This document shows positions 1 to 32,808 of a stretch of 32,808 nt of DNA, piece after piece. The stretch comes from a virus: the IMG/VR virus record IMGVR_UViG_3300042895_000322, positions 1 to 32,808 of that record, one strand, 5' to 3'. A program made the translations under genes and the position numbers. Below the pieces are notes generated by a model that was not told the origin of the DNA, ran no database searches, and saw only the letters and a list, made by a program, of their open reading frames with translations. Positions within the stretch are counted from its first letter, which is position 1. Each line of letters opens with the position of its first letter.

Positions 1-16
1 GATTAAAATTTAAGAA

Positions 17-448
17 ATGATTAAAGTAGAAATAAAAAATAAGATATTAAACACAATACAAAAAGTAACAGGAGTAGATATAACAACTAAAACAAGAAAG
101 TATGAGTTTATAGAAGCTAGAATGATTTACTATAAACTATTAAGAGATAGAGGTTATTCATTACAAGAGATAGGTGATACACTAGATAAAAACCACGCTA
201 CAGTATTACACGGAATAAATGTATTTAATGATATTAAAGATTACGATAAAGATTTAAGGGAAAAGTACAGTGCAGCAATACAATTACTAGCAGGAGAAAA
301 AATAAGTAAATATATTACACCTGATGAATATGCTGTAGAATTTGCATACTGGTTATTAAAAGATAGCGACCTTGTTATTATTGATATAAAAGATTTACTA
401 ACTGAATTTAAAAAAGAAGTAGGTTATGAATGTACTAAGCTTATTTAA
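17..448 (+). CDS. DnaA domain IV-like DNA-binding protein, copy A
   Basis: 143 aa. Residues 1-75 resemble the C-terminal DNA-binding domain (domain IV) of the replication initiator DnaA: a basic segment with R-x-x-x-x-x-EAR (TRKYEFIEAR), a helix-turn-helix with SLQEIGDTL, and the signature-like NHATVLHGI, which corresponds to D-H-T-T-V-L-H in DnaA. There is no AAA+ ATPase domain, so this is not a full initiator. Such stand-alone domains occur in flavobacterial phages, and a role in origin recognition or transcription control is inferred. The last 23 nt overlap the start of the methyltransferase, suggesting translational coupling. Copy B at 31034-31471 is nearly identical but ends differently because of the cassette exchange downstream. 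Confidence 0.75.
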   Translation: MIKVEIKNKILNTIQKVTGVDITTKTRKYEFIEARMIYYKLLRDRGYSLQEIGDTLDKNHATVLHGINVFNDIKDYDKDLREKYSAAIQLLAGEKISKYITPDEYAVEFAYWLLKDSDLVIIDIKDLLTEFKKEVGYECTKLI

Positions 449-1289
449 CGGAATGAATACAGGCAGACAAGCTTTAGAGAATGTAGGCATTAAAGTAAAT
501 AAATATTATTCAAGTGAGATTAAACCTTACGCAATAGAATTAACTCAACATCATTTTCCTGATACTATTCAAGTAGGAGATGTTACTAAATGGAAAGAAT
601 GGAATATAGATTGGAAAAGTATTGATTTGGTTTTATCAGGTTCACCTTGCCAGGATTTAAGTGCTGCTGGTAAAAGAGCAGGAATTAATGGTAAGAAGTC
701 AAGTTTATTCTTTACATTTGTAGATATATTAAACCACATAAAAGAGTTAAATCCTAAAGTATTATTTTTGCAGGAAAATGTAGGAAGTGCAAGAAAAGAA
801 GATATAGGAGTTATGAGTATAGCATTAGGGGTTTATCCTGTTAGGATTAATTCAAGTTTAGTTACTGCACAATTAAGAGATAGGTATTATTGGAGTAATA
901 TAAAAACAATACAAACAATGTTTGATATAACTACAGATATACCACAACCTAAAGACAAAGGAATATTATTTAAAAATATTATTACAAGTGGTGAAGTAAA
1001 CAGAGAAAAATCTAAATGTTTATTAGCAGGTTTGTATAATTCATTTTCTTATAAAGATGAAAAATCTAAAGAAGCTCAACACTATTTAATTAACAGAGAA
1101 AAATTCGGAACATTATTAATTTATGAAAAAGATTATATAAGAACAGTAAACAAAATAGAAATGTGTAGATTACAAGGTTTCCCTGATGATTATTGCGATA
1201 TACTTACAACTGCAAAAGCAGGTAGCTTACTAGGTGATGGATGGACTTTACCAATAATAGAACATATATTTCAATTTATAAAAAACTAA
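426..1289 (+). CDS. Dnmt3-like DNA (cytosine-5) methyltransferase
   Basis: 287 aa, a single catalytic domain that transfers methyl from S-adenosylmethionine to cytosine C5. Motifs in order: I LSLFNGMNTG (residues 4-13), IV GSPCQDLS with nucleophile Cys75, VI QENV with Glu117, VIII QLRDRYYW (149-156), a late RLQGFPDDY motif and a final LLGDGWTLP. The ENV and R-Y-Y-W-S-N context is closer to Dnmt3-type enzymes than to M.HhaI-type ones. No cognate restriction enzyme is present, so a solitary phage methyltransferase that protects against host restriction is likely. It starts on an ATG inside the preceding gene. It is absent from the otherwise matching copy at 31018-32808, so it is polymorphic cargo. 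Target sequence unknown. Confidence 0.93.
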   Translation: MNVLSLFNGMNTGRQALENVGIKVNKYYSSEIKPYAIELTQHHFPDTIQVGDVTKWKEWNIDWKSIDLVLSGSPCQDLSAAGKRAGINGKKSSLFFTFVDILNHIKELNPKVLFLQENVGSARKEDIGVMSIALGVYPVRINSSLVTAQLRDRYYWSNIKTIQTMFDITTDIPQPKDKGILFKNIITSGEVNREKSKCLLAGLYNSFSYKDEKSKEAQHYLINREKFGTLLIYEKDYIRTVNKIEMCRLQGFPDDYCDILTTAKAGSLLGDGWTLPIIEHIFQFIKN

Positions 1290-1292
1290 GAT

Positions 1293-1601
1293 ATGAATAA
1301 CTATAATATTTACGAAGTAATAGATGTACTAAGAAAACAACCTAAGTGCTACCTTTGGGATAAACAATACAACCAATGGGAAAAAGATGACTTTACTTGT
1401 TTACAAACTATAATAGATAATGTTTACGATGGTAAGATAAAAAATAAGAAAAGAAAAACAATTACAATACTATCACCAGAAAAAGAATTCTATACCTTTA
1501 CTACTTATAAAGAAGCAGCTACATTTTTAAAGGTTAAACTACCTGTACTATCAATAGCAGTAAAGAAAGGATATAATATTAACGGACACAAAATAGTTTA
1601 A
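1293..1601 (+). CDS. Small protein with a NUMOD/IENR1-like C-terminal domain, copy A
   Basis: 102 aa. The last ~45 residues, from the segment SPEKEFYTF through TYKEAATFL to NGHKIV, look like the short helix-turn-helix modules (NUMOD1/IENR1 type) found at the ends of homing endonucleases. No GIY-YIG or HNH catalytic motif is visible, so it is probably a free DNA-binding module rather than a nuclease. The N-terminal half (NIYEVIDVLRKQPKCYLWD) is not recognised. The gene begins 3 nt after the methyltransferase. In copy B (31443-31757) the same protein has a different start (MTPQQL instead of MNNY) because it directly abuts the DnaA-like gene. Confidence 0.6.
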   Translation: MNNYNIYEVIDVLRKQPKCYLWDKQYNQWEKDDFTCLQTIIDNVYDGKIKNKKRKTITILSPEKEFYTFTTYKEAATFLKVKLPVLSIAVKKGYNINGHKIV

Positions 1602-1604
1602 GAT

Positions 1605-1697
1605 ATGAATACAAAACAAGAAAGAATAGTAGTAGAGATTAGCTCTTGGTTAATTATAATATCTATAATAGGTTTAATAATATATAATACTATTTAA
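1605..1697 (+). CDS. 30-aa single-pass membrane micro-protein, copy A
   Basis: A 30-codon frame starting at ATG 1605, four bases after the preceding stop, ending TAA just before the next ATG. It has a charged N-terminus (MNTKQERI) and a hydrophobic helix rich in Ile, Leu and Val at about residues 13-28. The homologue at 31972-32064 keeps the length, N-terminus and final IYNTI while several helix residues change (ISSWLIII versus ISAWIAVA). That conservation argues the frame is coding. Function unknown. Confidence 0.6.
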   Translation: MNTKQERIVVEISSWLIIISIIGLIIYNTI

Positions 1698-1698
1698 G

Positions 1699-1923
1699 AT
1701 GCCAGATATAGCTATGTGCAAAGATACACTTTGTAAATCAAAAGAAACTTGTTATAGGTTTAAAGCAACACCTGATAACTATAGACAATCTTACTTAATA
1801 CCTAATAGAGAAGAAGATGCTATTAATTGTAGTAAGTATTGGGAGTACTGTAATAAATGCCACCAATTAAATGGAGTACACAAATTAAGTTGTTCAACTA
1901 AAAAAATAGAAATAAGATTATGA
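1699..1923 (+). CDS. Cysteine-rich small protein, copy A
   Basis: 74 aa, starting one base after the previous stop. It contains seven cysteines (residues 7, 12, 18, 44, 51, 54, 65), including a C-x2-C pair in YCNKCH, plus two histidines. This pattern suggests zinc binding. The copy at 32066-32290 preserves all cysteines while varying around residues 26-32 (DNYRQSYL versus NEYRQTYI). The TGA stop overlaps the next ATG. Not recognised as a named family. Confidence 0.65.
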   Translation: MPDIAMCKDTLCKSKETCYRFKATPDNYRQSYLIPNREEDAINCSKYWEYCNKCHQLNGVHKLSCSTKKIEIRL

Positions 1924-2063
1924 CAGCAAAAGAAAAACAAAAGCAATCAGATCTACAAAGAATAAAAAGAGTAATGAACTTCTACTACAATAGAGGATGT
2001 AATAAAGAATCTGTAAACGATATTTATAGAAAGATACTTAAACAAAAATTAAATAAATTATGA
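1920..2063 (+). CDS. 47-aa basic small protein, copy A
   Basis: Starts at an ATGA overlap with the Cys-rich gene and ends by an ATGA overlap with the next membrane protein. It is lysine/arginine-rich (QRIKRVMNFYY, DIYRKILKQKLNKL) and likely helical. The counterpart at 32484-32657 has the same C-terminal 36 residues but a longer, different N-terminus (57 aa). It may bind nucleic acid because of its charge, but the function is unknown. Confidence 0.55.
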   Translation: MTAKEKQKQSDLQRIKRVMNFYYNRGCNKESVNDIYRKILKQKLNKL

Positions 2064-2191
2064 AATATATAGAACAATACATATTGATTTCAGTTTTAGG
2101 AATAGTAGTTATACTTGGATTAGCTTTAATATTTACTTTGTATTTAGTTATATTAGAACAAATAAAGATTAGATCTAATTATAGAAAATGA
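2060..2191 (+). CDS. 43-aa single-pass membrane micro-protein, copy A
   Basis: ATGA overlap with the previous gene. A short N-terminal segment (MKYIEQY) is followed by a long hydrophobic helix at about residues 8-32 and a basic tail (IKIRSNYRK), predicting an inner-membrane protein with a cytoplasmic C-terminus. The copy at 32654-32785 differs at about one residue. It is the last gene before the late-promoter-like motif at 2196. Function unknown. Confidence 0.6.
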   Translation: MKYIEQYILISVLGIVVILGLALIFTLYLVILEQIKIRSNYRK

Positions 2192-2195
2192 TTTA

Positions 2196-2223
2196 ACAAT
2201 TAGCTATTTATATTATTTTTAAA
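2196..2223 (+). promoter_or_regulatory. Late-promoter-like bipartite motif L1 (terminase)
   Basis: ACAATTAGCT (2196-2205), 6 nt, then ATTATTTTTAAA (2212-2223). The same two blocks with identical spacing occur upstream of four other late genes (4582, 11698, 13313, 15592). There is no TAnnTTTG box. It lies 25 nt upstream of the chosen terminase small-subunit ATG. The window ends inside the second copy of this motif (32790-32808). Confidence 0.6.
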
Positions 2224-2248
2224 TAAACAATAGTTGATTTTTATTGAT

Positions 2249-2545
2249 ATGGAAAAGATAGACAAAAGAAAGTTTAACGGTGGTAATAGTACTAAGAGTA
2301 ATGGAACTGATAAAAGAAAGAACGAATACCGTAGTGCATTAGAACAAGCTGCAACTGTAGAAGATGTAATATCAGTTATTAAGATGGTACACTCTAAAGC
2401 AGTAACTAAGCAAGATATAAAAGCAGCACAATTATTCCTGGAGTACTATTTAGGAAAACCAAATCAAAGTATAGATATTAATTCTAGCGAAGGATTTAAT
2501 ATTGACTTTAGAAATCTATTCACATTTAATGATTCAAATAAATAA
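2249..2545 (+). CDS. terS: Probable terminase small subunit
   Basis: 98 aa from ATG 2249. A TTG at 2234 extends the frame by five residues but is a weaker start. The N-terminus is basic and low-complexity (KIDKRKFNGGNSTK). The middle is helical (SALEQAATVEDVISVIKMVH, then TKQDIKAAQLFLEYYLGKP), typical of the DNA-binding and oligomerising region of small terminase subunits in Bacteroidota phages. The main evidence is its place directly before and overlapping the large subunit. It would recognise the packaging site and load the motor. Confidence 0.7.
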   Translation: MEKIDKRKFNGGNSTKSNGTDKRKNEYRSALEQAATVEDVISVIKMVHSKAVTKQDIKAAQLFLEYYLGKPNQSIDINSSEGFNIDFRNLFTFNDSNK

Positions 2546-3737
2546 TAAGTATCGAGTAATTGGTGAAGCCGATAGTAGATACTTTGTAGTAACAGGTGGT
2601 AGAGGATCTGGAAAATCTTATTCAGTGAATCTACTACTTACTATGCTTACTTACGAAGCAGGTCATACAATACTATTTACAAGATACACTTTAACATCAG
2701 CTTATATTTCTATCATACCAGAATTTATTGATAAAATAGAAACGCTAGGTTTACACAATGACTTCCATATAACAAAAGAAGAAATAGTAAATCTAAGAAC
2801 TGGTAGTAAGATATTATTTAAAGGAATTAAAACAAGTAGTGGTGATCAAACAGCAAACCTTAAATCCTTACAAGGTGTTACTACTTGGGTATTAGATGAA
2901 GCAGAAGAACTAGTAGATGAAGATACTTTCGATAAAATAGATTTGTCTATTAGAAGCAAAGATAAACAGAATAGAGTTATCTTAATACTTAATCCTACAA
3001 CTAAAGAGCATTGGATATATAAACGCTTCTTTGAAAGTAAAGGAATACAAGAGGGTAGTAATACAACTAAACAAGATACTACTTACATCCATACAACTTA
3101 CTTAGATAACTTAGATAATCTTTCTGAATCTTTTATAACTCAAATAGAAGATATAAAGAAACGCAGACCTGAAAAGTTTAAACATCAAATAGAGGGTGGA
3201 TGGTTACAAAAAGCAGATGGTGTTATCTTTAATAATTGGAGTATTGGTAAGTACGAACACGTAGGTAAAACTGTATGGGGTCAAGATTTCGGATTTTCAT
3301 CAGATCCGTCAACTTTGGTGGAATGCAATATAGACGTTTCTAACAAACGAATTTATATTAATGAATGCTTTTACTTACCTAACCTAACAACATCGCAGAT
3401 ATTCAATTTAAATAAGCAATACGTTAACGATGGACTTATAATAGCAGATAGTGCCGAACCAAGATTGATTACTGAATTAGCACAATCAGGTTTAAACATT
3501 ACACCTGCAATTAAAGGACCAGGTTCTGTTACTTATGGAATATCTTTATTACAAGATTATGATTTAATAATAACACCTGAATCAGTTAACTTAATTAAAG
3601 AATTAAATAACTATGTTTGGTTAGAAAAGAAATCTAATACTCCTATAGATAATCACAATCACTTACTTGATGCTTTAAGATATGCTGTTAGTTATCAGTT
3701 AGAGAATAAGCACAAAGGTAACTATTACGTTTACTAA
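2529..3737 (+). CDS. terL: Terminase large subunit
   Basis: 402 aa from ATG 2529, overlapping the small subunit by 17 nt. An upstream TTG at 2502 is possible but lies deep in terS. The N-terminal ATPase has Walker A GGRGSGKS (residues 23-30) and Walker B TWVLDEAEE (119-127). The C-terminal RNase H-like nuclease has its first acidic residue in WGQDFGF (Asp253), a second in IADSAEP (Asp307), and a terminal HLLDALRYA (Asp381). The sequence is of the PBSX/Terminase_3 type. It cuts concatemeric DNA and pumps it into proheads. Full length for the family. Confidence 0.95.
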   Translation: MIQINNKYRVIGEADSRYFVVTGGRGSGKSYSVNLLLTMLTYEAGHTILFTRYTLTSAYISIIPEFIDKIETLGLHNDFHITKEEIVNLRTGSKILFKGIKTSSGDQTANLKSLQGVTTWVLDEAEELVDEDTFDKIDLSIRSKDKQNRVILILNPTTKEHWIYKRFFESKGIQEGSNTTKQDTTYIHTTYLDNLDNLSESFITQIEDIKKRRPEKFKHQIEGGWLQKADGVIFNNWSIGKYEHVGKTVWGQDFGFSSDPSTLVECNIDVSNKRIYINECFYLPNLTTSQIFNLNKQYVNDGLIIADSAEPRLITELAQSGLNITPAIKGPGSVTYGISLLQDYDLIITPESVNLIKELNNYVWLEKKSNTPIDNHNHLLDALRYAVSYQLENKHKGNYYVY

Positions 3738-3889
3738 TGACTTACGGCGAAATAATAGCAGTTATACAATGCTACATACATCATAGTACTGGAGAAGAAG
3801 TACAGATTAACTTACCTAGAACTGTAGGTGAAATTAAAAAGATGAAAGCTATGTATGAAGTAGCTATTCAAATGTTAAAGTTTTGTTAA
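3737..3889 (+). CDS. 50-aa hypothetical protein after terL
   Basis: Starts on an ATG that overlaps the terL stop region (TAATGA) and runs 50 codons. It has a hydrophobic start (MTYGEIIAVIQ), a polar middle (HHSTGEEVQINLPRT) and a C-terminal helix. The first TGTTAAA repeat of promoter P1 lies inside its last codons (3874) and the second spans its stop (3885), so coding and operator overlap. Function unknown. Confidence 0.55.
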   Translation: MTYGEIIAVIQCYIHHSTGEEVQINLPRTVGEIKKMKAMYEVAIQMLKFC

Positions 3890-3934
3890 AGAAATGTTAA
3901 AGTTTTTTTAGTTTAAATATTGTTTGTATATTTA
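3874..3934 (+). promoter_or_regulatory. Promoter P1 with three 11-bp-phased GTTAAA repeats
   Basis: GTTAAA begins at 3874, 3885 and 3896, exactly 11 bp apart. The -7-like box TATATTTA begins at 3927, one mismatch from Bacteroidota TAnnTTTG. The repeats sit 53, 42 and 31 nt before the box. P4 on the minus strand uses 42 and 31, and P2 uses 53 and 42. The arrangement suggests side-by-side binding of a regulator on one face of the helix. It drives the small genes at 3958-4521. Confidence 0.65.
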
Positions 3935-3957
3935 CACCATAATTAAAAACACAAACT

Positions 3958-4059
3958 ATGAAAACATTTATTAAATTCTTTTTACAGAACAAAAGACCAC
4001 AGCTTACATTTGCTTATTTAGTTTTAATTTATATCATAACTCAAATAGCTAGAATATGA
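3958..4059 (+). CDS. 33-aa membrane micro-protein
   Basis: First gene after promoter P1, 24 nt from the box, with an A-rich leader. It has a basic N-terminus (MKTFIKFFLQNKRPQ) and a hydrophobic helix (about residues 17-31). The stop overlaps the next ATG as ATGA, which supports it being a translated member of the operon. Function unknown. Confidence 0.55.
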   Translation: MKTFIKFFLQNKRPQLTFAYLVLIYIITQIARI

Positions 4060-4298
4060 TTTTATTTTATAAAGACCCTACAGAAGAACACGAGGAGTTT
4101 TACGATCCAAGTAACGAGGATAGGTTTTGGGATAACCAAGATTATGAAAGTGAAGCAGCTAAGTTATATGTTAAAGAACTAGAAGCTAAAATATCTAGCA
4201 CTAGAAAAGAATTAACTAAACTTAGAGATTATTTTAAAACAACTGATAAAATACTTTTAACAAATGAGCTTGAAGCAATACTTAAAAGATTACGATAA
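4056..4298 (+). CDS. Hypothetical acidic/coiled-coil protein
   Basis: 80 aa. The first 30 residues are very acidic and aromatic (DPTEEHEEFYDPSNEDRFW). Residues 33-78 form a heptad-like charged helix (KELEAKISSTRKELTKLRDY). It overlaps the previous gene by 4 nt and the next by 35 nt. It belongs to the three-gene unit under promoter P1, wedged between terminase and tail genes and closed by the terminator at 4546. No family recognised. Confidence 0.6.
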   Translation: MILFYKDPTEEHEEFYDPSNEDRFWDNQDYESEAAKLYVKELEAKISSTRKELTKLRDYFKTTDKILLTNELEAILKRLR

Positions 4299-4521
4299 AA
4301 CAATGGAGGCTTTTAGATGGTGCGTTAATAATGGAATAACAATATACCCTGTTTGCTTACAAGAGTTTTATATGGATGGTAAAAGAAAGATTAACAAAGT
4401 AAGATTAGAAGTAAACATAAACGGAAGTAAGATACAGGGCAAAAAAATATATAAACAAGATCAGGAATTAAACGATAAAATAAGTGAACTATATTTACAC
4501 TATAGAGAAAGAGCTTCATAA
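4264..4521 (+). CDS. Hypothetical protein, last gene of the P1 unit
   Basis: 85 aa from ATG 4264. A second in-frame ATG at 4303, which would reduce the overlap with the upstream gene, gives 72 aa and is equally plausible. The body has a Trp-Cys helix (MEAFRWCVNNG), a beta-rich middle (KVRLEVNINGSKIQGKKIY) and a C-terminal helix. Not recognised. Followed by a strong terminator. Confidence 0.6.
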   Translation: MSLKQYLKDYDKTMEAFRWCVNNGITIYPVCLQEFYMDGKRKINKVRLEVNINGSKIQGKKIYKQDQELNDKISELYLHYRERAS

Positions 4522-4545
4522 TTAGTTAGGTTAAATTTGGTTTGA

Positions 4546-4574
4546 AAGGGTAGTCAGAAATGGCTACCTTTTTT
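4546..4574 (+). terminator. Rho-independent terminator
   Basis: Stem GGTAGTC (4549-4555) and GGCTACC (4562-4568), one G-U pair, 6-nt loop, followed by a T tract. It closes the P1 operon and precedes late motif L2. Confidence 0.85.
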
Positions 4575-4581
4575 GCTTTAT

Positions 4582-4609
4582 ACAATTAGCTTAAATAATT
4601 ATTTTTAAA
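4582..4609 (+). promoter_or_regulatory. Late-promoter-like motif L2 (tail operon)
   Basis: ACAATTAGCT (4582-4591), 6 nt, ATTATTTTTAAA (4598-4609). The first block is identical to L1 and so is the second. It lies between a terminator and the tail chaperone ATG at 4617, leaving only 7 nt of leader, so any transcript would be leaderless or nearly so. Confidence 0.65.
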
Positions 4610-4616
4610 ATAAAAT

Positions 4617-5303
4617 ATGCAACTACAAATAACTGTACCTACTTCTTTAAATGAAATTACATTAGAGCAATATCAAAGATTTGTTTCTATTATGGAGAAT
4701 AACCCTGAAAGTGATTTTGTACAGCAAAAGATGATAGAGATATTTTGTAATGTACCTTTAAAATTAGTACCTACAATTCCTTTAAAAGAAGTTAACGAAA
4801 TTATAGCTTTACTTAATGAAATGTTTAATGCTGAATATAAGCTTAAACCTATTTTTAAACTTGGTAATACTAACTTTGGTTTTATTCCTAACCTAGATGA
4901 AATTAGCTTAGGTGAGTTTAGCGACTTAGATAATTACTTTGGCAAGTGGGATAAAATGCACAATGCAATGGCTGTACTATATAGACCAGTAGTAGAAAAG
5001 TATAAAGACAAATACAATATAGAAGATTATAACGGAAGCGTTACTTATTGTGATGTAATGAAGCATATGCCAATGGATGTAGTAATGGGTGCTATGGTTT
5101 TTTTTTACAGTTTAAGCAGCGAGTTAATGATCAGTTCCCTGAATTATTTGGAGAAGAATCCACAGGTGCAAGCTATGATAGACAAGCACAATTCGGAGCA
5201 AAATGGGGATGGTATTCATCTTTCTATGCTTTATCTAAAGGAGATGTTAGAAGATTTGATGAAGTTTCCAAATTACGCTTATACGCTGCCCTTACATTCC
5301 TAA
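4617..5303 (+). CDS. Tail assembly chaperone, unshifted (G-like) form
   Basis: 228 aa read without frameshift. The N-terminal ~160 residues (starting MQLQITVPTSLNEITLEQYQ) are the shared domain; residues 163-228 continue through LNYLEKNPQVQAM and DGIHLSMLYLKEMLEDLMK to the stop. This resembles proteins encoded just upstream of tail-shaft genes in Bacteroidota siphophages. By analogy with lambda gpG it would coat the tape measure protein during tail assembly. A run of nine T at 5098-5106 allows -1 slippage to a second long form (see the next entry), so 5108-5303 is read in two frames. Confidence 0.7.
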   Translation: MQLQITVPTSLNEITLEQYQRFVSIMENNPESDFVQQKMIEIFCNVPLKLVPTIPLKEVNEIIALLNEMFNAEYKLKPIFKLGNTNFGFIPNLDEISLGEFSDLDNYFGKWDKMHNAMAVLYRPVVEKYKDKYNIEDYNGSVTYCDVMKHMPMDVVMGAMVFFYSLSSELMISSLNYLEKNPQVQAMIDKHNSEQNGDGIHLSMLYLKEMLEDLMKFPNYAYTLPLHS

Positions 5304-5362
5304 CTTTTGAAAAAGAAAAACAAGATATAGAAACACAAATGCTAAAAAGAAATGGTATATAA
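4617..5362 (+). CDS. Tail assembly chaperone, -1 frameshift (GT-like) form
   Basis: Join of 4617-5105 with 5105-5362 by -1 slippage on T-TTT-TTT inside the T9 run (5098-5106), giving about 248 aa. The -1 frame stays open for 85 codons and encodes a convincing conserved-looking domain: FPELFGEES, then FGAKWGWYSSFYALSKGD, FDEVSKL and LTFLTFEKEKQDIE. No ATG, GTG or TTG precedes this block in that frame, so it can only be made by frameshift (or by a homopolymer sequencing error). Lambda G/GT-type chaperones use the same device. The T domain would recruit the tail tube protein. The stop overlaps the next gene. Confidence 0.75.
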
Positions 5363-5774
5363 TTTAATACAAACAATTAAGGATGCTTTACTAGCAGAGC
5401 CTTTTTGCAATACAGTTACTGAGGGTGATATATTCGAAGTTGATTTAAACAAACGAACTATATTCCCTTTAACGCATATAATGGTTAATTCTTCTACACA
5501 TCAAGGTAATGTTATTTCTTTTAATGTTACTATGCTTTGTATGGATGTTATTAACCAAAAAGAAAAAGATAATAAAGTAGATATTTGGAATACACAACAT
5601 TTATTAGCTACAAGAGTTTTAGATTTACTTAACAGAGGTGATTTAAGAGATGGCAATTATGAGTTATCAGGCAATCCAAGTTATGAGCCATTTACTGAAA
5701 GATTTGAAAACGATTTAGCAGGATGGGCAGTAACATTTGATATAGTAGTTAAAAACGATATGACTATATGTTAA
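5352..5774 (+). CDS. Probable tail completion/terminator protein
   Basis: 140 aa. An N-terminal helix (MVYNLIQTIKDALLAEP), a beta-rich middle (TIFPLTHIMVNSSTHQG) and a segment typical of tail-terminator-like phage proteins (HLLATRVLDLLNRGDL) end in a hydrophobic strand (GWAVTFDIVV). It overlaps the frameshifted chaperone end by 11 nt and the next gene by 7 nt. The role in capping the tail tube is inferred from shape and position. Confidence in the exact function is moderate. Confidence 0.5.
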   Translation: MVYNLIQTIKDALLAEPFCNTVTEGDIFEVDLNKRTIFPLTHIMVNSSTHQGNVISFNVTMLCMDVINQKEKDNKVDIWNTQHLLATRVLDLLNRGDLRDGNYELSGNPSYEPFTERFENDLAGWAVTFDIVVKNDMTIC

Positions 5775-6274
5775 ATCAAAAAGAAACGTATAAATACTTA
5801 AATGATTTCGCTAAATATGTTATTCAGCAATCTAGAAGCAATTTAACTAGGTTAGGTAAGAATGTAGATAAAAAGCTTTATGATAGTTTAGATAAAGAAA
5901 TAGAAGTAGGTGCAAATAGTTTTAGGTTAGCTTTTATAATGGAAGATTATGGAGTATTCCAAGACAAAGGAGTTAGTGGTACTAAAAAGAAATACGATAC
6001 ACCATTTAGTTATAAATCTAAAATGCCACCTGCAAAACCTATTACTGATTGGGTGACTAGAAAAGGTTTTCAATTTAGACAAAAGGATGGTAAGTTTATG
6101 AGTTATAAGCAAACAAGTTATTTAGTTAGAAGTGCAATTTATAAGAATGGTATTAAACCTAGTTTATTTTTTACTAAACCATTTGAAGCAGCATTTAAAA
6201 ACCTACCAGATGAATTGATAGAGAAGTTTGGTTTAGATTTAGACAAATTAATTAATGATACACTAAAAGATTAA
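5768..6274 (+). CDS. HK97 gp10-like head-tail/tail completion protein
   Basis: 168 aa. An early helix (YLNDFAKYVIQQSRSNL) precedes a core with YGVFQDKGVSG, MPPAKPITDWVTRKG and SYLVRSAIYKNGIKPSLFF, the layout seen in HK97 gp10-like/minor tail proteins of Bacteroidota phages. It would sit at the neck of the virion. It overlaps the preceding gene by 7 nt. It lies among tail genes far from the portal and connector, which is unusual for a neck protein. Confidence 0.55.
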   Translation: MLNQKETYKYLNDFAKYVIQQSRSNLTRLGKNVDKKLYDSLDKEIEVGANSFRLAFIMEDYGVFQDKGVSGTKKKYDTPFSYKSKMPPAKPITDWVTRKGFQFRQKDGKFMSYKQTSYLVRSAIYKNGIKPSLFFTKPFEAAFKNLPDELIEKFGLDLDKLINDTLKD

Positions 6275-6279
6275 TAATA

Positions 6280-7410
6280 ATGAATATATTTAATTGCAGA
6301 AGTCCGTTTATAATTTCAGTTGATGGAGATGATGATCAAACAGCAACTAAAGTAGAATTGTATATTTGGAAAGTAGGTGAAACTGCACCTGCAACACCTA
6401 CAAAAGTTTTAGAAAAAACAAAGTACAGCGATACTCAATTTATTAACTACTATAATATAAGTCCGTTTGTTTATGATGTAATTAATACAATTAGCGAAAC
6501 TGATTTTGCTTATAATGTAGAAATATTAACATATTATAAAATAGATGCAGATTGGATATTAGTAGATGAAATAGAATATGTTTCAGTTAATGGGTATAAT
6601 AGTTATGGAACTAGTACTACTTATAGCTATACAACTAATTGTGCTATATTAAGAGGTTCATATGCACCTGGAATTCCTAAAATAGATTATTTCTATGATA
6701 CTGATACACTTGGGTCGTTTAACCCTACAATAGATTTAATATTTGATTTTTCAACTACTTCAAGTGATTTTTTAATACAATATTATACAACTTCTTTTGA
6801 TGTAGACCATTACGAAGTTCAAAACGATTATATAAATTATACTAATGATGGTTTAATTGATAAACATAGAGTATCTATGATAGTTGCTCCTACAGTAGGT
6901 GATATAGTTAGTACTGAATTTAAAATATTTGAAGATGATGGAGAAAGGGTTATTTTATTATTTGAAGCGTTATTAACTCCAATTTGTGAACCAAAATATA
7001 AACCATTAATTTTAAAATATGTAAATAGTGTAGGTGGCTTACAAGAAATTACTTTATTTAAAAATAGCACTAAAACTATTGATGTAAAAGGTTCTGATTA
7101 TAATACTAATACTTTTACTGCAGGTTATCCAAATTACGATACATCTTTAGGTCAAAAAAGAATATTTAATAAAAATGGTGGTACTACAATTAAATGCAAT
7201 ACAGGTTGGATAAGTGAAGATAAAAATTTGGATATACAAGATATAATGTTATCAGAAAATTTATTCTTAACTTCATTAGATTTTTCAATTAGTAATGCAG
7301 TTACTTTAAAAAATACTTCTCAATTAATGAAAACACATTTAAATGAAAAAGTAATTAATTATGAATTAGAGTTTGAATTTTCAAACAAATTAATAAATAA
7401 TGTAGTATAA
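6280..7410 (+). CDS. Putative tail protein (tail-tip region)
   Basis: 376 aa, beta-rich and low in charge, beginning MNIFNCRSPFIISVDGDDD. Repeated strand-forming stretches and a C-terminal LDFSISNAVTLKNTSQLM segment are visible. No catalytic motif seen. The 3' end abuts the 789-aa tail-tip gene with a TAATGG junction. Position between tail completion genes and the large tail protein suggests a distal tail or baseplate component; this is inference from context. Confidence 0.5.
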   Translation: MNIFNCRSPFIISVDGDDDQTATKVELYIWKVGETAPATPTKVLEKTKYSDTQFINYYNISPFVYDVINTISETDFAYNVEILTYYKIDADWILVDEIEYVSVNGYNSYGTSTTYSYTTNCAILRGSYAPGIPKIDYFYDTDTLGSFNPTIDLIFDFSTTSSDFLIQYYTTSFDVDHYEVQNDYINYTNDGLIDKHRVSMIVAPTVGDIVSTEFKIFEDDGERVILLFEALLTPICEPKYKPLILKYVNSVGGLQEITLFKNSTKTIDVKGSDYNTNTFTAGYPNYDTSLGQKRIFNKNGGTTIKCNTGWISEDKNLDIQDIMLSENLFLTSLDFSISNAVTLKNTSQLMKTHLNEKVINYELEFEFSNKLINNVV

Positions 7411-9779
7411 TGGTATCAGTTGAAATTTATATTAAAGTAAATGATGAATATAAAAGATTAGATTTATTTAAAGATGAAAAAATAAGTTTAACTTCTTCTA
7501 TTCAAAATGTAAACGATTTAAGTAAAGTATTTACTGATTACACTCAAAGTTTTACTGTACCTGCATCTAAAAATAATAATCAAATATTTAACTATTGGAA
7601 TGAAAATGCTGTTAATGATGGTTTTGACCAAAGAGTTAGATATGATGCAATAATAGAATTAAACACAATACCTTTTAAAAAAGGTCAGATACAAATAGAA
7701 AAAGCAAACGAAAAAGATAATAGAGTTGAAAGCTTTTCAATTACTTTTTATGGTAAGGTAAAACAAATTAAAGATTTATTTAAAGAAGATAAATTAAATA
7801 TTTTAGATTATAGTAGTTTAAATCATCCTTATACTTATGGTGAAGTATTAGGTAGAATAAATGGTAGTATAGTAGATGATGTTAGTTATCCTTTAGTAGG
7901 CAATCAAAATAAATATGAATATTTAACTGGTGGTACAAATGATATTACTGTAGGTGGTAGTTTAGCTAAATCAATAGTTTATACTGATTTATTTCCTGCA
8001 ATTCCTGTAGCTAAAATATTTGATTTTATTCAAAATTATTATAGTGCTTTATATAATATTAATTTAACTTTTAATAGTACACTATTTGATACTTCTTACT
8101 GGAAAGATTTATATTTATTAGGAAAAAGCAAAGAGCAACAACAAGTATATACTGCACCTGTTAGAGTAAATATTACAACACTGGTTAGTTCAAATTTTCC
8201 TACTCAACCTTTTACGGATTTTAATTTAGCAACAGATGTACTTTTTATAAACCCAAAATCAAACAATCCTTTATTCCCTGGTAGAACACCACAATTTAAT
8301 AATGTTTGGACTTCTTACTTTATATTATTTGTAAATGTTAGTAACCCTACTATTCCGTATAGATTAATTGTTAGAAAACTAGATGGAACAATATTTGCCG
8401 TATTTAATAATTTAACTGGTAATACTAACCAAACAGTATTTACAACTACTCAAACAGGACAAAGTTTTTATTTTGAAATTGAAAGCGAATCACCACTTAC
8501 TTTTAATACTGCTTTATTTATAGACCAAACAGTAACAGGTGAATATATTAATGTTTTTGGAAGTATAGTATATGGCAATTATAGTATCACTCATTATTAT
8601 ACAGGTGGTAGTCAATCTACTACACAAACAATAAATATTGGTGATTATATACCTGATATGAAAATAGTGGATTTCTTTAATGGTATTATAAAACTATTTA
8701 ATTTAACAATAACTGCAACAGGTGAAAATACTTTTAATTTAGAACCTTTAGAATTTTATTATGCTTATGGTGATTATATAGATATTAATAGCTATGTAAT
8801 TAATGATAGTGTAGATTTAGAAAGAACTAAATTATTTAAGAAGTTATCTTTTAGCCACGAAAAATCAGACAATGTATTAAACAACTTTTTTAGAAATACC
8901 TTTCAAAGAAAATACGATTATGGCGATTTAATTTATGAAGATGATTTAAGTAATGAAAGTACTACTTATGAAATAAAATCACCTTTTGAGGATGTAATGT
9001 GGGAAAGAGCAACAGGTGAAAACTTTATGACTACTTCTTTAATAGATAAAGATTTAAAACCATATAAACCAAAACCTATATTAATGTATAAAAATAATAT
9101 AGATGGAGCTTTTACAAGTTTATCACAACCAATAAAAATGTTTGATGGAACTAACTATAATAATTTAACAAAATATGTTAGATTTTCAAATGAATTATTT
9201 ATAAATAATGATATAGCTAGTTTAAACTTTGGTGAAGAGCAGTCAAGTTGGAATTTAAGTGCTTTAGCAAGTGATAGTTTATTTGCTCTTTGGTACAGAA
9301 ATTATATTAGTGGTTTATATGATATACGCTGTAGAATAGTTAAATTAAAAGCTATTATGCCTATAACTAAATTATCCAATATTAAATTAAATGATAAAAT
9401 AGTTTATAAAGATAAAAAATATATTATAAATCAATTTACTGCTGATTTAACTTCAGGTGAAGTTGATTTTGAATTAATATCTGATTTTAGAGCAGTAACT
9501 AATTCTGCAAATGGCACTGATAGATTTGCTTTAAAACAAACATTCTATATAGATAATACAGCACAAGATTTAGAAGTTACTATTTTAAAACTAAATAGTG
9601 AAAAATACGATGTAGAATATTTAGGTACTTCATACGAAAGTTTAGATAATTATGCAGATGGAACTTTTATAGTACCTATTGATTCTAATACTACAGGTGA
9701 TGTAGCATATAAACAAATAATAATAACCTATTACAATCCTAGAGTAATACAATATATAAATATTATACAAGATGCTTAA
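7410..9779 (+). CDS. Large tail-tip/baseplate protein
   Basis: 789 aa. The N-terminal domain starts MVSVEIYIKVNDEYKRLDL and contains DLSKVFTDYTQSFTVPASK, a segment common in large tail proteins of Bacteroidota siphophages. The centre (about 270-400) is Thr/Asn-rich and beta-like. The last third holds a hub-like stretch (MKIVDFFNGIIKLFNLTIT) and a C-terminal strand-rich domain. Together with the upstream 376-aa protein it likely forms the tail tip. No signal peptide or enzymatic site seen. Confidence 0.55.
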   Translation: MVSVEIYIKVNDEYKRLDLFKDEKISLTSSIQNVNDLSKVFTDYTQSFTVPASKNNNQIFNYWNENAVNDGFDQRVRYDAIIELNTIPFKKGQIQIEKANEKDNRVESFSITFYGKVKQIKDLFKEDKLNILDYSSLNHPYTYGEVLGRINGSIVDDVSYPLVGNQNKYEYLTGGTNDITVGGSLAKSIVYTDLFPAIPVAKIFDFIQNYYSALYNINLTFNSTLFDTSYWKDLYLLGKSKEQQQVYTAPVRVNITTLVSSNFPTQPFTDFNLATDVLFINPKSNNPLFPGRTPQFNNVWTSYFILFVNVSNPTIPYRLIVRKLDGTIFAVFNNLTGNTNQTVFTTTQTGQSFYFEIESESPLTFNTALFIDQTVTGEYINVFGSIVYGNYSITHYYTGGSQSTTQTINIGDYIPDMKIVDFFNGIIKLFNLTITATGENTFNLEPLEFYYAYGDYIDINSYVINDSVDLERTKLFKKLSFSHEKSDNVLNNFFRNTFQRKYDYGDLIYEDDLSNESTTYEIKSPFEDVMWERATGENFMTTSLIDKDLKPYKPKPILMYKNNIDGAFTSLSQPIKMFDGTNYNNLTKYVRFSNELFINNDIASLNFGEEQSSWNLSALASDSLFALWYRNYISGLYDIRCRIVKLKAIMPITKLSNIKLNDKIVYKDKKYIINQFTADLTSGEVDFELISDFRAVTNSANGTDRFALKQTFYIDNTAQDLEVTILKLNSEKYDVEYLGTSYESLDNYADGTFIVPIDSNTTGDVAYKQIIITYYNPRVIQYINIIQDA

Positions 9780-9930
9780 AAATATAATCCAATTACTGCA
9801 GCTACACGACCATTATGGAGTTAGTGAAAATATAGAAATAGCTAAAGGTAAAAATGAACTACCTAAATCATTTAAAAAAACTGTACCACAACTTAAAAGA
9901 ATTATAAAATGGCAATCACAAAAACAGTAA
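9772..9930 (+). CDS. 52-aa hypothetical protein before the tape measure
   Basis: ATG at 9772 lies in the end of the 789-aa gene, and the stop at 9928 overlaps the tape measure start by 22 nt, so it fills an otherwise empty 130-nt gap. It is helical and basic (MLKNIIQLLQLHDHYG, then SFKKTVPQLKRIIKW). No family recognised. Tight overlaps at both ends support real translation. Confidence 0.5.
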   Translation: MLKNIIQLLQLHDHYGVSENIEIAKGKNELPKSFKKTVPQLKRIIKWQSQKQ

Positions 9931-11693
9931 ACCTTGATGTACAAAGCAATTTAGACGAAGCTAGTAAATCAGTAGGTACTTTAAAATCACAATTAAGAGA
10001 AGCACAAGCTGAGGTTACTGCATTATCTGATAAGTTTGGTGCTACTTCTCAACAAGCTGTAGAAGCTGCAAAAAGGGCATCTGAATTAAAAGACAGAATA
10101 GGTGATGCTAAAGCTTTAACTGATGCGTTTAATCCTGATGCAAAATTTAGAGCTGTATCTGCATCTTTATCAGGTGTAGCAGGTGGTTTTTCTGCTGTTA
10201 CTGGTGCAATGGGCTTACTAGGTGCAGAATCTGAAAGTGTAGAAAAGCAAATATTAAAAGTTCAATCTGCTATGGCAATAGCTTCTGGAGTACAGGAGTT
10301 AGGAGAAAGTGCCGATGCTTTTAAACAAATGAAAGCAGTTGCTATTGATGCGTTTAAAGGAATAAAATCTGCAATTGGTAGTACAGGTATAGGTTTATTT
10401 GTAGTTGCTTTAGGTACGATATATGCTTATTGGGATGATATTAAAGAAGCTGTTAGTGGTGTAAGTGAACAGCAATTAAGATTAAATGATATATCTCAAA
10501 GAAATGTAGACCAAGCAGAAGAAAAATTAAAAACTATTTCTGCACAAGATAACATTTTAAAACTACAAGGTAAATCAGAGCAAGAAATTTTAGCAATTAA
10601 AGTTAAACAAACTGATGAAGCTATTGCAGCTACTAAAATAAACATTGAAAACCAAAAAACCACAAATAAATTAGCTGAAATTGGAGCTAAAAGAAATTAT
10701 GAGATGCTTAAATCTTATATTGACTTTATTTCTGCTCCTGTTAGATTTTTATATGAAACTGCTACTAGTGCAATTAATAAAATAATAAACACTATAAACA
10801 AAATACCAGGTATAGATATTAAAGCTAATATAGATGAAAAGTTTGGAGATAAAGCAGCTGAGTATATTGCTAAATTAGGTTTTGATCCTGCAAAAGTAAA
10901 ATCTGATGGTGAAGCAACTGTTAAAGCTTCACAAGATACTTTAAATAAACTTTTAAATGATAGAGCAGGTTATATATTAGCTTCACAAGCTATAGATAAA
11001 CAAGGCACAGATAAACCTGCAATACAAGATGATAAAACTAAAAAGAATGAAGAAGTAAAATTAGAAAGAGTAGAAGCACTTGCTAGTTTGGTTTCTCACG
11101 AAGATGAAAAATTTAAATTAATAGAAAATGGTTTAGCAAAAAAAGCTGAAGCACTAAAAAATGATCTTGCAGGTGAAAAGGAAATTAGTCAAGCTTCAAT
11201 AGATTTGGCAAAAGCAGAAGCAAAAGCTAAAATGGATGCTTTAGATTCTTATGGTAGTGCTTTAGGTAGTATTGCAGGTATGTTAGGTGAATCTACCGAT
11301 GCAGGAAAAGCTGCTGCTGTTGCAAGTGCCACAATATCTACTTATACATCTGCAAATAAAGCTTATGAATCACAATTAGCTATACCTACTCCTGATGCAC
11401 CTGTTAGAGCTACTATTGCTGCAGGTATTGCTGTAGTTAGTGGTTTATTAAATGTTCAAAAAATACTTTCTGTAAAAACTCCAGGTGGTGGAGGTGGAGG
11501 TTCTGCTCCTGCTGCTGGCGGTGCACCTGCTGCCCCTAGTTTTAATGTTGTTGGTACTGGTGGTGCAAATCAAATAGCACAAGTTATGAACGATCAAGGA
11601 ATTCCACCTGTACAAGCTTATGTAGTTGCTAGTAACGTAACATCTGCACAAAGTTTAAATAGAAACATAGTAAACAACGCTACTTTAGGATAA
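9909..11693 (+). CDS. Tape measure protein
   Basis: 594 aa. The first 75 residues are a coiled coil (LDEASKSVGTLKSQLREAQ). Hydrophobic, Gly/Ala-rich stretches follow (VSASLSGVAGGFSAVTGAMG and IGSTGIGLFVVALGTIYAYW), then long helices, and a low-complexity Gly/Ala/Pro tail near the C-terminus (GGGGGGSAPAAGGAP) ending NRNIVNNATLG. This is the usual layout for tape measure proteins, which set tail length and pass into the host envelope on ejection. Rather short for a siphophage, so a short tail is expected. It is encoded after the tail-tip genes instead of before them. Confidence 0.85.
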   Translation: MAITKTVNLDVQSNLDEASKSVGTLKSQLREAQAEVTALSDKFGATSQQAVEAAKRASELKDRIGDAKALTDAFNPDAKFRAVSASLSGVAGGFSAVTGAMGLLGAESESVEKQILKVQSAMAIASGVQELGESADAFKQMKAVAIDAFKGIKSAIGSTGIGLFVVALGTIYAYWDDIKEAVSGVSEQQLRLNDISQRNVDQAEEKLKTISAQDNILKLQGKSEQEILAIKVKQTDEAIAATKINIENQKTTNKLAEIGAKRNYEMLKSYIDFISAPVRFLYETATSAINKIINTINKIPGIDIKANIDEKFGDKAAEYIAKLGFDPAKVKSDGEATVKASQDTLNKLLNDRAGYILASQAIDKQGTDKPAIQDDKTKKNEEVKLERVEALASLVSHEDEKFKLIENGLAKKAEALKNDLAGEKEISQASIDLAKAEAKAKMDALDSYGSALGSIAGMLGESTDAGKAAAVASATISTYTSANKAYESQLAIPTPDAPVRATIAAGIAVVSGLLNVQKILSVKTPGGGGGGSAPAAGGAPAAPSFNVVGTGGANQIAQVMNDQGIPPVQAYVVASNVTSAQSLNRNIVNNATLG

Positions 11694-11697
11694 AATA

Positions 11698-11725
11698 ACA
11701 ATTTAATATAATATTAATTTTTAAA
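11698..11725 (+). promoter_or_regulatory. Late-promoter-like motif L3 (protease)
   Basis: ACAATTTAAT (11698-11707), 6 nt, TTAATTTTTAAA (11714-11725), 10 nt before the protease ATG. Same block spacing as L1, L2, L4 and L5. Confidence 0.55.
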
Positions 11726-11735
11726 TAAAAACTAA

Positions 11736-12329
11736 ATGAATTTAATTGAATTAATTATAGACGATAACGAAGAATTGCAAGGTGTAGAAGCTATTAGCGT
11801 AGTAGAATCACCTGCAATAGAATCTGACTTTGTTGCTTTAAAAACAGAAGAAGTTAAACTTGCAGAAGTATCTAAAGAAAAGCGTATATTAATGGGTGCT
11901 GTATTAATACCAGAAAAACCTATTTATAGAAAGAGTGGTGATACTGAATATTACATTTATTTTTCAAAAGATACAGTAGTAAAAGCTTCACAGTTATTCT
12001 TAAAAAAAGGCAACCAATCTAATAGCACTTTAGAACATCAAAAAGCTATTGAAGGGTTAACAGTTGTTGAAAGTTGGATAGTAGAAGATTTAACTAAAGA
12101 CAAATCTGCACTATATAATTTAAGTGTACCAGTTGGTACTTGGATGGCTTCTATAAAAGTTGATAATGACGAAATATGGAATGACTTTGTTAAAACAGGT
12201 AAGGTTAAAGGATTTTCACTTGAAGGATATTTTGCTGACAAATTAGAATCTAAAAAAGAACTAAGTAAAGAACTAACAGAAGAAGAAACTTTAATAGAAC
12301 AAATAAAAGAAGTTTTAAGAAACAATTAA
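11736..12329 (+). CDS. XkdF-like prohead protease
   Basis: 197 aa. The sequence matches the XkdF-type putative phage serine protease family: an N-terminal DNEELQGVEAISVVESPAIE, an AVLIPEKPIYR strand, LEHQKAIEGLTVVESWIVED (candidate catalytic His), and FVKTGKVKGFSLEGYF (candidate catalytic Ser). It probably cleaves scaffold or capsid protein during head maturation. It is the first gene after late motif L3 and begins the head module. Confidence 0.85.
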   Translation: MNLIELIIDDNEELQGVEAISVVESPAIESDFVALKTEEVKLAEVSKEKRILMGAVLIPEKPIYRKSGDTEYYIYFSKDTVVKASQLFLKKGNQSNSTLEHQKAIEGLTVVESWIVEDLTKDKSALYNLSVPVGTWMASIKVDNDEIWNDFVKTGKVKGFSLEGYFADKLESKKELSKELTEEETLIEQIKEVLRNN

Positions 12330-12340
12330 TAAATAATAAT

Positions 12341-12535
12341 ATGAGCAAAAAAACAAAAAGTAAAACAAGTCCTGAAAACGGCAGAAGAGGTTGTCTATGT
12401 GATGACGGAACTTATAAATCAGAATGCTGTAATGGCGATCTACAAAATCAAGGTGTAGGTACATTAGTAAGTCAAGGTGTAAGTCAAGTAACAAACACTA
12501 ATACAGCTAGAGTAATAAGTAACTCAAGAGGATAA
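12341..12535 (+). CDS. 64-aa Cys-containing small protein
   Basis: A basic N-terminus (MSKKTKSKTSPENGRRG) is followed by a four-cysteine cluster (GCLCDDGTYKSECCNG) and a Gln/Val/Ser-rich tail (GVGTLVSQGVSQV). Similar short proteins sit next to protease and capsid genes in flavobacterial phages; the function is not known. Leader is A-rich. Confidence 0.6.
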   Translation: MSKKTKSKTSPENGRRGCLCDDGTYKSECCNGDLQNQGVGTLVSQGVSQVTNTNTARVISNSRG

Positions 12536-12559
12536 TTAACAAATAAAAATTAATATAAA

Positions 12560-12886
12560 ATGAACGAATTAAAAAATGTAACTAACAAGTTATTTAAAAC
12601 AGAATTAGAATCACACAAAGTAGAATTAGCTTTAGTAGATGATATTAAAAAAATGTATGCTCCTCTTGGTGGAAAATTTTTATCTTTAGAATCAGATTTA
12701 TTTGATGTTAAAAAAAAGATGTTAGATTTAAAACAAGAATTTGAACAAGCATTATCTAAAATTGAAAAAGCAAATCAAATGGCTAAAGATTTAGGAGCAA
12801 ATGAAGTTATTAATATGCTATCTGAATTTGATAATGCAACAAAACAAAAAATAAAAGATATTGTAACTATAACTTCTAAAATATAA
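12560..12886 (+). CDS. Helical hypothetical protein in the head module
   Basis: 108 aa, almost entirely helical, with a coiled-coil core (KKKMLDLKQEFEQALSKIEK). No motif recognised. It lies between the protease and the scaffold, so a head assembly role is possible but unproven. The terminator at 12893 follows directly. Confidence 0.6.
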   Translation: MNELKNVTNKLFKTELESHKVELALVDDIKKMYAPLGGKFLSLESDLFDVKKKMLDLKQEFEQALSKIEKANQMAKDLGANEVINMLSEFDNATKQKIKDIVTITSKI

Positions 12887-12892
12887 TAAATT

Positions 12893-12923
12893 AAAAAGGG
12901 TAACTTAAATGCTACCCTTTTTT
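12893..12923. terminator. Bidirectional terminator between convergent genes
   Basis: AAAAAGGGTA (12893-12902) pairs with TACCCTTTTT (12913-12922). With A-tract on one side and T-tract on the other it can terminate both the + gene ending at 12886 and the - gene ending at 12941. Confidence 0.8.
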
Positions 12924-12940
12924 AATTAAATACAAATAAG

Positions 12941-13084
12941 TTAAAATAAGTTTAAATCAGTTTCTAATTGTTTAATTTTTTCTTCTAAATCTTTAATTTT
13001 ACTTCTTAAATGTATTATTTCATCTGCATAATTATACACTTGTTTTAATAATCTAATTATAATTTCTTTTTTACTTGTTTCCAT
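12941..13084 (-). CDS. 47-aa coiled-coil micro-protein on the minus strand
   Basis: Second gene of the only minus-strand unit. Read from ATG at 13084 down to TAA at 12941, it overlaps the upstream minus gene by 14 nt, suggesting coupling. The protein (METSKKEIIIRLL, then HLRSKIKDLEEKIKQLE) is a predicted amphipathic coiled coil with leucine/isoleucine heptads. It probably dimerises or binds a partner. Function unknown. Confidence 0.6.
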   Translation of the reverse strand: METSKKEIIIRLLKQVYNYADEIIHLRSKIKDLEEKIKQLETDLNLF

Positions 13085-13232
13085 CACATTTTTTTATATA
13101 TTCTTCTATCATATCTTCTAACTCGAAAATTTCTTCAGTAGTTAAACATTCAATTATAGTAGTTTTTATTTTTAACTTCCAATAAGTTAATCCGTGTGCT
13201 CTATCGGTTTTTTTCTTTAAATATGTTCTCAT
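13071..13232 (-). CDS. 53-aa hypothetical protein on the minus strand
   Basis: First gene of the minus-strand unit, starting at ATG 13232, about 16 nt after promoter P4. The N-terminus is basic (MRTYLKKKTDRAHG), followed by LTYWKLKIKTTIIE and an acidic helix (TTEEIFELEDMIEEYIKK). No family recognised. Opposite orientation inside the late region and an operator-rich promoter suggest it is expressed at a different time from its neighbours, possibly as an early regulator or host-takeover protein. That is inference. Confidence 0.6.
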   Translation of the reverse strand: MRTYLKKKTDRAHGLTYWKLKIKTTIIECLTTEEIFELEDMIEEYIKKCDGNK

Positions 13233-13247
13233 AGTGTTATTTTTTTA

Positions 13248-13297
13248 CAAATATACAAACTAATTTTATATAAAAAACATTTTAACATAACATTAAC
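13248..13297 (-). promoter_or_regulatory. Promoter P4 with two 11-bp-phased GTTAA repeats (minus strand)
   Basis: On the minus strand, GTTAAT starts at 13297 and GTTAAA at 13286, 11 bp apart. The box TATATTTG occupies 13255-13248. The repeats start 42 and 31 nt before the box, exactly as two of the three repeats in P1. The sequence between repeats and box is also similar to P1 (T-rich, ending TTTG). It drives the minus-strand pair. Confidence 0.65.
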
Positions 13298-13312
13298 ATT
13301 TATAAAAATATA

Positions 13313-13340
13313 ACAAACTATAATAACTTTTATTTTAAAA
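13313..13340 (+). promoter_or_regulatory. Late-promoter-like motif L4 (scaffold and capsid)
   Basis: ACAAACTATA (13313-13322), 6 nt, TTTATTTTAAAA (13329-13340), the most divergent of the five copies but with the same spacing. It lies just beyond the P4 repeats, back to back with the minus-strand promoter and 29 nt upstream of the scaffold ATG. Confidence 0.5.
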
Positions 13341-13369
13341 TAAAGTATTTAACTAAATTAAATATAAAT

Positions 13370-13948
13370 ATGTCAAATGTAATTAATCAAATCAAAACCA
13401 TTTTGGGAATGGAAGTAAAACTTGCCCAAATGAAGTTAGATAACGGAACAGTTTTAGAAGCTGAAGCTTTTGAAGCTGGTATGCCTGTTTTTATCGTTAA
13501 CGAAGAAGATCGTATCGCTTTACCAATTGGTGAGTACAAATTAGAAGATGGATCTATCTTAAAAGTTGATGAAGAAGGTATTATTGCTGCTATCGAAATG
13601 CCAGAAGAAGAAATGCCAGCTGCTGAAGAAGAAGTTGCATCTCCTGCTGAAGGTAATGAAGAAATGGCTGCTGAGGTTTCAACACCTAAAAAAGTTATCG
13701 AATCTACAATTAAAGAATCTCACTTTTCTAAAGAAGATGTAGATGCTTTAAAAGCAGAAATTGAAGCTTTAAAAACTGAATTAGCTTCTTTAAAAGAAGT
13801 AAAAGAAGAAGAGGTAGTAGAATTATCTGCACAACCTTTAACTCACAACCCAGAAGCAAAATCTGAGGTTAAATTAAACTTATACTCACAGTCAAGAACT
13901 AGAAATACTTTTGATACTGTGTTAAGTAAAATTGCAAACATTAAATAA
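13370..13948 (+). CDS. Capsid scaffolding protein
   Basis: 192 aa. A globular N-terminus (about 1-75) with strands such as IGEYKLEDGSILKVDEEG is followed by a very acidic Glu/Ala/Pro linker (MPEEEMPAAEEEVASPAEG), a coiled coil (DALKAEIEALKTELASLKE) and a short basic C-terminus (RTRNTFDTVLSKIANIK) that likely binds capsid. This is the layout of phage scaffolds encoded directly before the major capsid gene. A likely substrate of the XkdF-like protease. ATC and GCT codons are more frequent than in the tail genes, consistent with high expression. Confidence 0.75.
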   Translation: MSNVINQIKTILGMEVKLAQMKLDNGTVLEAEAFEAGMPVFIVNEEDRIALPIGEYKLEDGSILKVDEEGIIAAIEMPEEEMPAAEEEVASPAEGNEEMAAEVSTPKKVIESTIKESHFSKEDVDALKAEIEALKTELASLKEVKEEEVVELSAQPLTHNPEAKSEVKLNLYSQSRTRNTFDTVLSKIANIK

Positions 13949-13970
13949 TAACTAAATTAAAAATTAAAAA

Positions 13971-14924
13971 ATGGCTACTACAACTAGTATTACAACTACT
14001 TACGCTGGTGAATTTGCAGGAAAATACATCTCTGCTGCTTTATTATCAGCTGCTACTATTGAAAATGGTGGTATCGAAGTAAAACCTAACGTTAAATACA
14101 AAGAAGTAATTAAAAAAATTGCTACTGATGCTATCGTTAAAGATGCAACTTGTGATTTCACTGCTACTTCTACTGTAACTTTAACTGAAAAAATTCTTCA
14201 ACCAGAAGAGTTTCAAGTAAACTTACAATTATGTAAGAAAGATTTCCACTCTGATTGGGAGGCTGTACAAATGGGATATTCTGCATTTGACTCTTTGCCA
14301 CCATCATTTGCTGATTTTATTTTATCTCACGTAGCTGCTAAAGTTGCTGAAAAAACAGAACAAAACATTTGGAGGGGTGTTACTGCTAATGCAGGTGAAT
14401 TTAACGGAATTGCTACTTTAGTTTCTTTAGATGCTGCTTTACCTACTGCTCAAGAAGTTGCTGGAACTACAGTTACTGCTGCTAACGTTGTTGCTGAATT
14501 AGGTAAAATTGTTGATGCTTTACCAGCTGCACTTTACGGAAAAGAAGATTTATACTTATATGTATCTCAAAATATTGCTAAAGCTTATGTAAGAGCATTA
14601 GGTGGATTTGGAGCTTCAGGTTTAGGTGCTAATGGTACTAACGCTATGGGTACTCAGTGGTGGAATAACGGATCTCTATCTTTTGATGGAATTAAAATGT
14701 TTGTTGCTAATGGATTAGCTGCTAACACTGCTATTGCTACTTTGAAATCTAACTTATTCTTTGGAACGGGCTTACTTAACGATCTAAATACTGTGAAGTT
14801 ACTAGATATGCAAGATTTGGACGGGTCAGAAAATGTAAGAGTAGTAGTACGTTTTACTGCTGGTGTACAATACGCTATTGTTGAAGATATTGTAACTTAC
14901 GGAATCACTAACGCTGCTAACTAA
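13971..14924 (+). CDS. Major capsid protein
   Basis: 317 aa. Thr-rich N-terminus (MATTTSITTTYAGEFAGKY), then segments like those of Bacteroidota siphophage capsids (LQPEEFQVNLQLCKKDFHSD, FADFILSHVAAKVAEKTEQN, WRGVTANAGEFNGI) and a C-terminal LDGSENVRVVVRFTAGVQYA. An HK97 fold is expected from the family but not shown by sequence. It follows the scaffold by 22 nt and ends at a strong terminator, and its codon use differs from the tail genes. Confidence 0.88.
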   Translation: MATTTSITTTYAGEFAGKYISAALLSAATIENGGIEVKPNVKYKEVIKKIATDAIVKDATCDFTATSTVTLTEKILQPEEFQVNLQLCKKDFHSDWEAVQMGYSAFDSLPPSFADFILSHVAAKVAEKTEQNIWRGVTANAGEFNGIATLVSLDAALPTAQEVAGTTVTAANVVAELGKIVDALPAALYGKEDLYLYVSQNIAKAYVRALGGFGASGLGANGTNAMGTQWWNNGSLSFDGIKMFVANGLAANTAIATLKSNLFFGTGLLNDLNTVKLLDMQDLDGSENVRVVVRFTAGVQYAIVEDIVTYGITNAAN

Positions 14925-14944
14925 TAATTAGCAAAACTAAACTT

Positions 14945-14980
14945 AAAAGGGTGGTGGAAAAAACACCATCCTTTTTTTTT
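14945..14980 (+). terminator. Rho-independent terminator after the capsid gene
   Basis: AAAAGGGTGGTG (14945-14956) pairs with CACCATCCTTTT (14964-14975) with one G-U pair, followed by more T. No clear promoter lies between it and the tail tube gene at 15009, so some readthrough is likely. Confidence 0.85.
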
Positions 14981-15008
14981 ATTAATAAATCAAATAAATA
15001 TATAAATT

Positions 15009-15536
15009 ATGGCTTGTGATATTTCATTAGGTAGAATCGAACCTTGTAAAGATTCAGTAGGTGGATTGAAAGCTGTTTATTTCGTAAATTATGGTGATGC
15101 TACAGGTTACACTTATGACGCTACTAACACAGACGTTATTACAGATGTAGCAGGTACTCCATCAGCTTATAAATACGATTTAAAAGGTGCTTCTACATTT
15201 ACACAAAATATAAATAGCTCTAGAGAAAATGGTACTACTTTTTTCGAACAAGTACTTTCTCTTACATTTAAAAAATTATCTATTGTAGATAACAAACAAC
15301 TTAAACTTATGGCTTATGGTAGACCACAAGTTATTGTTGAAGATAACAATGGTAATTTCTTTTATGCAGGATTAAAACACGGTATGGATGTAACTGGTGG
15401 TACTATCGTAACAGGTGGTGCTATGGGAGATTTAAGTGGATATACTTTAACTCTAACAGGAATGGAGCCAGTACCAGCTAACTTTATCGGAGATACTTTA
15501 GCAGGAGCAGGGTTTACTGTAGTTTCAGGATCTTAA
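15009..15536 (+). CDS. Major tail tube protein
   Basis: 175 aa, beginning MACDISLGRIEPCKDSVGG. It contains FEQVLSLTFKKLSIVDNKQL and LMAYGRPQVIVEDNNGNFFY, then a Gly/Thr-rich C-terminal region (GGAMGDLSGYTLTLTGMEP). This is the pattern of tail tube proteins of Bacteroidota siphophages, which stack as hexameric rings. It is flanked by terminators on both sides and shares codon use with the capsid gene. It is separated from the other tail genes by the head module. Confidence 0.8.
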   Translation: MACDISLGRIEPCKDSVGGLKAVYFVNYGDATGYTYDATNTDVITDVAGTPSAYKYDLKGASTFTQNINSSRENGTTFFEQVLSLTFKKLSIVDNKQLKLMAYGRPQVIVEDNNGNFFYAGLKHGMDVTGGTIVTGGAMGDLSGYTLTLTGMEPVPANFIGDTLAGAGFTVVSGS

Positions 15537-15556
15537 TATTTAACTATATTACTTTT

Positions 15557-15584
15557 AAAGGGTGGCTATTTGCTGCCCTTTTTT
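15557..15584 (+). terminator. Rho-independent terminator after the tail tube gene
   Basis: AAAGGGTGGC (15557-15566) pairs with GCTGCCCTTT (15572-15581) through two G-U pairs, with a 5-nt loop and T tract. Confidence 0.8.
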
Positions 15585-15591
15585 AGTTATA

Positions 15592-15619
15592 ACAAATTTG
15601 TAGTTTTTTAATTTTTAAA
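15592..15619 (+). promoter_or_regulatory. Late-promoter-like motif L5 (portal operon)
   Basis: ACAAATTTGT (15592-15601), 6 nt, TTAATTTTTAAA (15608-15619), 8 nt before ATG 15628. It directly follows a terminator, so a promoter is needed here. Confidence 0.6.
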
Positions 15620-15627
15620 ATAAAACA

Positions 15628-15957
15628 ATGATATTACTAAAAGAACAGGAAGGAGTACAAACATTAAAATTAGCTATTAATGGCTGTACTGCAACTTCAA
15701 TAGTTTTAGTAGATGAAGAAACTGATGTAGAAACAGAAATACAATGTGAGTTTTATATATCTGCTTACTATATGGAAATTAATGTAGTATTAGATGTTAA
15801 AGAAAATAAATACTATACAGTTAAAGTTAAAAATGATAATGAAGTAGTTTATACAGGTTTAGCTTTTTGCACAAATCAAACTATTGAAGATTACACTATA
15901 AACAAGGATGCTTACATACAGCATACTACAGACAACGAATTTATAATTTATGAATAA
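15628..15957 (+). CDS. Hypothetical beta-rich protein before the portal
   Basis: 109 aa, mostly alternating hydrophobic/polar strands (TLKLAINGCTATSIVLVDEE, then KYYTVKVKNDNEVVYTG), suggesting a small beta-sandwich. It overlaps the portal gene by 8 nt and is the first gene after L5. Possibly a small virion protein. No family recognised. Confidence 0.55.
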   Translation: MILLKEQEGVQTLKLAINGCTATSIVLVDEETDVETEIQCEFYISAYYMEINVVLDVKENKYYTVKVKNDNEVVYTGLAFCTNQTIEDYTINKDAYIQHTTDNEFIIYE

Positions 15958-17740
15958 CATACACATTTTAAATTTAAGTGCTTATACATCTCCTGTAATA
16001 GAAGAAAGCAAAAATAAAGATTTTGTACAATACGGATCTGATAATAATTACTTTCAGTATTTAATTGATAGATATTTGTATTCTAATACTAATCACGCTA
16101 TTATTACTGGTGTTACCAATATGATATATGGTAAAGGTATTTCTGCAACTGATTCAAATAGAAAACCAGATCAGTATGCACAAATGATGTCTATTATAAA
16201 AGGAGATTGTTTAAAGAAAGTAGCTTTAGAAAGAAAGTTATTAGGAATGGCTTCTATGCAAGTTATTTACAGTAAAGGTAAAGTAACTAAAGTAGAACAT
16301 TTTCCTATGAATACTTTAAGAGCTGAAAAATGTAATGATAAAGGTGAAATTGAAGCTTGGTACTATCACCACGATTGGAGTAAATACAGAAATGGTGATG
16401 TTTTAAAACGTATTCCTGCTTTTAATTTTGGTAATGGTAATGAAGTAGAAATTTATGTTATTAAACCTTATGTTTCAGGTTATCATTATTACACTCCAAT
16501 AGATTATTCAGGTGCTTTACCTTATGCTAAACTAGAAGAAGAAATTGCAGATTATTTGATTAATGATGTAATGAATGGTTTTAGTGGTACTAAAGTAATT
16601 AACTTCAATAATAATATACCACCAGAAGAAAAAAGGCAAGAAATTGCTAACGATGTTAAGCGTAAATTAACAGGTGCTAAAGGAGATAAAGTAATTGTAT
16701 CTTTTAATGCTTCACAAGAAAATAAAACTACTGTTGATGATATACCTTTAAACGATGCACCTGCTCACTATGAGTATTTATCTACTGAATGTTTTGAAAA
16801 GTTAATTGTAGGTCACAGAGTTACTTCTCCAATGCTTTTAGGGATTAGAGATACAGGTGGTGGTTTAAGCAATAATGCAGATGAAATTGAAACTGCAACT
16901 AGGTTATTTGATAATATTGTTATTAGACCTTACCAAATAGAAATTATAGATGCTTTAGATGCTATTTTAGCAGTAAACAATATTGCATTAAACTTATATT
17001 TTAAAACGATACAACCATTAGATTTTATTGATGTTAATACTGCTAATGCTACAACTAATGAAGAAGAAACTGGAGTCAAAATGGCTGCAGTATGTTGTTC
17101 AAGTGATAAAGATACTTCTGTGGATATAGCAGATGCTTTAATTAATAAAGGTGAAAGCTTAGGTGCTGAATGGGTATTAATTGACGAAAGCGAAGTAGAC
17201 CAAGATTTAGAAGATGAATTAGACGCTGAAATTGATTTTTTAAACCAAAAACCTAAAAAAGATAAAAGTTTATTATCTAAAATATTAGATTTAGCTTCTA
17301 CAATTACTGCAAGACCAAACTCAAAATCTAGTCAAGATGAAAATATTGATGGAATTAAATTTATTACACGCTATAAATATAGTGGAGATTTAACAGGTGA
17401 AAGAGAATTTTGCAAAAGAATGTTATCTGCTGATAAACTATACAGAAAAGAAGATATAGTACAAACTACTTCAAACGAAGTAAATCCAGGTCAAGGGCAT
17501 AATGGTAATAATTACGATTTATTTCTTTACAAAGGTGGAGTTAATTGTAAGCACAAATGGTTAAGACAAACTTATGTTTCTTTTGAGAATGTAAGTATAG
17601 ATGTAACTAACCCTAACGCTACAACTATTTCTACTAATAAAGCTGAAAAATACGGATATAGAGTAAGAAACGATAAAAAGGTGGCAATGAAACCTATTGA
17701 TATGCCAAATAACGGACATCACCCAGATTACAACAAATAG
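15950..17740 (+). CDS. Portal protein with extra C-terminal domain
   Basis: 596 aa. The portal body occupies about residues 1-410: VTNMIYGKGIS, a long loop region, then VGHRVTSPMLLGIRDTGGGL, a typical portal stretch, and IVIRPYQIEIIDALDAIL. A linker rich in Asp/Glu and Lys leads to a separate C-terminal domain (about 460-596) with FITRYKYSG, a YDLFLYKGG strand and a CKHKW motif near residue 532. A similar tail domain occurs on head proteins of Bacteroidota phages. The portal forms the dodecameric DNA channel and nucleates head assembly. It is placed after the capsid gene, unusual for siphophages. Confidence 0.85.
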   Translation: MNNIHILNLSAYTSPVIEESKNKDFVQYGSDNNYFQYLIDRYLYSNTNHAIITGVTNMIYGKGISATDSNRKPDQYAQMMSIIKGDCLKKVALERKLLGMASMQVIYSKGKVTKVEHFPMNTLRAEKCNDKGEIEAWYYHHDWSKYRNGDVLKRIPAFNFGNGNEVEIYVIKPYVSGYHYYTPIDYSGALPYAKLEEEIADYLINDVMNGFSGTKVINFNNNIPPEEKRQEIANDVKRKLTGAKGDKVIVSFNASQENKTTVDDIPLNDAPAHYEYLSTECFEKLIVGHRVTSPMLLGIRDTGGGLSNNADEIETATRLFDNIVIRPYQIEIIDALDAILAVNNIALNLYFKTIQPLDFIDVNTANATTNEEETGVKMAAVCCSSDKDTSVDIADALINKGESLGAEWVLIDESEVDQDLEDELDAEIDFLNQKPKKDKSLLSKILDLASTITARPNSKSSQDENIDGIKFITRYKYSGDLTGEREFCKRMLSADKLYRKEDIVQTTSNEVNPGQGHNGNNYDLFLYKGGVNCKHKWLRQTYVSFENVSIDVTNPNATTISTNKAEKYGYRVRNDKKVAMKPIDMPNNGHHPDYNK

Positions 17741-17742
17741 AT

Positions 17743-18255
17743 ATGGCTTACGCATTATTAATAAGTACAGAAGATGTAAAAAAGTTTACTATACTAAATG
17801 GTAATTTAGATGTAGATGATTTTATTCAATATATAAAGATAGCACAGGATATTACTATACAGAATTATTTAGGAACTGATTTATACAATAAGTTTCAAAC
17901 TTTAATTATTAATGGTGATATTAACGAAGTAGAGTTTTTAAGCTATAAAACGCTTTTAAACAACTATATTAAACCAATGCTTATACACTGGAGTATGGTT
18001 CACTATTTACCTTTTGCAGCTTATACAATAGCTAATAAAGGTGTTTACAAACATAATTCAGAAAACGCTACAAATGTAGAAAAAAACGAAATAGATTTCT
18101 TAGTAGAAAAAGAAAGAGATATAGCAGAACACTATACACAAAGATTTATAGATTATATGTGTTTTCAACAATCAGAGTATCCAGAGTACACTTCTAATTC
18201 TAATAATGATATGAACCCTGATACTAATAATTTTTATGGTAGCTGGGTTTTATAA
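17743..18255 (+). CDS. Head-tail connector, DUF6712-like
   Basis: 170 aa. N-terminal STEDVKKFTILNGNLDVDDF, a helix with IAQDITIQNYLGTDLYNKFQ, and a middle LLNNYIKPMLIHWSMVHYLP match the DUF6712-type putative head-tail adaptors of Bacteroidota phages. It begins 2 nt after the portal stop. It likely joins the portal ring. Function by family resemblance and position. Confidence 0.7.
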   Translation: MAYALLISTEDVKKFTILNGNLDVDDFIQYIKIAQDITIQNYLGTDLYNKFQTLIINGDINEVEFLSYKTLLNNYIKPMLIHWSMVHYLPFAAYTIANKGVYKHNSENATNVEKNEIDFLVEKERDIAEHYTQRFIDYMCFQQSEYPEYTSNSNNDMNPDTNNFYGSWVL

Positions 18256-18372
18256 ATGGAGAAAAAAAGAAAGAAAGTAGGTAATTATAAACCTAAAGAA
18301 CAGAACAAAGAAAAATTACAATTATTCTTAATAAAGTTAGAAAAAAATGGGCTTGAACTTCCAAAACATTAA
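18256..18372 (+). CDS. 38-aa basic micro-protein
   Basis: Starts directly after the connector stop and overlaps the next gene by 26 nt. Very lysine-rich N-terminus (MEKKRKKVGNYKPKE), then a helix (LQLFLIKLEKNGLEL). Too short for reliable assignment; tight packing at both ends supports coding. Confidence 0.5.
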   Translation: MEKKRKKVGNYKPKEQNKEKLQLFLIKLEKNGLELPKH

Positions 18373-18682
18373 AGGCGATACTTTCGAACAAGTAAACTTT
18401 GAAGTTAAAATTAATGATGTAGCTGTAGATTTAACAGATGCAATTATTCGTATGCAACTTAGAAAAGAATATGGTGGTGTAATTGCTTTATCTTTAACTT
18501 CAGTTGCTAATGCTGGTATAACTATTACAACTCCTGCAAGTGGTTTGTTTAAAATAAATAAACAAGTTATAGATGTAGCACCTTATAATTACATTTACGA
18601 TATTGAAATTCATTTTGATAACGGAGATATTAAAACTTGGATCAGTGGTAACTTTCTAATTTTAGCAGATGTCACAAGATAA
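18347..18682 (+). CDS. Putative tail fibre-associated/baseplate protein
   Basis: 111 aa. Beta-rich, with GDTFEQVNFEVKINDVAVDL, IRMQLRK and a C-terminal YIYDIEIHFDNGDIKTW followed by GNFLILADVTR. This resembles small N-terminal adaptor domains (BppU-like) encoded before receptor-binding proteins. It overlaps the fibre gene by 14 nt. A linker between tail and fibre is inferred. Confidence 0.5.
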   Translation: MGLNFQNIKGDTFEQVNFEVKINDVAVDLTDAIIRMQLRKEYGGVIALSLTSVANAGITITTPASGLFKINKQVIDVAPYNYIYDIEIHFDNGDIKTWISGNFLILADVTR

Positions 18683-21059
18683 TATAAATATAAACATAGA
18701 AGAAACTAACGATATTATAAATATTGTAAGTTCGGAAGTAACTGAGCTTATTGATATTAATGTTGGTGAAACTGTAGAAGAAGTTACTTTAAATATTACT
18801 GAAGAAATTATCCAAGTTAATATTAATAAAGTTACAGGTGGTGGAGATCAAACTTTAGCTCAAACACTTGTTTTTGGTAATCAAACAGATGGTACTGATA
18901 TATTTTTAAATAATGAAGATTCTTTATTATTAGAAAATACTTCTAGTTTAAAAAAAGGAACTTATAATTTTGGTGGTAATGGTGGTATTTCTCGTGTATG
19001 CTCAAATAATTATGAGGATATGTGGCAAGATGGATTTAGACACGTATTCGACCAAAGTGGGTTTATAAGAAATTCAACTAATTGTTTTAATATAGTACCT
19101 GATGTTTCTTTTGATGTTACATTAAGATTTAAAATTGGTTCTATTTGGACTTTAGATGATGGTACTAATTATATTTGTACTGATGCTACTGAAGGAGCTG
19201 CTGTTTGGGAACTTTACAATGTAATACCTACAAATACAAGTGATTTAAATAACGATAGTAATTTTGTATCAGATGCTAGTTATGTACATACTGATAACAA
19301 TTTTACTACTGCAGAACAAACTAAATTAGCAGGTATTGAAGCAGGTGCTGAAGTTAATGTAAATGCTGATTGGAACGCTACTAGTGGTGATGCACAAATT
19401 TTAAATAAACCTACAATACCATCATTAACAGGATATGTACCTTATACAGGTGCTACTGCTGATTTAGATTTAGGAACTTATAATTTAACTGCAGACCATA
19501 TTGCATTAAATGTAAGTCCATCAGGTGCTGGTTTTGTTGTAGGTGCTACTGAATGGAATAACACAATAGGTTCAAGTCAAACACTTTTAAAAGGTGGGAA
19601 TGTAACTTTAAAAAATGGAGTTGATTTAGTTGCAAGAATAGTAAATAAAGTAACACCAAATACTACACTTACAAAAGCAGCGTATCAAGTAGTTAAAGTT
19701 ACTGGAGCTCAAGGTCAAAGATTAGCAGTTGATTTGGCTCAAGCAAATAATGATAATAATTCAGCTGATACTTTAGGAGTAGTTACTGAAACTATTGCTA
19801 CTAATCAAGAGGGTTTTATTTTGACAGTAGGTCAAATTGAAAATATAAATACAACAGGTAGTTTGCAAGGTGAAACTTGGGCTGATGGTGATGTACTTTA
19901 TTTAAGTCCTACTACAGCAGGTAAAATGACTAATATAAAACCTACAGGTGCAACTGGTCATATTGTTGTTTTGGGATATGTAGAATATGCACACTCAAGT
20001 CAAGGTAAGATTTATGTAAAAATAATGAATGGATGGGAATTAGATGAATTACATAATGTTTATATTTCTAGTATCGCAGATAAACAATTATTAAGTTATG
20101 ATAGTGCTACATCACTTTGGAAAAATAAAAGCGTTACAACGGCTGATATTGCAGATAGTACAAATAAGCGTTATGTTACAGATGCTAATTTAACTACAAT
20201 AGGCAATCAATCAGGTACTAATACAGGTGATGAAACTACTTCTACAATAAAAACTAAATTAGGTGCAGCAACTACTTCTGTTGATGGATATTTAACTTCT
20301 ACTGATTGGACTACTTTTAATGCAAAACAAAACGCTTTACTTGATATTGCATCAGTTCAAGATAATGGAATATATAGTACATTTATGAATGGTGCTATTT
20401 CTTATTTTTTAGGAGGTATTGGGGCAGCAACTTTTAATAATTTAAGAATAAACAGTAATTTTTTATTATCAGGTAATACTGCATATTTTAGTAATTATGC
20501 AATACAATTTAGTACGACTGCAACGGCAGGAACATTAGCTTGGCAAAGGGGAGTTCCTTTTTATCACTTAGGTAGAAGTTTATTTAGATTTCAACCCAAT
20601 GCAGTTTCGTCAGATGCAAGGTATTTTGTAGGGTTGTCAAATTTATATCAGGTATCAAACCCAACAAATGTTGACCCAACTACATTAACACAAACCATTG
20701 GAGTAGCCAAACTTTCAACATCAGCAAATTTGTTTATAATTCATAATGATGGAACAGGAACTGCAACAAGTGTTGATTTAGGAGTTAATTATCCCGCTAC
20801 TTCAAATTTATATATTTATGATATAAAAATTACTTCAACAGGCTCATCATCACCAACATCAAGCGGGGGGGTATATACAGGGGTAACAGTTAGAAGAACA
20901 ACAGTATCAACAGGTGCTACTATAAGTACTGACTATACTGTTCCAGGTAACTATCCAGCAGGAGGTATAAATCCTGCTTTATGGATAACAAACAATGCAA
21001 GTGCTGTGGCTAATTCACTTTATTATTTTGGAGCAATAACATATAACAGTACTATATAA
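18669..21059 (+). CDS. Tail fibre / receptor-binding protein
   Basis: 796 aa. Residues 1-60 are acidic and strand-like. The middle carries fibre-type repeats common in phage tail fibres: NTSDLNNDSNFVSDAS, FTTAEQTKLAGIEAGAEVNV, GDAQILNKPTIPSLTGYVPY, and later LTSTDWTTFNAKQNALL. The C-terminal ~190 residues (from about 610) form a different, receptor-binding-like tip (TLAWQRGVPFYHLGRSLFRF). Base and codon use change there, with more CCC, AGG, TCG and a run of seven G at 20865-20871. This suggests the tip was swapped in. It binds the host surface. An assembly gene follows. Confidence 0.8.
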   Translation: MSQDNININIEETNDIINIVSSEVTELIDINVGETVEEVTLNITEEIIQVNINKVTGGGDQTLAQTLVFGNQTDGTDIFLNNEDSLLLENTSSLKKGTYNFGGNGGISRVCSNNYEDMWQDGFRHVFDQSGFIRNSTNCFNIVPDVSFDVTLRFKIGSIWTLDDGTNYICTDATEGAAVWELYNVIPTNTSDLNNDSNFVSDASYVHTDNNFTTAEQTKLAGIEAGAEVNVNADWNATSGDAQILNKPTIPSLTGYVPYTGATADLDLGTYNLTADHIALNVSPSGAGFVVGATEWNNTIGSSQTLLKGGNVTLKNGVDLVARIVNKVTPNTTLTKAAYQVVKVTGAQGQRLAVDLAQANNDNNSADTLGVVTETIATNQEGFILTVGQIENINTTGSLQGETWADGDVLYLSPTTAGKMTNIKPTGATGHIVVLGYVEYAHSSQGKIYVKIMNGWELDELHNVYISSIADKQLLSYDSATSLWKNKSVTTADIADSTNKRYVTDANLTTIGNQSGTNTGDETTSTIKTKLGAATTSVDGYLTSTDWTTFNAKQNALLDIASVQDNGIYSTFMNGAISYFLGGIGAATFNNLRINSNFLLSGNTAYFSNYAIQFSTTATAGTLAWQRGVPFYHLGRSLFRFQPNAVSSDARYFVGLSNLYQVSNPTNVDPTTLTQTIGVAKLSTSANLFIIHNDGTGTATSVDLGVNYPATSNLYIYDIKITSTGSSSPTSSGGVYTGVTVRRTTVSTGATISTDYTVPGNYPAGGINPALWITNNASAVANSLYYFGAITYNSTI

Positions 21060-21060
21060 T

Positions 21061-21399
21061 ATGAGATATTTTCAAACTAAAAACGGAGTTACAATAGATG
21101 AAAATAGGAATATAATTCCTATGGATGAATCTAATGCAATATATCAAGAATATTTAGCTTTTCTTAAAGCAGATGGAACAGTTGAACAAACTGATTTGCT
21201 ATCTGATTTTGAAATTGATTTAGTTAAAACTGAAGCTATTGATAAATTAAAAAAAGAATGCTACAACGAACTTGCTTTAACTGATTGGTATTTTGTAAGA
21301 AAAATTGATATTGGTGTTGAAGTACCTAAAGAAGTTATAGAACAACGAAATGAAATAAGAAAAAAATATAATGATTTAATAAATGAAAACATATCTTAA
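21061..21399 (+). CDS. Putative tail fibre assembly protein
   Basis: 112 aa, starting one base after the fibre stop. The C-terminal half (YNELALTDWYFVRKIDIGVE, then VIEQRNEIRKKYNDLI) resembles the L-x-x-T-D-W-Y ... R-x-x-L-R pattern of tail fibre assembly chaperones. It probably helps the upstream fibre trimerise. It overlaps the holin gene by 17 nt. Confidence 0.6.
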   Translation: MRYFQTKNGVTIDENRNIIPMDESNAIYQEYLAFLKADGTVEQTDLLSDFEIDLVKTEAIDKLKKECYNELALTDWYFVRKIDIGVEVPKEVIEQRNEIRKKYNDLINENIS

Positions 21400-21817
21400 T
21401 TATTTTCTTACAGGTTTAGTATTATTTTTTGCACCTATTCAAGGATTGCTTATTGCAGTAGCGTTTGGGATAATGTTAGATACATTTACGGGTATCTTTA
21501 AGAGTATAAAGTTAAAAGGGTTGCAGTCTATCCGATCTCGTACTTTATCTAATGTTATCTCTAAAATGCTATTATACCAAGTATCTATTATTAGTTTATA
21601 TACTATTGATAAATATCTTTTAAATGAATTAGTAAACTTACACTTTAGCACTCAATTTTTATTTACAAAGTTAATAGCTATTATTTTAGTGTTTATTGAA
21701 TTAGTTTCAATTAAAGAAAATATAGAAGAAGCTTTAAATATAGATATTTGGAAGTTACTTAAAAACCTTATAAGAAGAGCTAAAGAAGTTAAAACAGATA
21801 TAGATAGTTTAAAATGA
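21383..21817 (+). CDS. Holin
   Basis: 144 aa. A hydrophobic N-terminus (YFLTGLVLFFAPIQGLLIAV) is followed by the phage holin-family signature-like LDTFTGIFKSIKLKGLQSI and SRTLSNVISKMLLY. More membrane segments follow (VSIISLYTIDKYL, LIAIILVFIELVSI) before a charged C-terminal helix. It would permeabilise the inner membrane at the end of infection to release the endolysin. It overlaps the endolysin start by 4 nt (ATGA), forming a lysis cassette with the two next genes. Confidence 0.85.
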   Translation: MKTYLNYFLTGLVLFFAPIQGLLIAVAFGIMLDTFTGIFKSIKLKGLQSIRSRTLSNVISKMLLYQVSIISLYTIDKYLLNELVNLHFSTQFLFTKLIAIILVFIELVSIKENIEEALNIDIWKLLKNLIRRAKEVKTDIDSLK

Positions 21818-22266
21818 TAATAACTAAAAACTTAACATTACAGGAATTAATAGATTCTAATACTGCAAAAGCTAAAGGAATTGATAATAGCCCTACTAAT
21901 GATCATTTAAGAAATTTAATTGAAATAGCTAATAATATCTTTCAACCTTTAAGAGATGGTATTGGTAAACCAATTAGAATTTCAAGTGGTTATAGAAGTG
22001 AAAAGTTAAATAAAGTTGTAGGTGGATCTAAAACATCACAGCACAATAAAGGTCAAGCTTTAGATTTAGTTGCTACTACAGGTTTTACTAATAAAGATAT
22101 ATTTGATTATATTAAAAAGCATTTAGAATTTGACCAAATGATTTGGGAGTTTGGTACAGATAAAAACCCTGACTGGGTACACGTTTCTTATAATAAAGGT
22201 AAAAACAGAAAGCAAGTACTTAAAGCAATAAAAAAAGATGGTAAAACTGTATATATTAATTATTAG
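21814..22266 (+). CDS. Endolysin, M15-family peptidase
   Basis: 150 aa. The zinc peptidase signature is complete: RISSGYRS (Arg61), S-Q-H-N-K-G-Q-A-L-D-L with His77 and Asp84, and WVHVSY with His123. This family cleaves D-Ala-containing peptide links in peptidoglycan. The N-terminal LTLQELIDSNTAKAKGIDN is typical of phage M15_3 enzymes. No signal peptide, so export depends on the holin. It overlaps the downstream lipoprotein gene by 29 nt. Confidence 0.92.
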   Translation: MIITKNLTLQELIDSNTAKAKGIDNSPTNDHLRNLIEIANNIFQPLRDGIGKPIRISSGYRSEKLNKVVGGSKTSQHNKGQALDLVATTGFTNKDIFDYIKKHLEFDQMIWEFGTDKNPDWVHVSYNKGKNRKQVLKAIKKDGKTVYINY

Positions 22267-22684
22267 TTTATTTTTATTTAGTTGTGGTAGCAGAAAAGCT
22301 ATTGTAAATAAAGCAGAAATTAAACAAGAAACTTCAAAAGAAACTACTACAACTTTAATTGATAGTAGTAATGTTACTATTAAATACGATGTAACTACAG
22401 ATTTACTTACTGTATTTGCTAAAGATACTTTAAAACCATTTACTTATAATGGTAATACTTATTTTAATGCTGTTTTAAGACACGAAAAGAAAAAAGATAA
22501 CACTTTATATAGTAAACAAAATAATGTTAAATATAAGCAAGTAATTAAGTATTTAACTAAAACTGTTACTGTAACTAAAACTAAAGAAGTAATTAAAAAA
22601 GAAAGTTATTTTAAATACATTTTATTTTTACTATTATTAGTAGCTGTTTACTTAGCTAATAAATACAAAAAATACTTTATTTAA
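22238..22684 (+). CDS. Candidate unimolecular spanin (lipoprotein with C-terminal membrane anchor)
   Basis: 148 aa. The N-terminus is a lipoprotein signal peptide (MVKLYILIISLFLFSC; lipobox Cys16). Periplasmic residues 17-122 are Thr/Lys-rich and strand-like. A C-terminal transmembrane helix (about 125-141, ILFLLLLVAVYLA) ends in a basic tail. An outer-membrane lipid anchor and an inner-membrane helix in one chain is the topology of u-spanins such as T1 gp11, which fuse the two membranes in the last step of lysis. Position right after holin and endolysin agrees. Sequence similarity to known spanins not seen. Confidence 0.65.
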   Translation: MVKLYILIISLFLFSCGSRKAIVNKAEIKQETSKETTTTLIDSSNVTIKYDVTTDLLTVFAKDTLKPFTYNGNTYFNAVLRHEKKKDNTLYSKQNNVKYKQVIKYLTKTVTVTKTKEVIKKESYFKYILFLLLLVAVYLANKYKKYFI

Positions 22685-22736
22685 CAAATTGTTAATAACA
22701 TAGTTTTTTTTAACTCAATTTTTCTCTATAAATTTG
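22681..22736 (+). promoter_or_regulatory. Promoter for the GIY-YIG gene, with inverted repeat
   Basis: TAAATTTG at 22729-22736 matches TAnnTTTG. Upstream, TTAACAA-A-TTGTTAA (22681-22695) is a perfect 7-bp inverted repeat with a 1-nt centre, built from the same GTTAA core as the phased arrays but in opposed orientation. It starts at the stop codon of the spanin-like gene and marks the switch from late to early/middle genes. Confidence 0.5.
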
Positions 22737-22764
22737 TGCTAGAATTTTAACACAAAGAATTATT

Positions 22765-23253
22765 ATGAAATTAGAGTATATAGTTAATTGTAAATACTAT
22801 GGTATTGCAAAAGTATATAATAAGGTATTTTACTCAGATAAGGAATACTTTAATTTTAAGGAATGGATAACACATAAGAAAGGATATACTAATGTTAAGT
22901 TTCTTAAAAAAGTAGTTGAAGATAGATCTGTATCTCCATTGCAAATTAAACTACAAAGAAAAAATACAAAAGATAAATTAAAACAATACTTACTACATAA
23001 TAAAAAAGAAGTATTATTTTTTAAGTTTATATATTGTTTAATACATAATGATGAAATAGTTTATGTAGGTAAAACAATTAATATACAAAGTAGAATATTA
23101 GAACATAAAAAAGATAGTACTAAAGTTTTTGATAGCTTTTCTGTAATATCTCAATTACCAAATGAAATACCAGATAACGAATTACTTGCTTTAGAAGAAA
23201 AGTACATAAAGTTATTAAAACCTAAATATAACATTATACATAATAAAGTATAA
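22765..23253 (+). CDS. GIY-YIG endonuclease with novel N-terminal region
   Basis: 162 aa. The C-terminal half is a GIY-YIG nuclease: FIYCL (residues 88-92), YVGKT (100-104), catalytic Arg110 in SRILEHKKD, LEEKYIKLLKPKYN with Glu145 and Asn156. The N-terminal ~80 residues are not recognised and may bind DNA. It has its own TAnnTTTG promoter 28 nt upstream. It could be a free-standing homing endonuclease or a resolvase-like repair nuclease. Confidence 0.75.
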   Translation: MKLEYIVNCKYYGIAKVYNKVFYSDKEYFNFKEWITHKKGYTNVKFLKKVVEDRSVSPLQIKLQRKNTKDKLKQYLLHNKKEVLFFKFIYCLIHNDEIVYVGKTINIQSRILEHKKDSTKVFDSFSVISQLPNEIPDNELLALEEKYIKLLKPKYNIIHNKV

Positions 23254-23264
23254 ACAAATTTGCT

Positions 23265-23272
23265 TACATTTG
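23265..23272 (+). promoter_or_regulatory. TAnnTTTG box almost touching the ninG-like start
   Basis: TACATTTG at 23265-23272 ends 4 nt before ATG 23277. Bacteroidota transcripts usually begin a few bases after this box, so the mRNA would be leaderless. The same 4-nt gap occurs at 27232-27244. Confidence 0.45.
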
Positions 23273-23276
23273 TACT

Positions 23277-23654
23277 ATGAAAGCTAAAACAAAATCACAA
23301 CTAGTAAAGGATTTAGATGCAGTATTTAGCAAGTATATTAGATATTCTAATGCTAAAAATGGATATTGCAAATGTATTACTTGTGATCGTGATTATGAAG
23401 TTAAAAAAATACACTGTGGCCACTTTATGAGTAGACAACATATGAGTACTAGGTGGGATGAAAGAAATGTAGCTCCACAATGTTATGGATGTAATGTAAT
23501 GCAACAGGGTAAACAATTTGAGTTTAGCTTAAAAATAGGAAAAGAACTATCAGAAGAATTATACTTATTAACTAAACAAACTAAAAAATGGAGTTTAGAT
23601 GAAATTAAAGATATGATAGAACAATATAAAGACAAATTAAAAGATATTTCTTAG
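23277..23654 (+). CDS. ninG: NinG-like recombination protein
   Basis: 125 aa. Zinc-finger/HNH-like core typical of lambda NinG: YCKCITCDRDYEV (Cys31, 33, 36), KIHCGHFMSRQHM (Cys47, His49, His55), RNVAPQCYGCNVMQQG (Cys69, Cys72), then helices (EELYLLTKQTKKW). In lambda NinG (Rap) is a structure-specific nuclease acting on recombination branches. It is shorter than lambda NinG but has the conserved core. It would work with the ERF protein at 24842. Confidence 0.8.
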   Translation: MKAKTKSQLVKDLDAVFSKYIRYSNAKNGYCKCITCDRDYEVKKIHCGHFMSRQHMSTRWDERNVAPQCYGCNVMQQGKQFEFSLKIGKELSEELYLLTKQTKKWSLDEIKDMIEQYKDKLKDIS

Positions 23655-23681
23655 TTTTCATAGTAATTTTTGTTTGAAATT

Positions 23682-23709
23682 GGGTAGCTTAACAGCTGCC
23701 CTTTTTTTT
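23682..23709 (+). terminator. Rho-independent terminator after ninG
   Basis: GGGTAGCT (23682-23689) pairs with AGCTGCCC (23694-23701), one G-U pair, 4-nt loop, then eight T. Confidence 0.85.
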
Positions 23710-23716
23710 GCTATAT

Positions 23717-23777
23717 GTTAAAATTTTGTTAAAGTATTAATAGTTAGTTTCATATTAAAAAAATAGTTATATATTTG
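23717..23777 (+). promoter_or_regulatory. Promoter P2 with two 11-bp-phased GTTAAA repeats
   Basis: GTTAAA starts at 23717 and 23728, 11 bp apart. The box TATATTTG begins at 23770. Repeat-to-box distances of 53 and 42 equal the two distal repeats of P1. The proximal position (23739) has no good match. It drives the genes from 23813. Confidence 0.6.
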
Positions 23778-23812
23778 CTTCATAATTAAAAACAAATTAA
23801 AAAATAAAAATT

Positions 23813-23944
23813 ATGAAACTTTATTTAAGAACACCTTTACACGGAAATGAATTTAAAATTTGCAACGAATTAACAGATGAAGTAATTGCAATATTTTACA
23901 ATCAACAAGATGCTATAAATTATATTAACTTTTTAAAATCTTAA
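23813..23944 (+). CDS. 43-aa hypothetical protein
   Basis: First gene after promoter P2, preceded by an A-rich leader ending AAAAATT. The protein begins MKLYLRTPLHGNEF, with an acidic/hydrophobic middle (DEVIAIFYN) and a C-terminal helix (DAINYINFLKS). Unknown function. Confidence 0.5.
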   Translation: MKLYLRTPLHGNEFKICNELTDEVIAIFYNQQDAINYINFLKS

Positions 23945-23947
23945 ACA

Positions 23948-24124
23948 ATGAAAGATTTAATCGATTACCAAAGATTCCAGGTAGAAGCTTTACAAAAGCG
24001 AATCTGTGAATTAGAAAAAAACCTTAACGAAGTAAAAACATACGTATTTGAACTTTGTGAAGATGATTGCCCTTTAGAGTACAAAACTATTATTAAACAA
24101 CAAATTTACAATTTAGAAAAGTAA
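23948..24124 (+). CDS. 58-aa hypothetical coiled-coil protein
   Basis: Starts 3 nt after the previous stop. A helical N-terminus with heptads (QVEALQKRICELEKNLNEVK) and three cysteines in the second half (LCEDDCP). It sits in the P2 operon before the GIY-YIG homing endonuclease. Not recognised. Confidence 0.55.
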   Translation: MKDLIDYQRFQVEALQKRICELEKNLNEVKTYVFELCEDDCPLEYKTIIKQQIYNLEK

Positions 24125-24128
24125 AATT

Positions 24129-24845
24129 ATGAAGTACACTTCAGGTATTTACAAAATTACAAACCCAAAAGGAGCTATTTATATAGGCAGTTCTAAACAT
24201 ATAGAAAAAAGATTTGCCCAATATAAAAACTTAAGAAGTAATGAACAACATAAATTAAGAAACTCTATAAATAAATATGGGTATGAAAATCATAATTTTG
24301 AAATATTAGAAGAATGCGAATTAAATTTATTATTAAAATTAGAAAGAGAATACTGCATTAAATATGATGTTTTAAATAGAAAGAATTTAAATTTAAAAAT
24401 ACCTAAAACTGGAGAAAATCAAAAGTGTTTTTCTGAAGATGTTTTAATTAAAATGTCTAAAATACATAAGGGTAAAGAAATAAGTTTAGAAACTAGAAAA
24501 AAAATATCTTTAGCTAATACAGGTAAAAAAAGAACTGAAGAAACTAGATTAAAAATTTCTATTGCTAATAAAGGAGAAAAAAATTCTATGTATGGCAAAA
24601 CACCAAAATCAAAAGGACAAAAGATGTCTGCTGAATTTTGTAGAAAAAATAGTGAAGCAAGAAAAGGTAAATTTTTATTAGGAGAAAACAATAATGCAAA
24701 AAAAGTTGTAGATTTGCAAACTAATATTATTTATGATTCTGCAAAAGAAGTATCTTTAAAATTTAATATAAATTATAGCACTTTAAAATCTTATCTAAAT
24801 AATAGATTATTTAACAAAACAAATTTTAAATATTTAAACAAATGA
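24129..24845 (+). CDS. GIY-YIG homing endonuclease with NUMOD repeats
   Basis: 238 aa. The nuclease domain is at the N-terminus: GIYKI (residues 6-10), YIGSS (18-22), catalytic Arg28, then LKLEREYCIKYDVLNRKNLN. Residues ~110-200 carry NUMOD3-like DNA-binding repeats (MSKIHKGKEIS, LETRKKISLANTGKK, KISIANKG). The C-terminus (SAKEVSLKFNINYSTLKSYL) is a NUMOD1-like helix-turn-helix. It is a free-standing mobile nuclease inserted between P2 genes and the ERF gene, with which it overlaps by 4 nt (ATGA). Confidence 0.88.
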   Translation: MKYTSGIYKITNPKGAIYIGSSKHIEKRFAQYKNLRSNEQHKLRNSINKYGYENHNFEILEECELNLLLKLEREYCIKYDVLNRKNLNLKIPKTGENQKCFSEDVLIKMSKIHKGKEISLETRKKISLANTGKKRTEETRLKISIANKGEKNSMYGKTPKSKGQKMSAEFCRKNSEARKGKFLLGENNNAKKVVDLQTNIIYDSAKEVSLKFNINYSTLKSYLNNRLFNKTNFKYLNK

Positions 24846-25393
24846 AAACAGAAACAAATTTTTATGAGAAATTAGCAGCTGTTAAAGCTGAGGTTGGTAG
24901 AATTTCAAAGGATAGTAGCAATCCTTTTTTTAAAAGTAAATACTTTGATGTAAATTCTTTATTATTGCACGTTGAACCTATTATTCAAAAAAATGGTTTA
25001 TTATTACTACAACCAATACAAGATAATTTAGTAAAAAGTATCATATTTGATACAAATGGATTTAGTATTGAATCCGGAATTGTTTTACCAGAATTAAACG
25101 ATCCACAAAAATTAGGATCAGCAATAACTTATTATAGAAGATATACACTTCAAAGTTTATTAGCTTTACAAGCTGAAGATGATGATGCAAATTTAGCAAG
25201 TAATAGAGTTGATTCAAAAAATAGCAAACAAGTTGCAGAAGTTACAGAAAAAGAGTTATCTTGGCTAAATAAAAACACACCACAATTTACACAAGCTATT
25301 GAGTATTTAAAGAAAGGTGGTAAGTTAGAAACTATAGAATCTAAATATAAACTATCAAAATCAGTAAAAGACGAATTATTAAAAATTAAATAA
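24842..25393 (+). CDS. ERF-family single-strand annealing protein
   Basis: 183 aa. ERF core at residues 5-120: LAAVKAEVGRISKDSSNPFF, KYFDVNSLLLHVEPIIQKNG, and the family signature-like LGSAITYYRRYTLQSLLALQ followed by AEDDDAN. The C-terminus has a helical extension (WLNKNTPQFTQAIEYLKKGG). ERF proteins form rings that anneal complementary single strands in phage recombination. Pairs functionally with the RecE-like nuclease (30049) and NinG. Confidence 0.9.
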   Translation: MKTETNFYEKLAAVKAEVGRISKDSSNPFFKSKYFDVNSLLLHVEPIIQKNGLLLLQPIQDNLVKSIIFDTNGFSIESGIVLPELNDPQKLGSAITYYRRYTLQSLLALQAEDDDANLASNRVDSKNSKQVAEVTEKELSWLNKNTPQFTQAIEYLKKGGKLETIESKYKLSKSVKDELLKIK

Positions 25394-25418
25394 ATAAATA
25401 ACAATTAAATTAAAAATT

Positions 25419-25715
25419 ATGAGTTCATTATTAAACATTGGAATTAAACAACAAGATGGAAGTTATAAAAACTATACACTATCTTTAAATGATGAAACTA
25501 ACGGATACGGACAAAATGTTTCTGTATGGGAATCACAAAGTAAAGAACAACAAACTGCAAAAGAACAAAGAAACTTTGTAGGTAATGGTAAAGTAGTTTG
25601 GACTGATGGTAACGTAAAAGTAGCTGATAAAGTAGTTACTAATACAGACCACAATAAAGTTAGAGATATCAAAGTAAATGCTGCAGAAGTTTTAGAAACA
25701 CATTTACCATTTTAA
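25419..25715 (+). CDS. Hypothetical protein next to ERF (possible ssDNA-binding role)
   Basis: 98 aa, preceded by an A-rich leader ending AAATT. Beta-rich, beginning MSSLLNIGIKQQDGSYKNYT, with a Gln/Glu-rich middle (WESQSKEQQTAKEQRN) and GNGKVVWTDGNVKVADKV. Similar small proteins follow recombinase genes in Bacteroidota phages. Position suggests a single-strand DNA-binding or recombination accessory role, but no OB-fold signature is clear. It ends shortly before a distinct promoter. Confidence 0.55.
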   Translation: MSSLLNIGIKQQDGSYKNYTLSLNDETNGYGQNVSVWESQSKEQQTAKEQRNFVGNGKVVWTDGNVKVADKVVTNTDHNKVRDIKVNAAEVLETHLPF

Positions 25716-25749
25716 TTATCTAGTTATCCATTTTAAAGTATTATCTTTG
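25716..25749 (+). promoter_or_regulatory. Promoter with TTATCTAGTTAT upstream element (HNH gene)
   Basis: TTATCTAGTTAT at 25716-25727, 14 nt, then TATCTTTG at 25742-25749 (TAnnTTTG). The same 12-mer and spacing occurs at 27206-27239. It drives the HNH gene and possibly the helicase. Confidence 0.6.
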
Positions 25750-25778
25750 TATTTGTAATATTAAATATATAAAAAATT

Positions 25779-26282
25779 ATGAGTACAAAGATTTGCTTTA
25801 AATGTAATTTAGAAAAAAAATTAGATGATTTTTATAAACATCCAGCTACTTCTGATGGTAGATTAAACAAGTGTAAAGAATGTAATAAAAAAGATACTAG
25901 AGATAGTTATAAAATAAAATCTAAAGATGAAAGCTTCTTAATATTAGAAAGAGAAAGAAGTAAAGAAAAATACTACAGATTAAACTATAAAGAAAAACAA
26001 AAAATTTGGGACTCTGAGAAAACTTGGAAAAACTCAGCTAAATATAAATCTCTTAGAAGAAAATTTAAAGCAGTTCCTAAAACACACCATTTACATCATT
26101 GGAATTATAATGATGAATTTTTAGAAGATATTATTATAATAGAAAAATTTAACCATAGAAACGCACATAACTTAATAAAGTTAGATATACAAAACAAAAT
26201 ATATATAGGGTTAAAAGGTGAAATACTAGATACTAAAGAAAAACACATTTTATACTTAATTAATAATGGTATAAAATTTTAA
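25779..26282 (+). CDS. HNH-type endonuclease with zinc ribbon
   Basis: 167 aa. N-terminal zinc ribbon with Cys6, 9, 32 and 35 (CFKCN, KCKECN). The C-terminal part has an HNH-like layout: THHLHHW (His103-107), EKFNHRNAH (Asn125, His126, His130). The middle is a basic helix (SLRRKFKAVPK). Probably a free-standing homing endonuclease, or a branched-DNA nuclease. It sits between the ERF neighbour and the helicase, with its own promoter. Confidence 0.7.
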   Translation: MSTKICFKCNLEKKLDDFYKHPATSDGRLNKCKECNKKDTRDSYKIKSKDESFLILERERSKEKYYRLNYKEKQKIWDSEKTWKNSAKYKSLRRKFKAVPKTHHLHHWNYNDEFLEDIIIIEKFNHRNAHNLIKLDIQNKIYIGLKGEILDTKEKHILYLINNGIKF

Positions 26283-26296
26283 ACAAACAAAAAACT

Positions 26297-27205
26297 ATGT
26301 TAGCAAATTTAATAGATATACAAAAAAATATACTTGACGTAAAATACGGCAGGGTAAAAGAGGGGCTTAAAATAAACATACCAGAGTTTGACGAACATAT
26401 TAGATTTAAACCTGCTAACTTTAATGTTATTATAGGACACGCTAACGTAGGTAAAACAACTGTTATACTTTACTTAATGACTATGTACACAATAAAGCAT
26501 AATATTAAGTGGTTAATCTTTTCTTCAGAAAACACCTCAACTTCAGTAGCTAGGAAAATACTAGAATTTGCTAGAAACAAAGCTATACAGCAAATGACTG
26601 ATGATGAAATAGAATATGGTTTAAGCTGGGTATTACAGCACTTTAAAATTATTGATGTAGATAAACTATATACTTACAAAGATTTACTTAAAGAAGCTAA
26701 AGAAATACATAATGAATGGCATTACGATGCTTTACTTATTGATCCTTATAACTCACTTGCAAAAGATAGAGATTTAATGAAAAATGTAGGTAGCCACGAA
26801 TACGACTATCAAGTATCTAGTGAAATGCGTTTATTTTGTAAAGAGAATCAAATATCTATTTGGTTAAATACTCACGCTGTTACAGAAGCTTTAAGAAGAA
26901 CACACCAAAAAGAACACGAATACAATGGTTTGCCTGTGCCACCAAATATGGCAGATGTAGAGGGTGGTGGTAAATGGGGTAATAGAGCTGATGATGTATT
27001 TACTATTCACAGATATACACAGCACCCAACTGATTGGATGATTAGCGAAATACATATTAGAAAAGTTAAAGAAGTAGAAACAGGTGGTAGACCAACTTCT
27101 ATTGATTCACCTATTAAATTAAGAATGATGCCTAACAATATTGGTTTTACTTATGCAGGTGTAAACTTACTACAAGCAAAAAATATTAAAGGATTGGACT
27201 TTTAG
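26297..27205 (+). CDS. DnaB-like replicative helicase (RecA-fold)
   Basis: 302 aa, only the ATPase half of DnaB. Walker A GHANVGKT (residues 47-54), SENTSTSVARKILEF (where DnaB has E-M), Walker B DALLIDPYNSL (Asp149), and IWLNTHAV with His193. The C-terminal part (GGKWGNRADDVFTIHRY, then IHIRKVKEVETGG) matches DnaB-type loops. No N-terminal primase-interacting domain, and no primase or DNA polymerase gene is in the window, so host replisome parts are probably recruited. The DnaA-like protein may act at the origin. Confidence 0.8.
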   Translation: MLANLIDIQKNILDVKYGRVKEGLKINIPEFDEHIRFKPANFNVIIGHANVGKTTVILYLMTMYTIKHNIKWLIFSSENTSTSVARKILEFARNKAIQQMTDDEIEYGLSWVLQHFKIIDVDKLYTYKDLLKEAKEIHNEWHYDALLIDPYNSLAKDRDLMKNVGSHEYDYQVSSEMRLFCKENQISIWLNTHAVTEALRRTHQKEHEYNGLPVPPNMADVEGGGKWGNRADDVFTIHRYTQHPTDWMISEIHIRKVKEVETGGRPTSIDSPIKLRMMPNNIGFTYAGVNLLQAKNIKGLDF

Positions 27206-27239
27206 TTATCTAGTTATTAAAAATTAATTAATATATTTG
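27206..27239 (+). promoter_or_regulatory. Promoter with TTATCTAGTTAT upstream element (27244 operon)
   Basis: TTATCTAGTTAT at 27206-27217, 14 nt, TATATTTG at 27232-27239. The element overlaps the helicase stop region. The box ends 4 nt before ATG 27244, implying a leaderless transcript. Confidence 0.6.
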
Positions 27240-27243
27240 AACA

Positions 27244-27561
27244 ATGGAAAAAATAACAATAAAAAATCATATTTCTGATTTAAAAACTACTACTGCAAAG
27301 ATGCTAGTTTATAATTCTGATAATTCAGAACTACTTTCTTACTTTAAAGACATTACTTTTAAGTTAGAAATGATAGAGCAGTTAATTGATATTGAAGATA
27401 GTTTAGATTTTGGAGTTATTGAACAAGCATTTAAAACTATTTTAAAACAAGATTCCGAACTAACTAATGTAGAAATTAACATACAAGTTAAACCAGCATT
27501 AAGAGAAACAAAAATAGGTAAAATAAAAGCTAAACTTTTTAATTATGATATCGCTTATTAG
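27244..27561 (+). CDS. Hypothetical protein, first gene of the sigma-factor operon
   Basis: 105 aa, helical. MEKITIKNHISDLKTTTAKM, an acidic stretch (EQLIDIEDSLDFGVIEQAF), and a basic C-terminus (RETKIGKIKAKLFNYD). No family recognised. Leaderless promoter context. It overlaps the membrane protein downstream by 17 nt. Confidence 0.6.
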   Translation: MEKITIKNHISDLKTTTAKMLVYNSDNSELLSYFKDITFKLEMIEQLIDIEDSLDFGVIEQAFKTILKQDSELTNVEINIQVKPALRETKIGKIKAKLFNYDIAY

Positions 27562-27742
27562 TATTTTAATATTAACACTTATAACTTGGGCAGTTTACTC
27601 AGGTAAAGAGTTACAATTTGCAATTATTCACGGCTTTATGGTAGGTTTTTTGTATGATGTAGATCAAGAAGAAGAAGAAAAATATCACACAATACAGGTT
27701 TTATTAGGAGTATTATCTATAAACATTCTATGGGAATCTTAG
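27545..27742 (+). CDS. 65-aa membrane protein
   Basis: An N-terminal transmembrane helix (MISLISILILTLITWAVYSG), a second hydrophobic stretch (FAIIHGFMVGFLYD), an acidic cluster (DVDQEEEEKYH) and a third (VLLGVLSINIL). Overlaps genes on both sides (17 and 13 nt). Not recognised. Confidence 0.55.
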   Translation: MISLISILILTLITWAVYSGKELQFAIIHGFMVGFLYDVDQEEEEKYHTIQVLLGVLSINILWES

Positions 27743-28242
27743 AACAAGTTGCAAAACACCACGATTATTTTGTAGAATTAGCTTCGGTATTTGATAGCGA
27801 ATTTGCAGAAGATATCGTGCAAGAATTTTACTTATTGTTACATAAATACAAAGTAACAGAAGAACAAATGTTTACTAATGGCAAATTAAATAGAGGTTAT
27901 TGCTTTATTATTATAAGAAATATACACTTTCAAATTTACAATATTAAGAAACGAATAGTAAAATGCGAAATAAACGAAGAAATTTATAATTTGATTGATG
28001 ATTTTGATATAGAAAAAGAGTTAGAATGGAATAACTTTAGAACTAAAGCAGAATCAGAAGTAAACAACTGGGATTGGTACGATAAAAAACTATTTTCTAT
28101 TTATAGAGATTCTAACATAAGTATTAGAGGACTAGCAAAAGAAACAGGAATAAGTTTTGTAAGTATATTCCACTCACTAAAAAAGCATAAAGAAAAACTA
28201 AAAGAACTATTAAAAGAAGATTACGATAACTTAAAACTATAA
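27730..28242 (+). CDS. Sigma-70-like RNA polymerase sigma factor
   Basis: 170 aa. The N-terminal half resembles sigma region 2: HHDYFVELASVF, FAEDIVQEFYLLLHKY and YCFIIIRNIHFQIYNIKKRI. The C-terminal half resembles region 4, with a helix-turn-helix (KLFSIYRDSNISIRGLAKET, then GISFVSIFHSLKKHKEKL). Size fits compact ECF/phage sigma factors. It would redirect host RNA polymerase. I infer it recognises the five TAnnTTTG-lacking late motifs, but nothing in the sequence proves that. It lies in the early/middle region, as expected for a late-gene regulator. Confidence 0.7.
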   Translation: MGILEQVAKHHDYFVELASVFDSEFAEDIVQEFYLLLHKYKVTEEQMFTNGKLNRGYCFIIIRNIHFQIYNIKKRIVKCEINEEIYNLIDDFDIEKELEWNNFRTKAESEVNNWDWYDKKLFSIYRDSNISIRGLAKETGISFVSIFHSLKKHKEKLKELLKEDYDNLKL

Positions 28243-28245
28243 ATT

Positions 28246-28617
28246 ATGGCAAAAAGAAAACCAAAAGGACTAGGTGATACTGTAGAGCAAATAACAACTG
28301 CTACAGGTATTAAAGCAGTAGTAGAAGCTGTATCAAAAGCTACAGGAATAGATTGTGGATGCGAGGGTAGAAAAGAAGTTTTAAATAAACTTTGGAGTTA
28401 TAGAAAACCAAATTGTTTAGAGCAAGAAGATATAGAATTTTTACTACCTTACTTTCAGTTTAAAAAAGAAACTTTAACCCCAAAAGAACAATGGAGAATT
28501 AAAGATATTTATAAAGCTGTATTTAATGAAGTAATACAAGATAGTAACTGTGCTAGTTGCTGGAGAGACACTTTGAACGACTTAAGAAAAGTTTACGAAA
28601 CTCAACAAGATGCATAA
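28246..28617 (+). CDS. Conserved-looking hypothetical Cys protein
   Basis: 123 aa. N-terminal KRKPKGLGDTVEQITTATG, a Cys cluster (IDCGCEGRKEVLNKLWSYRK, then PNCLE) and a second pair in SNCASCW. The spacing suggests zinc binding. A similar protein follows sigma-like genes in flavobacterial phages by my recollection; function unknown. It begins 3 nt after the sigma gene. Confidence 0.6.
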   Translation: MAKRKPKGLGDTVEQITTATGIKAVVEAVSKATGIDCGCEGRKEVLNKLWSYRKPNCLEQEDIEFLLPYFQFKKETLTPKEQWRIKDIYKAVFNEVIQDSNCASCWRDTLNDLRKVYETQQDA

Positions 28618-29011
28618 CTGGAAAGAACAAGATCTATTTCTTTTTTTAAAAGAGAATATATACAAGGACTTGGTTAAATCTAAAAACCAAATGAGTCGAT
28701 GGGATTGCTATTCACCACAATTCAAACACAGAATAGAGTTGAAGTGTAGAACGGCACACTACGATAATATGCTTTTAGAAAAAAAGAAATATGATGCTAT
28801 GATATCAGAATGTGAAAAGCATTTAGATATACCTATCTATATTAATTCTACTCCAAGAGGTGTTTACTTTTGGAATTTATTAAAGATAAAACCTGATTGG
28901 GAAACTAACCACAAAAACCCAGCTTCAACTCATTTTAGTTTACGCTACAAAGTATCTAAAGAAGTAACTTACTTAAAAATACAACCTGAAAACATTTTAA
29001 AAGAAATATAA
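28610..29011 (+). CDS. PD-(D/E)XK-like nuclease
   Basis: 133 aa. Contains a minimal nuclease signature: Asp32 in RWDCYSP, then Glu43 and Lys45 in RIELKCR, in the D-x(n)-E-x-K pattern. A following helix (DNMLLEKKKYDAMISEC) and a strand (IYINSTPRGVYFWNLL) fit a compact restriction-like fold, for example a Holliday junction resolvase. It overlaps the previous gene by 8 nt. Substrate unknown. Confidence 0.6.
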   Translation: MHNWKEQDLFLFLKENIYKDLVKSKNQMSRWDCYSPQFKHRIELKCRTAHYDNMLLEKKKYDAMISECEKHLDIPIYINSTPRGVYFWNLLKIKPDWETNHKNPASTHFSLRYKVSKEVTYLKIQPENILKEI

Positions 29012-29137
29012 ATGGAAAAACTTATTGGAATTTTATTTTTGATTTTGGCTGGAATTATATTAGTTCCTGCAGCTGTTTTAATTTGGCTTATAGCTTTAGA
29101 TGAATACAAAGAATTTAAAAAATATTGGAAAAAATAA
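29012..29137 (+). CDS. 41-aa single-pass membrane micro-protein
   Basis: Begins directly after the nuclease stop. A hydrophobic helix fills residues 4-28 (GILFLILAGIILVPAAV), followed by a charged tail (DEYKEFKKYWKK). Ends 3 nt before the next gene. Function unknown. Confidence 0.55.
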   Translation: MEKLIGILFLILAGIILVPAAVLIWLIALDEYKEFKKYWKK

Positions 29138-29140
29138 ACT

Positions 29141-29491
29141 ATGAATATAATACAACTAGAATATTTAAAATCAATTATCTTAGGTCAACTACTTTTAGAA
29201 GCTAACGATAATTTAAAAACAACTACACAATATAGACAAAGTTTAAAGAATAGAATTAACTCTTTAAATAAAGACTTAGAGCATATTGTAAGTGAAGAAT
29301 ATGTTAAAATGCACAAATCAGAACCTGAAATGCTTTTAAACATAGAAAGAAAAATAGAAAGTTTAGTACACAAATTAGCAACTAAAACTATTGATGAATT
29401 AGTAATGTTAGAAGCTATTATAGAAAAGTACGAAACTAACAAAGAATGGTTTTTAGAATATACTGAATCTGAATTTTTAAGAATAGAATAA
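29141..29491 (+). CDS. Helical hypothetical protein
   Basis: 116 aa. Nearly all coiled coil, with RQSLKNRINSLNKDLEHIVS, NIERKIESLVHKLATK and ELVMLEAIIEKYETNKEW. The next gene starts at its last base (TAATGG junction). Not recognised. Confidence 0.6.
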   Translation: MNIIQLEYLKSIILGQLLLEANDNLKTTTQYRQSLKNRINSLNKDLEHIVSEEYVKMHKSEPEMLLNIERKIESLVHKLATKTIDELVMLEAIIEKYETNKEWFLEYTESEFLRIE

Positions 29492-29733
29492 TGGCAACAG
29501 TAGACACAAGAGCAACCCAGTTACATTACGAAAATAACAAAGGTTATGATGTAATAGATTTTATCAAAGATTATAACTTAAACTTCAATAGAGGTAATAT
29601 AATTAAATATCTAGCAAGAGCTGGTAAGAAAGATAACGAACTCCAGGATCTAAGAAAAGCTTTAGATTACTTAGAAAGAGAAATAGATCACTACGAAAAG
29701 TTACAAGCTGAATGGATTGAATCAATTAAATAA
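29491..29733 (+). CDS. DUF3310-family protein
   Basis: 80 aa. Family pattern: HYENNKGYDVIDFIKDYNL, FNRGNIIKYLARAGKK, LQDLRKALDYLEREI, i.e. the short DUF3310 (SaV-like) module common in tailed phages, sometimes annotated as nucleotide kinase. Here only the small helical domain is present, with no kinase motif. Followed by a terminator. Confidence 0.85.
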   Translation: MATVDTRATQLHYENNKGYDVIDFIKDYNLNFNRGNIIKYLARAGKKDNELQDLRKALDYLEREIDHYEKLQAEWIESIK

Positions 29734-29734
29734 T

Positions 29735-29763
29735 TAAGGGAAGCTAAGTGCTTCCTTTTTTTT
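29735..29763 (+). terminator. Rho-independent terminator
   Basis: GGAAGC (29739-29744) pairs with GCTTCC (29750-29755), 5-nt loop, flanked by A and T tracts. Confidence 0.85.
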
Positions 29764-29814
29764 GTTAAATATTTGTTAAAAAGTTTTTTTATTTAAACAT
29801 AAGTTTTATATTTG
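29764..29814 (+). promoter_or_regulatory. Promoter P3 with two 11-bp-phased GTTAAA repeats
   Basis: GTTAAA at 29764 and 29775, 11 bp apart. TATATTTG begins at 29807. Distances are 43 and 32, one base longer than P1 and P4. It drives the operon 29838-31979, which ends in the heterogeneous repeat. Confidence 0.6.
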
Positions 29815-29837
29815 CTTATAATTTAAAAACAAACACT

Positions 29838-30047
29838 ATGAACAAACAAGAAATTATTTTAAAACTAGAAAAATTATTAGCTTTATCTGAAGCTAGAGAA
29901 GATGTTTATCTTATAGCTAATTTAACAGATGTTATAGCTGCTTTAAGCAACGAATTTGATTTAAGTGATATGTATGCACAAGAAATTAGAATCGCTTTGC
30001 AAATGGATGAAACAGAAAGATTATTAAATAACATTAAAATAAGATAA
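29838..30047 (+). CDS. Hypothetical helical protein
   Basis: 69 aa, acidic and helical: MNKQEIILKLEKLLALSEAR, then LTDVIAALSNEFDLSDMYAQ. First gene after P3, 23 nt from the box. Not recognised. Confidence 0.55.
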   Translation: MNKQEIILKLEKLLALSEAREDVYLIANLTDVIAALSNEFDLSDMYAQEIRIALQMDETERLLNNIKIR

Positions 30048-30048
30048 T

Positions 30049-30813
30049 ATGATAACTACATTTGATGGAAAACATTGGGATAAACAAGAAATATTAGATA
30101 ATATGTATGATGATAGTTTTTACTATGGTTATTTAGGGCAAAACGCTTTAAGTAGTTCAAGTATTAAAACTTTATTATCTTCTCCTAAAACTTATTACTT
30201 TACAACTAAATACGGATCAGGTGAAACACAAGCTTTAAGAGATGGTAAACTATTCCATACAATGGTATTAGAGCCAAACAAATTAGATGATATGATATTT
30301 GTAGAAGCTGCAACTAAAGCAAGTAAAGAATATAAGTTAGCTAAAGAAACAGGTAAAGAAGTTTACACCAATACAGAATTAAAAGCTGCAGAAAGGTTAA
30401 CTGATGCTTTGCTAAGAAATGAAGCAGTAAAAGAATACTTAATAAAAGCAGAATTTGAAGTACCACAAATAGCTATGATAGATGGTATTCCAATAAGAGC
30501 AAAAGCAGATATACTAAAAGGCAATACTATTATAGATTTAAAAACTACTACAGGAATAAAAGATTTTAGATACTCGGCAGATAAATATAGTTATGATTTA
30601 CAGGCGTGGTTATATAGAGAAATGTTTGGAGTAGATAACTTTGTATTTATTGCAATAGACAAAGGTAGTTTAGATATAGCTATATTTGAATGTAGTGATG
30701 AGTTTTATGCTAAAGGTGAAGAAAAGTTTAGGCAAGGTATGAGCAACTATAAACACTTCTTTCAAACTGATGGTGTAGATTTAGACCAATATGTATTAAG
30801 AGGAATATTATAA
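30049..30813 (+). CDS. RecE-like PD-(D/E)XK exonuclease
   Basis: 254 aa. Motifs of the RecE/DUF3799-type phage nuclease: SSSSIKTLLSSPKTYYF, GKLFH with His70, RAKADIL with Asp154, IIDLKTT with Asp163 and Lys165, DLQAWLY with Gln185 and Tyr189. It probably degrades the 5' strand of duplex ends to give 3' tails for the ERF annealing protein. The 3' end abuts the next gene (TAATGG). Lacks the long N-terminal region of E. coli RecE. Confidence 0.85.
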   Translation: MITTFDGKHWDKQEILDNMYDDSFYYGYLGQNALSSSSIKTLLSSPKTYYFTTKYGSGETQALRDGKLFHTMVLEPNKLDDMIFVEAATKASKEYKLAKETGKEVYTNTELKAAERLTDALLRNEAVKEYLIKAEFEVPQIAMIDGIPIRAKADILKGNTIIDLKTTTGIKDFRYSADKYSYDLQAWLYREMFGVDNFVFIAIDKGSLDIAIFECSDEFYAKGEEKFRQGMSNYKHFFQTDGVDLDQYVLRGIL

Positions 30814-31037
30814 TGGATAAAGAAAGAATAGAAGAACACTTTAAAATAGCTTTGTATGAACTTGAAAACGGATCTACAATAGATGAACTAAGAGATATTA
30901 TTACAGAATATGAAGCTGTAGAAGATTACGAAGTTTGTGCTGGTATCTATCGAGCTATTGAAATGGTTTCTTTTATAACTTTAACTGTATTTGCAAAAGA
31001 ATTAGGAAGTAAAATAAGATTAAAATTTAAGAAATGA
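30813..31037 (+). CDS. Hypothetical protein before the DnaA-like gene
   Basis: 74 aa. Acidic helical N-terminus (MDKERIEEHFKIALYELENG), hydrophobic C-terminal stretch (EMVSFITLTVFAKELG) and basic end (KIRLKFKK). Overlaps the DnaA-like gene by 4 nt (ATGA). Its last 20 nt lie in the repeat, so the window start (1-19) holds the 3' end of the same gene in copy A. Not recognised. Confidence 0.6.
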   Translation: MDKERIEEHFKIALYELENGSTIDELRDIITEYEAVEDYEVCAGIYRAIEMVSFITLTVFAKELGSKIRLKFKK

Positions 31038-31471
31038 TTAAAGTAGAAATAAAAAATAAGATATTAAACACAATACAAAAAGTAACAGGAGTAGATATAA
31101 CAACTAAAACAAGAAAGTATGAGTTTATAGAAGCTAGAATGATATACTATAAACTATTAAGAGATAGAGGTTATTCATTACAAGAAATAGGAGATACACT
31201 AGATAAAAATCACGCTACAGTATTACACGGAATAAATGTATTTAACGATATTAAAGATTACGATAAAGATTTAAGAGAAAAGTATAGTGCAGCAATACAA
31301 TTACTAGCAGGAGAAAAAATAAGTAAATATATTACACCTGATGAATACGCTATAGAATTTGCATACTGGTTATTAAAAGATAGCGACCTTGTTATTATTG
31401 ATATAAAAGATTTACTAACTGAATTTAAAAAAGAAGTAGGATATGACACCACAACAATTAAACATATATGA
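31034..31471 (+). CDS. DnaA domain IV-like DNA-binding protein, copy B
   Basis: 145 aa, same as copy A up to residue 138 apart from silent or conservative changes (AVEF to AIEF). The last residues differ (DTTTIKHI instead of ECTKLI) because the sequence beyond ATG 31443 is different. It overlaps the NUMOD-like gene by 29 nt. Confidence 0.75.
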   Translation: MIKVEIKNKILNTIQKVTGVDITTKTRKYEFIEARMIYYKLLRDRGYSLQEIGDTLDKNHATVLHGINVFNDIKDYDKDLREKYSAAIQLLAGEKISKYITPDEYAIEFAYWLLKDSDLVIIDIKDLLTEFKKEVGYDTTTIKHI

Positions 31472-31757
31472 AGTAATAGATGTACTAAGAAAACAACCTA
31501 AGTGCTACCTTTGGGATAAACAATATAACCAATGGGAAAAAGATGACTTTACTTGCTTACAAACTATAGTAGATAATATTTACGATGGTAAGATAAAAAC
31601 TAAGAAAAGAAAAACAATAACAATACTATCACCAGAAAAAGAATTTTATACCTTTACTACCTATAAAGAAGCAGCTACCTTTTTAAAAGTTAAACTACCT
31701 GTAATATCAATAGCAGTAAAGAAAGGATATAATATTAATGGGCATAAAATAGTTTAG
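31443..31757 (+). CDS. Small protein with NUMOD/IENR1-like domain, copy B
   Basis: 104 aa. Same protein as 1293-1601 apart from the N-terminus (MTPQQL) and a few substitutions (VLSIAV to VISIAV). Its ATG occupies exactly the position used by the methyltransferase in copy A (426 + 31017 = 31443), so either gene is coupled to the DnaA-like gene from the same codon. Confidence 0.6.
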   Translation: MTPQQLNIYEVIDVLRKQPKCYLWDKQYNQWEKDDFTCLQTIVDNIYDGKIKTKKRKTITILSPEKEFYTFTTYKEAATFLKVKLPVISIAVKKGYNINGHKIV

Positions 31758-31760
31758 GGT

Positions 31761-31979
31761 ATGAAAATAATTGATATTAAAATTAAAAAAGCTACAATAT
31801 TATTACCAAACCTTAAAGAAGAAGAAATTACTTCTTATAAAATAATTTATAAAGAAAAATCAAAAGAAAAAACATTTAAAATGTGGACATTTGATAAAGA
31901 AACTAAACCATTTACAGAATATGAATTTATACAACATTTTAAAAAACAAAATAAATTTAAAAAAGTAAGATATGAATAA
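31761..31979 (+). CDS. Hypothetical protein present only in copy B
   Basis: 72 aa. Lys/Glu-rich, strand-helix pattern (MKIIDIKIKKATILLPN, EEITSYKIIYKEK, KTFKMWTFDKE). It is inserted between the NUMOD-like and membrane micro-protein genes with the junction at the next ATG. It overlaps that gene by 8 nt. Not recognised. Confidence 0.6.
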   Translation: MKIIDIKIKKATILLPNLKEEEITSYKIIYKEKSKEKTFKMWTFDKETKPFTEYEFIQHFKKQNKFKKVRYE

Positions 31980-32064
31980 CAAACAAGAAAGAATACTAGT
32001 AGAAATTAGTGCTTGGATAGCAGTAGCATCAATAATATGTTTAATAATATATAATACTATTTAA
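31972..32064 (+). CDS. 30-aa membrane micro-protein, copy B
   Basis: Counterpart of 1605-1697: MNNKQERILVEISAW, then a hydrophobic helix and IYNTI. Several conservative changes relative to copy A support selection on the protein. Confidence 0.6.
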   Translation: MNNKQERILVEISAWIAVASIICLIIYNTI

Positions 32065-32065
32065 T

Positions 32066-32290
32066 ATGCCAGATATAGCTATGTGCAAAGATACACTTTG
32101 TAAATCAAAAGAAACTTGTTACAGGTTTAAAGCAACACCTAACGAATATAGACAAACTTACATAATACCTAATAGAGAAGAAGATGCTATTAATTGTAGT
32201 AAGTATTGGGAGTACTGTAATAAATGCCACAAATTAAATGGAGTACACAAATTAAGTTGTTCAACACAAAAGATAGAAATAAGATTATGA
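32066..32290 (+). CDS. Cysteine-rich small protein, copy B
   Basis: 74 aa counterpart of 1699-1923 with all seven cysteines kept. Its TGA overlaps the ATG of the copy-B-specific gene at 32287. Confidence 0.65.
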   Translation: MPDIAMCKDTLCKSKETCYRFKATPNEYRQTYIIPNREEDAINCSKYWEYCNKCHKLNGVHKLSCSTQKIEIRL

Positions 32291-32487
32291 CACCAAAAGA
32301 AAAAGCAGAAGAACTATTTAATAAATACTATAGCTATTTAAAATCTAATTTAATGGATGATAAAGAAGCTATAGATGATGCTAAGCAATGTGCATTAATA
32401 GCAGTTGATGAATTAATAACATATGCTCATAATAATTATGATGCTAATTATTGGCAAGAAGTTAAACAAGAAATAGAAAAGTTATGA
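32287..32487 (+). CDS. Small helical protein present only in copy B
   Basis: 66 aa from ATG 32287, an ATGA overlap. A longer frame from 32224 lies in the Cys-rich gene and is less likely. MTPKEKAEELFNKYYSY, then DDAKQCALIAVDELITYAH, a pattern I recognise as frequent in small genes of Bacteroidota phages, function unknown. It is inserted precisely at the start codon used by the basic protein in copy A. Confidence 0.65.
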   Translation: MTPKEKAEELFNKYYSYLKSNLMDDKEAIDDAKQCALIAVDELITYAHNNYDANYWQEVKQEIEKL

Positions 32488-32657
32488 CAGCAAAAGAAAG
32501 AGCAGCAAATTATATGAAATTAAAATCAGGATATAAACAAACTCCTTTACAAAGAATAAAAAGAGTAATTAACTTCTACTACAATAGAGGATGTAATAAA
32601 GAATCTGTAAACGATATTTATAGAAAGATACTTAAACAAAAATTAAATAAATTATGA
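32484..32657 (+). CDS. 57-aa basic small protein, copy B
   Basis: MTAKERAANYMKLKSGYKQT then the C-terminus shared with 1920-2063. Ten residues longer than copy A through an N-terminal indel. Confidence 0.55.
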   Translation: MTAKERAANYMKLKSGYKQTPLQRIKRVINFYYNRGCNKESVNDIYRKILKQKLNKL

Positions 32658-32785
32658 AATATATAGAACAATACATATTGCTTTCAGTTTTAGGAATAGT
32701 AGTTATACTTGGATTAGCTTTAATATTTACTTTGTATTTAGTTATATTAGAACAAATAAAGATTAGATCTAATTATAGAAAATGA
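32654..32785 (+). CDS. 43-aa membrane micro-protein, copy B
   Basis: Near-identical to 2060-2191 (one visible change, ILIS to ILLS). Confidence 0.6.
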   Translation: MKYIEQYILLSVLGIVVILGLALIFTLYLVILEQIKIRSNYRK

Positions 32786-32808
32786 TTTAACAATTAGCTA
32801 TTTATATT

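Follow-up and report, generated by a model that had tools for sequence, protein, structure and literature searches.

Positions 27730–28242 (plus strand, ATG start) of a 32.8-kb IMG/VR virus record, the whole of which was analyzed here (hereinafter the window), encode a 170-aa divergent sigma factor of the ECF type that comprises regions 2 and 4. We consider it very likely that this phage protein, expressed from host-type promoters, directs the host core RNA polymerase, which it is predicted to bind, to bipartite late promoters whose boxes have diverged in concert with it. Specifically, the sigma factor would be made in the early/middle phase from host-type TAnnTTTG promoters, with the element TATATTTG at 27232 serving its own operon; it would then bind the host core RNA polymerase and direct it to late promoters comprising a −35-like AACAAWT, a 16-nt spacer after ACAA and a −10-like TWATTTTTAAA. 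The late operon heads thus served would be those of the terminase, tail/structural and portal genes, and in this manner the virus probably reprograms the host RNA polymerase to make its particles.

The initial annotation had described a compact protein with region 2-like and region 4-like parts, and profile and structure comparisons bear this out. The window protein matches phrog_1740 ("RNA polymerase sigma factor"; E 1.5e-5, residues 7–166) and the NCBIfam sigma-70 family TIGR02985 (E 2.1e-6, residues 19–160). Taken alone, it shows no Pfam match above cutoff and misses the curated cutoffs of TIGR02985 (28 bits vs 126.4) and TIGR02937 (16.7 vs 42.9); hence, we call it ECF-type and divergent. 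Its homolog gp33 from Nonlabens phage P12024S clears the Pfam Sigma70_r2 cutoff (25.2 vs 24). Across a 34-member alignment of the family (A3), 33 members match the NCBIfam sigma70-ECF model TIGR02937, 25 match phrog_1740 and 14 match Sigma70_r2. A search of the PDB with the family profile recovers ECF sigmas; phmmer with the single window protein against the same database returned nothing meaningful.

Two AlphaFold models (pLDDT 72 and 84) retrieve exclusively ECF sigmas as their top Foldseek matches in the PDB, with probability ~1 despite distant sequences (11–17% identity), and the named top matches among viral structures are phage sigma factors. The whole-chain TM scores are low and the rmsd values high because the linker is flexible, as expected of free sigma factors. 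Region 4 alone, a helix-turn-helix at approximately residues 116–160 (28075–28209, plus strand), superimposes on isolated ECF region 4 structures with TM 0.7–0.8 and rmsd 1.3–2.5. Region 2 (approximately residues 11–75; 27760–27954, plus strand) matches sigmaE region 2 complexes and contains the signature AEDIVQE, which we take to be the expected β′-clamp contact motif. With regions 1.1 and 3 absent from its 170 aa, the protein shares the two-region anatomy, size (~160–190 aa), profile matches and fold of cellular ECF sigmas such as SigE, SigW, SigH and SigL; it differs from them in being phage-borne and in that the −10-like box associated with it, TTTTTAAA, is not CGT-type. The ECF sigma of GAP52, from the phage 7-11 subgroup, is a weak fold match (E 0.04, rank 35). 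A chain of an RNA-guided transcription complex, 9n9q_C, also sits among the ECF sigma matches.

Such a compact protein might alternatively be a sigma-derived DNA-binding activator that, in the manner of ArpU/RinA, works with the host holoenzyme instead of replacing its sigma. Activators of that type sit ahead of terminase genes in other phages, as does the gene considered here, and one relative (G004) carries a second copy consisting of region 4 only. However, ArpU/RinA-type activators are devoid of sigma region 2, which is present and conserved here together with its AEDIVQE motif and is modeled with the highest confidence (pLDDT ~90–96). Moreover, both promoter boxes described below are phage-specific, which an activator acting on a host −10 would not need. 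We accordingly regard an activator as improbable, and favor a true sigma factor.

Almost every gene of the window lies on the plus strand. Its terminase is 55–56% identical to those of Nonlabens phages P12024S and P12024L, and its portal 36% identical to that of P12024S. The contig ends repeat each other (1–2214 vs 31018–32808, i.e., the first 2.2 kb against the last 1.8 kb, at 91–99% identity with gaps), so that it can be treated as circular; the repeats probably arose because the circle was closed over a strain variant. It thus divides into an early/middle segment (22.7–32.8 kb) followed by a late one (~2.2 kb to 22.7 kb). TAnnTTTG, the consensus of the host −7 element (PMC6847099), occurs in intergenic gaps at 22729, 23265, 23770, 25742, 27232 and 29807, and is scarce across the late half. 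These plus-strand elements include TAAATTTG where the early/middle segment begins (22729–22736), TATCTTTG at 25742–25749, and TATATTTG at both 27232–27239 and 29807–29814. The copy at 27232 closely precedes the sigma operon and is its candidate promoter. Both the placement of the sigma gene in the early/middle region and the use there of host-form promoters, as proposed in the initial annotation, are therefore upheld. With phage-specific promoters heading the late operons and host-type promoters for the early genes, the layout is that of phages with a late sigma of the 7-11/phiEco32 kind. The early region also harbors a GIY-YIG/NUMOD3 homing endonuclease gene (24129–24845), immediately before the ERF recombinase gene.

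The proposal that the late genes have their own non-host promoter motif likewise holds. This block, first spotted by reading the gaps between genes, takes the form ACAA-N16-TTTTTAAA, with four exact copies on the plus strand of the window and none on the minus strand, against a chance expectation of 0.17 for both strands together in dinucleotide shuffles. The four candidate promoters lie upstream of the terminase small subunit gene (L1, 2196–2223), gene 4617 (L2, 4582–4609), gene 11736 (L3, 11698–11725), and gene 15628 and the portal gene (L4, 15592–15619), all on the plus strand. A variant with a 15-nt spacer, ACAA-N15-ATTTTAAA, upstream of gene 13370 (13313–13339, plus strand), is also found in three relatives (G001, G003 and G004); it and the four exact sites are presumably the L1–L5 of the initial annotation. 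A hairpin plus T run resembling an intrinsic terminator precedes two late gene heads, 4617 and 15628; the former hairpin (4549–4574, plus strand) lies just upstream of L2 and is kept in relatives.

Clades A and B comprise 18 genomes with sigmas 69–97% identical to that of the window, and 17 relatives with sigmas in this range carry the motif ahead of the same genes; L2 occupies the same place in 18/18 clade A/B genomes. Over these genomes there are 65 spacer-16 matches on the plus strand vs 3 on the minus strand, and spacers other than 16 give background counts only, both in the window and in the 18 genomes. Across the late sites of the relatives, the box letters are fixed and the spacer letters variable, and two columns that were not used in site selection, T17 and A19, are invariant in 50/50 distinct clade A/B sites. 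Word enumeration performed without the motif as a prompt returns it as the top gapped pattern in clade A and among the top ones in clade B, with the host TATATTTG element beside it; P12024S and clade C3 yield another pattern. The shuffles, strand bias and spacing control together rule out a chance AT-rich match as the origin of the motif. The motif also persists ahead of terminase genes only ~30–36% identical to that of the window: G003 keeps it exactly, and G002 and G014 keep a form with one change (ACAA to ACAG).

Where the sigma is only ~25–45% identical, other boxes stand at the same late gene heads. Clade C3 (G018, G019, G042 and L089) displays AAAA-N14-CGTTATA at 3–6 sites per genome, all of them on the plus strand. 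P12024S has AACA-N16-CGTTAAT boxes, with AACA-N16-CGTTA found at six plus-strand sites (147, 2999, 5380, 21249, 25169 and 26770) and one minus-strand site. Further versions are CGTTATA in G024 and G026, ACAA-N14-CATTTATATA at two sites in G027, GGTTTT or TGTTTTTAAAT in G020, G029 and G030, and ACAA-N13-GAGTTAT in G021, with the boxes of some of these diverged clades resting on two or three sites. An AAC-type −35 with a CGT-type −10, which resembles the promoters of ECF sigmas, is present in P12024S and roughly in C3 and others; the window clade has ACAA as its −35 but TTTTTAAA as its −10. The strict motif of each clade is essentially absent from the others, and the T-type boxes fall on one branch of the sigma tree, whose long deep branches, like shared descent, limit the weight of this grouping. 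These patterns suggest that the sigma and its promoter boxes diverged together across the phage family, a pattern that shared descent would likewise give.

Far from being confined to the single phage treated in the initial annotation, the sigma is found in a whole family of flavobacterial viruses with cultured members. Close relatives (69–100% identity) are common in viral contigs, and a profile search of terminase-selected contigs uncovered diverged homologs upstream of the terminase (21–43% identity in A3). The gene is present, with gene order kept, in every related contig seen spanning the locus, including the cultured Nonlabens phages P12024S and P12024L (Inhavirus), whose gp33 and gp35 match the A3 profile with E ~2e-21. 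Their records describe these merely as hypothetical proteins "containing Sigma-70 region 2" and leave the promoters undescribed. P12024S gp33 occupies the same position ahead of the terminase as the window sigma and has its own six late promoters, differing in the CGTTAAT box that replaces TTTTTAAA. A tblastn search with the window sigma matched no phage record, and none of 118 candidate stretches from bacterial genomes carried the gene, leaving no prophage or host source among them.

The co-occurrence of gene and motif, which the initial annotation had named as a check, is borne out, and was also approached from the motif side by picking contigs by motif, not gene, and then searching them for the sigma. 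Among the motif matches listed, the three longest family contigs spanning the locus all carry it, and no contig demonstrably has the motif without the gene. The six examined motif contigs lacking a sigma match (G054–G059) are fragments whose ends fall at or short of the sigma segment; G056, for instance, runs out within the DnaB-like gene 26297 and has its start in gene 28610. Other exact matches outside the family, among those listed, fall mostly inside coding sequence and form no repeated promoter set. Conversely, Riemerella RAP44, Bacteroides BS-TP2, Olleya Harreka and G023, which have just a related terminase in common with the family, carry neither the sigma nor a promoter set.

These distributions bear on whether the motif might instead be read by a host factor, be it a variant of SigA or one of the host's ECF sigmas, possibly aided by an activator from the phage, with the sigma-like protein acting otherwise. 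Bacteroidota hosts have many ECF sigmas, and the clade A/B box TWATTTTT is partly like the host TAnnTTTG element. Yet the invariant host G-5 is missing from 50/50 clade A/B sites, in which ACAA is invariant instead; CGTTA boxes unlike the host element occupy the same gene heads in other clades; and the motif sets accompany the gene, being absent from terminase-sharing phages without it. Hence, we give a host reader little credence and posit that the phage sigma itself recognizes these promoters.

The boxes also stand at characteristic distances of 12–19 nt from the start codons, and the initial annotation did not foresee the resulting prediction of start sites at or next to the AUG. In the clades with CGTTA or CATTT boxes, the box C usually lies at a fixed ~12 nt before the ATG (12, 12, 12, 11, 12 and 12 nt in P12024S; 12 nt at three sites in G024 and at two each in G026 and G027). 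The distance in C3 is mostly 12–16 nt, with 41 nt at the terminase site. In the window clade, A19 is 15–19 nt before the ATG at 3/4 gene heads, and the terminase site of clades A/B is 49–62 nt from its ATG. At ECF promoters, transcription begins ~11–13 nt past the base that opens the −10 box. Together, these spacings predict that late transcripts begin at or a few nucleotides before the AUG, such that most late mRNAs would be leaderless or nearly so.

Proximity to the start codon raises the alternative that the TTTTTAAAATAAA-ATG block serves translation, as an A-rich, Kozak-like Bacteroidota initiation region, and not as a promoter. Three of the four window sites end 5–10 nt before the ATG, and translation in Flavobacterium johnsoniae is sensitive to the presence of A at −3 and −6 (PMC6847099). 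This alternative is nevertheless hardly credible and we reject it: an invariant ACAA precedes the block at a constant distance of 16 nt, the terminase site is far from its ATG, the block appears at few gene heads only, often right after a terminator-like hairpin, and other clades carry unrelated boxes in its stead. Retaining the promoter interpretation, we note that 87% of the transcripts in the probable-promoter set of F. johnsoniae have leaders longer than 10 nt (PMC6847099). It is an evenly balanced proposition that Bacteroidota phage ECF sigmas, with promoters locked ~12 nt before the start codon, yield leaderless late structural mRNAs in hosts whose own are mostly leadered, and that at these shared gene heads the sigma and promoter alphabets have changed specificity jointly on several occasions. 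If true, these phages would supply a set of natural variants from which the ECF promoter code could be read, and the constant distance between box and AUG opens leaderless translation in flavobacteria to direct testing.

The precedents offered in the initial annotation, the phage late/middle sigma factors T4 gp55 and SPO1 gp28, hold for a phage sigma switch in general, but neither is the closest relative. Promoters of T4 late genes have no −35 box and depend on a sliding clamp as co-activator. Given that the window protein is ECF-type, gp36 of phiEco32 and gp47 of phage 7-11 are closer precedents. These are late sigmas that redirect the host RNA polymerase, with early genes using the host sigma; the 7-11 late promoter is bipartite with a 16-nt spacer, and the motifs read by the two diverged sigmas differ while occupying similar places in the genomes (SaPh711_gp47; PMC8948821). 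The present system parallels them in its predicted phage sigma, bipartite promoter with a 16-nt spacer, and diverged sigmas paired with different motifs. Unlike those enterobacterial podophages, whose promoters read GTAAtg-16-aCTA or tAATGTAtA, it belongs to a separate family of Bacteroidota phages, with other promoter sequences and boxes 12–19 nt from the AUG. Our literature search, covering sources other than the original P12024S description, found no account of this sigma/promoter system or of a sigma switch in Bacteroidota phages. If correct, our proposal would predict how a widespread group of phages switches to late transcription in hosts with promoters very unlike those of E. coli. P12024S and P12024L offer a cultured test case, and possibly orthogonal sigma/promoter pairs would aid in working out the basis on which ECF sigmas select −10 and −35 boxes.

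No anti-sigma was recognized in the window. Directly downstream of the sigma gene is a conserved gene for a 123-aa Cys-rich protein (28246–28617, plus strand; phrog_32048, of unknown function) with the motif GLGD..E..TxATGI..DCGC..RK..LN. It lies at most one gene from the sigma in 25/25 genomes where both were called, and its product is a possible sigma partner or co-regulator. The region-4-only copy in G004 (23416–23628 in plus orientation, 70 aa, 38% identity) directly follows the sigma and might modulate or compete with it. In P12024S (L034), the late promoter at 21249 lies one small gene (gp34) past the sigma, ahead of the homolog of the Cys-rich gene and the terminase, and late transcription in that phage would accordingly begin right after the sigma gene.
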